Below are positions 1-64,000 of a stretch of DNA of 64,000 nucleotides, piece by piece (positions within the stretch are counted from its first letter, which is position 1; each line of letters begins with the position of its first letter). Source of the DNA: Candidatus Zhuqueibacterota bacterium (GTDB lineage: Bacteria > Zhuqueibacterota > Zhuqueibacteria > Oceanimicrobiales > Oceanimicrobiaceae). The stretch lies in NCBI GenBank assembly GCA_029262005.1, contig JAJDAG010000180.1, positions 1-64,000 of the forward strand, in the 5' to 3' direction. The position numbers and the translations under genes are program-made. The notes beneath the pieces were generated by a model. That model was not told the origin of the DNA. It did no database searches and saw only the letters and a program-made list of their open reading frames with translations.

Positions 1-1431
1 TCGGTTGAATGGTTTTGCAATATAATTGAAAAATCCGGCAAACTTGTTTGAGGTCATTTTGCCATCCAGAGTTAGGGTCGGTACCGTGGCGCCGAGCGCA
101 CCTGTGTACTCTGCAAAAAAGTTGTCATAATCCGTTATGAGATGTTTTGCCTCAATTCCGAATTCCATGCTGCTCCTGTCGTTTAGTCGAAAATAGTTAA
201 TATTTCTGAATTTGAAAGCCTGCTCAAAGGACCGGTTTTTTATTATCAGATCTGCCGAGCCGGTTTCGAAGAAATCCTCTTTAAACTTGGTGGATGTATA
301 TGAAAGAGAGGTATTTGAGTACCCGCTATTATGCCACAGAGCCCGCCAATTGAGGCCGATCGTACTTTCAACAATATCCTGATTCCCGAAAAAGATCATA
401 TCATTTTCTTCTGCAGTTTCTTTGTCCGGGTCATTATGATCGTCTCCCCAAATGCCCAGTAGGGTCAATTTGTGTTTTGGGTTTAGCTCATAAGCCAGTT
501 TCCCCTGAATATCGCCAAATGTTGGTGCAACGTTTGTCCCGGTATCAACAGCCTTGACCAGCAAGTCCAAAAAACTTCTTCGAATCGAGATGAGCCACGA
601 ACCCTTATTGCTAAAAAGCGGACCTTCCGCTACGCCTCCAAAACCGGCGAAATTCAAATCTAACTGGCCGTCAAATTCCTCGCGATTACCGTCGCGAAAA
701 GTGATTTCCATAATCGAAGACAACTTATCACCGTAGATTGAGGAAAAGCCCCCTGTATAAAAGTTAACATCGCGAATAAAATCCACATTCACCAAACCGA
801 TGGGTCCTCCAGATGTGCCTTGTGTTGGGAAGTGGTTGATATTCGGTATCTCGATATTATCTACAAAAAAGGCATTTTCTATGGGACTGCCACCACGGAC
901 GATCAGGCTATTGCTTTGGTCGTTTACTTTTGCGATGCTCGGAAGGCCCATGATAATCCGGCTGACGTCTCCGGCTGAGCCAGGAGCTCGACGGATTTCT
1001 TCATAAGAAAAATTGGTAACGCTGGTCGGTTTATCTTCAGTTTCTACAAAATATCCACCCGAAACAACTACCTGGCCCATTTCGACGGCAGACATTCTGA
1101 GTTCAGCGTCAACAAAAGTAATTCGCTTTGATTTGACTATGATATCTGTTTTTATTAGTGGTTCATAGCCGATATAGCTGAATTGAATCGTATAATTTCC
1201 GACTGGAACATTTTCAATTAAAAACCAGCCTTGTTCATTTGTTGCATCTCCTAACCGCATTCCTGACAACAAAACGTTGACGCCTATGAGAGGCCCTTTT
1301 GTTTCACGAGCAGCTACCCTGCCTTTAATAGAACCGCTTGTTGCATGAACTTCAGAAGAAGCAAAACAAAGATGCAATAGCATTAAGATAAATGGTAAAG
1401 GCAAGACCGAAAAGAATTGTTTGCAGCCCAT
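1..1431 (-). CDS. TonB-dependent receptor (N-terminal part; runs off left edge)
   Basis: The open frame starts with ATG at 1431 and runs off the left end, so only about 477 N-terminal residues are present. A signal peptide (about residues 1-30, hydrophobic core LPLPFILMLLHLC) is followed by a CarboxypepD_reg-like beta domain (about 33-115, with GSIKGRVAA and SFQ-type strands such as YTIQFSYIGYEPL). A TonB plug follows (about 130-230, SRIIMGLPSIAKVND, NSLIVRGGSPIENAFFVD, then FYTGGFSSIYG), and the barrel begins after it. The family imports bulky substrates through the outer membrane using TonB energy. The CarboxypepD_reg N-terminus is typical of Bacteroidota and FCB receptors. No SusD-like partner or substrate clue lies in the window. 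The gene has its own upstream region and is separated from the act operon by 546 bp. Confidence 0.9.
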   Translation of the reverse strand, partial: MGCKQFFSVLPLPFILMLLHLCFASSEVHATSGSIKGRVAARETKGPLIGVNVLLSGMRLGDATNEQGWFLIENVPVGNYTIQFSYIGYEPLIKTDIIVKSKRITFVDAELRMSAVEMGQVVVSGGYFVETEDKPTSVTNFSYEEIRRAPGSAGDVSRIIMGLPSIAKVNDQSNSLIVRGGSPIENAFFVDNIEIPNINHFPTQGTSGGPIGLVNVDFIRDVNFYTGGFSSIYGDKLSSIMEITFRDGNREEFDGQLDLNFAGFGGVAEGPLFSNKGSWLISIRRSFLDLLVKAVDTGTNVAPTFGDIQGKLAYELNPKHKLTLLGIWGDDHNDPDKETAEENDMIFFGNQDIVESTIGLNWRALWHNSGYSNTSLSYTSTKFKEDFFETGSADLIIKNRSFEQAFKFRNINYFRLNDRSSMEFGIEAKHLITDYDNFFAEYTGALGATVPTLTLDGKMTSNKFAGFFNYIAKPFNR

Positions 1432-1655
1432 ACTTGATCTCCACCTTATTTTAGTTTTTGTTAATAATAAACATATAAAATTTAAATATGCCGAGACAGT
1501 TTAAATTTTCAGCCTAATAATTTCGGTGCAAGATAACTATTTAGAACGCATCAAACGCTCAATCCCAACGGATTGGACATTTTAAATTAAATAATGTAGG
1601 CCAGCAGGCTACGCTTGTCTTTTTGAACCCAACACTTCTCTGCATCAAAGCGCAC

Positions 1656-1682
1656 AAAAAAAGCCCTGCTTCTTCACAGAGC
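1656..1682 (-). terminator. Candidate rho-independent terminator of the act operon
   Basis: Read on the minus strand, GCTCTG (1682-1677) pairs with CAGGGC (1668-1663) around an 8-nt loop, with one G-U pair. Two more possible G-U pairs extend the stem, and seven T residues follow directly. It lies about 295 bp past the actF stop, which is far but with no gene between. The short stem keeps this a candidate. Confidence 0.5.
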
Positions 1683-1774
1683 CCTGACTTTACTTTTTCC
1701 CAATTCCTTCTCTTGCACAAAATCGTTTTGTCGCAAACGCAGCACTACTCAGAACCTAGTTGTATTGAAACAAA

Positions 1775-1792
1775 GCAAAACTAAAGTTTTGC
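1775..1792. repeat. Short perfect palindrome, possible dispersed repeat copy
   Basis: GCAAAACT, a 2-nt spacer AA, then AGTTTTGC forms an 18-nt perfect inverted repeat followed by ACTC. A related structure lies between the sensor kinase and regulator genes (22151-22196), where GCAACACTAAAAC is followed by GTTGCACTCC, and a nearby CTTTAGTTTTGC matches one arm here. This suggests a small dispersed palindromic repeat. Confidence 0.45.
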
Positions 1793-1977
1793 ACTCTGAA
1801 AAATCAAACACAAGTTAGGCAAAACAAATTCATTGTTCAGGAAAAAAATCAGAGAGGAGCTAAAAAATGGGAGGGCGTGTTAATTGACTTTGTGGTGCTT
1901 TCGGCAGTCTGTGCAGGCTCCGGCCAGGACTCACTGAAATATCAGCCCTGGCCTAAACCCGCACTTGCCAAACCAGC

Positions 1978-3156
1978 TCAGGAGTGGCTCAATTCCGGCA
2001 AACTTTCCACCAAATAAGGATCTTTTACAGGCACCAGATTGTGTTTTCCAAGGGCGCGGAACACCACCCAGAAAAAAACAGCCATCATTCCGACAAAAGT
2101 ACCAATTTCCCAGATACCAAATACCGGATCAGCGCCAAAAATAGCAGGCATGATCATAATGTACAAATCAAGCCAGTGGCCGATGAGTAGAATCACAGCA
2201 GCCTGGAGTATGACTTTATCGCTGCGCTTGGTTGCCCGCGGCAGCAACATAAGAAATGGGATCAACCAATTTAATATAACATTCAGAAACGAAAGAGAAC
2301 CCCAGCCGCCAAAGTGACGGAAAATATAGTATGACGTTTCCTCTGGAATATTTGAGTACCAAATTAACATGTGCTGCGAAACCCACATATAAACCCAGAA
2401 AAAACTAAAGGCCATCATCATGCGGCCAAGATCGTGTAAATGTTCGGTGGTGAAAAGATGTTTGTAACCAAGATGCCGCAGAAACACAATGACCACAACC
2501 ATTGCAGCAAGCGTGCTTATAAACATACCTGAGAGGTTGAGCCAGCCAAACACAGTACTGTACCAGTGCGGCTGCAAAGACATGAGCCAATCAACACTTG
2601 CGAGGCAAAACGTGTAGATACCAAGAATGATAAAAAAGACCGAATTGCGGACATTGCGCTTCGTGTATTTAACATCCCCATTCGCATCTTGTTTAACTGA
2701 ATTGCGAACAATAACCCTGCTCAACACAATCCAGAGAACGAAATAGCCAATTGTTCTTGCAATAAAAAACGGCTCATTGAGCCAGGCGCTTTTGCTTGTT
2801 AAAATCTCATCTTGCGCAACAACTGTAGTGTGACTCCATTCATAGAGTGTATGAATACCAAAAATCAGGGCCAGCCCCCCCACAGCCGCAAAAGGCAGCG
2901 TGGCTGTAATTGCTTCGGGGACTCTGCGAATAGCAACACTCCAACCGGTATTAGAGACGTATTGGATAGCAACAAATATTCCTGCCCCCAGTCCAAGCCC
3001 GGTCAGATAAAAAAACGAAATTAAGAAATTGGGCCAAATTCTTTCTTGAGCAGTAAAAAGCCCGACAATCAGAGTTAACAGACCAATCGCGCCCAATGCG
3101 AGCAAAATTCGATTTACCTTTGCCGGGATCCGTAAATTAGGGATAGAATTGATCAT
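1978..3156 (-). CDS. actF: Alternative complex III quinol-binding membrane subunit ActF
   Basis: A 392-residue polytopic membrane protein with about ten hydrophobic helices. It belongs to the NrfD/PsrC-like family and is the second such subunit of alternative complex III, a quinol:electron-acceptor oxidoreductase that replaces cytochrome bc1. It is the last gene of the set actABCDEF; its ATG overlaps the actE stop by 4 bp (ATGA), indicating translational coupling. The N-terminus NRILLALGAIGLLTLIVGLF is the first helix, and conserved aromatic and His-rich helices follow (HTLYEWSH, SFFWVYMWVSQHMLIWY). Family assignment rests on sequence character plus operon position. Confidence 0.88.
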   Translation of the reverse strand: MINSIPNLRIPAKVNRILLALGAIGLLTLIVGLFTAQERIWPNFLISFFYLTGLGLGAGIFVAIQYVSNTGWSVAIRRVPEAITATLPFAAVGGLALIFGIHTLYEWSHTTVVAQDEILTSKSAWLNEPFFIARTIGYFVLWIVLSRVIVRNSVKQDANGDVKYTKRNVRNSVFFIILGIYTFCLASVDWLMSLQPHWYSTVFGWLNLSGMFISTLAAMVVVIVFLRHLGYKHLFTTEHLHDLGRMMMAFSFFWVYMWVSQHMLIWYSNIPEETSYYIFRHFGGWGSLSFLNVILNWLIPFLMLLPRATKRSDKVILQAAVILLIGHWLDLYIMIMPAIFGADPVFGIWEIGTFVGMMAVFFWVVFRALGKHNLVPVKDPYLVESLPELSHS

Positions 3157-3719
3157 GGTTGAGTCTCTTGCAATTTGCGAACGTAAGCAACCGTAAACCA
3201 GCGGTCCGGCCGCTCGATTTGGGCGTTGTACGAAGGCATGTTTTTATATCCATAAGTAATAATATGAAAAAGCTGCCCATCCTTCATAGAGCGGGCATTA
3301 TCCAGCAGCAACGATGGCGGCGCCGGGTAGCCGCGTTTAGCCACCGGACCGTCACCTTGTCCACCTGCACCATGACAGGGCTGGCAATAAACCTGGTACA
3401 TTTTTTTGCCCCGGTCCAGGCTTTCCGAAGTTTGCCCGCCAAATGGATTCGACAGTTCTTCTCCCGCACGTTTAGACTCTTCGACGGAACTGCCAAAGTG
3501 CAGGGGTTTTAAGCCGCGAGCAACGGTCCCAATCACTGGATTTTGTTGCGTTTGCCCATTGGCAAAGTGCGGGTTCGGGGACTCGGCTTTATAGGCGAAT
3601 GAACGCGCCATATCCGGCAGATATTCCAGGCTTCTGCGATCGGTTTTTTGTCCCAGAACTAAATCGAGCAGGAACAGTCCGGCAACAATGACGATTGTTG
3701 CCGCAATCATTTTTTTCAA
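3153..3719 (-). CDS. actE: Alternative complex III monoheme cytochrome c subunit ActE
   Basis: A 188-residue protein with an N-terminal membrane anchor (about 3-23) and one covalent heme site, CQPCH at 112-116, with a likely axial Met in KNMPSY. It serves as a cytochrome c subunit or electron exit of alternative complex III at the outer face of the inner membrane. The start is decided by the ribosome site: GGAGG lies 7 nt before a TTG at 3719, which overlaps the actD stop as TTGA, whereas the next in-frame ATG (3710) would be 16 nt away. The 3' end overlaps actF by 4 bp. Confidence 0.88.
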   Translation of the reverse strand: MKKMIAATIVIVAGLFLLDLVLGQKTDRRSLEYLPDMARSFAYKAESPNPHFANGQTQQNPVIGTVARGLKPLHFGSSVEESKRAGEELSNPFGGQTSESLDRGKKMYQVYCQPCHGAGGQGDGPVAKRGYPAPPSLLLDNARSMKDGQLFHIITYGYKNMPSYNAQIERPDRWFTVAYVRKLQETQP

Positions 3720-4243
3720 AGAGTTACCTCCGCGAGTCTTTTTGCTTCGAGCATATTAAATTGCTGCCATAGACGCTGAACCGCACCTGAGTCAAAAGAA
3801 GCGTCTCTCTGCTCCAAAGCGATAACAAACCGATCATTTGTAACACCTGGATAGGGCACCCACTCTGTCTTACCCGGATAAAGCTTTGTTTTCACAAACA
3901 TTGAAAAAACAACTCCGAGTCCGCCGATCAAAACCGTCAATTCAAATATCACCGGCAGGTAGGCAGGCAACGAGTTGAAAGGCTTTCCACCGACATTTAA
4001 AGGCCAGTCAATGGAGCCAATCCAAAATTGTACAAACACCGCCAACATCAAACCTGTAGCGGCAAATGCCAAACAGGCCCAGGTTAAACGGCTTGGTTTC
4101 AGGCCCATGGCATTTTCCAGGCCATGCACTGCATACGGTGTATAAACATCATGAATTTTGTAACCGGCAGCATTGGTAGCCCGGGTTGCATTCAGGATGT
4201 CATCTTCATTTGAAAAAACACCTAAGAAGAGTTGTGCGTCCAT
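3716..4243 (-). CDS. actD: Alternative complex III subunit ActD (DUF3341)
   Basis: A 175-residue protein matching the DUF3341/ActD family. A cytoplasmic N-terminal part starts DAQLFLGVFSNEDDILNATR, and the motif DVYTPYAVHGLENAMGL is characteristic. Two transmembrane helices follow (about 57-77 and 96-116). It is a structural membrane subunit of alternative complex III without known cofactors. It starts 2 bp after the actC stop and is coupled to actE by a 4-bp overlap. Confidence 0.87.
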   Translation of the reverse strand: MDAQLFLGVFSNEDDILNATRATNAAGYKIHDVYTPYAVHGLENAMGLKPSRLTWACLAFAATGLMLAVFVQFWIGSIDWPLNVGGKPFNSLPAYLPVIFELTVLIGGLGVVFSMFVKTKLYPGKTEWVPYPGVTNDRFVIALEQRDASFDSGAVQRLWQQFNMLEAKRLAEVTL

Positions 4244-4245
4244 AT

Positions 4246-5661
4246 TTATGCCTCAACAGCCTCAAGTTCAGTTTCAGAGTTTTGAATTATTGCAGGCTTG
4301 CGATTCTTGTTCCGGCCATAGCTTAAAACGCCCTTAACTTCACCAATTGCAATGAAAGGAATGAAGCGGGCAAACAACAGAAAAGCCGTAAAAAACAAGC
4401 CAAAACTACCCATCAAAGTAGCAATTTCAATAAGCGTGGGTTTGTACATCGCCCAGCTCGAGGGCAGAAAGTCACGGTGAAGAGAAGTTACGATAATAAC
4501 AAACCGCTCAAACCACATGCCGATATTGATGACGATGGACATCACAAACACAAAGGCAATACTGCGGCGCAACTTTTTGAACCACAGCAACTGTGGTATA
4601 ATCACATTGCAACTCACCATTATCCAATACGACCAGGCAAACGGCCCCAACGCTCGATTAATAAATGCAAAGCGTTCGTAGTGGTTCACCGAGTACCAGG
4701 CCATAAACATTTCAGTTGCGTAAGCCAGGCCAACAATGCCTCCGGTTGTCAAAATCACTTTACACATTTTCTCAATGTGATCCAGCGTAATATATTCTTG
4801 GTAATTTAATACTTTACGGGCGATGATCATCAAGGTCAGCACCATGGCAAAGCCTGAAAAAATCGCACCGGCAACAAAATAAGGTGGAAAAATTGTGGTG
4901 TGCCAGCCGGGAATGACCGAGGTCGCAAAGTCCATGCTCACGATGGAATGCACAGACAGCACCAGTGGTGTCGCAAAGGCAGCAAGCAAAACATAAACCG
5001 TTTCATAGCGATGCCAGGTGCGAGCAGAACCATTCCAACCAAAGCTGGTAATTCGATAAATGACCTTCTTTATTTTTGATTTTGCGCGGTCACGCAAAGT
5101 AGCCAAATCCGGAATAAGACCGATGTACCAGAACACCAAAGAAATTGTAAAATAAGTACTGATTGCAAAAAAGTCCCACAACAATGGTGATCTGAAATTC
5201 ACCCACAACGGCCCGCGGAAATTAGGGTAGGGCGCAATCCAGAAAAACAGCCATGGTCGCCCCATGTGAATAAGCGGAAAGATACCGGCACAGATGACCG
5301 CAATAACAGTCATGGCTTCGGCTGAGCGGTTGATGGATGTGCGCCAGCGTTGCCGGAATAAAAACAATATCGCGGAGATCAAGGTGCCCGCATGCCCGAT
5401 ACCAACCCAGAAGACAAAGTTGGTTATATCGAAGGCCCAACCGACGGTTTTGTTGAGTCCCCAGGTGCCGATACCGACTTTGATCTGATATGAAACCGCA
5501 GCCACGCCAATCACCAATAATGAAAAAGAGAGCGTGAATGCAAACCACCAGAGCATGGTCGGTGGCCTCTCCAGCGTGCGGGCAACGTCGTCGGTTATCT
5601 GTCCGAGAGCTTTGTCCCCTTCGATGACGGGTTTTCTCAGTTTGGAATAGTGCATTGACAT
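4246..5661 (-). CDS. actC: Alternative complex III quinol-binding membrane subunit ActC (NrfD family)
   Basis: A 471-residue NrfD/PsrC-type integral membrane protein with about ten helices, the main quinol-oxidising subunit of alternative complex III. Typical signatures are the N-terminal [19 protein letters not shown] helix, then [23 protein letters not shown] and [16 protein letters not shown]. The ATG at 5661 is preceded by a GGAG about 13 nt upstream. The gene sits between actB (78-bp gap) and actD (2-bp gap), as in known act operons. Confidence 0.92.
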
Positions 5662-5739
5662 CTTAAAATATTTTCTCCAATCATGTCTTTAATAGTACCG
5701 CCAAGCCACAGATAAATGATCAGTAAATATCAGTTAGGC

Positions 5740-8700
5740 TTATCCGTGCCGCCCTTCTTCAGAGGGTTCATCCTGCCGATTTCGCACCTTGGTCAAATAT
5801 CCTACCGTCGGTCGGAAATTCATTTCTTCCAGCATGCGGTAGTGGCGCGGATCGTTAATCAGTTTTGAAATTCGGCTGTCAGGATCGTTCATATCGCCAA
5901 AGACGATGGCATCAGCCGGGCAAGATTGTTCACAGGCAAGTTTGATGTCGCCATCAGCCAATGCGATTCCCTGCCGTATCGATTCCGCCTTGGCTTCCTG
6001 AATACGCTGCACACAGAGTGAACATTTTTCCATGACGCCGCGCGTACGCGTGGTGATATCCGGATTAAGCGCTAAATTTTCCCTGCTATCCTTTTGCCGG
6101 TAATCAAACCAGTTAAAACGCCTGACTTTATAAGGACAATTATTGGCGCAGTAACGCGTGCCGACGCAACGGTTGTAAATCTGCTGATTCAAACCTTCGT
6201 CGCTGTGGACTGTTGCCAGGACCGGACACACACCTTCGCAGGGTGCATGATCACAATGTTGACACATCACCGGCTGGTGCAAAACACCGACATTGTCCTC
6301 ATCACCGGAGTAGTAGCGATCCAGCCGCAACCAGTGCATCTCGCGGCGGCGGAAAACTTCATCCTTTCCTACCACAGGCACATTGTTTTCAGCCTGGCAA
6401 CTTATCACACAAGCTGAACAGCCCGTGCATTTACCTAAATCGATTGCCATGGCCCAATGATGGCCTTCATATTTATGATCCTGTTCCCACAATTGCAGTG
6501 ATTCGTGTTTTTCATGGTTGCCGGATGCAGGGTCTTTCACATAAGCGGCAAGCGTTGTTTCGCGCACGAGGTTTCTGCGTTGGCCGCCCAACTCTTCAGG
6601 AACAGTTACCGAGTGATGAGTCTGAGTCAAAGCCAGATCCACGTGCTTGCCGGTGGCAGAAAGTTCCACTGTATTATTTAACAGAAAACCATCTTCAGTC
6701 TGCGATACAAAAACAAAACCGTTTTTCCCGACCCTTTCCCCTGCCTTCAATGTTGGTTTTCCCTCAAGCCACTCGGGTCCGGCATTCGCAAACCGCTCTG
6801 TACCCATGCGACCATATCCGAGCGCCACAGCAACAACTTTGTCATGTTGCCCCGGCTGAATTATCGCTGGTAATTCAAACGAAACATCTCCGGTGGTTAC
6901 ATTAACAACATCCCCGTTTTTTACGCCTGCCTTTTTGGCTGTGGCTGCGGACAGGCAAACATAATTGTCCCAAACAGCTTTCGTAACGGGATCCGGTAAC
7001 TCCTGCAACCATGCGTTATGAGCATGACGCCCGTCCAGCATCCCGGCTTTTTGATAAAGCACCAAATCGTAAGAATCATGGGCGGTATTCGCCTGCATTG
7101 GTTGCGGCGCCTTCTGCCCCATTTTGAAAGCACTTAAAGAAATCGGTTCAGGGCGCAACGCAGCATAACCATTATGCACCGAATTATCCCAGAACTCCTG
7201 GAAGGAACCCGCTCCACTCTGACGCGGATAAATATTTTGACGCCAAAATGATTTCATACTATCCAAATCATTATCCCCGGCACCTGACCATTTATTCAAA
7301 GTATGGCGGACCGAGCGTGCCTGCCCCAAGCCCTGGACAGTTGGTTGCGAAACGCTAATGATGCCCGAAGCAACTTCAGCGTCGTTCCAGGATTCAAGAA
7401 AATGCGGGGCCGGCAAGATGTATTGGGCCAAGCTCGATGTCTCATCCTGATGATCAGAGAAAGACACAGTTAAGGACAATTGACGAAACGCCGCACTGAA
7501 TTCTTCAGCATTCGGCAAGGTATAAACGGGATTCGAGTCAGCTATAAACAGGGCATTTACTTCGCCTGCTTTCATTCGGGCCAGCAGCGCTTGTACCCGG
7601 CTATCATTGCCATTCCACTGACGGGAGGGCCGCTGAATATTCAATGTTTTGCCATAATTGCCTAGTTTTTCATTTATAAAATTAACCGCACTTTGCGCAC
7701 CTGTGTCATTCAGCCCACAAATAACAAGGCTCTTGCCGCGAGCCCGCCAGAGTTCGGTAGCAATTTCATCAACGATAGCAGTGTCCACGGTTCCTGCCTG
7801 CCAATCAGGAAAACGAGAACCGGACTTATTGGCCAGTTTTTTGGCAATTGCAAAGAGTAGTGAACGGCCCTCAGCTGTGGTTATTTTGATGCGGCGATCA
7901 GCATTGGCGCCAGTAACAGACATCTGACCTTCCAACTGGATATGTTTTGATAGCCTTGTTGAACCTTCCTCCACATGACGCCCGGCAGTGTAATCCCTGG
8001 TGAATTCCACCGGTGACAGCCAGGTACTCAGGAAGTCCGCATTAAAACTTACGATGACCTCAGCACGGTCAAAGTGATAATGTGGCAGCACTCTCTGGTT
8101 AAAATTTTCCTCATGCGCATCCAAAATAGCCGAATAAGACGCCGGATCATATTCGATGTGCTCTGCGTTCCTAAAGCGACTCAGAAATTTTTTGATTGCC
8201 GCACGCGTACTTGGACTCGTGATTGTTCCAGTCAAAAAATAAACATTGTCAGTGATGTCCGCCAGTTTCTTGTTGATAGCGACATCCACTTTTTCCCAGC
8301 TCGTAGATTCTTGATTAACCACCGGCTTATGCAAACGCTGAGAATCGTACAAACCCAAAACCATGGCCTGACCAACAGCACAAACCCCACCACCAGACAA
8401 TGGATGCTCCGGATTACCTTCAATTTTAATGGGGCGTCCGTCACGATTTTTTGTAAGAATTCCACAACCGGCATTACATCCGGCGCAAGTGGTGGCGTAC
8501 CAATAAGCCCGCCCCGGTGTAATCTCCTCAGGTTTCACCAGGACTGGAATCGATTTTTCAATAGGGGCGCGTACGCAAGAGGCGAACATGGTTCCGGCAA
8601 GAGAAAATCCTGCTGCTTTCAGGAATGAGCGCCGCGAAACTTCCGAGTTTTGTAACTTGGTTGTATCGAAAAGCGCCCCGACTTCTTCCGGTTTGGCAGG

Positions 8701-8790
8701 AAATTCACTATCCAAAGTTTTAATAAACTCAGGGGTGGATTCCCTTTCCTCAATTCCCTTCCAGTAGATCTTGTTTTTGTTTTCTGACAT
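5740..8790 (-). CDS. actB: Alternative complex III molybdopterin-like/iron-sulfur subunit ActB
   Basis: A 1016-residue fusion typical of ActB: a molybdopterin-oxidoreductase-like region (about 80-770), which in this family carries no molybdenum, fused to an iron-sulfur region. A twin-arginine export signal lies at 52-58 (SRRSFLK) and ends at a lipobox-like FASC (Cys72), so export by Tat, possibly with lipid anchoring, is likely. Four ferredoxin-type cysteine groups occupy about 788-957, beginning KCTGCSACVISC and including CQHCDHAPCEGVCP, CANNCP and CSLC with CEQSCP. These carry electrons from quinol toward the heme subunits. It lies 25 bp after actA. Confidence 0.93.
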   Translation of the reverse strand: MSENKNKIYWKGIEERESTPEFIKTLDSEFPAKPEEVGALFDTTKLQNSEVSRRSFLKAAGFSLAGTMFASCVRAPIEKSIPVLVKPEEITPGRAYWYATTCAGCNAGCGILTKNRDGRPIKIEGNPEHPLSGGGVCAVGQAMVLGLYDSQRLHKPVVNQESTSWEKVDVAINKKLADITDNVYFLTGTITSPSTRAAIKKFLSRFRNAEHIEYDPASYSAILDAHEENFNQRVLPHYHFDRAEVIVSFNADFLSTWLSPVEFTRDYTAGRHVEEGSTRLSKHIQLEGQMSVTGANADRRIKITTAEGRSLLFAIAKKLANKSGSRFPDWQAGTVDTAIVDEIATELWRARGKSLVICGLNDTGAQSAVNFINEKLGNYGKTLNIQRPSRQWNGNDSRVQALLARMKAGEVNALFIADSNPVYTLPNAEEFSAAFRQLSLTVSFSDHQDETSSLAQYILPAPHFLESWNDAEVASGIISVSQPTVQGLGQARSVRHTLNKWSGAGDNDLDSMKSFWRQNIYPRQSGAGSFQEFWDNSVHNGYAALRPEPISLSAFKMGQKAPQPMQANTAHDSYDLVLYQKAGMLDGRHAHNAWLQELPDPVTKAVWDNYVCLSAATAKKAGVKNGDVVNVTTGDVSFELPAIIQPGQHDKVVAVALGYGRMGTERFANAGPEWLEGKPTLKAGERVGKNGFVFVSQTEDGFLLNNTVELSATGKHVDLALTQTHHSVTVPEELGGQRRNLVRETTLAAYVKDPASGNHEKHESLQLWEQDHKYEGHHWAMAIDLGKCTGCSACVISCQAENNVPVVGKDEVFRRREMHWLRLDRYYSGDEDNVGVLHQPVMCQHCDHAPCEGVCPVLATVHSDEGLNQQIYNRCVGTRYCANNCPYKVRRFNWFDYRQKDSRENLALNPDITTRTRGVMEKCSLCVQRIQEAKAESIRQGIALADGDIKLACEQSCPADAIVFGDMNDPDSRISKLINDPRHYRMLEEMNFRPTVGYLTKVRNRQDEPSEEGRHG

Positions 8791-8815
8791 ATTTATAGAT
8801 TTTAGGAGTTAGTTT

Positions 8816-9472
8816 TTAGTAATGACAAGCAGCGCAATTCGTGGAAGGATGCTTTCCCGGAAAATCTGCTATGATCCCATTGTTTACATCCCGGTGACAA
8901 TTGACACACCACCCCATTGACAAATCATTTTCCTGGGAAACTTTCTCCATAGATTCAACCGCGCCATGACATTGTTGACAAGTAACGTCGGCGTTGACAT
9001 GCCGCCGATGATCAAAAAATGTGAAGGCAGGCAGACTGTGAATGCGTGTCCATTCAATGGGTTTACCCACGAGGTTTTTGTCATACTTCATTTTTTCAGT
9101 ATCAAAGCCAACTGCTGCGTAAAGCTTGCGCAGTTCGTCAGATACAGGTATTTTCAGATCACGTTTCTCATCCTGAGCGGCTTGTTCCTCAATCTGGTTC
9201 TGCTCCCAGGACGCGGTAACAAACTTGTGGCAATTCATGCAAATGCTTGCAGCCGGCGTTCCCGCGTGCCTGCTTTTGTCTGCACCGGTATGACAATAAA
9301 GGCAATCAATTTGCAGATCACCGGCATGCAGTCTATGCGAAAAAGCGATGGGCTGCTCAGGTGCAAAGCCCTGATTATTGCCCGGGAGGTTGATGTTTAC
9401 GCTGCGGGCATATATTATTGTGCCCGTCACAAGAGCGATCAGCAGGAGGATTGTAATATTTCTGTTTGTCAT
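8816..9472 (-). CDS. actA: Alternative complex III pentaheme cytochrome c subunit ActA
   Basis: A 218-residue protein with an N-terminal membrane anchor (about 6-22) and five CXXCH heme sites: CLYCH 57-61, CMNCH 78-82, CQQCH 165-169, CVNCH 189-193 and CAACH 213-217, the last almost at the C-terminus. The pentaheme pattern and its place as first act gene identify ActA, which passes electrons from ActB out of the complex on the periplasmic side. Only 72 bp separate it from the upstream NarK-type gene in the same orientation, so read-through from the nar genes is possible. Confidence 0.92.
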   Translation of the reverse strand: MTNRNITILLLIALVTGTIIYARSVNINLPGNNQGFAPEQPIAFSHRLHAGDLQIDCLYCHTGADKSRHAGTPAASICMNCHKFVTASWEQNQIEEQAAQDEKRDLKIPVSDELRKLYAAVGFDTEKMKYDKNLVGKPIEWTRIHSLPAFTFFDHRRHVNADVTCQQCHGAVESMEKVSQENDLSMGWCVNCHRDVNNGIIADFPGKHPSTNCAACHY

Positions 9473-9544
9473 GCTTTATGCGCAATCCGTAAGTTAACGA
9501 CTTTACAGCAAAAATTTATTCTTAGCCAAATGCTATCATAACAA

Positions 9545-11167
9545 TTAAGGGTTTTTGTACTCAGCCTTCGGTCCCAAATAGTACCACCAATTTAAGACGG
9601 CACACACAGCGTAAAACACTGCAAAACCATACATGGCAACTTCCGGAGTGGTTGCTTTCATCTGTTCGCCAATAACTTTCGGAATTAAAAATGCACCGTA
9701 CGCAGCAACCGCTGAGGTCCACCCTAAAACGGGGCCGGCCTGCTCCACATTAAACACCATGGAAATTGTTCTGAAAGTAGAACCATTGCCAATACCGGTT
9801 GCCGTAAACAGGATAACGATTAAAACAAAAAACGGCATGAAAAAATCCTGTGGCGTGGGAGATTGATACGCCAGATGTGCGTAATAGCCTACTCCAACAG
9901 ATGCAATAACCATGACAATCGCCACAAACTGGGTCACAATGGCGCCACCAACCTTATCAGCAATTTTTCCACCAACCGGTCGAATCAACGCACCGATAAA
10001 TGCCCCCACCCACACATACATAAATGTAGCGGGTCCATCCGGGTTGGCTAAATTATGGGTCATCACACCGTCCACCATGACATGCTTAACACCAAAAATA
10101 AACTTGATGGCCAAACCCACCGCAGCGGCAAAGCCGATGAATGAGCCAAATGTCATTGTATAAATAATGGTCATAACCCAGGTGTGTTTGTTATCGAAAA
10201 TTTTATATTGGCGCTCCAGGTTGGCCTTAATTTCTCCCGGAGAGAGTCTTTTCATCAAAAACACCGTCAAAGCAATCACGGCAGGCAAAGCAATCCATTT
10301 AACCCAGGTGAGGGATTCGAAAGTCAGAATAAAATAGAGTCCGATTGCCGCTGTAATAAACCCGATAATTAATAACCAGGAAATTCGCCCGAAAGAAACC
10401 AGGGGATTTTTTAAGTTGGGTGTAACATTTTCGGTTTTGATGTTGTTCATTTTAAACCAGCCGAAGAAAGCCAGGGGAATAAGCCAGAGCATCCAAACCC
10501 AACCTGCATTAGGAAGCCAGGTTTCAGCACCGGCGGCAATGCGCTTAAAGATTGTTCCACTTGAGCTTGACAAGATCAGCGGGTCACCACTCAAAGCACC
10601 AAGCATGGGAAAAGTCATCGCCAGAGGAATGAGAATTTGCATAGTGGTCACACCAAAATTCCCCAACCCGGCATTCATTCCGAGCGCGTAACCTTGCGTC
10701 TTTTTCGGATAGAAAAAACTGATATTGCTCATAGAAGAAGCAAAGTTTCCACCGCCAAAGCCGGATAAAAATGCCATGGCCATAAAAAATTCAAACGATG
10801 TATTGGGGTCTTGCAAACCGATTGCCGTTCCAAATGAAGGAATCATTAACAGGGCGGTTGTGAAGAAAATAGTGTTTCTTCCGCCTGCTAAACGAATGAA
10901 AAATGTACTGGGAATTCTTAGAGTTGCTCCGGTCAAACCGGCAATCGCTGGAAGCATAAACAGCAACCCCATTGCTTCTTCAGGCGATTTACCGAAAGTG
11001 AACCCCAAATTTTTCATCTGCACCGTAATGATGCCCCACATAAGCCACACAGAAAATCCAACTAACAAGCTAGGGATGGAAATCCATAAATTACGTGTGG
11101 CTATTGACTTGCCCTCTTTCTCCCAGAACTGTTCATCTTCAGGGTTCCATTTTGTAAGGTCAGTCAT
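9545..11167 (-). CDS. narK: NarK-family nitrate/nitrite transporter (second copy)
   Basis: A 540-residue major-facilitator protein of the nitrate/nitrite porter family with 12 or more helices. The family signature is present: FGGGNFASSMSNISFFYPKK, followed by TQGYALGMNAGLGNFGV. It would import nitrate or exchange nitrate for nitrite to serve cytoplasmic NarG. A GGAG lies 9 nt before the ATG. It follows the other NarK gene by 56 bp; that spacer holds a 20-bp inverted repeat. Two NarK genes after narI is also the Thermus arrangement. Which copy is the symporter and which the antiporter cannot be told from sequence alone. Confidence 0.88.
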   Translation of the reverse strand: MTDLTKWNPEDEQFWEKEGKSIATRNLWISIPSLLVGFSVWLMWGIITVQMKNLGFTFGKSPEEAMGLLFMLPAIAGLTGATLRIPSTFFIRLAGGRNTIFFTTALLMIPSFGTAIGLQDPNTSFEFFMAMAFLSGFGGGNFASSMSNISFFYPKKTQGYALGMNAGLGNFGVTTMQILIPLAMTFPMLGALSGDPLILSSSSGTIFKRIAAGAETWLPNAGWVWMLWLIPLAFFGWFKMNNIKTENVTPNLKNPLVSFGRISWLLIIGFITAAIGLYFILTFESLTWVKWIALPAVIALTVFLMKRLSPGEIKANLERQYKIFDNKHTWVMTIIYTMTFGSFIGFAAAVGLAIKFIFGVKHVMVDGVMTHNLANPDGPATFMYVWVGAFIGALIRPVGGKIADKVGGAIVTQFVAIVMVIASVGVGYYAHLAYQSPTPQDFFMPFFVLIVILFTATGIGNGSTFRTISMVFNVEQAGPVLGWTSAVAAYGAFLIPKVIGEQMKATTPEVAMYGFAVFYAVCAVLNWWYYLGPKAEYKNP

Positions 11168-11183
11168 CTATTTGTTCTCCGAT

Positions 11184-11203
11184 TTTGAATTGTTTCATTC
11201 AAA
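11184..11203. promoter_or_regulatory. Perfect inverted repeat just upstream of the second narK gene
   Basis: TTTGAAT, 6-nt spacer TGTTTC, ATTCAAA: a perfect 7-bp dyad, 17 bp before the ATG at 11167. Its geometry is not the FNR box (TTGAT N4 ATCAA). It could be an operator or a short mRNA hairpin between the two narK genes. Confidence 0.35.
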
Positions 11204-11223
11204 CTGGTATAATAACCTTAATA

Positions 11224-12771
11224 TTATTCCTCAGCAAAAGAACCTTCAGGCTCATCAAGCATCATCCAACAAAAAAGAAAGCTGATTGCAGCGCCGGCAG
11301 AAGTGATGTAGAAAAATGTTTTGGCATCTACAAGCGAAAATATAACCAAATAAACAACCGCACCAACATTGCCGTAAGCGCCAGCCATTCCGGCAATTTG
11401 CCCGGTCATATTCTTTTTTATCAGGGGAATAATCGCAAAAGTGGCACCCTCTGCGCCCTGGACAAAAATCGAACACATAATTGTCATAAACACGGAAACG
11501 CCGAGCCACCAGATACCGTTAAACATCGGAACGATTTCCTGAACACCATTTCCGTTGACAATATCATATTTTGCAATATTTGCCATAGCGAAAAATCCGA
11601 GCGCAATCCCTATCATGTAGATAAGCATTGTTCTTTTTCTATTAGACATTTTATCTGAAAGCAAACCGCCAAGAGGACGGGCAAAGAGGTTTACAAATGC
11701 AAAAGATGCAGCAATAATACCTGCAAAAGTTGCAGTCATTATATAATTTCCATCGGCACCCGTTAAATTTTTAAAAGTGGTTTCAAAAAACATCGGCAAC
11801 ATCGAAACAACGGCTAATTCCGAACCAAAATTTGCAAAATAAGTGCTATTTAAGGCCGCCACACTGCCCCAATGATATTTTTCTTTTTCCGGAACACCCG
11901 CCTTTAAAGCTGGTAAATTAACGGATAAAACTTTACCTACGTGACCGACGAAAATGATTGTTAAAACAGCATAAATAACATAAAGAATTGTCTCGCTTAT
12001 TATTGGCACGCCACTAACTTTAACCGTACTAAGCCGCCATGCCAAAACGCCCATTGCACCAACTAAAGGAAAAGACCAGACCAAATATTGCACAAGGTCT
12101 CCGTAGGAACTTACTGCCATGGGTTCTGTTTTTTTAACACCGATAAACTTTTTGCCATCGGGCATATCCTTGACGAGAAAATAATAAGCGACTCCATAAA
12201 CTAAGGACACCAATCCATTTACAAATAAGGCCCAGCGCCAGCTATCCTCGCCCAGATCAAACCATTTTGTAAAAACCGTCAAAGCAATCCAAGGCAAAGT
12301 CATCGCCGCCCAGGCAGAACCGAAATTCCCCCATCCGGCATAAAATCCTTCGGCGCGTCCAACCATTTTTGGTGGAAACCATTGCGCAACCATCCTGATG
12401 CCAATCACGAATCCGGCACCGATAGACCCAAGAATTAAACGTGAAATCAATAGCTGAAGGAAAGTATTACCGAATGCAAAGAAAAATGCCGGAAGCGCCA
12501 TTACAACCATCAGAGCTGAAAAAACGATACGCGGACCAAAACGGTCAATCAACGCACCAACAACAATTCGCGCAGGAATCGTCAAAGCAACGTTACAGAT
12601 GAGCAAAATTTTAATATGCTCTTTGGTTAACCAATCCATACTTTTTAGCATGGTTGTTGCCAAAGGTGCCAAATTAAACCAAACGTAAAACGTGATGAAA
12701 AAAGCAATCCAGGTGTAGTGCAGGGTTTTTATACGTTCCTGGCTAAAATCTAACAATTCGGGTTTTTTCAC
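11224..12771 (-). CDS. narK: NarK-family nitrate/nitrite transporter (first copy)
   Basis: A 515-residue major-facilitator protein of the nitrate/nitrite porter family. Its signature regions differ from those of its neighbour: GSIGAGFVIGIRMVAQWFPP and AEGFYAGWGNFGSAWAAM, closer to NRT2/NasA-type members. The start is GTG at 12771, supported by GGAG 6 nt upstream. It lies 72 bp after narI. With the downstream NarK it probably supplies nitrate to and removes nitrite from the cytoplasmic nitrate reductase. The two copies are clearly diverged, so this is not a recent tandem duplication. Confidence 0.88.
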   Translation of the reverse strand: MKKPELLDFSQERIKTLHYTWIAFFITFYVWFNLAPLATTMLKSMDWLTKEHIKILLICNVALTIPARIVVGALIDRFGPRIVFSALMVVMALPAFFFAFGNTFLQLLISRLILGSIGAGFVIGIRMVAQWFPPKMVGRAEGFYAGWGNFGSAWAAMTLPWIALTVFTKWFDLGEDSWRWALFVNGLVSLVYGVAYYFLVKDMPDGKKFIGVKKTEPMAVSSYGDLVQYLVWSFPLVGAMGVLAWRLSTVKVSGVPIISETILYVIYAVLTIIFVGHVGKVLSVNLPALKAGVPEKEKYHWGSVAALNSTYFANFGSELAVVSMLPMFFETTFKNLTGADGNYIMTATFAGIIAASFAFVNLFARPLGGLLSDKMSNRKRTMLIYMIGIALGFFAMANIAKYDIVNGNGVQEIVPMFNGIWWLGVSVFMTIMCSIFVQGAEGATFAIIPLIKKNMTGQIAGMAGAYGNVGAVVYLVIFSLVDAKTFFYITSAGAAISFLFCWMMLDEPEGSFAEE

Positions 12772-12843
12772 AGATGTCTCCAGTCCTCGTTTACAAGCTT
12801 GTTTAAAATACTATCGATATTATATGGCCAGCAAAAGCTGCGC

Positions 12844-13575
12844 TCACTTGTTTATCTTGAACTCCGGTGTCCGAATTTTCTTCCGATCCCAGTGCCACCG
12901 CACGACTTGTCGCTTGCGCCAGAGATAAGGATTTGGCACAACCAGCGCGTGAACAAGACGTGTAAAAGGAAATAGCGTAATGATACTAAAAGCACCTATA
13001 ATGTGTAATTTAACCATGAGGGGCAATGGCGTCACATAAGCAATTGTGGGGTTGAATTTTACTATTGACCATAAATACGGTGCCATTGATGCTGCAAACC
13101 AGGAACTACCCCAGCTATGAAAAATAGCGGTGTAAAGTCCTGTACAAATCTGAAACAAAAGAACACTGATAACAATCCAGTCCGCTGCGGAGGTTACCAT
13201 TTTTGTTCTGGCGTCAGTCAAACGACGTATAATGATGTTTATCAGACCAACCAGTGTAAACACACCGCCGACAAAACCGGAAATTTCCAAAATATATAAA
13301 CGCATGGGATTGCTGTTCCACAAAAGCAATTGATTGGGTAACAAGAAACCCAAAATGTGGCCGCCAAGCACTACAAGAATACCATAGTGAAACGGGACCA
13401 TGGCCCAAAAGTGAACCTTGTTCTCCAAAAACTGTGACGATAAACTTGAATATGTGAAACCCTTGCCCCGATAACGTTGAATGGTGACAAGAAAAAAAGT
13501 GAACAACGCAATGTAAGGTAAAACAGTAAACCAGAACAGGTTCAAATAGTCAAACAAAGTTGTGTTTTCAGCCAT
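12844..13575 (-). CDS. narI: Respiratory nitrate reductase gamma subunit NarI
   Basis: A 243-residue membrane cytochrome b with five predicted helices, the usual NarI size. It oxidises quinol and passes electrons through two b-type hemes to NarH. Candidate axial His residues occur in FHYGILVVLGGHILGF and in the C-terminal part (KLHIIGAFSIITLFPFTRLVH). The ATG at 13575 is 24 bp after the narJ stop. The protein anchors NarGH to the inner face of the cytoplasmic membrane. Confidence 0.93.
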   Translation of the reverse strand: MAENTTLFDYLNLFWFTVLPYIALFTFFLVTIQRYRGKGFTYSSLSSQFLENKVHFWAMVPFHYGILVVLGGHILGFLLPNQLLLWNSNPMRLYILEISGFVGGVFTLVGLINIIIRRLTDARTKMVTSAADWIVISVLLFQICTGLYTAIFHSWGSSWFAASMAPYLWSIVKFNPTIAYVTPLPLMVKLHIIGAFSIITLFPFTRLVHALVVPNPYLWRKRQVVRWHWDRKKIRTPEFKINK

Positions 13576-13599
13576 AGCAATAATCCGTAAAGTTCGCTC

Positions 13600-14205
13600 T
13601 TACACCATAAAAGTGTTGTTGCCTTTATGGTTAGTTTCAATATTGGGCCCATTATTTAGCACCTTCAAAGCAGGATGATGCAGATCCTTGATGTCATAAT
13701 TTCTTTTTAATACCGACAGCAGTAAGTCCATTACAGCTCGATATGGACTTTTTTCATTCTCCTTAAACCCCGCCCGGATTTTTTCCATCGCCGGCAGAAG
13801 GTAACTTTTTGTGAATTCTCGGGCATCTTCTATTTCCAACCGGGTCAAGAGTTGCAGGCAGTGGCTTATGTGGTCGGGCAACTCCCCGGACTCAGGCAAC
13901 TTTTCCTCGGCGAGAGATTGTCTCATTTGCACCAAAAATTCACCGCGCCGATAATCCTCGCCAAACAAGTGCCAGCCAATTTCCAGGCAACAGGTAGGAT
14001 TCATGTCAAATGTTCTGGTGAACAATTCTTCCAGGTCCGAATGCCGGGCATTTTTAACAAAATCGCAAAATGGCCTGAGATGATCCGCGTCTTCCTTCTG
14101 CCCGTTCAATTCTTCAAGCAAAGACTCGGCATGTGCAGCAATCCCGACTTCAGGGTAGCAGAAGATTTTGGCGAATTGAAGGAAAACTTTATTGCTATAA
14201 GTCAT
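13600..14205 (-). CDS. narJ: Nitrate reductase assembly chaperone NarJ
   Basis: A 201-residue soluble, helix-rich protein of the NarJ/TorD-like chaperone family, needed for cofactor insertion into NarG and for membrane attachment of NarGH. Recognisable parts are LEELFTRTFDMNPTCCLEIGWHLFGEDYRRG, here quoted in pieces as FTRTFDMNP and HLFGEDYRRGEFL, then LPDHISHCLQLLTRL. The ATG is only 3 bp after the narH stop and narI follows after 24 bp, giving the conserved order G-H-J-I. Confidence 0.93.
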   Translation of the reverse strand: MTYSNKVFLQFAKIFCYPEVGIAAHAESLLEELNGQKEDADHLRPFCDFVKNARHSDLEELFTRTFDMNPTCCLEIGWHLFGEDYRRGEFLVQMRQSLAEEKLPESGELPDHISHCLQLLTRLEIEDAREFTKSYLLPAMEKIRAGFKENEKSPYRAVMDLLLSVLKRNYDIKDLHHPALKVLNNGPNIETNHKGNNTFMV

Positions 14206-14208
14206 TGT

Positions 14209-15699
14209 TTACGCGCCTCTCTCGGGGTCTTCAAGCAGCCCGAATCCAACCGATTGTTTGTGCTCCAGAGGATCTTGCATCATTTGGATTGCTTCTTCAC
14301 GGTTGGCCGGCGGAATAACGAAACGCTCTTCAAATGTGCAAAGTGACGTTAAATTATAAATCCCCTCAGCTTCTTCAACCGAGGAATCTGCCGCAACCAA
14401 CATTTTCTTGGCAGCCTCCATATCAATATCACCAACCGTAACCGCACGTCGATATTGCCGAACGGCCATTTGTTTTTTAAGTGTGTAGCGCACCTTTCCA
14501 GTGTTGCCCCCGGAAAACAAATTAGCCAGAAATTCCATTGGCACTCGCGATTTTTCAAAATCGGGGAACAACCCCTCACACATATTCTTCTTGGCGTTAC
14601 CATCCATGCTTGTCATGACCGGCAGCATCGGCGGTACGTAGAACAACATTGGCAGCGTGCGGTATTCTATATGTGGTGGCAGTGCAATACCCCACTCTTT
14701 TACGAATTTATAAACAGGTGACTTTTGCGCGGATTTAATGATAGAGTCGTGCACGCCGTTAGCCTTTGCCGCCTTGATAACTTCAGGGTCATGTGGGTTT
14801 AAAATCATGTCCCGGTGAGCGTCAATCAGCTCATCACTTGGCAAATTCGCCACATCTTCGATCTTGTCGGCATCGTAGAGCAGGACGCCTAAATAGCGAA
14901 TACGGCCAACGCATGAGTGAAAACAGGCAGGAGCCTGACCGGTCTCAATGCGTGGGAAGCAAAGAATACATTTCTCCGATTTACCCGTCTGCCAATTGTA
15001 GTAGGTTTTCTTGTATGGGCAGGCCGGAATACATGAGCGCCAGCCACGGCACCGTTCCTGATCGACGAGAACAATACCATCTTCGCCCCGTTTGTGCAAT
15101 GCGCCTGATGGACAGGAAGCCACACAACTCGGGTTAAGACAATGATTACAAATCCGTGGGAAATAAAAGAAAACCAGTCGTTCAATTGCCGACAACTGCA
15201 TTTTCTGTTCTTCGGTCAAGCCCTTTAGGTTCGGATCGTTTGCAGCGTAGACAGGCGAGCCACTCAAATCATCATCCCAGTTGGGGCCGGCTTCAATATC
15301 GATATACTTACCCGTAACCATCGAAATCGGTCTGGCAGTCGGCTGATCATTGCCCTCAGGGGCCGTGAACAGTTCGTCGTATTTGTAAGTCCACGGCTCA
15401 TAATAATCATCCATACCGGGTTGGTGCGGATGATGAAAAATATTCGGTATAATGCGGCTTTTACCAGTGGATCTTAATCTTATGGAACCGTTGAGCTTTT
15501 CCCAACCGCCCTTATACTTCTCTTGATCTTCCCACCTTGTGGGGTACCCTGTACCGGGCTTGGTCTCTACATTATTCCACCACATGTATTCCGTGCCCTT
15601 GCGATCCGTCCATATGTTCTTGCACGCAATACTGCAAGTATGGCAGCCAATACATTTATCCAGATGAAAAACCATTGAGATTTGTGACCTGACATCCAT
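14209..15699 (-). CDS. narH: Respiratory nitrate reductase beta subunit NarH
   Basis: A 496-residue iron-sulfur protein that carries electrons from NarI heme to NarG. Cysteine groups start at residue 16 (CIGCHTCSIACKN) and continue with CNHCLNPSCVASCPSGAL, CRGWRSCIPACPYKK and CILCFPRIETG with a later CFHSC. The Trp in CRGWRSC replaces a Cys, as in NarH enzymes where that site holds a [3Fe-4S] cluster. It has no export signal, which fits a cytoplasmic enzyme. A GGA lies upstream of the ATG at 15699; the gap to narG is 46 bp. Confidence 0.95.
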   Translation of the reverse strand: MDVRSQISMVFHLDKCIGCHTCSIACKNIWTDRKGTEYMWWNNVETKPGTGYPTRWEDQEKYKGGWEKLNGSIRLRSTGKSRIIPNIFHHPHQPGMDDYYEPWTYKYDELFTAPEGNDQPTARPISMVTGKYIDIEAGPNWDDDLSGSPVYAANDPNLKGLTEEQKMQLSAIERLVFFYFPRICNHCLNPSCVASCPSGALHKRGEDGIVLVDQERCRGWRSCIPACPYKKTYYNWQTGKSEKCILCFPRIETGQAPACFHSCVGRIRYLGVLLYDADKIEDVANLPSDELIDAHRDMILNPHDPEVIKAAKANGVHDSIIKSAQKSPVYKFVKEWGIALPPHIEYRTLPMLFYVPPMLPVMTSMDGNAKKNMCEGLFPDFEKSRVPMEFLANLFSGGNTGKVRYTLKKQMAVRQYRRAVTVGDIDMEAAKKMLVAADSSVEEAEGIYNLTSLCTFEERFVIPPANREEAIQMMQDPLEHKQSVGFGLLEDPERGA

Positions 15700-15745
15700 T
15701 ATGCTATCCTTATTATTGTAATTCCGGTTATCGAAATCGCTTGTA

Positions 15746-18700
15746 CTACCATTTCAACTCCGGTAATTTGCGTACCAGAATATGGGTATCGCGGTTACTG
15801 CCCGTTGGGCCCCAGTAGTTGAAATGATACGTAAATTGGCCGTAGCCACCGATCATCAGGTTAGGTTTGAGCCGGGTGCGCGTCAAACTGTTGTGCCCAC
15901 CAGCCCGGCGATTGCCTCGTAATGGCGATTTCGGCACGGAAAATGTACGTTCGGGTGAATGGTACTGAATACAAATGCCACGTGGAATACGTGCACTGAC
16001 ACAAGCACGAGTCACCACCACGCCATGATCGTTGTAAACTTCCACCCAATCATTGTCATTGATGTTGAGTTCAGCCGCATCTTTGTCGTTCATCCAAAAC
16101 GGCTCGATTCCACGAGAGAGCGTCGTCATCCGGTGATTATCACCATAAGTGGAGTGGATATGCCACTTACCGTGCGGCGTCAGGTAGTTGAGCATCATCG
16201 ATTTATCAGCTTCATCGCTCCAACGCAGATCCGAGTATTGCGATGGTGACGGTTTCGGCTTATAGGTCGGCAAATGTTCACCAAATTCAATATAGCCCGG
16301 ATGGTCGAGATAGAAATGCTGACGGCCGGTCAAGGTGCGCCACGGCACCAACTTTTCGACATTGTAAGTAAACGGTGCATAAGCGCGGCCGCCTGTCACC
16401 AGCCCGGACCACATAGGGCTGTTTACAAACCGCCTGGGTTGCGCCTGCAAATCCTTATAAGTTGTTCTGATATCTCTCGATTTTTCCACTAGGTCCGCCA
16501 AAGGCAGGCCGACTTTCTCTTCCATATTTTTGTAGGAGCGATGAGCCAATTCACCATTTGTCACCGTTGCCAGGTGCAGGATGACGTTGCAGACATCCAC
16601 ATCCTCAGCCAGCGAAGGATAAGTTTCCCCGCTCCAGGTTTCGGTTGGATGCGTTTCCTTTAGACCATCATAAAAATCATCGATAGCATATTTAGTGCCG
16701 TGTGCACCCAGACCGTTTTGACGGACAAGAGGCCCGTAAGACGTAAACTGTTTATAGAGGTTTTTGTAATCGCGCTGAACTATTTTCATGCCGGGCATGG
16801 TTTTGCCGGGAATCGCTTCGATTTCACCGTCGATCCAGTTCTTGATTTCAGTCTGGGCGATTTCAGCCGGTGTGTCGTGCGCCAGCGGCATGGTAACCAG
16901 ATCCGGCACCAATTCCGGAAAGTGTTTTTCAGCCAGTTCCGAGAATTTCCTGGCGACTTGCTTGAAAATCTCCCAGTCGCTTTTCGACTCCCAGCACGGC
17001 GGCACGGCCTTGGAAAGCGGATGAATGAAACTGTGCATATCTGTAGAATTGAGGTCAGCCTTTTCATACCAGGTGGCTGCCGGCAAAACAATGTCTGAAT
17101 ATAGCGCAGAAGTATCCATGCGAAAATTCAAATCCACCACCAGATCCATCTTGCCCTGTGGCGCCACGTCATGCCAGACAACTTCCTGTGCGGAGCCCTT
17201 TGCAAACTCATCATCCGAAACGGTGTTGGTGTGGGTGCCCAAATAGTGTTTGAGGAAATACTCGTGCCCCTTAGCGCTGGACATGAGGGCATTGCCACGC
17301 CAGATATAAAATACACGCGGCCAGTTGGCTGAGTTATCCGGATCCTCCACCGAGAATTTCAGTTTTCTGCTTTTCAACTGTTCCACAACATGAGCGATAA
17401 TATCTTTTTCATCTTTCGAACCGGTTGCCTTGATTGCATCTTCCACCAACGTGGTGGAATTCTGCTCGAACTGCGGATAAAATGGCAGCCAGCCATTGCG
17501 AACAGCCTTCACCTGCACATCCATGGTATGGCCTTGAGCCAGGCTCCCGGCCTTGCCATTTTGTGGCACGGTGTGATAATCGGTAAAAGATTTTTCATAA
17601 CGCCACTGGTCGGTATTCACATAGTGCCAGCTCGGCGCATTCTGAAGGCGCGAAGGTCCGTACCAGTCTTTTGCGAACGCAATCGAACCCCAGGATTCAC
17701 CCGGAGCAAGTTTTTCCTGTCCAACATAGTGCGCCAATCCACCGCCATTGACGCCGACACAGCCACAGAACATCAAAGCATGAATTCCGGCGCGGTACAT
17801 CAGATTCGCGTGATACCAGTGGTTAATACCGGCACCGATGATAATCGTACATTTGCCATTTGTATGTTCCGCAGTGGTTGCCCACTCTTGGGCAAAGCGA
17901 ATAAGATCGGCACGCGAAAGGCCGGTATATTTCTCCGCCCAAGCCGGCGTGTACGGCGCATTCTCATCATCGTAATTTTCAGGATACGCACCGCCCAAAC
18001 CACGCGGTACGCCATATTGAGCCATAAGCAAATCGTAAACCGTGGCAACGAGCACTTCCCCTTTCGCCGTCTGAATTTTCTTGACCGGCACGCCACGAAC
18101 AAGACTGTTTCCTTCAGCAAAGTCATCAAACCTGACCAGCACTTCTCCGTCGCTGTCTTTCAGAAAAGTCAATTCAGGGTCGATATCACTGCCGTCCTGG
18201 CCGTCTTTCAGAGTGAGATTCCATTTACCCTTTTCTTCACCCCAGCGATGGCCAACACTTCCCATGGGCATTTTAACTGTCTTAGCGCTCTTATCCCACA
18301 TCAGAAATTTCCACTCACCATTCTCCTGGTCAGCGTATTGTTCCATGCGCCCGGCCCGCAACAATTGTCCGGCCTCGTAATTATCACCGTCTTTATGCAG
18401 CTCTACCAGCATTGGTGAATCGGTAAACTGCTTGGTATAGTCAATGAAATATGGGGTTTGTTTTTCGTGGTGAAACTCTTTTAGCAGCACATGGTTAACC
18501 GCCATCCACCAGGCGCCATCCTGTCCGGCATTTACGGACATCCACTCGTCTGCATACTTTGCTACCTGACTAAAATCAGGCGAAAAGACAACCATCTTCG
18601 TGCCGTTATGCCGCGCTTCTGCCGCGAAATGACAATCGGGTGTCCGGGTCATATTCAAATTCGACCCCATCACTGCCAGCATTTTGGCATTGTACCAATC

Positions 18701-19384
18701 CGCGGATTCATTGACATCAGTCTGCTCACCCCAAGTTTCCGGCGAAGCATTGGGCAGATCGCAATACCAATCGTAAAAGGACAGCGCCAGTCCGCCCATA
18801 AGCTGCAGCATGCGCGCTCCGGAAGCGTAGCTGATCATGGACATAGCCGGAATCGGCGAGAAGCCGGCAATTCTATCCGGGCCATGCTTTTTAATGGTAT
18901 GAATATTTGCCGCTGCCATAATTTCCAGGACCGTGTCCCAATCCGCACGACGAAAACCACCCTTACCGCGCGCTTTTTGCCAGCGCTTCCGGGATTCAGG
19001 ATTTTCCACCAGAGAAGTCCAGGCTTCCACGGGATCATCATATTCCGTCCTGGCTTTTTTCCACAAGTCGAATAACGCACCCCGGACGTAAGGATACTTC
19101 ACACGTAGCGGGCTGTACAAATACCACGAATACGAAATACCACGCTGACAACCGCGCGGCTCGTACGGCGGCAAACCATGCTCCAGCAACGGGTAGTCCA
19201 GCCCCTGCATCTCCCAGGTTACGATGCCGTCCTTGACGTGAATATCCCACGTACAGCTCCCGGTGCAATTCACGCCATGCGTACTGCGGACAACCTTATC
19301 ATATTGCCAGCGATTCCTGTAGAACTGCTCCCAGCTTCTTTGCTTTGGTGTTACATCATCTCTAATCCACGACTTGACGCTCAT
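15746..19384 (-). CDS. narG: Respiratory nitrate reductase catalytic subunit NarG
   Basis: A 1212-residue molybdo-bis-MGD enzyme of the NarG type. The FS0 cluster ligands are seen as His36, Cys40, Cys44 and Cys79 (HGVNCTGSC and RGCQRG). The Mo-ligand Asp is Asp223 in [13 protein letters not shown]. There is no twin-arginine signal, so the active site should face the cytoplasm, as in E. coli NarG and Thermus Nar rather than exported archaeal or Nitrospira-type enzymes. It reduces nitrate to nitrite; cytoplasmic nitrite oxidoreductases of the Nitrobacter type are close relatives and cannot be fully excluded by sequence reading. GGAA precedes the ATG at 19384. The product of the gene 52 bp upstream is a diheme cytochrome c. 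Confidence 0.95.
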
Positions 19385-19436
19385 GCTATTTCCTTAAAAT
19401 GATAAATTCTCTAATGTTGTTGATTTAGAAGTTTCA

Positions 19437-20309
19437 TCAACCGTGATAACTCTCTTTCACCATTGGTCGCCGCACACCACGGAACCGATTATTCCAAAAC
19501 AAGTCAAACAACACCAACAAAACCACCGCGCCGCCAATGCCGTAAAGCAAGAAATTAATCCTCGCTGTCGCATTTTCAGGCTCATCTTTCTCGGTTTCGT
19601 TCTTCAAAAATGCGACCAACGGCAACACCTCTTCCTCATCGATGGGATATTTCTTGAAAATAGGGTTCATCATCAAACTGGGCGGCGCCACCAACCAGGC
19701 AGACAACCCTTTTCTACCCTCTAACCGTGCGTATGCACGCGTTAAGTTTAATCCGAGACGTCCGCCGCCTAACCCCTTCATGCTGTTAACAGTATGACAG
19801 CCAACGCAGGCAGGCCCGTTATTCTTCAGCCTTTTTCTTCCAAGAAAAAGCGCCCGGCCTTCTTCAATATCCTCTTCCAGCAGCGGTCGGTCACTGATCT
19901 GAGCACCGGCAAACTGTGATTTTTCCAGCTTGGATTCTTCATCAATCAAATCGAGCAGGGCAATGGCAACAGCGCGCGTCATGCCGGGTGAACGAGTCAT
20001 CACCGCGCCACGAGCTTCTTTCTGCAACTTGACTGCGTAAGGATCGCCGCTCTTGAGTATGCCATCCGGGTCCAGCAGCCAATTGACCAACCATTCCCGC
20101 GACTGCCTGTCGGCCACATTCTTTAAGTCTGGTCCGGTTAACCGACCACCCCCTACCGTGTGGCAACTTGCACAGTTTTGCTTATAATAATCTGCCGGAA
20201 CCTGGGCCTGGAGTAAAGAAAAGAAGACAAGGGAAAAAAGCACGAAACTCACTTTTGCTAATCCCGACTTGATGTTGGCCACGGGTAATTTTCTACTGAG
20301 TCGTCGCAT
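19437..20309 (-). CDS. narC: Diheme cytochrome c of the nitrate reductase operon (NarC-like)
   Basis: A 290-residue membrane-anchored cytochrome with an N-terminal signal (about 18-36), two heme sites CASCH (46-50) and CVGCH (168-172), and a C-terminal helix (about 251-271). It would sit on the periplasmic side. Its place directly before narGHJI and two narK genes matches Thermus, where the diheme NarC is needed for electron flow to and assembly of the nitrate reductase. The symbol is given by that analogy. It is the first gene after the candidate sigma54 promoter, so it should head the nar transcript. Confidence 0.8.
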   Translation of the reverse strand: MRRLSRKLPVANIKSGLAKVSFVLFSLVFFSLLQAQVPADYYKQNCASCHTVGGGRLTGPDLKNVADRQSREWLVNWLLDPDGILKSGDPYAVKLQKEARGAVMTRSPGMTRAVAIALLDLIDEESKLEKSQFAGAQISDRPLLEEDIEEGRALFLGRKRLKNNGPACVGCHTVNSMKGLGGGRLGLNLTRAYARLEGRKGLSAWLVAPPSLMMNPIFKKYPIDEEEVLPLVAFLKNETEKDEPENATARINFLLYGIGGAVVLLVLFDLFWNNRFRGVRRPMVKESYHG

Positions 20310-20367
20310 GAGCTACCTGGAAATTTTATTTTAATTATGATTTAATGGCACTAAAGCACACGTTCCT

Positions 20368-20383
20368 GACAACATTCATGCCA
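20368..20383 (-). promoter_or_regulatory. Candidate sigma54 promoter of narC-GHJI
   Basis: On the minus strand the sequence reads TGGCATG AATG TTGTC. The consensus is TGGCACG N4 TTGCW, so the -24 GG and the 4-bp spacing are kept and the -12 element differs by GT for GC. It lies about 60 bp before the narC ATG. The neighbouring gene encodes a GAFTGA-containing sigma54 activator. Confidence 0.5.
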
Positions 20384-20503
20384 TTAAGTCAAGTCGGCAC
20401 TTAACAGTGTGCATAACAACACATAAATGCTTTCTTTTCAACAGCAGAAAACCCTATCCATCCATAGAGTCCTTTTGCGAACCAGCATCGCACAATGTGG
20501 TAA

Positions 20504-20523
20504 CTGCATACAGGCGTATACAG
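20504..20523. promoter_or_regulatory. Imperfect dyad, candidate enhancer site for the NtrC-type regulator
   Basis: CTGCATAC, 4-nt AGGC, GTATACAG: arms match at 7 of 8 positions. It lies about 120-140 bp upstream of the sigma54-like -24 element, the usual place for an upstream activating sequence. Only one clear copy is visible. Confidence 0.4.
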
Positions 20524-20651
20524 ACAACAGTACTAAAAAACTCGAATAACAATTGAATAATCAGAAGCTTAAGGCATGAGGATAGTTGAGTATGCAGGAG
20601 ATTGGCGGTTCTTCAAACAGAAAAACGATGCGGTTTATTAGGGGTGGCGTT

Positions 20652-22067
20652 CTACTGTGTTACCTTTCCGGGCTCCAACTGCAGTTTGCGCATGATACGC
20701 TGCAGCGCGGCCCGGGTCAACCCACACATTTCGGCGGCACGAGAAATATTGCCGTCCGTGCGTTGCAGCACCGTTTGCACATACTCACGCTGAAAGGCTT
20801 CGATGGCTTGTTGCTTACCCTCTTCATAAGAGGTAAGCTCTTGCCGGAACAAGGATTCCGCAACGTAAGAATCATCCAGGATTCCCAGGTGGGAAGGCAG
20901 AATTTTATCGCCCTGACAGATAATCAACGCCCGCTGAATCGTATTCTCCAGCTCGCGAACATTTCCCGGCCAACTGTGGTTGAGTAGAACTTCCATTGTC
21001 GCGGGAGACAATTCCGGGACCGGATGTTCATCATAGAAAAACTCAGCTGCAGTCGTCTTGAGAAAATGTCCGGCAAGAGCTTGAATGCACTCTTTGCGGT
21101 CTTTCAGTGAAGGCACTGAAATTTTCATAACCTGAAGGCGGTAATAGAGATCCTCCCTGAACTCACCTTTATGGACCAACTCCTCCAGATTGCGATTACT
21201 TGCTGATATGACACGAAAATCAACCGGGCGCTCAACATCGCTGCCTAACGGGCGCACTTTTTTTTCTTGCAGAACCCGCAACAGTTTGCCTTGAAACAAA
21301 GGTGACATTGAAGAGACTTCATCGAGGAACACCGTGCCGCCACTGACTTGCTCAAACAAACCGCTGGCATCTTTCAGTGCACCTGTAAACGCCCCTTTCT
21401 TGTAGCCGAACAGTTCTGACTCCAGCAACGAGTCGGGCAGTGCGATGCAATTGATTGCCACGAAAGGTTTTTCATACACCGGGCTGTGGTTGTGTATTTC
21501 ATTTGCAATGAGATCTTTACCCGTGCCGCTGGCGCCCTCGATCAACACCGGTACTTTGCGCGGTGCGACCTGTTCTACCAGCTCCATGACACGTCTCATC
21601 GCTTTGTCGGCAGCGATGAGCGTTCGGCTTTTTTGTTTTGACGCGTTATCTCTGGCCTGACGCCTGGCCAGGATTCCATACCCTGCCCGCTCAATAAAAG
21701 CAATGATCTCTTTATTATCGAACGGCTTGGTTATAAAATGTGAAGCGCCATTGCGAAGACAGTCCACTGCCAATTCAATTGTACCGTGGCCGGTGATCAG
21801 CACGACCATTACATCCGTCCATTCTTGATTGATCTCTTTTAGCAGCTCTTCACCTGACATGCCGTCCATTTTCAAGTCGGTAAAGACAATGTCGATGGGT
21901 TGCTTCCGTAAAAGTTTAAGAGCATCTTCGGCGGAAGGACTCATCTCTACTTCACAACCCAATGTCGTGATGAGCCGTTTCAACCCCCTACGCACGTCTT
22001 CCTGATCATCGACCACAAGCACCTTGAGGTTGGCTAGATCGAAAGACGTCTTTGTGTCATAATTCAT
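20652..22067 (-). CDS. Sigma54-dependent response regulator (NtrC family)
   Basis: About 471 residues from the ATG at 22067. A longer reading from TTG at 22097 is possible, but the added ten residues precede the domain without gain. The receiver domain starts LKVLVVDDQEDVRRGL, with the phospho-acceptor Asp in VFTDLKMDG. The AAA+ domain has Walker A GASGTGKD, the sigma54 contact loop GAFTGA and Walker B GGTVFLDE. The C-terminal Fis-type helix-turn-helix reads GNISRAAEMCGLTRAALQR. It should activate sigma54 promoters by ATP hydrolysis. Its position between the kinase gene and the nar control region suggests nitrate respiration as target. Confidence 0.93.
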   Translation of the reverse strand: MNYDTKTSFDLANLKVLVVDDQEDVRRGLKRLITTLGCEVEMSPSAEDALKLLRKQPIDIVFTDLKMDGMSGEELLKEINQEWTDVMVVLITGHGTIELAVDCLRNGASHFITKPFDNKEIIAFIERAGYGILARRQARDNASKQKSRTLIAADKAMRRVMELVEQVAPRKVPVLIEGASGTGKDLIANEIHNHSPVYEKPFVAINCIALPDSLLESELFGYKKGAFTGALKDASGLFEQVSGGTVFLDEVSSMSPLFQGKLLRVLQEKKVRPLGSDVERPVDFRVISASNRNLEELVHKGEFREDLYYRLQVMKISVPSLKDRKECIQALAGHFLKTTAAEFFYDEHPVPELSPATMEVLLNHSWPGNVRELENTIQRALIICQGDKILPSHLGILDDSYVAESLFRQELTSYEEGKQQAIEAFQREYVQTVLQRTDGNISRAAEMCGLTRAALQRIMRKLQLEPGKVTQ

Positions 22068-22303
22068 TGAGCTGTCGCTCCAGTTACAATATTGCAAATT
22101 CTAAATTTCAATAGTCCTATGCAGGCGTGAGAAGTTTCGGTGTGCATAACTTTAGTTTTGCTTCAAAGAAAATCGCAACACTAAAACGTTGCACTCCAAT
22201 ACCATAAGGCTGAATATTTACATTTCAATTACTAAATGCAGTGTTTTATCAAACGGATTCAATTCACTTTCAACGAACAATTTATGTCTTTCGGTTTTAC
22301 CTT
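22068..22303. other. Spacer between sensor kinase and regulator, with palindromic repeat
   Basis: A 236-bp spacer. At 22174-22196 GCAAC, then ACTAAAAC, then GTTGC forms a short hairpin followed by ACTCC. An adjacent CTTTAGTTTTGC (22150-22161) matches an arm of the palindrome at 1775-1792. The 11-mer GTGTGCATAAC (22140-22150) also occurs in the narC control region at 20407-20417. A separate regulator promoter may lie here. Confidence 0.4.
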
Positions 22304-24607
22304 TCAACGATTGACGCTTGCGGTGCGGGATTGGGTATTCGGCTCTTGTAATTTGAGTTTTTGTTTGCTCCGCCTGGGCAGGATGACCCTAAAAATTGTT
22401 TCACCTTTCAGCGAACTCAGCAACAACAAATCACCACCATGAGCGTTAATAATTCGTTTCGCCGTCGGTAGGCCAAGACCTGTGCCGCCGGAACTTTTTG
22501 TGGTAAAAAAGGGCTCGAATATCTCCTTCTTGTTCGCTTTCTCAATCCCTGGCCCGTTGTCCTGAATATCGACAAACACCTGCGTCGTTTCAAGCAGCTC
22601 TCCGGTTGTGAGGCTGATCCAACCGCTATCCGAGTCGACGGATTGCATGGCGTTATCCAACAAATTGACAAAAACCTGTTGCAAATGCGTGGCATCGCCC
22701 CACAACCCGGCATTTTCAATTTCGAAGTTCTCTTCGATTGATATTTTCTTTTTACTGTATAATGGAATCAATAAACGAAAGGCGTCATGCAGAATTTCAT
22801 GTAAATCCACTTCTTCAGCTCTCGGTAGCGGCGTCCTTGCATAGTCGAGAAGCTCCCGGATAATGCGCTGGCACGTTTGCGTGTTGCGACTGATGACATT
22901 AACGTGCTCGTGAAAAGAAGAACTCTCAGGCAATTCCTCCTCCATCATCTGGTTGTACATTGATATCGCAGCCAGTGGATTGTTCATTTCATGCGCGACA
23001 ACAGCAGCGGTTCTACCGAGGACCGCCAGTCTTTCCTGGTGGGCCTGCTGGCTGTTCATCCGTTCCCTTTCAGTAATATCACGAGCCACCAGGACTTTTC
23101 CGGAAGCACCGTTCAGGGAAGGTAATTTTGAAGAAATGACTTCATAGATCCCGTCATTCACATGCAACTCACATGAGGTTGTTTGCTGTGTATTAAGCAG
23201 ACAATTGACGCACTCACCACTCTCGGCATCATGCAATTCGCACTTGCTGATACGAAGCGTGTCTTCCAAATCACTCAGCTTCAAAACAATGGGCTTGGCC
23301 GCTTGATTTGACAAGACAATTTCACTCCTGTGATTCAAAAGAATCAGCCCATCCCGCATCGAGTGCACAACAGCTTGCAGGCGATTGTGTTGAACCCGCA
23401 GTTCGCCTTCGCGATTTTTTAAATCTGCTGCAGTCCGTTCCAGACGAGTGGTTCGTTCTTCAATGGCATCGGTCATCAAATTAAATGTCCGTGCCAAATG
23501 GCCGATTTCATCCTCTGACTCGATTTCATTTCGCTGTGAAAAATCACCCTCTTTAATACGAAAAGCCATTCGTTGTAATTCACCGAGTGGCCTGACCAGA
23601 TATTGTATCGGAAAAAACAGCAAAACCAGGGTTGTCAAGGCCACAACCAGAGCAACGCCCAGAAGCTTCCCCTCAAGAACACTCAAGGGCATCAACGCAT
23701 CAGCGGCATCCAGCTCGATGAGCGTACGCCACCCAGCGCTCTTCAATGGGTAACTCTGTCCGAACATGTCTTTACCGTTTTGGCAGGCATGACGCCCCGC
23801 ATGCAAAGCGGGTTTCACCGCATCCCGGGGCGGGATCACCTTTACCCCCACTCCTTCCTCGTCATGCGGCCCGGGCCGTGCAGGCGTAATTAACTTTAAA
23901 TACCACCAGGGAACTTCCAGTGCCCCTCCTTTCTGATCGACAAAAGTTAAATATTTTTCCATTGTCGATTCGGAAATGCTTTCACCGTAATCCAATGCGG
24001 TAGTATTGATAACAGAGATCAGATTGACAACGCAGACCAGATAACCGATCCGGCGGACCATCTCGATATCCCAAAGTGGGGTAATTATAGCTGTTGTCGG
24101 AACATTAGTTTCATCCATGGGGGCAACAATTGAACTAAACTGCTGCTGACCTCCTCCCAATTCAGGCTGGATCCGCTGGGCATCCAGATACCTGTTTTCA
24201 TGAACGCCGATGACCTTATTACCGTCCAAATCAAGTATTTGCAAGTCGATAAATTCAGCAACCAGAGGCAATTTATTGACCAACAAGTGCTTTTGCAACG
24301 GTCCGAGAAACCGAGCCTCAGCCAATTCGTTCACCAGGTTTGCCGTCTGCGTTCGAATGAAACCGTCTGATGCAAAATCTTCTGAACGGCGCGCCAGCAT
24401 CTCGAGTTTTTTGTCAAAGATTGTGGCCTGCGCCAACGACTCACTTTGCAACCGGAGCAGAATTTCCTGATTCAGTGGCGCATATACGGAGTTAATGACA
24501 AAGTACCCGCCAATTCCAAACACGACCAAATAAAGGCAGACAAAGCCGAGGGGAAGCTTGTGCCGGATGTCTATCTTTGCTAATGGATCTTTAGGAATCC
24601 AATTCAT
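22304..24607 (-). CDS. Membrane sensor histidine kinase (Cache-HAMP-PAS-HisKA-HATPase)
   Basis: 767 residues. Helix one (about 20-42) and helix two (about 314-338) flank a large extracytoplasmic Cache-type sensor. HAMP follows (about 335-390), then a PAS-like domain (about 405-515), the HisKA box with His539 in VVAHEMNNPL, and HATPase motifs (DNAMQSV, DIQDNGPGI, GGTGLGLPTAK). Within the PAS-like domain four cysteines (456, 466, 469, 479; C-x9-C-x2-C-x9-C) could bind a metal or Fe-S cluster. The kinase lies 236 bp upstream of its probable partner, the NtrC-type regulator. Confidence 0.92.
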   Translation of the reverse strand: MNWIPKDPLAKIDIRHKLPLGFVCLYLVVFGIGGYFVINSVYAPLNQEILLRLQSESLAQATIFDKKLEMLARRSEDFASDGFIRTQTANLVNELAEARFLGPLQKHLLVNKLPLVAEFIDLQILDLDGNKVIGVHENRYLDAQRIQPELGGGQQQFSSIVAPMDETNVPTTAIITPLWDIEMVRRIGYLVCVVNLISVINTTALDYGESISESTMEKYLTFVDQKGGALEVPWWYLKLITPARPGPHDEEGVGVKVIPPRDAVKPALHAGRHACQNGKDMFGQSYPLKSAGWRTLIELDAADALMPLSVLEGKLLGVALVVALTTLVLLFFPIQYLVRPLGELQRMAFRIKEGDFSQRNEIESEDEIGHLARTFNLMTDAIEERTTRLERTAADLKNREGELRVQHNRLQAVVHSMRDGLILLNHRSEIVLSNQAAKPIVLKLSDLEDTLRISKCELHDAESGECVNCLLNTQQTTSCELHVNDGIYEVISSKLPSLNGASGKVLVARDITERERMNSQQAHQERLAVLGRTAAVVAHEMNNPLAAISMYNQMMEEELPESSSFHEHVNVISRNTQTCQRIIRELLDYARTPLPRAEEVDLHEILHDAFRLLIPLYSKKKISIEENFEIENAGLWGDATHLQQVFVNLLDNAMQSVDSDSGWISLTTGELLETTQVFVDIQDNGPGIEKANKKEIFEPFFTTKSSGGTGLGLPTAKRIINAHGGDLLLLSSLKGETIFRVILPRRSKQKLKLQEPNTQSRTASVNR

Positions 24608-24937
24608 TCAAATTTCAACTCATGGTCAGCATAATTTCTCTAAATATAACAAAGATAGTCATTAATTCAAGTCTCGAATCAACAACTTAACACTTTACCT
24701 GACAGGAAGTTATTTGCCTTACCTATCAATTCATAAAGTATCCGGCAAAAAAAACAACTTAAGCCTTTGTTAGAGGATTGGAGGGGAACCAAATCAGGGC
24801 GGCGAGAGATATCCTTGGCAGGGATATAATTATCCCGTATTATTAGCTGCAAATGAGTTTGCCTTGCAGTGCAAGCATTTATGTAATAAAAGACGTCATC
24901 GAACGGAGGAAAAATCGGCCATAGGGGCCTGCATAAA
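24608..24937. other. Intergenic region with short inverted repeats
   Basis: 330 bp between the kinase gene and the dehydrogenase gene, both on the minus strand. GGGATA TAAT TATCCC (24821-24836) is a perfect 6-bp dyad, overlapping a second weaker one (ATATCC with GGGATAT). No T-run follows, so it is not a clear terminator. An 89-codon frame here has no recognisable features. Confidence 0.5.
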
Positions 24938-26089
24938 TCATAATCCACGCACTTTCAAATCAAACCCGCGCAGCCGCATTGCATCAATATACAGTCCCGA
25001 ATTTACGGCTTCTTCAATGCGAACACTGCCTTTCTCTACTTCGCCGCGTGCGATCATAATACCGACGATGGCAGCGCCAAACCCGGTTGTCCGCTGCATC
25101 GCCGTAAATTCGGTTAGCGGATCTGCATAATCGATCAACTCAAAGAGCACTTCCCGGTTTTCTCCGCTGACTATCACCCGCAACAAAACCACGTCTTTTA
25201 AATCGCCGGTTTTGAGCATGGGCTCCACCACCGCATGAAAAAGCTGGCGTGGAACGACCTCCTGTCCGTCAACTTTGACCGGCTCAAGATCCATGAGCCC
25301 CAGTTCATGAATGGTTTTCATCTTTTCGAAATGCCCCGGATAACGGATTGTTTTCTCATCAAACTCAGCAACCTGGCCTGCGAAGGTCCACGGACAAGTG
25401 GATGTGCCACCGGCAGTCATAAAGGCCTCGCATTTACCGATGGGCTCTGGAAAATCTATTTCCTCAAGCTCTGTGAAAGTGTCGACTTCGACTCTTTTGC
25501 CGTTTCGCAGCACATGCGCTTTGCCAAAATACTCATTGGTCAACCCCTCCATGCTGAAAAACAGACTGTAGCCGAGCGGGGGCTTCGGATTTTGCGGAAG
25601 CCCCCCGACACGAATCAGGGCCTTCACTGGATTTTCAATTTGCCGGATGCCATGCGCGGCGAGAATATTTGCCATGCCGGGGGCAAGTCCGCAGTCAGGC
25701 GCTATGGTCACACCTGCTGATTTTGCCGCCTGATCAAATTCGTGCTGCTTAAACACCACTTCGGTGTTTCCACCAAGATCACAAAAGCTGCACCCGTTTT
25801 CCACAGCATTTTTTGTCAACGCAACATTGAAAAAATACGGAACAGCGCTCAAGCAAACATCTGCATCCTGCAGAATAGCACCGATGGCCGCCGCCTGTTT
25901 TACATCAGCCGAAACAGCAACAACCAGCTCTCTTGACAGCAGGCGGTTCAGCCTGGCAGCGCTCGCCTCGGCCTGCTCTGCATTCGCATCCACCAAAGTT
26001 ATTTTGTCGGCGTCACCAAAACGGCCAAAATCGTAAGCAGCAGCAATCCCTTGCATACCGGCACCAAGCACAACGTACTTTGTAGACAT
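24938..26089 (-). CDS. Saccharopine dehydrogenase-family protein, L-lysine 6-dehydrogenase-like
   Basis: 383 residues from the ATG at 26089, which has AAAGGAG 4 nt upstream. The frame stays open upstream to 26194, but that extension is rejected on this ribosome site. An N-terminal Rossmann fold starts KYVVLGAGMQGIAAAYD with acidic end TLVDAN. Later segments resemble lysine 6-dehydrogenase: GVTIAPDCGLAPGMANILAAHG, GGTSTCPWTF, KTIRYPGHFEK and DVVLLRVIVSG. Such enzymes oxidise the epsilon-amine of lysine with NAD(P)+. Other members of the saccharopine reductase-like family are possible. It is divergent from the exporter operon across a 210-bp spacer. Confidence 0.8.
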   Translation of the reverse strand: MSTKYVVLGAGMQGIAAAYDFGRFGDADKITLVDANAEQAEASAARLNRLLSRELVVAVSADVKQAAAIGAILQDADVCLSAVPYFFNVALTKNAVENGCSFCDLGGNTEVVFKQHEFDQAAKSAGVTIAPDCGLAPGMANILAAHGIRQIENPVKALIRVGGLPQNPKPPLGYSLFFSMEGLTNEYFGKAHVLRNGKRVEVDTFTELEEIDFPEPIGKCEAFMTAGGTSTCPWTFAGQVAEFDEKTIRYPGHFEKMKTIHELGLMDLEPVKVDGQEVVPRQLFHAVVEPMLKTGDLKDVVLLRVIVSGENREVLFELIDYADPLTEFTAMQRTTGFGAAIVGIMIARGEVEKGSVRIEEAVNSGLYIDAMRLRGFDLKVRGL

Positions 26090-26299
26090 AAGACTCCTTT
26101 TCATTAAAAACAAACCAGCCAACCGATTTTTCAATAGTAATAAAAGCATACAAAAAATACAAAGCCAATTTCTTTGAAATATTTTTCTTGACAATGATGT
26201 AGAACATACGCACCATTAAATGTCTGCTGGTTAATATTTCAAAGTTCAAAGCGTATCGTCACACACTTGAAAAGTTGATAACCGAAAAAAGGGAACCGT

Positions 26300-27058
26300 A
26301 TGCTGGCAACTCTGCGATTAATGACAACAGCGCTACTCGTGCTTACAACTGCCAATAGTAGTCAGGCACAAGAAAACGCCATGAAAATCATCCAAAAATC
26401 CGATGAACTGATGCGGGGTAAAACCCTTGCCGGCAAATACACCATGACCATCATCCGGCCGGATTGGCAACGCAGCATGGCATTTCAATTCTGGTCGGAA
26501 GGAACTGAAAAATCGTTCATTCAGATGCTTGCTCCTGCCAGGGACAAGAATGTCACTTTTCTAAAAATTAAGCGCGAAATGTGGAATTATATTCCGAAAA
26601 TAAACCGGGTTATTAAAATTCCGCCATCCATGATGCTGCAATCCTGGATGGGCTCAGATTTCACCAATGATGATCTGGTGAAAGAGTCCAGCATCATCGA
26701 AGACTATGACCACAAGCTGCTGCGCAAAGAGCAATATGAAGGTGCAGCTACTTATGTTGTCGAACTTAAGCCCAAACCCGATGCAGCCGTCGTCTGGGAC
26801 AAAGTTGTCGAGTGGATACGCGTGACGGATTACATTCCGCTTAAAGCGGAATATTACAACGAACGCGGCGAACGAATCCGCACCATGGTTTTCTCAGACA
26901 TCACCACATTCGGCAAGCGGGTTATACCAGCCCGGTTTGAAATGCTTGAAGACAAGAAACCCGGACGCAAAACAGTGATGCTCCTTGAAGATGCGGTTTT
27001 TGATGCACCCATAAAAAAATCTGTTTTTACAAAGCAAAATTTACGAAAGAGCAGGTAA
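26300..27058 (+). CDS. LolA-like outer membrane lipoprotein-sorting protein
   Basis: 252 residues with a signal peptide (about 1-23, ending SSQAQ). The body looks like the periplasmic LolA-like family often annotated as outer membrane lipoprotein-sorting protein: MKIIQKSDELMRGKTLAGKYTM near the start and RDKNVTFLKIKREMWNYIPKI (quoted as FLKIKREMWNYIPK) in the middle. It lies 3 bp upstream of an FtsX-type permease and begins a plus-strand operon. By analogy it would carry a hydrophobic cargo across the periplasm for the ABC transporter encoded downstream. The cargo is unknown. Confidence 0.82.
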   Translation: MLATLRLMTTALLVLTTANSSQAQENAMKIIQKSDELMRGKTLAGKYTMTIIRPDWQRSMAFQFWSEGTEKSFIQMLAPARDKNVTFLKIKREMWNYIPKINRVIKIPPSMMLQSWMGSDFTNDDLVKESSIIEDYDHKLLRKEQYEGAATYVVELKPKPDAAVVWDKVVEWIRVTDYIPLKAEYYNERGERIRTMVFSDITTFGKRVIPARFEMLEDKKPGRKTVMLLEDAVFDAPIKKSVFTKQNLRKSR

Positions 27059-27061
27059 AGC

Positions 27062-28297
27062 ATGCACAAGCTTTTTAGATTAGCATGGCGCAACGTCTGG
27101 CGTAACAAGCGGCGCAGCTTAATCACCATCGCTGCCATCGCCTTTGCTGTGCTTATTGTAACCGTGACTCGCTCCCTGCAATACGGCACTTACGACACAA
27201 TGGAATCGATGGCCGTGCGGCTTTATAATGGTGAAATTCAAGTGCATAGAACCGGCTTCCAGGAAGAGCAAACACTCACCTATTCCATGAACCAGGATGA
27301 ACAAGCATGGCAGGAAATAATCGACAAATATCGCGAGTTTACCGGCGTCAGCCGCAGGGTCACCGGTTTCGGCCTGATCAGCTCAGACTCAGCCAGCGCC
27401 GGCGCCCTTATCGTGGGAATTGAGCCGGAGCAAGAAGGAACGAACACACAATTTACGCACATGGTTCGCAAGGGTGAAAAGTTGCAAACAGGGGACGATC
27501 ACAAAGTGCTCGTTGGTCAAACACTTGCACAAAACTTGCAAGTGGGCATCGGCGATACCATCGTTGTTCTGACTCAGGGCTTTCAAAACCAGATGGGCGC
27601 TGATACTTATATTATCAAAGGACTGCTCAGCGCTGGTAATAGCGATGTTGATCGCGGCATTATGGTGATGCCTTTGCATAATTCGCAGGACTTATTCTCG
27701 CTCTACGATGGCGTTACCCAGGTTATTTATGCAACCAACGACTTTCGACAGGCAGAGCAACGCGCCAGAAGGCTCGCCACCGAATTCAATAATGATCGCC
27801 TGGAAATACTCACCTGGGAAGAAATGATGCCCGAGTTAAGGCAGATCATTGTCATGGACAATGTGAGTGGCGCAATTTATTTGGTTTTCCTGCTCATTGT
27901 CGTTGGATTTGAAATTTTCAACACAACCATGATGAGCGTGATTGAGCGCACAAGAGAATTTGGCCTGTTAGAATCAATGGGGATGAAACCCGGCCAAATC
28001 ACAAGCCTGGTTCTGCTTGAATCAACCATGAAAATCCTGTCCGCCATCGTCGCCGGCCTGGTTATTTCCGCAATTGCCATCGCCTATTTTATCTACAACC
28101 CCATCGCATTGAGCCAGACCTTGCAAGATGCCTACGCAAGCTATGGTTTTACTTTCGATTCACTGGTGTTTGCCGCGCGGGCACAGGTTTTTATCGAACC
28201 GCTTTTGTCAATCACAATTATTTCGTTCATCGCTCTGTTATTTCCAATCTACAAAACCAGAAAACTGTCACCCATCGAAGCCTTAAGGAAAGCCTAG
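27062..28297 (+). CDS. ABC transporter permease, FtsX/LolC-E-like (first)
   Basis: 411 residues: an N-terminal helix after KLFRLAWRNVWRNKRRSLITI, a periplasmic MacB-PCD-like domain (about 45-260), and three C-terminal helices (about 270-400) ending RKLSPIEALRKA, the typical FtsX tail. The MacB/LolCE type does not transport across the membrane in the usual way; it drives periplasmic extraction or export of lipids or lipoproteins. It follows the LolA-like gene by 3 bp. Confidence 0.88.
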   Translation: MHKLFRLAWRNVWRNKRRSLITIAAIAFAVLIVTVTRSLQYGTYDTMESMAVRLYNGEIQVHRTGFQEEQTLTYSMNQDEQAWQEIIDKYREFTGVSRRVTGFGLISSDSASAGALIVGIEPEQEGTNTQFTHMVRKGEKLQTGDDHKVLVGQTLAQNLQVGIGDTIVVLTQGFQNQMGADTYIIKGLLSAGNSDVDRGIMVMPLHNSQDLFSLYDGVTQVIYATNDFRQAEQRARRLATEFNNDRLEILTWEEMMPELRQIIVMDNVSGAIYLVFLLIVVGFEIFNTTMMSVIERTREFGLLESMGMKPGQITSLVLLESTMKILSAIVAGLVISAIAIAYFIYNPIALSQTLQDAYASYGFTFDSLVFAARAQVFIEPLLSITIISFIALLFPIYKTRKLSPIEALRKA

Positions 28298-28352
28298 CTC
28301 CGGGAACTTGAGCACAGGCACAATAAAATGATTACAAAAAACAACTATTGAA

Positions 28353-29579
28353 ATGAAAATTACGACAAAAATTGCCTGGAGAAACATCTGGCGGAACCCG
28401 CGACGAACCTGGGTTCTGGTCACATCCATAGCCATTGGCATTTTAGGATTTCTTGGCACATCTGCTTTCAGCCGTGGGTTTCTCGAGCAAATGGTAGAAT
28501 CCACTATTAATCTGAGCGGCGGCCACGTCACCATCAACGCCAGAGGCTATCAGGACAATCCGCAAGTGCGTTTTCGCATTACACTACCGGAGCAGGTAGA
28601 AGCCGTGTTGCAAAAAGCCGGCGGTGTGACTTTTGCTCCCCTCATATCGCTGCAAGGCATGATCAACAGCTCGGAAACTGCAGCCGGTGTGCAAATAAAT
28701 GGCATCGATCCAGACAAAGAACGGCAAATCACGGTTATTGCCAAATCGATTGTTGCGGGAACCTACCTAAGCAGTGGCAACGGCGCGCATGAAATTGTCA
28801 TCGGCAATGCACTGGCGCAAAAGCTCAACGTCTCCCTGGGCGAAAAAATCGTTCTGATGATTTCGGACCTAAATAACGAGCTTAACTCAAGCGCATTTCG
28901 TGTCATTGGCGTGTATCAAACCGCCAGCTCAGACTTTGAAAAACGCTTCGTTTACATCGACAAGCACGCAGCACAAACGCTGGCCGGGTACGCGGACGAA
29001 CTTTCCAGTATTTCAATCAGACTGCATGAAGGTCTGCTTTTAGAGGAAACAGTCGAGAATCTGCAGCAAGCATTGGCGGACAAAAACCTCGAAATATTAT
29101 CCTGGAAAGAACGCAATCCACTGCTGCTGCTCTCCCTGGAAATGTACGATGCTTCCGTTGTCATTGTCGCAATCATCATGTTTATTGCCATCGCTTTCAC
29201 CATCGCAAACTCCTTTATCATGGTTATTTATGAACGCATTCAAGAGTTTGGTATCATGATTGCAAACGGTGTTCTGCCAAAACGCATACGCCGCATGCTC
29301 TATGCTGAGGCCCTGTTTATCACAGCAATTGGCGCGCTGCTTGGGTTTGCCACAACCGGCTTACTCGTGGGCTATTACAGCCGTAATGGCCTGGATTTGT
29401 CCAACTTTGCACAAGGCCTGGCCAAGTTCGGCCTGAGCGCAGTTGTCTATCCGGAAATCTGGGCGTTTGACGTCATGGTCGGGCTCGTGGGCATTGTACT
29501 GGTTGTTTTTCTGTCCGTACTCTATCCCGCAATCAAGGCAAGCCGCTTTGAAGTTGTTGACGCGATTCACTTTGTCTAA
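28353..29579 (+). CDS. ABC transporter permease, FtsX/LolC-E-like (second)
   Basis: 408 residues with the same build as the preceding permease: KIAWRNIWRNPRRTWVLVTS at the start, a periplasmic domain, and three C-terminal helices ending YPAIKASRFEVVDAIHFV. The two permeases are paralogous and probably form a heterodimer. The gap to the first permease is 55 bp. The ATPase gene follows after 169 bp, a spacer that holds a CACAGAGG-type repeat. Confidence 0.88.
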   Translation: MKITTKIAWRNIWRNPRRTWVLVTSIAIGILGFLGTSAFSRGFLEQMVESTINLSGGHVTINARGYQDNPQVRFRITLPEQVEAVLQKAGGVTFAPLISLQGMINSSETAAGVQINGIDPDKERQITVIAKSIVAGTYLSSGNGAHEIVIGNALAQKLNVSLGEKIVLMISDLNNELNSSAFRVIGVYQTASSDFEKRFVYIDKHAAQTLAGYADELSSISIRLHEGLLLEETVENLQQALADKNLEILSWKERNPLLLLSLEMYDASVVIVAIIMFIAIAFTIANSFIMVIYERIQEFGIMIANGVLPKRIRRMLYAEALFITAIGALLGFATTGLLVGYYSRNGLDLSNFAQGLAKFGLSAVVYPEIWAFDVMVGLVGIVLVVFLSVLYPAIKASRFEVVDAIHFV

Positions 29580-29599
29580 AGATGAGTGAAACGGCGGAG

Positions 29600-29622
29600 C
29601 CACAGAGGCGCAGAGGACGCAG
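29600..29622. repeat. CCACAGAGG-type degenerate intergenic repeat
   Basis: CCACAGAGGCGCAGAGGACGCAG lies in the spacer before the ATPase gene; in pieces, CCACAGAGG, CGCAGAGG, ACGCAG. Related pieces occur at 33518-33536 (inverse orientation) and 34517-34543. Such CACAGAGG repeats are widespread in environmental bacterial genomes. Confidence 0.5.
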
Positions 29623-29748
29623 ATGTGGAATTAACTGGTAACCATTCAAACCTTGCAGCAAATTTAGTCCTGACGGGGCGTTAAAATCCTGCCCGGGTTA
29701 GATTGAAGAGTAATTGCAGACGAAAAGACCACAAAGGAACAAAGTCAA

Positions 29749-30456
29749 ATGAGCATTGTAACCGTCAACGATGTTAACAAAGTCTACGAGGACAAAAATA
29801 ACATTCCCGTTCAGGCGTTAAACCAGGTTTGCCTGAAAATGGAAGAGGGCGAATTTACCGCCATTGCCGGGCCTTCCGGCTCTGGAAAAACAACCCTGTT
29901 GAATATTATTGGCGGTTTGGACAAACCGAATTCCGGTCAGGTCAAAGTGGCGGGCCAGGAACTTACCACAATGAATCGAAACGCACTCGCTGAATTCCGT
30001 CTCAAAACACTTGGATTTATTTTTCAGGCTTACAATCTTATCCCGGTGCTTACAGCCGAAGAGAATGCGGAGTTCATGTTGCTCCTGCAGGGCGTTTCTG
30101 CGGCCGAACGGCACCAGCGCGTAAAGGAGGAATTTTCGGCCCTCGGCATTGAAAGCGCGCTTCTTAGCCGGCGGCCTAACGAGTTGAGTGGCGGCCAGCA
30201 ACAGCGAGTCGCCGTTGCGCGCGCACTGGTGTCTCATCCGAAATTAATCCTCGCAGATGAGCCAACCGCAAATCTGGACTCCCAAACCGGCAAACGCCTC
30301 CTCGATAAAATGAAAGAAATGAATGAAAAAAAGGGCATTACATTTCTCTTTTCAACCCACGATCCCATGGTTATGGGGCGCGCACGACGCCTGCTTATTC
30401 TACGAGACGGAGAAATTGTCGAAGACCGAAAAACTGAACCGGCTTCTCCGGCATAA
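29749..30456 (+). CDS. ABC transporter ATPase, LolD/MacB-like
   Basis: 235 residues with all ATPase motifs: Walker A GPSGSGKTT (41-49), Q-loop IFQAYNLIP, signature LSGGQQQR, Walker B LILADEPTAN and the switch His in FSTHDP. It powers the two FtsX-type permeases. AAAGGA lies about 10 nt before the ATG. The outer-membrane gene follows after 18 bp, so the exporter and barrel are probably expressed together. Confidence 0.93.
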   Translation: MSIVTVNDVNKVYEDKNNIPVQALNQVCLKMEEGEFTAIAGPSGSGKTTLLNIIGGLDKPNSGQVKVAGQELTTMNRNALAEFRLKTLGFIFQAYNLIPVLTAEENAEFMLLLQGVSAAERHQRVKEEFSALGIESALLSRRPNELSGGQQQRVAVARALVSHPKLILADEPTANLDSQTGKRLLDKMKEMNEKKGITFLFSTHDPMVMGRARRLLILRDGEIVEDRKTEPASPA

Positions 30457-30474
30457 CTTTGGCGTTAAATCAGC

Positions 30475-31605
30475 ATGAAGCCACTCACATTATTTCTTCT
30501 CCTGCTCACCAGCACGCCACAGTTGTCCGCCCAGACATTTTCCTTTGATTTCTCGGGCTATGCAAAAAACTTAACCATCCGCTCTACTTCGGCCTTGAGC
30601 AAAGAAGCCTTCATTTTGAACACGAGCCGGCTACGCCTCAAGAGCGCCCTAAATGCCGGCAGCTTCGCGCACGCAGAGTTGTGGTTGGACAACGAACTTC
30701 TGGCCGGCGATTTCCTGCAAACCGTGGACTACGCTTTTTCTAAACTACTCGAACGACCAACATTTTACGATCTTGATTGGACGGTGAATGATGGAGACAA
30801 GCACTTAATACGTCAATCTCTTTTTCGTGCGTTTGTTACGCTTAACCCCGGTGCGGCGGCAATAACACTGGGCAGACAGCGCATTGCCTGGGGCACGGGC
30901 TTTGCCTGGAACCCCACAGATCTGTTTAACCCGTTTAATCCCAGCGCCATTGAACTGGACGAAAAACAAGGGGTGGACGCTGTGCACGCAACGCTGCCTA
31001 TCGGAGATTTATCACGGATTGAAGCCGCTTTTACACCGAAACTCAGCACTATAAAACCCAGCTACGCAGCGAAACTAATCACCAATTTGCACGAATATGA
31101 TGTCTCTTTTATCGCCGGTAAATTTCGTGGTGACGCCATTGTCGGCGGTGACTTTGCCGGTTACATTGGCGATGCAGGCTTTCGTGGTGAATTGGCCTAC
31201 ACATTCAAAAAAAACCGCGACAACTATTTGCGCGCAGTGCTCAACGCTGATTACAATTTCCCGCACAATTTTTATGCACTGGTTGAATTTTACTACAACG
31301 GCCCGGGTGCATCGAACCAAAAAGATTACGATATTTTCCATATTCTTTCAGGTGAGAGTTTCAACCTGGCAAAACTGTATTCAGCTTTTTCCGTGACCAA
31401 AAGTATCACACCACTGTTGAACGCGAGCGTTTACAGCATCATCAATTTAGTTGATCACAGCAGTCTGCTAGGCCCGGGCTTGACCTGGTCTTTGGCCACC
31501 AACCTGGATGTTTCTGCAAACACCTATTTTCTTTTTGGCGCTGACGACAGCGAATACGGCCAACTCGAAACAAGTTATTTTGCTTCAGTGCAATTTTTCT
31601 TTTAA
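30475..31605 (+). CDS. Putative outer-membrane beta-barrel protein of the exporter operon
   Basis: 376 residues with a signal peptide (about 1-19, ending LSAQ) and alternating strands ending in SVQFFF, the terminal aromatic pattern of outer-membrane barrels. The stretch TLGRQRIAWGTGFAWNPTDL resembles DUF1302/porin-like alginate-type outer-membrane proteins, but I do not claim a family. Context with the LolA-like protein and the MacB/LolCDE-like transporter suggests it is the outer-membrane end of the system or its cargo. Confidence 0.7.
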   Translation: MKPLTLFLLLLTSTPQLSAQTFSFDFSGYAKNLTIRSTSALSKEAFILNTSRLRLKSALNAGSFAHAELWLDNELLAGDFLQTVDYAFSKLLERPTFYDLDWTVNDGDKHLIRQSLFRAFVTLNPGAAAITLGRQRIAWGTGFAWNPTDLFNPFNPSAIELDEKQGVDAVHATLPIGDLSRIEAAFTPKLSTIKPSYAAKLITNLHEYDVSFIAGKFRGDAIVGGDFAGYIGDAGFRGELAYTFKKNRDNYLRAVLNADYNFPHNFYALVEFYYNGPGASNQKDYDIFHILSGESFNLAKLYSAFSVTKSITPLLNASVYSIINLVDHSSLLGPGLTWSLATNLDVSANTYFLFGADDSEYGQLETSYFASVQFFF

Positions 31606-31733
31606 CGATCAGAGCCATCAGTCAAGAAAAGCAGTAGATTTTTTTGTGCAGCCGTTGCCGGGCTAAAGGGCATGTTTTTCTCAGTGCAAAAGGAGCCTCT
31701 ATCTTGTTTGTGTGGGTAAGGAGAAATTAAGTT

Positions 31734-31762
31734 ACGGATAAACACAGATGAAACTCGGATAA
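31734..31762 (+). repeat. Left inverted copy of the ACGGAT-ACACAGAT repeat
   Basis: ACGGAT, AA, ACACAGAT, then GAAACTCGGATAA. The reverse complement of the right copy reads ACGGAT, TT, ACACAGAT, TTGCACGGATT. With one gap most positions match, so the pair are terminal inverted repeats about 300 bp apart. Confidence 0.6.
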
Positions 31763-31861
31763 GGGCATTCCACACAATGGGGCCATACCATAAAAGTGGC
31801 GTTCAGGGTTGTTATTGTTGGTGAACATACAGCAAATTTATTCCTTGATGATTAAGTCAAT

Positions 31862-31981
31862 ATGGCGCTAAAAGTTGCCGAAAAATATTCTTCACAAAAT
31901 GAACCACAGTTGGTGAATGATTTGAAGGCCACGGGAATAAAAATCGGATTTCTTATTACTTTTGGGAAAAAAAGTAGAACT
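31862..31981 (+). pseudogene. Remnant of a GxxExxY-family protein (C-terminal part)
   Basis: The translated stretch ALKVAEKYSSQNEPQLVN followed by DLKATGIKIGFLITFGKKS resembles the C-terminal end of the GxxExxY (PDDEXK_3-like) family, which normally has a QL-x-NYLKATG-x4-GLLINFG ending. The catalytic N-terminal half with its GxxExxY motif is missing, and the frame then runs on into the right-hand repeat. I infer a decayed copy. Members of this family are often found beside exactly this kind of ACACAGAT repeat. Confidence 0.6.
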
Positions 31982-32001
31982 CAAACCCTTTATCTACTAA
32001 A

Positions 32002-32030
32002 AGAATCCGTGCAAATCTGTGTAAATCCGT
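32002..32030 (-). repeat. Right inverted copy of the ACGGAT-ACACAGAT repeat
   Basis: On the plus strand it reads AATCCGTGCAAATCTGTG then TAAATCCGT. It is the inverted partner of 31734-31762 and closes the small element around the GxxExxY remnant. Confidence 0.6.
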
Positions 32031-32104
32031 GGCTAACAAATTCCCGGCTATCCGGGGTCAGACATTACCCACACTGGCAACATAGAATCCAAAAGGAGTC
32101 GTAA

Positions 32105-33277
32105 ATGCCAAAATATCCCAACTTTGCCAGTCGAGTCAAACAAATGACCGGCTCAGCTTTTGAAAAATACGCCCCCCGCATCAGGGAACAGGGTGAAGCT
32201 ATGGTGCGGCTTCACATCGGCGACACCCACATTCCAACCAGCTACCCCTTGCCTGTTTCCGAAAAGATGCTGACGTTGCACCCTGACCACAATCGCTACT
32301 GCAACACCTTCGGCATAGACTCGCTGCGCGATGCCCTGGCTGAAAAACTTCAGGAGAGAAACTCATTACGAGTCGAGCGGGACAATATCCTCATAACCAC
32401 CGGCGCCACAAATGCGCTGAATATCAGCATGATGTCACTGGTCGAGCCGGGCGAAAGCGTGCTTGTGCTAACGCCGGCCTGGCCCCTGTTTTTCGGCATG
32501 GTCAAAGTTGCCGGCGGGGAAATACTCGAAGCGCCTTTTTACACCAAACTGACTGAAACGCCGGACATGGATATTCCAGCCTATCTTGAACAATTTATTA
32601 CAGAAAATACAGTTGCCATCTACATAAACACGCCGAATAATCCCAGCGGTAAAGTGCTCACGCAAACACAAATCAAGCAACTCGCAGAATTTGCACAAAC
32701 GAAAAATTTATGGATTATTTCCGACGAAGCTTACGACGGTTTGACCTTCAATGGCCTGTCGCACATTTCCATCGCCAGCCTCCCGGGTATGTTCGACCGT
32801 ACACTGAGCACGTTTACATTTTCTAAAAGCTTCATGTTTGCAGGTCTGCGGTTGGGGTATTTGGTCGCCAACCCGACTGTTATTGCTGAGACAAACAAAA
32901 TTATGGTACACCAAATTTACGGGGCCTCCACACTGGCGCAGCAAATGATGCTTGAACCGGTGAAAACAATTGACAAATGGCTGCCGCAGGTGCGTGATCT
33001 ATACCAGCATTTGCGTGATGTTGCCACAAAATCTCTCACGTTGAACATCGAAGAGCCTGAGGCAGGCTACTTTGCTTTTTTCTCAATTGAAAAGTGCTTG
33101 CGCGGAAGAGACTACTGGCAGGTTATCGAAACCTGCTTTGACAGTGGCGTGTCCATCGCGCCGGGAAACAGTTTTGGCAGCCATTTTGAAAAATTCATCC
33201 GCATCTGTTTCACCGGTGAGCCTGAGGAAAGATTGCGCTCTGGAATTGAGCGCTTGAACAAGGCGCTGAGTTCATGA
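32105..33277 (+). CDS. Pyridoxal-phosphate aminotransferase, class I/II
   Basis: 390 residues of fold-type I. Visible motifs are the NNPSG block (178-182), Asp207 and Tyr210 in SDEAYDG, the PLP-binding Lys241 in FTFSKSFMFAGLRLGY and a late Arg in FIRICFTGEP. AAGGAG lies 6 nt before the ATG. Substrate is not determined. An omega-amidase-like hydrolase gene lies 293 bp downstream on the same strand; glutamine transaminases and omega-amidases work in sequence, so a 2-oxo-acid amide product is possible, but this is context only. Confidence 0.85.
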   Translation: MPKYPNFASRVKQMTGSAFEKYAPRIREQGEAMVRLHIGDTHIPTSYPLPVSEKMLTLHPDHNRYCNTFGIDSLRDALAEKLQERNSLRVERDNILITTGATNALNISMMSLVEPGESVLVLTPAWPLFFGMVKVAGGEILEAPFYTKLTETPDMDIPAYLEQFITENTVAIYINTPNNPSGKVLTQTQIKQLAEFAQTKNLWIISDEAYDGLTFNGLSHISIASLPGMFDRTLSTFTFSKSFMFAGLRLGYLVANPTVIAETNKIMVHQIYGASTLAQQMMLEPVKTIDKWLPQVRDLYQHLRDVATKSLTLNIEEPEAGYFAFFSIEKCLRGRDYWQVIETCFDSGVSIAPGNSFGSHFEKFIRICFTGEPEERLRSGIERLNKALSS

Positions 33278-33347
33278 TAATCAATTGTTCGGCTCATTTC
33301 AAATCCGGACGCTTTTTGTCGCGGTGAGAAGGCAGGCAGCGAGGGTG

Positions 33348-33477
33348 AAACATCCCCCTGATTTGTTCGCTGGACGCTTCATAAATCGTCCCCTTTCAAA
33401 GGGAGTTGATCAGGTCAAACTCCCTTTGAAGGGAGACAGGCTTTCGCTCATTCAGAGCAAAAAACAGAGGGATGTTT
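33348..33477. mobile_element. MITE-like nested inverted-repeat element
   Basis: Outer arms AAACATCCCCCTG (33348-33360) and CAGAGGGATGTTT (33465-33477) are inverted with one mismatch, and the similarity continues inward. Inner arms CCCTTTCAAAGGGAGTT (33391-33407) and AACTCCCTTTGAAGGG (33418-33433) are inverted with one gap. The roughly 130-bp piece has no coding capacity. It could be a non-autonomous transposable element or a large dispersed palindromic repeat. Confidence 0.55.
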
Positions 33478-33517
33478 AGCCCGCTTTATTCATTAACTTT
33501 ACTTAAGTGAGATTTTG

Positions 33518-33536
33518 CTCTGTGCTCTCTGTGGCC
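33518..33536. repeat. CACAGAG-type repeat, inverse orientation
   Basis: CTCTGTGCTCTCTGTGGCC is the reverse complement type of the repeat at 29600-29622. It lies between the MITE-like element and the hydrolase gene. Confidence 0.5.
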
Positions 33537-33570
33537 AAGGCACAATTCAAATTAGACAAAGGACTACCCC

Positions 33571-34374
33571 ATGAAAATCGGTTTCTACCAATTTCGCCCG
33601 CTGTTTGGCAAAACAAAATCAAATCTCAGCAAAATAATCAAAGCGCTGCACAATGTTGATGCGGACCTGATCGTGCTGCCGGAGCTGGCGCTCACCGGCT
33701 ACAACTTCAGCGGCCGGGAGGAAGCAGTGGCTTTAGGCGAGGATCCGGAACAGTCCATGGCAGTCGCTGCCTTAACGCAGCTTTGCCGGCAACAAGACTT
33801 GCACATTGTCATTGGCTTTGCCGAGAAAAAGCAGGACAAGCTGTTTAACAGCGCTCTGCTTATCGGTGCAAACGGCCTGGTGCACACCTACCGCAAAATA
33901 CATCTTTTTAATGAAGAAAAGAACTGCTTCGACCCGGGTGACACCCCGCTGGCGCTGCAGGAGGTTAAGGGGACGAAAATCGGCATGATGATTTGTTTTG
34001 ACTGGGTGTTCCCGGAAGTGTGCCGTTCTCTGGCTTTGCAGGGTGCGCACATTATTTGCCACCCGTCGAATCTTGTGCTGAACTATTGTCAGCAAACCAT
34101 GCTCTCACGCTGCCTGGAAAACAGTGTTTTTGCCGTCACTACAAACCGTTTCGGCAGTGACAGGCGGCCACATGGCGAGGTGCGGTTTACCGGCAAAAGC
34201 CAGATCGTTGCGCCAAAAGGGAAACTGCTGCACCGGGCCCTTTCCCAGCGTCAGGCATTGTTTATTACGGAAATCGATCCGGTACAGGCGGAAGACAAAA
34301 GCATGACAGCGCTCAACGATCTCTTTGCCGATCGCCGGCCGGAATTTTATTCGGTGTTAACGGCCTGCGAGTGA
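33571..34374 (+). CDS. Carbon-nitrogen hydrolase (nitrilase superfamily, omega-amidase-like)
   Basis: 267 residues, the usual length for this family. The catalytic triad is visible as Glu38 (LPELALTGYN), Lys109 (YRKIHLFNEE) and Cys142 (MMICFDWVFPEV). These enzymes hydrolyse amides through a Cys thioester; the short length and FDWVFPE context are like omega-amidase or predicted amidohydrolases rather than true nitrilases. A possible link to the upstream aminotransferase is noted there. The end converges with the DUF2164 gene. Confidence 0.87.
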   Translation: MKIGFYQFRPLFGKTKSNLSKIIKALHNVDADLIVLPELALTGYNFSGREEAVALGEDPEQSMAVAALTQLCRQQDLHIVIGFAEKKQDKLFNSALLIGANGLVHTYRKIHLFNEEKNCFDPGDTPLALQEVKGTKIGMMICFDWVFPEVCRSLALQGAHIICHPSNLVLNYCQQTMLSRCLENSVFAVTTNRFGSDRRPHGEVRFTGKSQIVAPKGKLLHRALSQRQALFITEIDPVQAEDKSMTALNDLFADRRPEFYSVLTACE

Positions 34375-34516
34375 TGATGTTTTTCGGCCATGCCTTTTTG
34401 TGGATTTTCCCTTGGGGAGAGACTGAAATCCGGGCTGTATCCCTACCAATCGGTGGCCAAAGGGAGCTTGGTTTCAAGTTCCAAGTGCGAAATTTGCGTA
34501 CTTTATTTACTTCAAT

Positions 34517-34543
34517 CTTTGCGTCTTCCGCCCCTCTGTTGCT
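34517..34543. repeat. CTTTGCGTCTT/CCTCTGTTGC repeat remnant
   Basis: CTTTGCGTCTTCCGCCCC followed by TCTGTTGCT resembles the widespread CTTTGCGTCTTTGCGCCTCTGCGTTGC-type environmental repeat and the copy at 29600-29622. It lies in the 203-bp convergent spacer, which otherwise shows nothing clear. Confidence 0.4.
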
Positions 34544-34577
34544 GAATCGTTAGGTTGGGTTCAGGAAAAGGGTACCA

Positions 34578-34838
34578 TCATTTACCAGCGTCTTTTTCCC
34601 AGTAACCCTCTTCAGGCTCATAGCACGAACTCTCAAGGTCCGCGACCTTGTCGGTCATGAAAGCCTGGGCATCGTTAATCGCCTGATTATAGATTGCCGG
34701 ACCGATTTCCTTCAAACAGAAATCGAGCAACAATGTGGCTTTCAGCTCACCAATATCGTCATCCAGATTTTCTAAAAAATAGCGCTTTATCGAAGCGACC
34801 AGGCGCTGCTGGTTTTCAGGGGATAGTTCAATTGCCAT
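34578..34838 (-). CDS. DUF2164 family protein
   Basis: 86 residues, acidic, with the family-like core QQRLVASIKRYFLENLDDDI, GELKATLLLDFCLKEIGPAIYNQA and AQAFMTDKVADLE. It is a small cytoplasmic protein of unknown function. The ATG at 34838 fits the start of the family (MAIELSPEN). It stands alone between unrelated genes. Confidence 0.8.
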   Translation of the reverse strand: MAIELSPENQQRLVASIKRYFLENLDDDIGELKATLLLDFCLKEIGPAIYNQAINDAQAFMTDKVADLESSCYEPEEGYWEKDAGK

Positions 34839-34910
34839 AAAGCCTCCACCGCCGCCTGTTTTTCACAGCGACGTCAATAAGTTATTTTTATTTTAGGTAA
34901 TTGTTCTCGC

Positions 34911-34948
34911 GCAAGATTCCTCACCCGAAAAACGGGTTCGGAATGACA
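34911..34948. repeat. GATTCCTCA-hairpin-TTCGGAATGACA repeat
   Basis: GATTCCTC, then ACCCG AAAAA CGGGT hairpin, then TCGGAATGACA. Repeats of the form GATTCCTCA...TTCGGAATGACA are known in many bacteria. It sits in the spacer between DUF2164 and hemolysin III genes. Confidence 0.4.
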
Positions 34949-35011
34949 CAAAAGTGAGGCTTTGCGTAGTGTAAAGGCCAACAGCAAATAGCTAAAGGCC
35001 ACAGCCAATTT

Positions 35012-35653
35012 TTATACATATCGATACATCATCCAAAAATGCGAGAAACTGCCAAGCATTATCAGAACATGAAAAACTTCATGAAAGCCAAAAACGCCGG
35101 GCCAGGGATCCGGGTTCCTGAGTGCATAAATGACTGCGCCGATGGTATAAAATGCGCCACCGATGGCCAGCCAGGTTAACCCCATTGTGGCCATGGCCTG
35201 CTGCAACGGCCAAATGCCGACAACCACAAACCAACCCATTAAAAGGTAAACTCCGGTGTAAAGCTTGCGTGGCGCCGACAGCCAGAATATTTTCATAAAC
35301 AGCCCTGCCAATGCAAAAGTCCAGACGCCGGCCAGGATAGACCAACCCCAAACACCACGCAACGTGACAAGACAAATGGGCGTGTAGGATGCCGCAATGA
35401 AAACAAAAATCATAATATGATCGACTCTGCGGAAAAATGCCAGGCGTTTTCCCGAGATCGGTAGCCAGTGATAAAGAGTGCTGGCTGTATAAAGCAAGAT
35501 CATGGCGCCGCCAAAGATTGCAAACGAAACAACATGCCAGCTGGTCAGAATACCTGAGGTTCTGGTCAAAAGCGCAAGCAAAGCGCCCACTGCCAATAAC
35601 GCTCCGACAAAATGAGTTAAGCCGCTGAGGGGATCTCTGAGTTTGGTTTTCAT
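35012..35653 (-). CDS. Hemolysin III / PAQR family membrane protein
   Basis: 213 residues with seven predicted helices. Family motifs are present: RDPLSGLTHFVGALLAVGALL at the N-terminus, then STLYHWLP, RRVDHIMIFVFIAASYTPI and the C-terminal GFHEVFHVLIMLGSFSHF with metal-binding His residues. PAQR proteins of bacteria have unknown function; a hydrolase role on lipids or ceramide-like substrates is proposed for relatives. It appears to be transcribed alone. Confidence 0.88.
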   Translation of the reverse strand: MKTKLRDPLSGLTHFVGALLAVGALLALLTRTSGILTSWHVVSFAIFGGAMILLYTASTLYHWLPISGKRLAFFRRVDHIMIFVFIAASYTPICLVTLRGVWGWSILAGVWTFALAGLFMKIFWLSAPRKLYTGVYLLMGWFVVVGIWPLQQAMATMGLTWLAIGGAFYTIGAVIYALRNPDPWPGVFGFHEVFHVLIMLGSFSHFWMMYRYV

Positions 35654-35843
35654 GGTTCAATCCCTAGCTATAGTCGAGCATGAATACAGGTTTAAAATTA
35701 ACCTATTATCTTGATATCTGCCGCAATCCCTCCTTTGAGGACAGAAAATGGTTGAGCCGGCACAAAGTTTGAACAAGTTGCTGCCGTCGGGGTTGACCGG
35801 CGCCATTAGTAAAAAAACACTGTTGCAAAATTCAAAATCTGTG

Positions 35844-38351
35844 CTAACTGTGTCGCTTTCTCCTGGCTGTCAGCACCACATTACGCAGTGCACGCTCGTT
35901 TTTGGCTCGCAGCCACTTCCGTTCAAAGTGGGAATCCTGGACAATCTGGGCAATGGCCGAAAGTGCGCGAAGATGAAAATCACGCTCATCTCTTGTTCCC
36001 ACCAGTACAAATATTGTCTGAACCATGGGCGCCGCTTCGGAAAATCGAATGCCTTCTTTGCAGCGGATCAGCAAAATATCAAATGTATGAGAACCATCGA
36101 CAATGACATGCGGCAAAGCGAAACCGGGAGTCAGGGCTGCACTGTTTTCCCGCTCTCTTTCCATAAGCAAATCATAAATAATATCCGCATTAACAGACAG
36201 GCCGGGGGATAAAGCATCTGCTGCAAGTTTAAAAAGCTGTTCAACTGTCATGGAACCTTCGATATCAAGAACAATGCCGCCGGAAACAATTTGGTCAAAT
36301 CGATCCCTGAGAACATCCTCTTTTTCCCTGATAATCTGTTTCACCTCTGTTTCCAATGAACCGGTGACAAGCTCTTTTGCGGTGACCTTTTCGACGAGGT
36401 GGAGTAACTCCTCCTCTCTATTTGCATCAAAACGCAAGGCAACATGTTCAAGACTGGGCAATGAACCAACTACAGACAATGAATCGCCTACTTCCAGGCG
36501 CGTATAACCGTGGCAAAGCAACATTTGACCACGCCTGCGCACGGATAAAATATGGACATCCAAAGGTAAACGCAGATCGCGCAAAGCCATGCCCTTTATG
36601 TTCGGGTTACGGATTTCAATCTCAACCACATCCTGATTCTCGTTCATGCCAAGCAAAAGAGATGCGGCTGCAGGTGAGCGCACAAAGTGGTCCAGTAAAC
36701 TGACAATAGCCGTGCCCGGATCAACCACCAGGACACCCAGTTTACGAAAACGCTCCATATTCGCATGATCATTTAGGCGCACAATCAAATTATCGGTTCC
36801 AAAGTGCTCATAAGCAATTTCACAAATTTGAAAATTTTCATCATCTGAAAGCATGGCAACAATCGTTTCAGCTTGCTGAGCATCAAGTTTGCTCATTTCT
36901 CTCAGGCTTAATTCTGAAATGGGGTGAATGTCAACATCGGCACTTTCACCAAAAGCCTCAATGTACCTGACTTTTCTAGATGCGACTTTTACTTCCCAAC
37001 CGTGTGACTGTAATTGACGTGCCAGTGCAAGAGACTGGCTTTCCAAACCAAAAATAATGGCATCTTGCACGCCGTCAAACGCCATTGTTTCCGCCTTTGG
37101 ATGCGCTTCGCCGACCCGGTTTATCGCCCATTTAAAAAAGGGCGGACCCATGATCTGATTCAAGACGATAACGGAAATAATAATGGTAGCAAAAGCAGCG
37201 CCCCACTCGGGAAATTCTACAGTGACTTCTTTTGCCAGACCAAGCCCAACACCAGCCTGAGTGATATAAGCCATCCAACTGATGCGATTATGACTTGCCG
37301 GATCTCCAGCCAGAACACCGCCTGTAAATGAGCCCACAAATATGGCGGCAACGCGAACAGCGAAAAGGGTCAAGGCAATTGGCCATGTTTTAATCAAAAT
37401 ATCCAGCGCCAGTGACGCTCCGGTCAGAGTAAAAAAAGCAATGTAAACAGGAAGCCCGACATCATGCAGAATTTGTAAAAATTCCGTTCGATATCGGCTG
37501 TAGTTGGTCGTTAGAAAGCCGCCAATCATACAGATGAGCAAAGGCTCCAACAATATTTCAAAGGGAAAGTGCTCGTGGCTAAAACTTCGCAATTCCCCTG
37601 AAATGAAGAAGACAGCATAGCCAACCAACAAAATTGCACCCGTTTTCACTACTTTTTGAAAAGGGCAGGCAAGAAGCAACTGCAGGACCTTACCGACAAG
37701 ATAGCCAAAAACCAGCGACAGCGTCAATTCGACCAACATCAAAAAGACAAGGCTCAAATTCAGGCCAAGGTTGGTTAGTAACGCATCTGCAATCGATGAG
37801 TTGACGGCAAACAGGGTGATAACAACAACGTCCATGATTACGGTCACACCCAAAGCAGTTTGTGTAAAAGGCCCCTTCGCCCGCAGCTCATTCACTACAG
37901 CGATAGCAGAAGAGGGTGAACGCGCAACCAGAATTGCGCCTGCTAAAATAGAAATCGCGACCCGCCCGGTAACCGACATATCCTGCATAAACGGAATATA
38001 GTCACCCAACATAAACATGACGATGCTGCCAATGGAAAAAGTGCTCGCTACCAGGCAAATCGTGACCCAGCGAATGCTCTTGAAACGGCTTCTGAGTTCT
38101 TTCAGATAGAGCTCGCTCCCTGCAGCAAACGCGATGTAAGCCAGCGCCATTTCATCAACAAAGCGCAGATGTTCAGTTGCCGCTGCGGGTATCAATCCCA
38201 AAAAATAAGGACCGGCAATGAGTCCGGTAAAAAGAAAACCACTGATCAAAGGAAGATTGGCCTTCACGAAGATATTGCCGATCTGCCGTGACGCAAGCGA
38301 GATCACAGAAAACCCAGCAATAAATATAATTAGTTCAGAATAACTGACCAT
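35844..38351 (-). CDS. Cation:proton antiporter with RCK and PTS EIIA-like domains
   Basis: 835 residues. An N-terminal CPA2-type exchanger of about 12 helices (1-400) starts MVSYSELIIFIAGFSVIS, with RSPSSAIAVVNELRAKGPFTQ typical of this class. A TrkA-N/RCK nucleotide-binding domain follows (about 425-540, DAIIFGLESQSLALARQL), then TrkA-C (about 555-640). The C-terminus is a PTS EIIA type-2 domain (about 690-835) with the phosphorylatable His748 in FALPHVIVDG. It exchanges Na+ or K+ for protons, and the EIIA domain could link transport to phosphotransfer or to its stress relatives. It is a single gene in its own unit. Confidence 0.88.
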   Translation of the reverse strand: MVSYSELIIFIAGFSVISLASRQIGNIFVKANLPLISGFLFTGLIAGPYFLGLIPAAATEHLRFVDEMALAYIAFAAGSELYLKELRSRFKSIRWVTICLVASTFSIGSIVMFMLGDYIPFMQDMSVTGRVAISILAGAILVARSPSSAIAVVNELRAKGPFTQTALGVTVIMDVVVITLFAVNSSIADALLTNLGLNLSLVFLMLVELTLSLVFGYLVGKVLQLLLACPFQKVVKTGAILLVGYAVFFISGELRSFSHEHFPFEILLEPLLICMIGGFLTTNYSRYRTEFLQILHDVGLPVYIAFFTLTGASLALDILIKTWPIALTLFAVRVAAIFVGSFTGGVLAGDPASHNRISWMAYITQAGVGLGLAKEVTVEFPEWGAAFATIIISVIVLNQIMGPPFFKWAINRVGEAHPKAETMAFDGVQDAIIFGLESQSLALARQLQSHGWEVKVASRKVRYIEAFGESADVDIHPISELSLREMSKLDAQQAETIVAMLSDDENFQICEIAYEHFGTDNLIVRLNDHANMERFRKLGVLVVDPGTAIVSLLDHFVRSPAAASLLLGMNENQDVVEIEIRNPNIKGMALRDLRLPLDVHILSVRRRGQMLLCHGYTRLEVGDSLSVVGSLPSLEHVALRFDANREEELLHLVEKVTAKELVTGSLETEVKQIIREKEDVLRDRFDQIVSGGIVLDIEGSMTVEQLFKLAADALSPGLSVNADIIYDLLMERERENSAALTPGFALPHVIVDGSHTFDILLIRCKEGIRFSEAAPMVQTIFVLVGTRDERDFHLRALSAIAQIVQDSHFERKWLRAKNERALRNVVLTARRKRHS

Positions 38352-38650
38352 AGCACTCGCAACGTTTCTACTTATAAATTAGATTTGGGGTATAGCAGGG
38401 CTTTCCTAAAAATCCATTGAGCCAGGCTTGGCATACCCGGGAACTTTTTTACAGATATATTTTAAGGGCTGGTGCACAGGACAAAGCATGCGTACTTTTT
38501 CAGACATCCCTGACTTCTGTTATATTTGGTAACACTGTTGTATTACAAGCAATGAATCGAGCGGATTTGCTCGTCAGCTCATTCTCCCCATTTGTACCAG
38601 CACAACCTGCGAATTGGCAAAACCATGTGCGACAACCCCAAAATCAGCCA
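38352..38650. other. Intergenic region
   Basis: 299 bp between the antiporter and the phosphatase genes, both on the minus strand. I see no RNA gene, terminator or convincing promoter. A plus-strand frame of 108 codons here overlaps the phosphatase gene and lacks coding features. Confidence 0.4.
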
Positions 38651-41293
38651 TTATGCCAAAGGCTCATCACTGTTTTTTTTCCGGTCTTTCGGACTGGCAC
38701 TTTTACGCTTAATTACCAACACCGTATAATCATCCACGGGTAAAAATCCATGGTAAAAATCCTGCAAATCATCTATTAAAGAGCTCAAAATTTCAGATGC
38801 GGCTTTTTCACGCACACTTCGTATGGTTTCAATGACCCGCTCGGTGCTGTAAAAAACAGTGCCTTCGCCGGCATCCTGGCTCTGCCGTGCCGCCTCCTCC
38901 ACACCATCAGTAAAAAATACCATTGCATCCCCATCCTGCAATTTTAATTTGGCGATCTCTAGTGTCTGCTCAAAAAAAACGCCTCCGCGTTCAATGCCAA
39001 TGCCCAAACCGTTTTTCCGTATCTCCTGAATCTCTTCTGTAAAAGACCCAGGCACGAACAGAGGTAGCGTGTGGCCAGCGCGGACAAAGCGAACTGCAGC
39101 TTTGCTTGTATCAAGAATACCAAGAATCGCAGTAACAAACACTTGCCTGTCCATAACGTGGTCGGAAAAATAGCGATTCAAACGGCAGGCAATTTCGTCG
39201 GGTTTATCTGTGAACTCAGGCGAGTAGCGGAGCAAACTGATGAACTGTGCCATATAAAAAGCGGCAGAAGTCCCTTTCCCGGACACATCACCAATGGCAA
39301 ATAAGTATTTGCCACCACCGATTGGCACGACGTCATAAAAATCACCCCCCACCTCATTCGCAGTTTGCAAAGTCGCCGCAATTTCAAATCCAGCTATATC
39401 CGGAAGCTTGCGGGGCAGCAGATCGAGTTGCACCTGGCGTGCGATAGCCAACTCATGTTCCAACCGTTCTTTTTCCCGTGCTTCATCAATGGAAACGCTT
39501 AATCTACTACTCATCTGGTTAAATCGATCGGCCAGTTCGACAAACTCATCTTTCCCCTCAATATGCAGCTTGTAATCAAGGTTGCCTGCGGAAATTTCAT
39601 GAATACCGTCTTTCAACTGACGAAACTTTTGTACAATCATTTTGTTGATTTCAGCGCCGAATTTCACCATACGTCGCGTCACCGAATAATTTACAACGGA
39701 GTAAACCAACGCCAGCAAAATCATGTAACTCAGTAGGGGTTTGCTAAACATATCAAAGCCCGGTGCCATTAAAATATCAAAAGCAAAAAAACCTGCCGGC
39801 TGCAAACGATGATCGAGGACATCGGCAATAACGCGGCCAATAGCCAAATTTCTGTTATTTAACAACTCACGGCTTATTGCCTCTTCTATTGAGTTTCGCT
39901 CCCCGGTGTGCAGGCCGATGGCTGCTGTGACTGCATTTTCGCTACGTCGAGAAAACAGAGCAAAGGGGAAAATATGAAATTTTCGCCATGCAGAACTGAT
40001 GCCGACGTGGCTCGAAAAATAATAAAGATACGACTCCCAATTGGGCGGCTGGTAAGGATAAGCAACCAACTGCGAGCCCGCCAGAACCGCGGTCTGTTTT
40101 GCCACAACCGCAATAAAACTTGAGTCCAGCCTGACCAGATAGAGTTGTTCGCCCCCCGCTTCATCCTGACTGTTCTCTTCTGTTTTAAAAACAAAATAGT
40201 CTGCTGCTGTGCTGTCGCTCCATCCATTTGCCTGTTCAATTATCAGAGTCCCTTCACGTGGAAAGTCTCCTTGAAAATCGAGCGGTCGATAACCGGGTAG
40301 TTTAATTTCAGCCACACCGTCCAGATTCAACTGAACCCAATATTGCGGTGGCGCAACTTCACCGGAAGCAATCAAATCGATGGTTCCGAATATAGCTTTT
40401 CGGACTTTTTCAGCCTGCCAACCTGCCATAAAAAGATAGAAAATAATAACTAACATTGTCGCCTGAATAAGCTGGGGAAATGTCGACTGAAAAAACGTCG
40501 ATATCGCCAGTTTCCGGGAAAGGCTGGCAAAATTGTAGACCAAAACAATCGGAATTTTAACGAGAATAGCGAGCAAATACAGCTTGAAGGCCGTGACCGT
40601 CAACCAGGGGGCGCCATACAAAAGATGCGACTCAATGACTCGCTGCGCGCCCTCAATTTTGAACGGCTCCCAGTTAAGTACACCGCGGAAAAGTAAAATA
40701 CCGGCAATTAAGTAAAGCCAGCACTCTGCCTGCGTCAGCTCCTCAAGCCATTTCGTCCTTCTCAAGAAGAAAATAAATAAAACAAGCTGCACGATATAGG
40801 CAGGAATAAAGCCACCACTTTCTACTATTCCAATAGCCGCCCAGGCGATAAGTGTAAAAATGACAAGCGGACGTTTCTTGTCCGCCTGATTCATCAAGAT
40901 GAGAGTCCCGACACCTAGCACCGACAGTGCCATCGTATTGAGGTGAACATGGGCAAGAAAGGCGGTGAGTTGCGTATCAGATGTACTGTAAAAATATCTG
41001 AGAATAGCCGAATCGAGCGAAAATAGCAAAAAGAGCAAACCGACAATTAATTCAAAAGGCGGTTTTAATCTGGCAATCAGCGCCCGGATCAAAATCAACC
41101 ACATTACAAAGTGTATTACAAAAACAGCTCCGCCAAACTCCCGGGCAATATTGGCAGGAAAAAAGAAGAAATAAAAAGTGAGCAGCCAAAGAGGAAAATA
41201 TAGGAACAAGCGAGAATTAGAGATATTTTGAAGGTTTAGCTTCTGCACGAAGTCTTGAAATCTCAAGTGTAGACTGAAATCATGTCTTTTCAT
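38651..41293 (-). CDS. Membrane-anchored SpoIIE/RsbU-type PP2C phosphatase
   Basis: 880 residues. The first 300 hold about eight hydrophobic helices, followed by an extracytoplasmic stretch (about 300-520), a further helix (about 530-550), HAMP (about 555-615) and a PP2C SpoIIE domain (about 620-860). Catalytic metal-binding motifs are visible: EVGGDFYDVVPIGG, AIGDVSGKGTSAAFYMA, RAGHTLPL, FFTDGVEEA and DDYTVLVI. Such enzymes dephosphorylate STAS anti-sigma-factor antagonists. No STAS or kinase gene is adjacent; the nearest STAS protein is encoded at 45618-46310. The unusually large polytopic N-terminus is not one I recognise. Confidence 0.88.
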   Translation of the reverse strand: MKRHDFSLHLRFQDFVQKLNLQNISNSRLFLYFPLWLLTFYFFFFPANIAREFGGAVFVIHFVMWLILIRALIARLKPPFELIVGLLFLLFSLDSAILRYFYSTSDTQLTAFLAHVHLNTMALSVLGVGTLILMNQADKKRPLVIFTLIAWAAIGIVESGGFIPAYIVQLVLFIFFLRRTKWLEELTQAECWLYLIAGILLFRGVLNWEPFKIEGAQRVIESHLLYGAPWLTVTAFKLYLLAILVKIPIVLVYNFASLSRKLAISTFFQSTFPQLIQATMLVIIFYLFMAGWQAEKVRKAIFGTIDLIASGEVAPPQYWVQLNLDGVAEIKLPGYRPLDFQGDFPREGTLIIEQANGWSDSTAADYFVFKTEENSQDEAGGEQLYLVRLDSSFIAVVAKQTAVLAGSQLVAYPYQPPNWESYLYYFSSHVGISSAWRKFHIFPFALFSRRSENAVTAAIGLHTGERNSIEEAISRELLNNRNLAIGRVIADVLDHRLQPAGFFAFDILMAPGFDMFSKPLLSYMILLALVYSVVNYSVTRRMVKFGAEINKMIVQKFRQLKDGIHEISAGNLDYKLHIEGKDEFVELADRFNQMSSRLSVSIDEAREKERLEHELAIARQVQLDLLPRKLPDIAGFEIAATLQTANEVGGDFYDVVPIGGGKYLFAIGDVSGKGTSAAFYMAQFISLLRYSPEFTDKPDEIACRLNRYFSDHVMDRQVFVTAILGILDTSKAAVRFVRAGHTLPLFVPGSFTEEIQEIRKNGLGIGIERGGVFFEQTLEIAKLKLQDGDAMVFFTDGVEEAARQSQDAGEGTVFYSTERVIETIRSVREKAASEILSSLIDDLQDFYHGFLPVDDYTVLVIKRKSASPKDRKKNSDEPLA

Positions 41294-41453
41294 AACGGAA
41301 GGTCTTCATACCAAATAATTGGAAAACGTTTTAAACTCAAAATGAAGGCTGCGCTAAGATAGTTTTCGTCAGGATTGCCAGTATGAAATTTACAAATAAT
41401 CTGTTAAGATGTAAATGAAATTCAGGATTCTAAGGTAGGGTTTTCAAAAAAAG

Positions 41454-41524
41454 CTGGGGTGCCGGGATTCGAACCCCGATTACACGAGCCAGAGTCGCGT
41501 GTCTTGCCGTTGGACCACACCCCA
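41454..41524 (-). tRNA. tRNA-Gln (anticodon CTG)
   Basis: On the minus strand the acceptor TGGGGTG pairs with CACCCCA, then discriminator G. The D arm, anticodon loop CTCTGGC (anticodon CTG) and T loop TTCGAAT are present; the T stem has one mismatch (G50-G64). CCA is not encoded. It lies 46 bp past the gltX stop and is followed by a T-run. Confidence 0.93.
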
Positions 41525-41570
41525 GTTTTTTACGATTAAACTTCTATAAAATCAGAATAAGAACATAGTT

Positions 41571-43061
41571 TCAGGCTGCGTTTATAGTGGAACTGCTGAC
41601 CGGATTCTTTTTCAGATAGGAGATTGCTGCCTGCAATCGCCTCAAGACAGTATCTTTTCCCAGCAATTCCATAATCTCGAACATACCTGGCGTTGCCGCA
41701 ATACCAGTTACTGCCAGGCGCAAGGGTTGCAAAATCTTTCCAGCGCCAACTTGAAGTTCCTCGGCATAACCGCGTATTACAGCCTCAATCTCTTCAATAG
41801 AAAACAAAGCAATGGTACCCAGGCGTTGTTGTATTTGCTCAAAGCGGGTAATCTGGTCTGCTGCTTTCCAGTGCTTATTCAAAGCCTTTTGATCGTAACT
41901 TTCCGGATCCTTAAAAAAATATCCTGTCATCTCCCCGATTTCCGACAAGCGCTTTATACGAGGCTGGATGAGCTCAGACATTCTTCTCAGATAGGCAGAA
42001 TCTTTAGAGATAAAAAGTTCATCAATCGCGTTGGTATTGAGCAATTGCGCAGTGACTAATTGGTAGAATTCACTTTGTTCCAACGCATTAAGATATTGCC
42101 CATTCATCCATTCCAGCTTTTTCTCATCGAAAACAGCACTTTTCTTTTGAATACCCTTTTCAGAAAACGTGTCAACAAGTTCATCCCGACTGAACAACTC
42201 CCTGTCATCGCCGGAAGACCAGCCCAACAGGGTTAAAAAGTTTAACATGGCCACAGACAGGTAACCGGCTTTCTCATACTCACCGATGGCTGTGGCACCG
42301 TGTCTTTTGCTCAGTCGTTGCTTGTCCTTTCCCAGGATGAGTGGTAGGTGGCAATATTTCGGCAAGTCCCAACCCAGAGCATGATAAATTTGAATATGTT
42401 TTGGAGTATTTGATAAGTGATCATCGCCACGGAGAATGTGGCTGATTTGCATTTCGTGATCATCTACAACCACAGCCAGGTGATAAGTTGGATAGCCATC
42501 CGAACGTCTAATTATGAAGTCATCAAGTTGGCTGTGTTCGACTGTTATTTCACCATAAACGGCATCAACGAATTTTGTCTTTCCTTCCGGCAGCAACAAG
42601 CGAACTGCGTACGGCATCTCGGCCTTGTCGTAGGTTTGAATTTCACTTTGGGTAAGGTGGTTGCAACGACGGTCGTGGTTATAGCGATAATCGCGGTTTT
42701 CAGATTTCGCAAGCTGTCGATTTGCTTCTATTTCATCTTTAGTGCAATAGCACTTATAAGCTCTACCGCAATCGATCAGTTGATTAACGAATTCATCATA
42801 GACTTCGAGACGCTTGGACTGAAACACAACATCGTCGTCCCAGTCCAGTCCTAACCAAGACATGCCATCAAGAATGGCAGCAACCATGTCTTCACCGGAA
42901 CGAGCGGCATCCGTATCTTCAATCCGCAGCAGAAAATTACCGCCGTATTTTTTTGCAAAAAGCCAATTAAAAATGGCCGTTCGCGCACCCCCAACATGCA
43001 AATACCCGGTAGGACTCGGGGCAAACCGAACTCTGACTTTTTCTCCTGGTTCTACAAACAC
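41571..43061 (-). CDS. gltX: Glutamyl-tRNA synthetase
   Basis: About 496 residues from a GTG at 43061 with GGTGG 4-9 nt upstream. The frame remains open upstream to 43139, but that would run into tRNA-Ser(GCT), so it is rejected. The start of the fold reads RVRFAPSPTGYLHVGGART, the HIGH-type motif is YLHVGG, and the KMSKS-type motif is KQRLSKRHGA. The enzyme charges tRNA-Glu; in organisms without GlnRS it also charges tRNA-Gln for amidation by GatCAB. Its tight linkage to tRNA-Gln(CTG) is suggestive of that second role. Confidence 0.95.
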   Translation of the reverse strand: MFVEPGEKVRVRFAPSPTGYLHVGGARTAIFNWLFAKKYGGNFLLRIEDTDAARSGEDMVAAILDGMSWLGLDWDDDVVFQSKRLEVYDEFVNQLIDCGRAYKCYCTKDEIEANRQLAKSENRDYRYNHDRRCNHLTQSEIQTYDKAEMPYAVRLLLPEGKTKFVDAVYGEITVEHSQLDDFIIRRSDGYPTYHLAVVVDDHEMQISHILRGDDHLSNTPKHIQIYHALGWDLPKYCHLPLILGKDKQRLSKRHGATAIGEYEKAGYLSVAMLNFLTLLGWSSGDDRELFSRDELVDTFSEKGIQKKSAVFDEKKLEWMNGQYLNALEQSEFYQLVTAQLLNTNAIDELFISKDSAYLRRMSELIQPRIKRLSEIGEMTGYFFKDPESYDQKALNKHWKAADQITRFEQIQQRLGTIALFSIEEIEAVIRGYAEELQVGAGKILQPLRLAVTGIAATPGMFEIMELLGKDTVLRRLQAAISYLKKNPVSSSTINAA

Positions 43062-43084
43062 GATTCCACCACAAATAAAAAAAG

Positions 43085-43171
43085 CGGAGAGGGAGGGATT
43101 CGAACCCTCGGTAGAGTTGCCCCTACGCAGGTTTAGCAAACCTGTGCCTTCAGCCGCTCGGCCACCTCTCC
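43085..43171 (-). tRNA. tRNA-Ser (anticodon GCT)
   Basis: GGAGAGG acceptor pairs with CCTCTCC, then G. The anticodon loop TTGCTAA gives GCT. A long class II variable arm (GTAGGGGCAACTCTAC) is present, as expected for tRNA-Ser. It ends 23 bp before the gltX start, so the two are probably co-transcribed. Confidence 0.96.
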
Positions 43172-43245
43172 GAAAAAAACGACCCTTAAAGAACGAAGAC
43201 CAAAAATATTGATCTGCTCGTCAAACGTCGCATTTCAGTTAGCTG

Positions 43246-43329
43246 CGGAGGGCGAGGGACTCGAACCCCCAAGGGCGCAAACCCGGCGGTTTTCAAGACC
43301 GCTGCCTTACCAATTAGGACTAGCCCTCC
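43246..43329 (-). tRNA. tRNA-Ser (anticodon TGA)
   Basis: GGAGGGC acceptor pairs with GCCCTCC, then G. The anticodon loop CTTGAAA gives TGA, and a class II variable arm (CGGGTTTGCGCCC) is present. It lies 74 bp upstream of tRNA-Ser(GCT) in the same orientation. Confidence 0.94.
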
Positions 43330-43436
43330 TATATTGATTTTAGCTGTGCAATATAGGAAAATACACAGAAGATGTCAACCTGTTTTTGCGTGGAAAAAGC
43401 GGGGGAATATCAACTAAATTTGCGTCCAACCCTGGA

Positions 43437-44540
43437 CTAAAGCCTAACAAACATCTTCCCTGGCAACTGCCGCACCAGGTTCATTAGCTCAAGATTCAAC
43501 AGCCTCGACAGGATTGTCGCAGCAGATTCCCCGGTAGTGTTGGCAATTTGGTCAACATGTGTTGGCTCATTGGAAAGCACAGCCATCACTCTTTTCTGTC
43601 CATCGTCTAAATGAATATCGGGCCTAGTGCGTTCAACACCGGTGAGAATTGGCGATAATGGGACACTGAGCGTGTCCAAGACATCTTCAATGGATGTAAC
43701 GACTGCAGCACCCTCTTTAATCAAAGCATTGGTACCAATGCTTTTTGAGCTGTCTATGTTACCTGGAACCGCGAAGACCTCCCGGTTTTGCTCCAATGCA
43801 ATCGCCGCAGTAATTAATGCACCACTTTTTTGACCCGCTTCAACAACAATGACACCGTGGCTTAAACCACAAATAATGCGGTTCCTGCGCGGAAAGTTTC
43901 CCCGATCCGGACCCGTTCCCATCGGATATTCAGACATAACGACACCACTTTTCTGCATGGCACTGGCGAGTTGTCGGTTTTCTGAAGGATACACCACATC
44001 AATGCCGGAACCGAGCACTGCGAGACTGCGTCCACCACAATTTATAGCACTTCGATGGGCAATGGTGTCTACGCCATAAGCAAGACCGCTTACTACTGTA
44101 ATGCCACGCGCCGCAAGTTCACCGGCAAGTTTTTCCGTAGCTATTTTTCCGTAATTGCTTGGCTGCCTGCTGCCAACGACAGCGACTGAATACTGGTCCG
44201 TTTCAGCAAATTCGCCCATTATAAACAACATTGCTGGTGGATCGTAAATGTGCTTCAGGAGTTTCGGATAGGACTTATCCCAAAAAGAGAGTAGTTGTCC
44301 CCCGGATTTTTTCAAGCGGCCAAGTTGCTCGCGGGCAAACTGCTCGCCCTTATGGTTTTGAATTTTTTGGGCCGTGGAAGCATCAATACCGGGAACAGCA
44401 ATTAACCTGTTTTTTGAGGCACAAAGGACTGCATCTGCGGACCGGAACTGACCGATTAATGCGCGAAGTTTTCCAGCGCCAACACCCGGCACACAGGCCA
44501 ATCTTAGCAGAGCCTCAAGGTTGACCGGGTTGTTCGCCAA
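43437..44540 (-). CDS. dprA: DNA-processing protein DprA
   Basis: 367 residues. N-terminal helix-hairpin-helix-like part (about 10-65), then the Rossmann-like DprA fold (about 75-285) with AVVGSRQPSNYG, VSGLAYGVDTIAHR, AVLGSGIDVVYPSENR and FPRRNRIICGLS. A C-terminal winged helix follows (about 300-367). It loads RecA on incoming single-stranded DNA during transformation. The start is TTG at 44540, backed by AAGAGG 8 nt upstream, which is itself the end of obgE; the two genes are 5 bp apart. No ATG exists near this position. Confidence 0.93.
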   Translation of the reverse strand: MANNPVNLEALLRLACVPGVGAGKLRALIGQFRSADAVLCASKNRLIAVPGIDASTAQKIQNHKGEQFAREQLGRLKKSGGQLLSFWDKSYPKLLKHIYDPPAMLFIMGEFAETDQYSVAVVGSRQPSNYGKIATEKLAGELAARGITVVSGLAYGVDTIAHRSAINCGGRSLAVLGSGIDVVYPSENRQLASAMQKSGVVMSEYPMGTGPDRGNFPRRNRIICGLSHGVIVVEAGQKSGALITAAIALEQNREVFAVPGNIDSSKSIGTNALIKEGAAVVTSIEDVLDTLSVPLSPILTGVERTRPDIHLDDGQKRVMAVLSNEPTHVDQIANTTGESAATILSRLLNLELMNLVRQLPGKMFVRL

Positions 44541-44545
44541 TTGCG

Positions 44546-45526
44546 TTACCTCTTCTGAGCGGCCAAATAGTTCCAGACAAAATCCCTGAGTTCATTAAGC
44601 CCAACGCCTGTAAGGCTTGATATTCTAAAAACAGGAATTCCATTTAAATTCTCACCCTCTTCACAAGCAACATCCGGACATAGATCGTGTTTGGTTAACA
44701 CAACCGCACCCACGCGCGCCGGCAATTCGTCATTGTATTTGCGTAACTCCTGCATCAAAAGCTCGACATCATCATCCACGTTCTCGGAAGAGACATCAAT
44801 AAGAAGCAACAAGAGGGTGGTTCTTTCAATGTGCCGGAGAAACTCATGGCCAAGTCCTTTGCCAACATGTGCACCCTCAATAATTCCGGGAATATCCGCA
44901 ACCACGAAACTGCCAATATCACGATACTTTACAATACCAAGATTAGGACGGAGCGTGGTAAATGGGTAGTCTGCTATCTTAGGTTTTGCAGCAGATATTT
45001 TGGAGATAAGTGTTGACTTGCCGGCATTTGGTAAACCAACCAAGCCTACATCTGCGATAAGTTTTAATTCGAGTTCAAGGACACAAGTTTCACCAAATTC
45101 ACCCGGCTCCCAATCACGAGGTGCACGGTTGGTGGAAGAAACAAAGCGTGCATTACCGCGACCGCCGCGACCGCCTTTTGCTACAATCGCCGTCTCATTG
45201 GCTGCAACCAAATCTACTATTATATCACCCTCAGCGTCCTTGACTACTGTGCCAACAGGAACCTTTATAATCAAATCCTTTCCGCTTTTCCCGTGCATAT
45301 CACTACCCTTTCCGTGTTCAGCACGCTCGGCCTTGTAGGTAGGACGATAACGGAAATCCAAAAGCGTGGTCATGTTCGCTGTCGCCTGCAAGATCACATC
45401 GCCGCCATCACCACCATCACCACCATTTGGCCCACCCTTCGCAACATATTTTTCTCTGCGAAAACTAACGCAACCACTACCGCCATTGCCGGCGGTCACA
45501 CGAATTTTTGTATGATCAACAAACAA
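44546..45526 (-). CDS. obgE: Obg family GTPase
   Basis: 326 residues. The glycine-rich Obg fold (1-158) starts MFVDHTKIRVTAGNGGSGCVSF and includes KGGPNGGDGGDGGDV. The GTPase domain follows with G1 GLPNAGKST, switch region FTTLRPNLG, G3 DIPGIIEGA, G4 TKHD and G5 SS. The optional C-terminal OCT domain is absent. It acts in ribosome assembly and growth control. The start is TTG at 45526, the only start that gives the conserved MFVD N-terminus; no clear ribosome site precedes it. Confidence 0.94.
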   Translation of the reverse strand: MFVDHTKIRVTAGNGGSGCVSFRREKYVAKGGPNGGDGGDGGDVILQATANMTTLLDFRYRPTYKAERAEHGKGSDMHGKSGKDLIIKVPVGTVVKDAEGDIIVDLVAANETAIVAKGGRGGRGNARFVSSTNRAPRDWEPGEFGETCVLELELKLIADVGLVGLPNAGKSTLISKISAAKPKIADYPFTTLRPNLGIVKYRDIGSFVVADIPGIIEGAHVGKGLGHEFLRHIERTTLLLLLIDVSSENVDDDVELLMQELRKYNDELPARVGAVVLTKHDLCPDVACEEGENLNGIPVFRISSLTGVGLNELRDFVWNYLAAQKR

Positions 45527-45617
45527 GAGTGAGAATTAGAAAAGAGTTGATCTGAGCACAAATTGAAAGGCGTTTGCTGGAATTGAAGATGTAGCTCAAA
45601 AAAAACAAAAGGTTCGA

Positions 45618-46310
45618 CTAGGTAAAAGTTCTTTGCTTAAAGTATGAAACCCGCTTCTTTTTTGAAGCCAGATTGAGTTGCTTAAGATGCCTTCTCATTT
45701 CGAACCAACCAAGTTTAATATTGCCAAATCTTGGTGTATTCAGCGCCTTAATCAACTGGAAGAGGCCGGCATCCGGGTGCTCCACGACAATTTGTTGTAG
45801 TTTTTCTTCAATCGATTGATGTGCGCCATCATTGCCGTTGTAGCTAGCGCTCGGCATTTGCGCAACTTGTGCCTCTGCCTGCGGTTGAGCGACTGTTCCA
45901 ACTCCGGCATTTTCCTCCTGCCGAAGCGGTGGTTGTAGCGCCGGGCTTGCAGCATTTTTACTAAAGTCCGTTATGGCTTCATCAAGCGTATCATATGCCA
46001 TAAGTATATAATGAAATTCGAGCAACTCAAAAACTTCATAAACATCCGGGATCATTCTTATGAGTTTCAAGTCACCGTGATTCTCCCTAATGCCCTTTAT
46101 TTCACTAATAAAAATACCCCATCCAGCACTGCTGATATAATCAACATTACCGAGATCGATAACAATATTATATCTACCGGATTTTAGTAAATTGGACAAT
46201 GAGTGCTCAAGTTCAGCAGATGTGGTGGTATCGATATAACCACCGACCTTGATCACCGAAATATTTTGGCCTGGGCCAACTGTTTCGACAGATACCTGTA
46301 TACCTTCCAT
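45618..46310 (-). CDS. STAS anti-sigma-factor antagonist with C-terminal winged-helix-like domain
   Basis: 230 residues. The STAS domain (about 1-115) has the phospho-acceptor site in YISSAGWGIF (Ser60/Ser61), as in SpoIIAA and RsbV. A Pro/Gln/Ala linker (about 118-165) leads to a C-terminal domain (167-227) that aligns without gaps to residues 730-775 of the phosphatase encoded upstream: HP-x2-G at 178-182 and LNT at 190-192. That domain looks like the winged helix of transposase/integrase N-termini. AGGAG precedes the ATG by 7 nt. I infer a partner-switching protein that may also bind DNA or the phosphatase. A target sigma factor is not in the window. Confidence 0.87.
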   Translation of the reverse strand: MEGIQVSVETVGPGQNISVIKVGGYIDTTTSAELEHSLSNLLKSGRYNIVIDLGNVDYISSAGWGIFISEIKGIRENHGDLKLIRMIPDVYEVFELLEFHYILMAYDTLDEAITDFSKNAASPALQPPLRQEENAGVGTVAQPQAEAQVAQMPSASYNGNDGAHQSIEEKLQQIVVEHPDAGLFQLIKALNTPRFGNIKLGWFEMRRHLKQLNLASKKKRVSYFKQRTFT

Positions 46311-46433
46311 GGGTAGCTCCTAAAGCAATTTCTAAATGGTTCAGGATTAACGGTTCGAAATATACTATAAAACGTGTAAAAAGTCAATAGCTAGAAGCTA
46401 TTACTTGCGTATAGATATTTTGTCCGTTAAAAA

Positions 46434-49400
46434 TTATATAAGACGCACGGCCTTTCTGATTTTATCCTCAATATCGGCTCTATCTGGACTCAACTCAATT
46501 ACTTTCTTCCACTCACCGACAGCTTGCCTATATTCACCGCGATTGGCATAAATGACACCCATATTCTCATATGCTGTAATGTCTGCCGGATCGATTTCCT
46601 TTACTTTCTGATATTCAATCGCAGCCTCATTGTACATTTTGTTGCGAAAATATGCATTACCGAGAATACTATGTGCCTCTTTGTAATCAGGGTAGGTATT
46701 TATCACCCTTTTAAATTCCTCAATGGCCATATTATAGTCATTCTCTTTGTAATGTTTTATGCCATCAATAAGAATAGTCTCGCGATCCTGAACGGCCTGA
46801 TGCGCCGACTTTCCATTTCCGCCTGCTTGTTGAGCCTTCGTAGTGTCGCTCTCCGCTGCTGCATTGGTTGGGATTGAATCAGCCGTTTGATCATGTGGCT
46901 TTTCACCCTGAGAAGACTCAACAACATCATGATCAATATCGATTGAATTGTTTGCTTGTTGAGAGGGCTCAGTTACATAAACTATTTCCTCATCAATTGC
47001 CTGAATTAAATCTGAGAAGGAAACCGTATCTTCATCTTCATCCATAAATGTCGGTGGCGAATCGACAGAGTCACTTTCAGTCCCAGCACCAAAATCATCT
47101 CCAGAATCTGTACCTGCAAATTCCGTCTCACCAAGCAACTCATCGATGGATGATGCGGTCAATGACGACTCACTATCACCAAAGTCAATATTTGCTACGG
47201 GCGCAACATCTTCTTCATGGGCATCCTGCTCAGCGATATTCTCTGAATTAGCCGGCAAAACATCCTGCAAGTCATCGGCAATACCTTGCATCTCCGGCTC
47301 TACAGGTGTATCGGCTGCTTGTTCTGCGGTTGCCGAGTCGAAGTCAAAATCATCACTCTCGTCAGCATTAATTTCTCCGCTATCAACAAAAAGTTCTTCA
47401 AACGAAAAATCGTCAAGAAGTGATGTCTCCTCACCTGCCTGAGCAAACTCAGCGAGACCAGTGTCATCCGGGGCGGTCATGAGTTCGTCTGCACTGACCG
47501 CAAAAAAATTTGGTTCAGAGTCAGGTGCCTTGTCAGGCTTATCGTCAAAATGTACGTCTTCCTGTTCGGGTAAATCACTTTCGCTCTTAGAAAGCTCACC
47601 GGTATCGGCCAAAAGATCCTCAATTGGGACATCAATAAAGGCTTCTGTCTGGAAGTCGGAAACCACTTCGTCTTTTAGGGGTTCTTCCTGTTTTTGTGGC
47701 TTTACAGGAACCTCATCTTCAGCACGAGGCAATGGCGGCACATCCTGGGCAGTCCCCAGGCCATAATCAGTTTGTACTTTCTCCTGTACCATAACCTTGC
47801 CATCAAGCGTCATAAACGGTGTGCCAGGCGCCTTTATCCGTCGATTACTGCGCTTCGCTTTGGAAATGTAGGCTTCGCGCAGCGCCTTGGTGTTTAGACG
47901 GCTACGAACGAGTTCATCATATATTCTGTTTTCGCTAATTTCAGCAAAACTGTATTTCTCGGTATTGAGTTCCTCACGAATCCGCGCAGCCCCATATTCA
48001 GGATGATTCCCAATAATATCAAATATTTTGCTCTTTTCTTCGATACTAATGTGCTTCGCCTCAACAGCAATCGAGTCATCAACCTCAAAAGCATCTATGC
48101 CCTTTTCATCAAAGACCTTCTTATACTTATTGTAATACGCGTAAGTGGTCAGATTGGCCTCCCGGCAGGCATCTTTGATACTCATCCCATCACCAATATG
48201 CTCATGTACCTCTTTTGCGCGCCTTAGTTCATCTTCCTCCTTAGTAGATTCCTCCTTAATTGTGACGAGTGTGATATCGTCGTATTGAGGACTACCCTCG
48301 GTAAATGAGTATATGCTGTCCTTAAGCCGCTCAACAAATTGGTCTGCCGGCAAGTCTCCGTAATCCGAGAGCGTTTTCTGCAAGCGTTCCTCGCCATACA
48401 ACTGCCGGCTAGAATTCATCGCCTCGGTAATACCATCCGTGTATAACAAGAGGATATCGTCTTTTGCCAATTGGATAGTATCGGACTCGATCGAGTTGCG
48501 GAAATAATCGCGATCGGGAAGCTGCACACCGACAGGAAAGCCTTTGGGATTCAGATAATAAGTACTCTTCTTGCCTCCCCGATATAGAATCATTGGGTTA
48601 TGGCCGGCACTTGCGTAGTTCACGCGACGACGCTTAGAATCAATAATCAAATAAAAGACGGTAACAAACATGCCTTTTTTAATGTCATTGCTGACAAAAG
48701 CATTGACACGCGCAAGAACTTCTGCCGCGTCGTGAACGCCCCGTGCCTCAGTTCTTAGAGCTGTTCGAATCATTGTCATCACAAGAGAACCCGGCACCCC
48801 TTTTCCCGAAACATCCGCGACAACAATGCCAAGCGTATCTTTGTCAACTTCAACAAAATCGTAGTAATCACCGCCCACCTCTTTCGCGGCTTCATAAAAC
48901 GCTGCGATTTGGTATCCCTCCAACTCAGGGAACTCCATTGGGAGCAAGGTTTGTTGAATCTCCTGGGCAACCTGCATTTCCCGCTGCAAGCGTTCCTGAT
49001 CAACGAGATTTTTCTGCGAGTCTCGGAATTTGGACTGAATATCACTGAAGGCCCGGGCGATTTCACCAATCTCAGTGGACGCGTCAATGTCCATTTCGTC
49101 TTCCACTTCATCGTGCCCAATATTCTTAACCCACTCGGAGAGCTTGCGAAATGGATTCATAACCAGATAGATCAGCAAAGCCACCCCAACATAACTCATG
49201 CCAAGAATAAAAAGCGCAAGTTGCAGGCTATCGAAACGAATGGAATATATTTCAGACGCTACTTTGTTATCAGAAAAATAGATATGTGCTTTTCCGTAAA
49301 CAACACCCAACTGCTTTATAATGACGGGGATTTCAATCTCATAAAATATTTCTCCACCAACGGCGAGAGAGTATTTATATATACCTTGAGAAGTTTTTTC

Positions 49401-50195
49401 AGCATTTTCAGGACGAGTGAACTCACTGAGAATCTCACTCACATTGCTGCTATAGACAATAACACCCAGACTGTCCTCGACGGAGATACGGGCAATTTGT
49501 TCCTTGTATTCTTCCTCAATAGGAAAAACGATATCTTCAACAAACGCAAACTCTTCAGCTTGTGCCAGGCCGATACGGTGGACGATTGTTCTGGAGGTTG
49601 CTTGGGAGACTGAAATGAAATTTGAAATCAGTTCGTCATCGGTCTTTAAAAAAAAATAAAAATAGCCTAAAGCAATGAGAAGCGTAACGATGCCGATAGC
49701 GCGAAAAAAGTATTTGGCCTTAATGGAAAAGGGAATAGTGCCAACAGACTTGAACAGCCCGGCCTTAACCGGCTTATCGCGATATTTGGTAATGCGTAAC
49801 TCATTGCCCTCTTCGGTTTTGCGATAATCAATTTCGTCCATCAGCTTACGCATTATGAAAATGCCAAGCCCACCCTTTTTGCCAATATCGATGTACCGAT
49901 TTAAATCAGGATCTTTGACCCGTTTAGGGTCGAAATACATACCCTGATCGATAATACTAAGAGTAAGGCTGTTTCTCTTTACGATGGCACGGATGGTTAT
50001 AGAGCCTTCCGCATCGCGGTAAGCGTGCCGTATTATATTTGTGGCAGCCTCATCTACGGAGAGCTTGAATGCATTGACAACTTTGTCAGAGAACCTGTGT
50101 TTTCGCCCCAATTCGGTGACAAAATCGCGCAGATCTCCCAAGTAGTCAATATGCGCGGGGACTCTTAGTTCTTGTTTTTCTACACTACTAAACAT
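46434..50195 (-). CDS. RsbW-like ATPase/SpoIIE phosphatase fusion with transposase-like HTH domains and TPRs
   Basis: 1253 residues. HATPase of the RsbW/SpoIIAB type (1-140) has N-box DEAATNIIRHAY, DQGMYFDP and GKKGGLGIFIM. Then a helix (163-183), an extracytoplasmic sensor (184-322), a helix (323-347), HAMP (347-400) and a PP2C SpoIIE domain (405-650: EVGGDYYDF, VVADVSGKGVPG, SAGHNPM, LLYTDGITEA). Residues 655-700 look like a transposase HTH (DACREANLTTYAYYNKYKK) and 717-785 like a winged helix. A low-complexity acidic part (about 820-1130) leads to TPRs (about 1140-1253). It could both phosphorylate and dephosphorylate a STAS protein; the adjacent STAS gene is the natural partner. The downstream gap is 123 bp. 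Confidence 0.85.
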   Translation of the reverse strand: MFSSVEKQELRVPAHIDYLGDLRDFVTELGRKHRFSDKVVNAFKLSVDEAATNIIRHAYRDAEGSITIRAIVKRNSLTLSIIDQGMYFDPKRVKDPDLNRYIDIGKKGGLGIFIMRKLMDEIDYRKTEEGNELRITKYRDKPVKAGLFKSVGTIPFSIKAKYFFRAIGIVTLLIALGYFYFFLKTDDELISNFISVSQATSRTIVHRIGLAQAEEFAFVEDIVFPIEEEYKEQIARISVEDSLGVIVYSSNVSEILSEFTRPENAEKTSQGIYKYSLAVGGEIFYEIEIPVIIKQLGVVYGKAHIYFSDNKVASEIYSIRFDSLQLALFILGMSYVGVALLIYLVMNPFRKLSEWVKNIGHDEVEDEMDIDASTEIGEIARAFSDIQSKFRDSQKNLVDQERLQREMQVAQEIQQTLLPMEFPELEGYQIAAFYEAAKEVGGDYYDFVEVDKDTLGIVVADVSGKGVPGSLVMTMIRTALRTEARGVHDAAEVLARVNAFVSNDIKKGMFVTVFYLIIDSKRRRVNYASAGHNPMILYRGGKKSTYYLNPKGFPVGVQLPDRDYFRNSIESDTIQLAKDDILLLYTDGITEAMNSSRQLYGEERLQKTLSDYGDLPADQFVERLKDSIYSFTEGSPQYDDITLVTIKEESTKEEDELRRAKEVHEHIGDGMSIKDACREANLTTYAYYNKYKKVFDEKGIDAFEVDDSIAVEAKHISIEEKSKIFDIIGNHPEYGAARIREELNTEKYSFAEISENRIYDELVRSRLNTKALREAYISKAKRSNRRIKAPGTPFMTLDGKVMVQEKVQTDYGLGTAQDVPPLPRAEDEVPVKPQKQEEPLKDEVVSDFQTEAFIDVPIEDLLADTGELSKSESDLPEQEDVHFDDKPDKAPDSEPNFFAVSADELMTAPDDTGLAEFAQAGEETSLLDDFSFEELFVDSGEINADESDDFDFDSATAEQAADTPVEPEMQGIADDLQDVLPANSENIAEQDAHEEDVAPVANIDFGDSESSLTASSIDELLGETEFAGTDSGDDFGAGTESDSVDSPPTFMDEDEDTVSFSDLIQAIDEEIVYVTEPSQQANNSIDIDHDVVESSQGEKPHDQTADSIPTNAAAESDTTKAQQAGGNGKSAHQAVQDRETILIDGIKHYKENDYNMAIEEFKRVINTYPDYKEAHSILGNAYFRNKMYNEAAIEYQKVKEIDPADITAYENMGVIYANRGEYRQAVGEWKKVIELSPDRADIEDKIRKAVRLI

Positions 50196-50203
50196 CGTCT
50201 CTC

Positions 50204-52234
50204 TTACTGTGCCAATCTACTTTTAACACGATCTATTGCATCAAGTATTGTTTTGTTATAAGGCTGCTCTAGGCGAACCTGCTCCCAAACCTTCAATGCT
50301 TCCGCATATTCTCCCTTTCGATAAAAAGCAACTCCACGGGAGTATTTCACTCTGAGATTAGCAGGCATTTGCTGTACTGTTGCAACCGCTCTTGCCTGGG
50401 CCTCCTCATAGTACTCAAGGGCCTTTTTATCTCCAGGCCGGCTCTTAACTGCTGCCTGGAAAGCGTCAGCCGCTTGCCTCCATTGCTTTTCAGCGTACAA
50501 ACGCACGCCTTCCCTATATTTTTGCTCATAACTGAGTTGACTTTGGTACCGTCTTATGCGACTTTCAACCTGTTTTCTCTCGCTGTCAGAGAGTCCGGAG
50601 CCACGGACGCTGTTGAGCACATCCAAAGCCTGCAGGTATTGACTGCGGGTTGCCAGTGCATCAGCTTTTTTGATGGTTGCACGAATGTTTCCCTGTAACT
50701 GTTTTTCGGCTATTTGAATATCTTTCTCGAGTTGCAGCTTCACCTCTGCCAACCAACTCGGCAATTTAGATAGGTTGGCGCTGTTTATTCGGTCTATCGA
50801 CTGCTGCCATTGGTTTAAAGCTCTGGTGTAAAAACCACCCTTAAAAAAGGCATTGCCCTTCTCTTTATGCTCCAAAATAAAATCTTGCAGAGACTTTTCA
50901 ATAGCTGACTGCTTTGCTTCCAGGATAATACGCTTTTGTTCCACACGCTGGACAGAGTCGCTGCGCACATCGGCCAAAGTCAAAAAACTCTGTGCTTCCT
51001 GTATAGAGGAATTGGCAGTTTCCACTCGCATGTTGGCCTCAGGATCATCGGTCACCTGACCACGCAAACGCATTGAAATCTCCTGCATTGACTCAGCCGA
51101 TTCCAGTGCATTGGAAAAATCAACAAACGCACCAAGATAGTCCTTTTCGTAGAACTTGGTCCGCCCACTCTCAATGCCTTGGTTGAAGTCGGTTTCAGCA
51201 TTAAACCACAGCTCGTTTTCAACCCTGATTTGTAAAGTGCGTTCTTGTTGTTCTTTTGCAACGCGCCTTACCTCTGACCGCGTCCGACCAATGTTAAAAG
51301 TGATCGAAAAACGGTGACCAGAGTCAAAATCGGCACCGTCAAAAAAGCGGCCGAAGTTATAATCAATCAGAAAATTTTTGTATGTTGTTCCGGCACCAAA
51401 TGCCATCTGGCCGGCATTATAACCAACACGTAAACTCGCGACGCCACGAAAAGAATACTCTGAGCCAACATGATATGTTAAAGACGTCTTTTCACCCTCG
51501 TTAAAATCAAATAATACTCGAAGTGCATTGCCTTCGCCAAAGGCCACAATTTTGTAAAATCCCGCTTTAAAGTTAAGCGGGATTTTCTCAGTCAAGTCAA
51601 CCAGGCGTTTTCTAGACGAAATAAGATTTTGAATGTTCAGTCCAAAACCAACGTTCCGTAAAAGACTACTATCAAAGGCGGGTCGGTAAATGACTCCAAA
51701 ATCGATGCCGATACCGGAGTCACCCAAATTTCCAAAGGTGTAAGATTGTCTTTGTATTTTCATACTGCCACCCAAGCTCAATGACTCGCGAATTTGCTTT
51801 GCATAGGAAAAATAGAATTCATTCTCACTATAAGAGCCACTACTACCCAGAACTGCCTGGCCGGAGTATTCTTCAACATTATCCGTTCCGACTCTGGACC
51901 AGCCAAAACCAAAAGTACCAAAAGACAGCGTGGGGTAAGCAGCGCCAAAGAAGCTGTAATTTATACCGTACTGAATACCCGTGTAGTAAAAACTGGCACT
52001 TTTTCTTTGCATATAATCAAGGCCGGCCGGGTTCCAATAAACCGCAGTCGGGTCATCGGCAAGGGCTACAAAAGCGCTGCCAAGCGAAAGTGCACGTGCA
52101 CCAACACCACCCTCGACAAACAAACTGGCCGTACCCCCATCCCCGCTCTGCGCATTTACCGCGCGGAAAGTTACCATAATAGTAATAAAGGCAAGGCCTA
52201 AAGTCAATAGATTTAAAAGTTTTCGATTATTCAT
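50204..52234 (-). CDS. PorV/PorQ-like outer-membrane protein with C-terminal TPRs
   Basis: About 676 residues from the ATG at 52234, 1 bp after the giant gene's stop; a TTG at 52246 would overlap it. Signal peptide about 1-28 (ending FRAVNAQ). Residues about 35-320 match the PorV/PorQ/UPF0164 barrel family: GARALSLGSAFVALADDPTA, VYWNPAGL and FGTFGFGWSRVG. The C-terminal half (about 340-676) is helical with TPR-like units such as GVRLYAEKQWRQAADAFQAA and GVAFYRKGEYAEALKVWEQV. PorV shuttles type IX cargo at the outer membrane. Here it lies directly after a giant exported protein with a C-terminal sorting domain, so it may handle that protein. The phosphatase gene follows after 8 bp. Confidence 0.8.
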   Translation of the reverse strand: MNNRKLLNLLTLGLAFITIMVTFRAVNAQSGDGGTASLFVEGGVGARALSLGSAFVALADDPTAVYWNPAGLDYMQRKSASFYYTGIQYGINYSFFGAAYPTLSFGTFGFGWSRVGTDNVEEYSGQAVLGSSGSYSENEFYFSYAKQIRESLSLGGSMKIQRQSYTFGNLGDSGIGIDFGVIYRPAFDSSLLRNVGFGLNIQNLISSRKRLVDLTEKIPLNFKAGFYKIVAFGEGNALRVLFDFNEGEKTSLTYHVGSEYSFRGVASLRVGYNAGQMAFGAGTTYKNFLIDYNFGRFFDGADFDSGHRFSITFNIGRTRSEVRRVAKEQQERTLQIRVENELWFNAETDFNQGIESGRTKFYEKDYLGAFVDFSNALESAESMQEISMRLRGQVTDDPEANMRVETANSSIQEAQSFLTLADVRSDSVQRVEQKRIILEAKQSAIEKSLQDFILEHKEKGNAFFKGGFYTRALNQWQQSIDRINSANLSKLPSWLAEVKLQLEKDIQIAEKQLQGNIRATIKKADALATRSQYLQALDVLNSVRGSGLSDSERKQVESRIRRYQSQLSYEQKYREGVRLYAEKQWRQAADAFQAAVKSRPGDKKALEYYEEAQARAVATVQQMPANLRVKYSRGVAFYRKGEYAEALKVWEQVRLEQPYNKTILDAIDRVKSRLAQ

Positions 52235-52235
52235 A

Positions 52236-55200
52236 CTACTTCGCAACCGCTATTTTTGTAACGGCTGTTCCTTGACTTGTCTGTATCACAGCCACATAAA
52301 CACCGTTAAGCACTTTGTCGCCACGATCATTTCTACCATCCCAATCAACATCTTTGTCATGATTCCCTGCCTGCGCCTGCTCATCAGAGCCGGCAAAAGA
52401 ATAGCTCTTTACCAGGCGGCCAAGCAAAGTATATATCCGGATACTGACATCTGAGGCTTGCGATAAATTATAATTAAAATAAGTTTTGTCTGCGTTGGAG
52501 CTACCAAATGGATTTGGATAGTTAAAAAAGCTTGCATTTAGTTCCGGGTTAACCAAAACAAACTTGCCGGCATCAAAGGCAGCGTTCAGGGTACGCTGCA
52601 AAGAGTCGTCCCTGATAATAACAAAATCCGGCGAACCAACAGGCCGAGCCAGTATGTCACCTTGAGGGCTTGCGAAAATGGCTTTGAAACCCGTCAGCTC
52701 TGTTTCAGCATTGACATCAACCAAAAACTGAATCGCCTCGGAGTCCGACGATGCGATACTCAAGGGACCAAAATTTAACTGCACCGGATTTGAGCTGACT
52801 GAAGAAGTTCTTAAATGCTCAACACTTAAGTTGTCATAGTCTGTAACACGTACACTGGAAATAATACTGCTTGGTGCAATATCGCTGCCATCCGGGTCCT
52901 GAATCGTCAGGTTTATCCGTTCCAGGTTAATAATTTCAGTGGTGGTGTTTTTAAATTTTAAACCGAATAAATGTAAGTCCGTTGCGCCCCGAACGACCGT
53001 TGTTGGCCGCTTGCTACTTAAGACAGCAACATTCAACCCGATGGCCTGAGTAAGAACAGTGGTTGAGATTGCCGCCGGATCCGGCGTTATTTCTACGAAT
53101 TGATCAAGATTATTTTCATCCAATGTTCCACGGTCAAAAACACGAACAGTAATGCTGCGGTTCGTCACCGGTTCCGTGGGCGCATCAATCTCCCAGGACG
53201 GAGAAAAACCGGGTGCAATAGGCTGAGAAATGGCGCTCGAGGTTGTGTACCCGGCGCCGCCCGGCAATTCCAGGCGCACACTGTCCTCACCGACAACGGC
53301 AGCCTCGCCGCTCTTGCTAAGTGAGGCTGTAAGAGTAAACCTTTGCCCCACAGTCAAAAAATTGTCTGCGTCGGAATTGCTAACCGCAAAACTCAAAACA
53401 GCCTTTTCCACCACAGTGAGATGCGCCGAGTCAGGCATGACAATGGCGTTGCGCTCAGAGTTATTTAAATCGGTTCCCGTCGCAGTCACCTTCAAAAAAT
53501 CTGACGCGCTCGGAAGATTAGGTGATTGTACCTTCCAGGAAAGCTGAGCCGGACGAACGCCATCAACATCGCCAATGAATTTAGGCAAATCATCGATAGG
53601 AATATATGAGGGCGGTATTTGCAACGAGATGTTTGTGTTTTTAACGTTTGTAATCCTGACATTTGCAGTCAAAGTAAATTGTTGCTCGGTGGACAAAGTG
53701 CCATCTTCAGCGCCAGGCGGTCGCTCAACAAAAACAGTGTCAACCACAACCGTACCGACGTCCCCGGTAACAACGCCGAGGGTCAATCGATCGGTAGCAA
53801 CCCGTGTTGACTGATTGGTGTTTTCATCATCCGGAATCGATGTTATTGTAACCTTGATATCCTGCTGTTCAACCGGAATTGACGGCGCTTTAACTTGCCA
53901 GGTTGTAGGAGTATTCGGCACAAATGCTTTGGAAAGTTGCTCCCCGGCAAGCAAAGATAGTTGCGTCAGCCCCAAATCAAGGGTCAGCACGGCAGCGCCC
54001 TCGACATCAGCAGTTCCTTCATTTTTGACAGTCGCCTGTATTTCAAACTCCTGATCGGCTGAAACCGAGACCGTATTGTTGATTTCAACCAAATCCGTGG
54101 TCAGGCTTTCCAAGTCGAGATTTGCCCGCTCGACAGCCGTGACCACCAACGCTACAGTCGTATCCGGCTGGGTAGGACCAGGCACCAAACCTATGACTTG
54201 AACTTTAAGCGTATCCTGTAGCTCAATATCTTGAACCTGGATGACCCAGTCTTTTACAGTTTCAGCTTGTCCAGCTAAATATTTGGTTGGTGATTCACCA
54301 ATTCTTAGTGCAAACCCGGTTCCGGGTAAAATCAACGTCACCTTAACACTGTCGATATTTGGGGAGCGACTAACATCAATCGCCAGCTGAAATGATTGCA
54401 AAGTTGAAACAATGTTGTTCTGAGCGCCGGCAGGTGTTGTTACCAACAAGCTATTGACAGACAAGCCGACATCTAAAGTTTCGACTAACACCGTGTCGGC
54501 ACTATCACTGACAGTAGCAGCTAAAGCGCTATTAATATCTTGTGGAATTTGTGTGATTCTGGCAAATATCGAGTCCACCGGCATGGTCGAAGCCGGGGCC
54601 TTGACATCCCAACTCACAGGATTACTTGCCGCGAATGGTGCCGGGTTAGGTGTTTGAATCGTATAACCAACAGGAACAGAGAGGGTTAATTCTCCTGTAT
54701 TACCTATACTTGCCTGGCCACTATTACTAACCGTGGCCTCTATCTGAAAAACCTCATCAGCAGTTTGAAATTGGCTGAAGCCGGGCTCAAAGCTCAGAGA
54801 CAAATCGGCCGGCTGTTGAATCCGAACCAGCACGGTGCTGTCGTTTGCAGTTCCAATCAAGGCTTGTTGCTGACTCTGCACTCCGACCGCGCTCAAAACG
54901 CGAGAGGTAAATATCTCACCGATAACGGCATTTTCCAAACCGGAAGCCAAAATGTTAAAATTAATTGTGCCAATTGAATTCGAGGCAATTGTTGCAATTG
55001 TGTCTTGCGGCTTCACAACAGTGGAAGTGCCATCAGTCAGCAGTTGCACAACGACGTTTTCAACCGCTTCTTGCAGATCATTTTTCACTTCGAGTGTAAT
55101 CTGAAAGCTTTGGCCGGTATTCACTTCTGCTTGTTGAGATGAAGCGTTTGGTGTTGCCACATGCGGATTCGTATTAAGCACAGATACGGTGGCATTAGAT

Positions 55201-58200
55201 GATGTGAGTTGAATCGTGCCTAGGCCGATATCATCGCTGGTGTCATCTGAAATTGTATTGCCACCGGAACCAACTACGACGCCGGTTATTTTTCCGGTTA
55301 TCGTGGCTGTTCCTGTTGTGTCACCAGTTATGTCCACAAGAAAATCGAGAGAATCCGTCGTGCCGCTGGCAAGGCGATTGCCACCAGATAACAGTAGTGA
55401 GTCAGGTGGGGCGATTGTGAATTTATTAGTGACATCAGAGGCGCCAATTCTGAATTGAACAAATGTATTTAAATTACTGAAGTCAATATCAACAGCATCC
55501 GGGCTGCCATTAAAAACAGCCATACGCACGCGCCAATCATCGGTCTGCCCGGCGCGAACCGCAGTAACAGTTGTCGGATAGGGTGAAAGTGACTGTATTT
55601 GCAGACTCGAAGTTGCCTCCAAATACCAGGTGTCGGTAAGGTCGGCCCCAGCATCGCTTAAAACAATATTCGCAGCATTGGCATCCTGCCCGGTTATGCT
55701 TGCATCCAAAAAATATTGCCCGGTATCTGCTGAAGCGAGCACAGTAACGGTGTAGTTGAACACACCGGACGCCTGTGCAGCGATACTCGTTGGATTGCCA
55801 CCATCTGCAATAACTGTAAAATTACTGGTTTGATCACTGGCGTTTTTTATAAGTGTAAACTTTGGTTGCGGGTTGTTAACAGCAGCCGCAGCACCGCCGG
55901 CCGGAGCCGGGTTAGAAACGGTTACAGCAATGGCAATACCAGATTGACCATGTTGAACAGTGTCCGGCGTGGTCACAACACTGTCGATTTTGAGTTGAGC
56001 CGAGTCCTGCACGGTCCAAATATCCGGCACGGCCGAAGCAGCCGCAGACACAGGATTTGAGCCGAGCAGACCACTGACATCGCCATTTATCGTTATAGTT
56101 TCCAGAGCAGCACTTGCATTGACATCAACAAGAAATTGCAGACTAACCGTTTGCCCGGCAAGAATAGTAGTAATCAAATCCGAACGAGTGGATGTATAGT
56201 CGGCGTTGCGATTTACTGTCCCGGTAAAATTCAAATTCGCGGTCAGGCCCGTAATCTCCGTGGAGCTCTGATTCGAAACAGACATGGTCACGGCAACGCC
56301 GGTTTGTCCCCGACTTACATTGGTTGGCGTTGTGGAAATTGAATTGATTCCGAGGCTGCCGATTGCTAAAGTCGTGTCGCCGGTGGCGCTGCCACTAACG
56401 CTTGCAGCAATGACCGAAACCGTGCCACTTTCAGTGCCCGCCTGAAAAGTAAAGCTCAATTGACTACTCGCATCAGAGGCAATTTCTTTCGTTGTAGGTG
56501 TTCCCGGATCAGCGTCAACGTCGGTTATCGCCCCGAGCGAAGCGGGAGACAAAGAAATCGTAAACAATGAGCCACTAGCAATCAAATTGCCATCTGCATC
56601 AAAAATAGAAGAAGAGGTAATTAACGATGTCGAAACCCCATCTGCTGCCAGGGTGTCTGGAACTGGCGTAAGCGTGAAGCGCCCCACAGGCTTTCCCGGG
56701 GAAACAGTTATCGTGCCGGTAGAGTCATCTTTTGCGGTTGCATGATCGGCGATAATCTTCCCTGTAGTATTGGCCGTATCGGGACTGAAGGTAAAACTCG
56801 TTCCAGTTGGATTTCCGCTGGCATCAAGGCCGCCAATTGTTCGCCAGGTAACACTGACGTCAGCTACAAAATTATCGCCCGAATCATAACCTGCCGCGTA
56901 AACTGTGGTCGAATCGTCAGTCGTTAGTGAAACTGCGCCGACAGGGCTGCCGCCATTGTTGGCCGCCGTACGCACAACAACGCTATCAACACTTCCTATA
57001 CTAACGGTAATCAATCCGGAGGAGCCATCAATTACTGTGGCATGATCCGCAGTAATGACACCACTGCCAGGGGTTGTTGCTGTAAGTGTGGTGCTTGAGC
57101 CGGTGGACGAACTCAAAGTACCAATTGCAGCTGAAAGCTGCCAATTGATTGCAGATTCATCGGTGATATAGTTGCCGTCGGAATCAAACCCGCCGGCATG
57201 CATAACAAGTTGGTTACCAGGCTGCAGGCCAGTGGCCGGGACTTCAACTGTTTCGCCACTAGCATCACTAAGAACCTTAATGCGATTGAGGGGGCCAACG
57301 CTAACGGAAATCGTTCCAGATACATCTGTTGCACCAGACGCAACATGAGTCGCCCGAATGACTCCGCTTGTGGGGGCCGTTGTAGGCTCGAAATTCAAAC
57401 TTGCCCCAGTTCCTGAAACTGCAGGGGCCAAGTCGCCGGAAGCAGCGCTCCACGTGACGCTTACGTCGCCAAGGTAATTAGTCTGCCCATCATAACTCGC
57501 GGCATAAAACGCTTGCGTTTGATCCGCTGTTAGACCGACCGTCGTAACTTCACTCCCACCGTTATTGGCCTGATCGCGAATTACGATACTGTCAATACTG
57601 CCGGAATTTACTGTAATTGTTCCTGTTGCATCATCAATTGCAGTCGCATGATCGGCAACAATCACACCCGTTCCCGGTGTGCTTCCAGTCAAAGTAGTAC
57701 TGACACCACTGCCTGGAGCAACACTGCCAATCCCCCCTGTAACGCTCCAAGTAACACTTTCATCACTGCGATAATTGCCATCTGCATCATAACCAGAGGT
57801 ATGAACAACAAATGTTCCACCTGTGGTTAATGTGTTCGTCGTAACTTCTGTGGTGGCGCCACTTGCTTGATCGTTGATTCTAACATAACTTAAAGCACCC
57901 GCGGTAACAGCGATTGTTCCTGTGAGATCTGTTCCAACAGCATGATCAGCCTGGACAGAGCCACTCGCTACCGTGGTTGGGTCAAAAACCGTACTTGTAC
58001 CAGAGCCTGTAGAAAGCGTGCCAATACCGTTATTCACAGTCCAGGTTACCGATTCATCGCTGCGATAATTTCCATCAGAGTCGTAGCCTGCCGCATGCAG
58101 TGTCAACGCCTGATCCGTGGTGACGCTGCGGGCCCCCATGTCCGGTCCATTACCACTTCCCCCCTCAACAACAACAATACTGGCTAATGCCCCTGCTGTA

Positions 58201-60131
58201 ATGGTGATTGTCCCTGTGGCATCATCGGTAGCAGTGGCATGATCTGCATTGATAACCCCTGAACCGACTGTTATGGCAGTCAGGGTTGTCGAAGAATTCG
58301 AAGTGGGAGCAACCGTACCTATCCCCCCAGAAACGCTCCAGTTAACGCTCACATCACCAATATAATTACCGTCAGAGTCAAAACCGGAGGCATGTACCAG
58401 GAGCGTTTGGTCAGCAGTCAAACCTGATGTGGTGATTTCAGACGTGTTGCCACTAGCACCAGAGTTAATTCTTACATAACTCAGGGAGCCATCATTTACT
58501 GTTATCGTGCCCGTATCATCGGTGCTGCTTGAGGCAGAATGCGTCGCACGAATAACGCCACTCACAGCGGATGTCGTGGGTAAAAATTCGAAGCTTGTTC
58601 CCGAGCCACTTATGGCAGGCGCCAAACTGCCGGAAGCTGCACTCCAAGTTACAGATACATCAGAGATGAAATTGCTTTGGTCGTCATACGCAGCAGCATA
58701 ATATGTAACTTGATCGTCCGCCGTAATAGTGGATGCACCGACCGCATTGCCGCCATTATCCGGAGCATCACGAATAGTAATACTGGCAACTGAGCCAACG
58801 GTTACAGTAATTGTTCCTGTATCGTCATCATTGACAGTCGCATGATCGGCATGAATAACACCTGTGCCCGGTACCGTTGCTGTGAGTGTCGTACTGGAAT
58901 TTGAGGTTGGGGTGACCGTACCAATTCCCCCGATTACGCTCCAGGTTACAGACTGATCAGTAATGTAGTTATCGTCCGCATCATAGCCGGAGGCATGCAC
59001 GCTTTTGGTCTCGCTCGTTGTCAGGGCATCAGTTGTGACCTCGGCGGTGGAGCCGCTGGCACCATCATTAATTCTAACATAATCCAACGCACCAACGTTT
59101 ACTGTAATTGTACCGGTTGCATCGTTACCAACTGACGAATGAGTCGCAACCACGGCACCTATGGTAACGGTCTTGGCATCAAAGATGGTGCTCGAACCGC
59201 TTGCCGGAGAAACAGAGCCAATCCCACCTGTCACACTCCAAGTGACCGATTCATCAGAGCGATAGTTGCTGTCGGCATCATAACCGGCTGCGTGCAGGGA
59301 CAAAGTCTCATCAGTAGTCATGCTGCGTGTTCCAAAAGCCGCCCCATCGCCGCTTGTGCCTTCAACTACAACAATGCTAGCCAAGGCACCGTCAGCTACT
59401 GTAATTGTGCCCGTTTGATCAGTATGCCCGGAACCATCGTCAACCGTGACCACACCGGTTCCCGTACTGGTAAGGGTCAACGTTGTGCTACTGGCCGTGC
59501 CACTAACCGTGCCAATACCACCGATAACCGCCCACGTCACAGGCGATACATCACTCACAAAATTGTCATGAAGATCACGAGCAACAGCAAAAAACTGTTG
59601 AGCATCATCGTCCGTGTCTGTGGAAAGGGTTGTTATTTCACTACCACCTCCGCCAGCAGCGTCCTCAATCAAGATTTTACTGATAGCACCTACTACTATT
59701 GTTGGCTGGAAAGACTCTAAAGGAGCGCCACCACTGGTTGTCACGGTAAGTGTGTAAGTGTTTGGTGTCGTCGGATTCCGCACAGTGCCGATCGCCACAG
59801 TAAACGTGTTTCCCAGGAGAACATTGTTGCCCGTGCCATCACGCGTAAAAGTAACCGCCTGCCCGGAGGGTGTTGCTGGACCGAAACCACCGGTAATATT
59901 TGTCCCTGCCGAGGCAATCATAGTCGTCGGCAAAACATATCCGCCCGGGAATGTAATTGTGACGGTGCCTGTAGGCGCAAGATCACTTCCTAGAGTAATG
60001 GATAATGTGTAGTTGGTAGTAGCACCTACGGTACTATTATCCGCTGTGGCCTGCGCAAACATAAGATGCGGAATCAAGAAAAGAGGCAGAAAAGCAGTAA
60101 AGATAATTCGCTGTTTACTTATTTGCACCAT
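52236..60131 (-). CDS. Giant secreted repeat protein with Ig-like repeats and type IX-like sorting domain
   Basis: 2631 residues. Signal peptide 1-27 (ending LMFAQ); a beta domain about 28-150; ten Ig-like repeats of 98-101 residues at about 150-1146, each with a core such as DSDGNYRSDESVTWSV. An invasin-like module (about 1147-1260) and CARDB-like and further repeated beta modules (each with a W-x-V-x-AP strand) follow. The C-terminal 95 residues start FFNYPNPFGSS and include IRIYTLLGRLVKSY and NGVYVAVIQTSQG, a FlgD-Ig/type IX-like sorting domain. D-x-D-G-N in the repeats suggests calcium binding. It is likely a surface fibre or adhesin. Its stop is 1 bp before the PorV-like gene. Confidence 0.85.
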   Translation of the reverse strand: MVQISKQRIIFTAFLPLFLIPHLMFAQATADNSTVGATTNYTLSITLGSDLAPTGTVTITFPGGYVLPTTMIASAGTNITGGFGPATPSGQAVTFTRDGTGNNVLLGNTFTVAIGTVRNPTTPNTYTLTVTTSGGAPLESFQPTIVVGAISKILIEDAAGGGGSEITTLSTDTDDDAQQFFAVARDLHDNFVSDVSPVTWAVIGGIGTVSGTASSTTLTLTSTGTGVVTVDDGSGHTDQTGTITVADGALASIVVVEGTSGDGAAFGTRSMTTDETLSLHAAGYDADSNYRSDESVTWSVTGGIGSVSPASGSSTIFDAKTVTIGAVVATHSSVGNDATGTITVNVGALDYVRINDGASGSTAEVTTDALTTSETKSVHASGYDADDNYITDQSVTWSVIGGIGTVTPTSNSSTTLTATVPGTGVIHADHATVNDDDTGTITVTVGSVASITIRDAPDNGGNAVGASTITADDQVTYYAAAYDDQSNFISDVSVTWSAASGSLAPAISGSGTSFEFLPTTSAVSGVIRATHSASSSTDDTGTITVNDGSLSYVRINSGASGNTSEITTSGLTADQTLLVHASGFDSDGNYIGDVSVNWSVSGGIGTVAPTSNSSTTLTAITVGSGVINADHATATDDATGTITITAGALASIVVVEGGSGNGPDMGARSVTTDQALTLHAAGYDSDGNYRSDESVTWTVNNGIGTLSTGSGTSTVFDPTTVASGSVQADHAVGTDLTGTIAVTAGALSYVRINDQASGATTEVTTNTLTTGGTFVVHTSGYDADGNYRSDESVTWSVTGGIGSVAPGSGVSTTLTGSTPGTGVIVADHATAIDDATGTITVNSGSIDSIVIRDQANNGGSEVTTVGLTADQTQAFYAASYDGQTNYLGDVSVTWSAASGDLAPAVSGTGASLNFEPTTAPTSGVIRATHVASGATDVSGTISVSVGPLNRIKVLSDASGETVEVPATGLQPGNQLVMHAGGFDSDGNYITDESAINWQLSAAIGTLSSSTGSSTTLTATTPGSGVITADHATVIDGSSGLITVSIGSVDSVVVRTAANNGGSPVGAVSLTTDDSTTVYAAGYDSGDNFVADVSVTWRTIGGLDASGNPTGTSFTFSPDTANTTGKIIADHATAKDDSTGTITVSPGKPVGRFTLTPVPDTLAADGVSTSLITSSSIFDADGNLIASGSLFTISLSPASLGAITDVDADPGTPTTKEIASDASSQLSFTFQAGTESGTVSVIAASVSGSATGDTTLAIGSLGINSISTTPTNVSRGQTGVAVTMSVSNQSSTEITGLTANLNFTGTVNRNADYTSTRSDLITTILAGQTVSLQFLVDVNASAALETITINGDVSGLLGSNPVSAAASAVPDIWTVQDSAQLKIDSVVTTPDTVQHGQSGIAIAVTVSNPAPAGGAAAAVNNPQPKFTLIKNASDQTSNFTVIADGGNPTSIAAQASGVFNYTVTVLASADTGQYFLDASITGQDANAANIVLSDAGADLTDTWYLEATSSLQIQSLSPYPTTVTAVRAGQTDDWRVRMAVFNGSPDAVDIDFSNLNTFVQFRIGASDVTNKFTIAPPDSLLLSGGNRLASGTTDSLDFLVDITGDTTGTATITGKITGVVVGSGGNTISDDTSDDIGLGTIQLTSSNATVSVLNTNPHVATPNASSQQAEVNTGQSFQITLEVKNDLQEAVENVVVQLLTDGTSTVVKPQDTIATIASNSIGTINFNILASGLENAVIGEIFTSRVLSAVGVQSQQQALIGTANDSTVLVRIQQPADLSLSFEPGFSQFQTADEVFQIEATVSNSGQASIGNTGELTLSVPVGYTIQTPNPAPFAASNPVSWDVKAPASTMPVDSIFARITQIPQDINSALAATVSDSADTVLVETLDVGLSVNSLLVTTPAGAQNNIVSTLQSFQLAIDVSRSPNIDSVKVTLILPGTGFALRIGESPTKYLAGQAETVKDWVIQVQDIELQDTLKVQVIGLVPGPTQPDTTVALVVTAVERANLDLESLTTDLVEINNTVSVSADQEFEIQATVKNEGTADVEGAAVLTLDLGLTQLSLLAGEQLSKAFVPNTPTTWQVKAPSIPVEQQDIKVTITSIPDDENTNQSTRVATDRLTLGVVTGDVGTVVVDTVFVERPPGAEDGTLSTEQQFTLTANVRITNVKNTNISLQIPPSYIPIDDLPKFIGDVDGVRPAQLSWKVQSPNLPSASDFLKVTATGTDLNNSERNAIVMPDSAHLTVVEKAVLSFAVSNSDADNFLTVGQRFTLTASLSKSGEAAVVGEDSVRLELPGGAGYTTSSAISQPIAPGFSPSWEIDAPTEPVTNRSITVRVFDRGTLDENNLDQFVEITPDPAAISTTVLTQAIGLNVAVLSSKRPTTVVRGATDLHLFGLKFKNTTTEIINLERINLTIQDPDGSDIAPSSIISSVRVTDYDNLSVEHLRTSSVSSNPVQLNFGPLSIASSDSEAIQFLVDVNAETELTGFKAIFASPQGDILARPVGSPDFVIIRDDSLQRTLNAAFDAGKFVLVNPELNASFFNYPNPFGSSNADKTYFNYNLSQASDVSIRIYTLLGRLVKSYSFAGSDEQAQAGNHDKDVDWDGRNDRGDKVLNGVYVAVIQTSQGTAVTKIAVAK
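56694..59684 (-). repeat. Ten-copy tandem array of about 300-bp coding repeats
   Basis: Ten units of 98-101 codons inside the giant gene start at about residues 150, 250, 348, 448, 549, 649, 747, 847, 947 and 1048. By their first strand the units fall into types V (SIVVVEG), N (YVRIN) and D (IRD or similar). Units 2-5 run V-N-D-N and units 6-9 repeat V-N-D-N, so a block of about 1.2 kb appears duplicated. Confidence 0.8.
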
Positions 60132-60158
60132 GCAAAGTCATCTATTCGAAAGTAAATA

Positions 60159-60749
60159 TTATTGAGTGGCCGTCACAATGACGTCACCCGTCAAAGTCTT
60201 CACAGAAGCGTTTTCACTGGGAATTTTTTGTGAAAATCGGGCTAGCGCGATTTTATTCTCGCCATAAACAGCAAGACTCACCCGTTCTGCACCCGCAACA
60301 TGTGCATTTTTCACAGCAGAGAGAAATAAATCTGTTTTCTGACCAACAAGTACATCAGTGCCACGGCCACTCCTGAAAACCCAAACTTCCTGACCTTTTA
60401 TTTTCAAGTTCATTCCACCCAGGATTGTTGAAGACGCGGCAATAGTCACTCCCCGCAAATCAAAGCCCACTGGAAAAGCAACAACGATTACACCATTGCC
60501 TGAAAGGCGAACAGGGCAATTGAATTCGAATTTGTACAACGAGGTCGCACTGGTCTCAGGAGACTGTGCAGTAATGGCAAGTCGGTTTTGAGCAAAAATA
60601 TTGGAAGTAACGAAAAGCAAGACAACACATGGCAGGAGATAATGCCAGCGACGCGCAGCTTTCTGTCTTGGATTGATAATCTGTTTCACCCTGGAACAAC
60701 CCTTCTTTTTTATAACGCTGTTTTTAAAGATTGCCCGTGCAATCAGCAA
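60159..60749 (-). CDS. Small secreted protein sharing a domain with the giant protein's N-terminus
   Basis: Up to 196 residues from a TTG at 60749; a GTG at 60689 is another possible start and would leave a normal signal peptide (hydrophobic YLLPCVVLLFVTSNIFAQ). The mature part lines up with residues about 55-130 of the giant protein: here VVAFPVGFDLRGVTIAASS and RSGRGTDVLVGQ, there ITFPGGYVLPTTMIASAG and RDGTGNNVLLGN. It is thus a stand-alone copy of that beta domain. I do not recognise the family. It lies 27 bp upstream of the giant gene and 14 bp after the TPR gene, so the three are probably co-transcribed. A TATAAT at 60752-60757 (minus) could be an internal promoter. Confidence 0.72.
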   Translation of the reverse strand: MLIARAIFKNSVIKKKGCSRVKQIINPRQKAARRWHYLLPCVVLLFVTSNIFAQNRLAITAQSPETSATSLYKFEFNCPVRLSGNGVIVVAFPVGFDLRGVTIAASSTILGGMNLKIKGQEVWVFRSGRGTDVLVGQKTDLFLSAVKNAHVAGAERVSLAVYGENKIALARFSQKIPSENASVKTLTGDVIVTATQ

Positions 60750-60763
60750 ACATTATACCAAAA

Positions 60764-61873
60764 TCATTTTAAAATCGCCCGCAACAGAATCAGAAAACCT
60801 TTGCCATCATTTTCGGCCAGCTTTAAGTTCTTTTGTGCCTTCTTAAAATTTGGGTTTATCTTCAGCGCAGCCCGAAATTCATCGAGCGACTTAAGGAATA
60901 GGTTGCGGCACTGAATCAAATTGGCGATGCCCATGTTGTTGCGCACATCTGCATAGTCCGGGTGAACGTCAATGATGTCTCTAAGCTGGGTAACATATTC
61001 GGAAATAAAGCTATCATCCTTGCCCTTGCCGCCGTACATAAACTTGAGATAAAATTCATTTTCAATATTTACGAAATGTGCCAGAACATCTTTAGGCTTA
61101 CTAAGCAAAAACTCATTAAGAGCGTCCTCAAAAGCATTGTCCTTCACTTTCTTTATAACGCGCTCAAAATTGTCAATCTTACGATTCACCATACGCTCAG
61201 AAGCCTGGGCAAGATGGTCCAGCGCTTGTTGCCGCAAAGCCTCATTGCTTTCATCTGAAAGAGACAGAGCAAGTAAGGCCATTCCCAAATGATAATGTGC
61301 ACCGATGTAATTGGCGTTTAGTTCAATAGCTTTTTGCAGATGTTCAACCGCAGCAGCATAATCTTCCTTATATAACTTGGCAATCCCAAGGTAATTCTGA
61401 ATATCTGCATAGTTCGGTGCCTGTTCAGCACCCTTGTCGAGCGTCTCAATTGCCGCATCATAAGCATCCGTCATTAAGAGTGCTTTGCCAAGATTTGCCA
61501 AAACATCTGAATAGCCGGGGTCTATTTCCAAAGCAAGATTGAACTGCTCGATTGCCTCTGCGTACAGGTTCTTTTGCAGGAAGAGCTGGCCAAGCCTGTT
61601 GGCAGAAGCCGCATGCCGAACACTCTTGACTTTTTCATAAATGTAATAAAGGACCTCCATTTCTGTAATCAGCTCCTGATGTACCGCATTCATAAGCTGT
61701 TTAGCCTCAGCCTCCTTGAGTTCAGGGGCAACGCCCACTTCCTTACGATCAATCACAACACCCTCAAGAAAAACATTGGCAACCACCGCACCATCACTAG
61801 GCGAATAATTGGTTTGAACATGAAACTTCCGTCCGCCGACAGAAACATCGTTGTTAAGTCCTAGATTCTCCAT
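60764..61873 (-). CDS. TPR protein, first gene of the surface-protein operon
   Basis: 369 residues without a signal peptide, so cytoplasmic. An N-terminal beta region (about 1-48, VSVGGRKFHVQTNYSP) is followed by a helical link and about six TPR-like units, for example AEAIEQFNLALEIDPGYSDVL and AAAVEHLQKAIELNANYIGAH, with a final unit near 320-355. TPRs bind partner proteins; a scaffold role in making or exporting the surface proteins is likely, but unproved. ATG at 61873; no strong ribosome site. The 131-bp region upstream should hold the operon promoter. Confidence 0.8.
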   Translation of the reverse strand: MENLGLNNDVSVGGRKFHVQTNYSPSDGAVVANVFLEGVVIDRKEVGVAPELKEAEAKQLMNAVHQELITEMEVLYYIYEKVKSVRHAASANRLGQLFLQKNLYAEAIEQFNLALEIDPGYSDVLANLGKALLMTDAYDAAIETLDKGAEQAPNYADIQNYLGIAKLYKEDYAAAVEHLQKAIELNANYIGAHYHLGMALLALSLSDESNEALRQQALDHLAQASERMVNRKIDNFERVIKKVKDNAFEDALNEFLLSKPKDVLAHFVNIENEFYLKFMYGGKGKDDSFISEYVTQLRDIIDVHPDYADVRNNMGIANLIQCRNLFLKSLDEFRAALKINPNFKKAQKNLKLAENDGKGFLILLRAILK

Positions 61874-62004
61874 GACATTTCACTCATTTTGGTTACAAAG
61901 TTGCTCGTCCATAAACACCGAACACAAATACAATTGTTAGTAGAAACCTCTCAAACCGATGATTTCATAATTGGTTTAAAGACACGTTTACATTGCAGCA
62001 CCCC

Positions 62005-63198
62005 CTAGTCGCGTAATTTGTTCAGCGCCTGGGTTAGTCTTTGAACAGCTTCTTCCAGAGTTTGCATTGAAGTTGCATATGACAGGCGCACATGTTGGGT
62101 TGAACCAAACGCCTCGCCAGGCACGATGGCGACACTCGCTTCTTCCAGCATATAAGCGCAAAAATCAATTGGATTTTTAATCACACCCTTAGTATGCGCC
62201 CGGCCAAAGCATCCCGAAATATTAGGGAAAAGATAAAATGCGCCTTTGGGTATCTCACATGAAATTCCCGGCATTTTACCTACCTCGGTTGCGAGATAGC
62301 TACGGCGCTTACCGAACGCCGACAGCATTTCAGATAGAATTTTATCATCTGCTTTAAGAGCAGCAATACTTGCCTTCTGCGAAATCGAACACGGATTTGA
62401 GGTTGTGTGGCTTTGTATTTTGTTACAAGCCTTAATCAAAGGTTGCGGCGCCAGCATATACCCGATTCGCCAACCGGTCATTGCGTATGTTTTTGAAACA
62501 CCGTTTATCAACACCAAACGGTCACGCAGTTCGGAAAAATCAGCCAAACTAGCATGCTGCAGCCCATCATAAATAATCTTCTCGTAGATTTCATCAAAAA
62601 TCACAGTAATGTCGTGTTTCACTATCACTTCCACAAGTGCGGCCAACTCTTCCTTTGAATAGATTGCGCCGGTCGGATTTGAAGGACTGTTAAGCATGAG
62701 TATCTTCGTGTGCGACGTGATAGATTGCTGCAGTTGAGCGGCAGATATCTTAAACCCTGTAGATTCATCTGTCTCAATAATTATAGGAGTGGCTCCGGCA
62801 AAACGAGCCTGTTCAATATAACTAGTCCAGTATGGTGCAGGAATAATAATGTCATCACCAGGCTCGCAAAGCGCCAGCATCACATTCACAATTGAGTGTT
62901 TAGCACCACAAGAAACCAGTACCTCGGCAGGCGAATAATTGACGTTGCGTTCCTTGAGATACTTTTCACAAATCGTTTCCCTAAGTTCAATTAGACCGGC
63001 GATGGATGTATATTTTGTGTAGCCCGTTTCAATGGCCTTTATCCCGGCATCCTTGATAAGCTCTGGGGTATCAAAATCAGGCTCGCCTGCCCCGAGGTCA
63101 ACAATTTTTTTACCCTCGCGGCGCATGCTTTCGACTAATGCCGTAATCGCCAACGTTTGTGATGGTTGGATACTGTGGACTCGTTGTGTGAATTTCAT
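62005..63198 (-). CDS. Aspartate aminotransferase-type PLP enzyme (class I, AspB-like)
   Basis: 397 residues, fold-type I, subgroup Ib-like. Motifs: DLGAGEPDFDTPE near the N-terminus, the Asn in SPSNPTGAIYSKEEL, Asp202 and Tyr205 in FDEIYEK, the PLP Lys236 in GVSKTYAMTGWRIGY and the late Arg in HVRLSYATS. It would transfer amino groups between aspartate and 2-oxoglutarate, possibly also prephenate-type substrates. It lies 32 bp after the phosphate acetyltransferase gene in the same direction, so the two may be co-transcribed. Confidence 0.9.
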   Translation of the reverse strand: MKFTQRVHSIQPSQTLAITALVESMRREGKKIVDLGAGEPDFDTPELIKDAGIKAIETGYTKYTSIAGLIELRETICEKYLKERNVNYSPAEVLVSCGAKHSIVNVMLALCEPGDDIIIPAPYWTSYIEQARFAGATPIIIETDESTGFKISAAQLQQSITSHTKILMLNSPSNPTGAIYSKEELAALVEVIVKHDITVIFDEIYEKIIYDGLQHASLADFSELRDRLVLINGVSKTYAMTGWRIGYMLAPQPLIKACNKIQSHTTSNPCSISQKASIAALKADDKILSEMLSAFGKRRSYLATEVGKMPGISCEIPKGAFYLFPNISGCFGRAHTKGVIKNPIDFCAYMLEEASVAIVPGEAFGSTQHVRLSYATSMQTLEEAVQRLTQALNKLRD

Positions 63199-63230
63199 CT
63201 ATTTTAAGCCGGTTTAACGTTATTATTGAA

Positions 63231-64000
63231 CTAATTTAAGGTTGAACAAATACATGCAACATCGACAATATCCTGCCAACTGCACCCTCTGGAAAGATCG
63301 CTCATTGGTTTGGCTAACCCTTGCAGTATTGGGCCGACGGCCTGCGCACCTGCCAGTCGCTCGGTCAACTTATAGGCAATATTGCCGGAATCAAGATCAG
63401 GAAAAATAAGCACATTCGCACGGCCTGCAACATCACTGTCTGGCGCTTTACGCTCAGCAATAGCGGCGACCAGCGCAGCATCTACCTGTAGTTCTCCATC
63501 GACAGAAAGAGCCGGGGCTTTACTTCGAACAAATTCGACAGCTTGTTGCACTTTCTCAACTTTAGCATGTTTTGCACTGCCCCTGGTCGAAAATGACAAC
63601 AAAGCCACATAGGGCGTTTCCCCGGTTAGCTTATTGTGCGTTTGTGCCGAAGAAATGGCTATGTCTGCCAATTGCTCGGCTGTTGGCTCCGGAACCACGG
63701 CGCAGTCAGAGTATGTCAGAACCCGGTTGTCGCCAAAGACCATTTCAAATGTACTTGAGACCAGAGAAATCCCAGTACGCATACCAATAATCTGTAACGC
63801 TGCCTGAAGAACATCGCCTGTAGTAAAAACACTTCCAGCTACACAACCGTCACAAACACCCTTATTTACCAACATCGCAGAAAAATAAAGTGGATGTTGC
63901 ATGGTCTTAGTGCAAGAATCCGTGGTTGCTCCTTTGTTTTTTCTCAACTCATAATAGGTGTTGCGGTAGTCGTAAAAATGTTTGCAATCAGACGGTGAAA
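63231..64000 (-). CDS. pta: Phosphate acetyltransferase (C-terminal part; runs off right edge)
   Basis: The frame is open from the stop at 63231 to the window end, giving about 256 C-terminal residues; the true start lies outside. Family features are [34 protein letters not shown], then [13 protein letters not shown] and [23 protein letters not shown] seemingly shorter start (TTG at 63947) falls inside the conserved ELRKNKG block and is not real. The enzyme interconverts acetyl-CoA and acetyl phosphate. Phosphate butyryltransferase is the near alternative, but the [12 protein letters not shown] block favours Pta. Confidence 0.9.

Follow-up and report, generated by a model that had tools for sequence, protein, structure and literature searches.

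The locus analysed here raises the question of what a STAS phospho-switch controls when both of its partners carry the same helix-turn-helix (HTH) domain. Many STAS switches, e.g., that of SypA, have no known output, and the STAS proteins described here carry a candidate DNA-binding domain; as the operons that house STAS-HTH genes point to targets, a STAS output without a sigma factor becomes directly testable. The window, i.e., the whole stretch of 64,000 nucleotides that has been analysed (positions 1 to 64,000 of contig JAJDAG010000180.1, Candidatus Zhuqueibacterota bacterium, GCA_029262005.1), encodes both partners on its minus strand, with the kinase-phosphatase gene first, then a 123-bp gap and then the class A STAS gene. 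We regard it as moderately probable that the STAS-HTH proteins are phospho-controlled DNA-binding regulators of surface or exopolysaccharide genes, i.e., that the phospho-switch has a DNA-binding output. The features of the pair are:

46434..50195, minus strand: membrane kinase-phosphatase with HTH tail and TPRs, 1253 aa
49785..50159, minus strand: RsbW-like serine-kinase domain HATPase_c_2, residues 13-137 (Pfam PF13581, E=5.2e-29; NCBIfam RsbW models)
49155..49712, minus strand: two transmembrane segments (~162-184, ~325-347) around a predicted periplasmic sensor region (hydropathy)
48255..48842, minus strand: SpoIIE/PP2C phosphatase domain, residues 452-647 (Pfam match, PF07228, E=6.9e-50)
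48102..48227, minus strand: first HTH of the tail, residues 657-698, DACREANLTTYAYYNKYKK (AlphaFold2 helices; aligns with the first HTH of IS481)
47850..48044, minus strand: second tail HTH, residues 718-782, a homologue of the C-terminal STAS tail (BLASTP, profile-profile comparison, AlphaFold2)
46473..46769, minus strand: TPR repeats at the C-terminus (residues 1143-1241), preceded by an acidic linker; many orthologues lack them or have a shortened version
46359..46387, minus strand: site resembling a sigma-70-type promoter, TTGACT-17-TATATT (10/12 match), within the 123 bp before the STAS gene
45618..46310, minus strand: STAS-HTH protein (class A), 230 aa
45975..46268, minus strand: STAS domain, residues 15-112 (Pfam PF01740, E=3.1e-15; TIGR00377, E=6.7e-17, above cut-off)
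46128..46130, minus strand: Ser61, predicted phospho-acceptor in the motif ISSAGWG, at the position of SpoIIAA Ser58
45621..45815, minus strand: C-terminal HTH tail of the STAS protein, residues 166-230, strongly basic (BLASTP, profile-profile comparison, AlphaFold2, charge)

In the class A protein, the STAS domain (15-112) is followed by a variable linker and the basic tail (166-230). Ser61 occupies what we take to be the position of SpoIIAA Ser58, placed with the known SpoIIAA sequence; the motif Y[IV]SSAGWG that contains it has been found in 80/80 class A loci, and every class B and C protein counted has the equivalent serine. The partner had been called a phosphatase in an earlier note on this DNA, a label that is right about the SpoIIE/PP2C domain and incomplete with regard to the N-terminal RsbW-like kinase domain. 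As the same chain carries this kinase domain, two transmembrane segments and a HAMP domain (residues 341-383, E=0.0011, below cut-off), kinase and phosphatase belong to a single protein with the order HATPase-TM-sensor-TM-HAMP-PP2C-HTH-HTH-TPR and an acidic linker between the HTHs and the TPRs. The kinase domain has its N box (DEAATN), DQG and GGLG, and the phosphatase has GGDYYD (441) just before the Pfam match and DVSGKG (461), TDG (586) and DDITLV (639) within it; judged by motif, kinase, phosphatase and STAS domain are all intact. Alignments with Calditrichia orthologues often stop near residue 803-840, soon past the HTH unit, and the TPR part is consequently regarded as an add-on.

STAS residues 178-223 align without gaps with phosphatase residues 731-776 in a letter-by-letter check, and the match has proved correct at every position that the earlier note had named: H178 P179 x2 G182 pairs with H731 P732 x2 G735, L190 N191 T192 with L743 N744 T745, F195 with Y748, L209 with L762, and K217 x2 R220 x2 Y223 with K770 x2 R773 x2 Y776. 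BLASTP of the STAS tail against the phosphatase tail alone, a single pairwise comparison, has given E=4e-6, and the phosphatase tail as query among relatives has found STAS tails at E=1.7e-6 and 2.1e-5. Orthologue alignments of modest depth have been made for the STAS-A/B tails (A4), the STAS-C tails (A2) and the phosphatase tails (A3), and their three pairings in hhalign have reached E=2.5e-13 (98%), 7.3e-12 and 2.6e-13, and E=4.9e-14 has resulted when trimmed sets of the STAS tail and of the second phosphatase HTH were compared, whereas control profiles (DprA winged helix, STAS domain) have given E=0.026 or worse; these values, like all hhalign values for the tails given below, are single pairwise comparisons. 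Chance similarity of the tails is thereby ruled out by BLASTP, the search among relatives and the profile-profile E-values, and membership of unrelated families by the profile-profile comparisons. In the AlphaFold2 models, helices 63-75, 81-88, 100-109 and 115-127 of the phosphatase segment match helices 13-23, 29-36, 48-57 and 63-75 of the STAS segment, so that a four-helix order and its spacing are common to both (pLDDT 77 and 82.5). STAS 166-230 and phosphatase 718-782 are one shared domain, as had been claimed, with profile-profile values of ~1e-13 beside the BLASTP match, the same predicted helix order and negative controls. The earlier description as a winged helix is not supported: the AlphaFold2 models of the shared domain contain helices only, with no beta wing or strands in either segment, and the domain is therefore a plain helix-turn-helix with a fourth helix. 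Searches of the PDB by sequence or fold have returned no significant relatives; the weak fold matches, at E values of at least 1, include many HTH proteins. The lack of a significant fold match counts against the proposed DNA-binding output.

The kinship of this domain reaches to transposases of the IS481 and IS3 type. The NCBIfam IS481 model (NF033577) matches phosphatase residues 659-789 at E=3.4e-5 over profile positions 2-125 of 284, and among 60 relatives it has matched the phosphatase tail in most genomes, typically at E=1e-6 to 3e-13. These matches always fall within ~positions 1-127, whereas real transposases are matched over the catalytic half too; a DDE catalytic domain is absent from the kinase-phosphatase, in which the matches end at ~profile position 125 of 284 and the remainder consists of the acidic linker and TPRs. 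The same model matches a STAS-C protein at residues 448-526 (E=3e-6). HTH_21 has been matched by 28/38 phosphatase tails, 16/47 STAS-A/B tails and 6/11 STAS-C tails, the HTH_21 and HTH_32 (Pfam) matches of many members of the tail group lying below curated cut-offs, and the STAS tail of the window searched alone against Pfam has matched no family. With transposase profiles built from proteins of related genomes, hhalign has aligned the phosphatase tail with true IS481 proteins at E=2.4e-6, in register across both HTHs (controls 0.083 and 0.34), STAS-C with IS481 at E=1.8e-8 and STAS-A/B with IS3 at E=5.5e-6. The additional, IS3/IS481-like HTH that the earlier note had placed before the shared domain of the phosphatase is borne out by this register and by AlphaFold2 (helices 2-13, 18-24 and 29-43), and HTH_28 matches this first HTH in 28/38 kinase-phosphatase orthologues. 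The profile search and the fold prediction that had been put forward there as checks thus agree: HTH_21 and IS481 matches place the segments in one family rather than in unrelated ones, and the same four helices are predicted rather than differing folds.

Based on the matches to the IS481 model, to HTH_21 and HTH_32 and to the transposase profiles, the tails make up a single family with kinship to the half of IS481/IS3 transposases that binds DNA, and at the level of sequence the comparisons support that both segments derive from, or share an origin with, this half. The domestication that the earlier note had suggested is likewise supported, as an inference from the missing catalytic half of the tails and their fixation throughout a phylum. 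In a tree built on the 60 residues of the domain, the phosphatase (P), A and C tails stay separate and A and B group together; with 60 columns this tree cannot settle the direction of descent, nor one versus several fusions relative to transposases. An active transposon remnant at this locus has been ruled out, as a DDE region is missing and the gene order is conserved phylum-wide.

A profile of all tails has matched 81/82 genomes of the phylum (Calditrichota/KSB1) and 49/49 of those of good quality, and the commonest number of tails per genome is three, i.e., STAS-A, STAS-B and the kinase-phosphatase. A STAS-plus-tail protein or a paralogue has been found in 60/60 relatives searched, and a scan of named genomes has yielded 80 loci, 80/80 of them with a STAS tail at E<1e-17. 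Most of these named loci bear the label Calditrichota or candidate division KSB1; the few with different labels may be mis-assigned MAGs. In all 73 loci that could be scored, i.e., with a contig long enough among the draft MAGs from which the gene neighbourhoods come, the gene immediately before the STAS gene, on the same strand, encodes the kinase-phosphatase. A conserved promoter-like site, TTGACTTT...TATATT, lies in the gap ahead of STAS-A in 50/73 orthologous gaps, against 17 expected from shuffling. Upstream of the pair, the window contains two further genes:

50204..52246, minus strand: PorV/PorQ-family protein with TPRs, upstream neighbour (NF033709, E=1.3e-34, above cut-off)
52236..60131, minus strand: repetitive surface protein of 2631 aa with a T9SS type A sorting tail, upstream neighbour (TIGR04183, E=4.8e-7, above cut-off)

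Genes similar to both neighbours also precede the kinase-phosphatase/STAS pair in distant families. Polysaccharide genes are absent beside the class A STAS loci, a point against the proposed reading, and they surround the paralogues. The STAS-B copy of the window's own genome (L041; G000:C113:38028-38738) stands for a class that sits, in 22/22 loci and on one strand, between glycogen-synthase-like (glgA)/galT-like genes and Wza-like/Wzc-like export genes, these neighbours having been identified by similarity to the L041 genes and some of them also by family models. In the 22 loci examined, STAS-B is the first gene of its operon behind a gap of 200-670 bp. STAS-C proteins, 500-760 aa in length, lie within a polysaccharide cluster in 12/12 loci, usually between chain-length-determinant and tyrosine-kinase-like genes. 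Hence, the position of STAS-B and STAS-C in polysaccharide clusters, together with the PorV-family and T9SS-sorted genes upstream in the window, suggests a cell-surface role.

Whether the tails would act on DNA depends on properties that differ between the two partners. The STAS tails are basic, with mean charges of +7.6 (class A) and +11.3 (class B) and a near-invariant K/R where helix 3 ends and helix 4 starts, which supports DNA binding by them; STAS-C has, in addition, a textbook recognition-helix sequence, SRSTVYRWLR. The phosphatase HTH domain is near neutral (+1.8), and its third helix is acidic with conserved acidic residues. In this it is unlike a typical DNA reader, which counts against a DNA model for that partner and makes docking by the phosphatase tail a serious rival: the shared HTHs would pair, homo- or heterotypically, and bring the STAS protein to the membrane enzyme, DNA binding would have been lost, and the output would be a protein partner, as for SypA. 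The charges of a near-neutral domain with an acidic helix 3 and of strongly basic STAS tails would fit each other, the same domain occurs in both partners of one switch of which one is membrane-bound, and a second phosphatase paralogue has lost the first HTH and kept the STAS-like HTH alone. However, most kinase-phosphatase orthologues keep the complete two-HTH transposase-like unit, the recognition helix of STAS-C speaks against docking, and STAS-kinase/STAS-phosphatase pairs normally do not need such a domain, several STAS proteins without a tail being encoded in the same genome. We consider it possible, though rather unlikely, that the tails only dock. Far less probable still is that the phosphatase tail is no output domain and senses nucleic acid in order to control the enzyme, by analogy with the activation of CapK by ssDNA. 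The kinase CapK, from the system closest to this one among those known, does have an HTH at its N-terminus, and ssDNA activates it (PMC13373217), but the groove for ssDNA is predicted to lie between its STAS and GHKL domains, off the HTH (PMC13373217), and the kinase-phosphatase already possesses a transmembrane sensor region.

The nearest relatives of the STAS and HATPase domains are the anti-anti-sigma and RsbW families, and an ordinary partner switch, in which the kinase sequesters a sigma factor, the STAS protein antagonises it and the tails merely fine-tune or localise, has to be weighed accordingly. It is made quite improbable by the position of the kinase within a membrane protein that contains a phosphatase as well, by the tail on every class A and B orthologue examined, and by the lack of a sigma gene beside the kinase-phosphatase. 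A search of the genome for a SigB/F/G-type sigma factor as output of the switch has found no protein that reaches the cut-off for these families (best match 112.9 bits vs 234), which speaks indirectly against such an output. The earlier note had let the switch act on DNA without a sigma factor, which is plausible for the switch itself. In the STAS-B operon, the best-conserved likely target, however, a sigma-54-like promoter with at most one mismatch lies in the gap ahead of STAS-B in 20/22 cases, against 1.75 expected, and TGTTTC-N6-nnACA repeats, often 18 bp apart, lie farther upstream. It may be an ordinary sigma-54 activator, and not a STAS-HTH protein, that uses these sites, which counts against the proposed reading. 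Near STAS-C and the window operon, a search for sigma-54-like sites has returned no consistent site. The palindrome TTGTTTC-N6-GAACAA, searched with one mismatch in the window's genome, is unenriched (15 matches vs 16 for the reversed control) and therefore unusable for defining a regulon; in another genome (G012), its count is inflated by an identical repeat.

As both partners carry the HTH that IS481/IS3 transposases use on DNA, the switch probably acts directly on genes, most likely surface-polysaccharide ones, rather than via the release of a sigma factor. In the corresponding mechanism, the membrane protein would sense something outside the cell, and its RsbW-like kinase and PP2C phosphatase, combined in one chain, would set the phosphorylation of STAS Ser61. 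A phosphate at the dimer or partner surface of the STAS domain would alter the dimerisation of the STAS-HTH protein and its sitting on DNA, and this occupancy would switch the transcription of cell-surface and exopolysaccharide operons; class B and C proteins are themselves encoded inside such operons. The tail of the kinase-phosphatase would most likely dock to the STAS tail or touch the same DNA. A more far-reaching version, in which domesticated transposase HTHs let the enzyme and its STAS substrates touch one and the same DNA, or pair on it, so that the membrane would be where sensing, phosphate transfer and promoter control are linked, phylum-wide and without sigma release, appears unlikely to us.

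The open-access PMC papers searched have yielded no description of this arrangement in Calditrichota, and the genome paper of Caldithrix abyssi leaves STAS and anti-sigma proteins unmentioned. With the SpoIIAA/RsbV - SpoIIAB/RsbW - SpoIIE/RsbU systems, the pair shares the STAS, HATPase_c_2 and PP2C domains, the conserved phospho-serine and the catalytic motifs; it differs by the fusion of kinase and phosphatase in a membrane protein, by HTH tails on both partners and by the absence of a linked sigma factor. The relation to IS481/IS3 transposases consists of a two-part HTH region that is in register with the phosphatase tail and whose second HTH is homologous to the STAS tails, whereas the tails here are without the DDE half, fused to signalling domains, and present in one or a few conserved copies per genome within fixed gene orders. 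In SypE of Vibrio fischeri, opposing serine kinase and phosphatase outputs act on the STAS protein SypA and control a polysaccharide biofilm, and there is no evidence for a role of SypA as an anti-sigma antagonist (PMC4517449). By its sequence, the present pair resembles SypE/SypA in combining an RsbW-like kinase and a PP2C domain in one protein with a STAS partner from the adjacent gene; SypE, however, belongs to the response regulators, SypA consists of a STAS domain alone, and an HTH tail has been reported for neither.

Phospho-STAS control of DNA binding has its precedent in CapS, a STAS-wHTH repressor whose phosphorylation by CapK at Ser54 breaks the dimer and frees the DNA (EMBO J 2026, PMC13373217). 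CapK/CapS also operates without a sigma factor and has the adjacent operon as its target. The wHTH of CapS, set apart here by its description, is ArsR/MarR-like with a wing, whereas the present tails are IS481/HTH_21/HTH_32-like without a predicted wing; CapK is an HTH-STAS-GHKL protein without a phosphatase, whereas kinase, transmembrane sensor, HAMP, PP2C and two HTHs are united here in one protein whose kinase has no STAS domain. CapKS is linked to immune operons, whereas the Calditrichota switch is fixed across its phylum and has paralogues linked to polysaccharide genes. If the proposed reading is true, the switch would join CapKS as a second STAS-HTH solution, one built on another HTH family, with sensor, kinase and phosphatase in one protein and conserved over a whole phylum where CapKS is scattered with immune islands, and it would exemplify how DNA-binding parts of transposases are built into core signalling. 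The Calditrichota switch would work like CapKS and SypEA, and by architecture it matches neither.

A sigma-54-like promoter was found in 20 of the 22 gaps 5' of STAS-B, a STAS-HTH class of the polysaccharide-export clusters, vs 1.75 expected (loci L041, L047 and L099-L118), and TGTTTC-N6-nnACA repeats, often spaced by 18 bp, lie upstream of this promoter. These sites look like those of a sigma-54 activator or a STAS-HTH operator, preceding a polysaccharide-export operon. In the window's own genome the region is:

L041:8740-9049, sigma-54-like promoter and repeat region 5' of STAS-B

Polysaccharide clusters likewise house the genes of STAS-C (L119-L124, L133-L138), a third STAS-HTH class of 500-760 aa in which an N-terminal STAS domain is followed by a long acidic, proline-rich linker and a C-terminal HTH.

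The window's family carries a second kinase-phosphatase paralogue of 1640-1990 aa (L042, L129-L132), in which the STAS-like HTH is kept and the first HTH is apparently absent. In most orthologues of the switch phosphatase, a short conserved motif directly follows the second HTH. The corresponding features are:

L042:4758-10268 (G000:C39), second kinase-phosphatase paralogue
38651-41293, minus strand, second membrane SpoIIE phosphatase of the window, with HAMP and without an HTH tail
about 47787-47828, KPPGTPxLTLDG motif, phosphatase residues 790-803

At L048 (G044:C5:968000-987000), in a few-contig genome, STAS-A and the kinase-phosphatase are each spread across more than one reading frame, which could reflect sequencing indels or genuine breakage. 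Genome G012 holds more than 25 identical copies of TTGTTTCTTTTTTGATCAA across many contigs; this string probably belongs to an interspersed repeat or an insertion element.

Ahead of the switch genes lie a PorV-family protein and a repetitive protein of 2631 aa with a T9SS sorting tail (window 50204-60131), and a comparable gene arrangement is found again in distant families.
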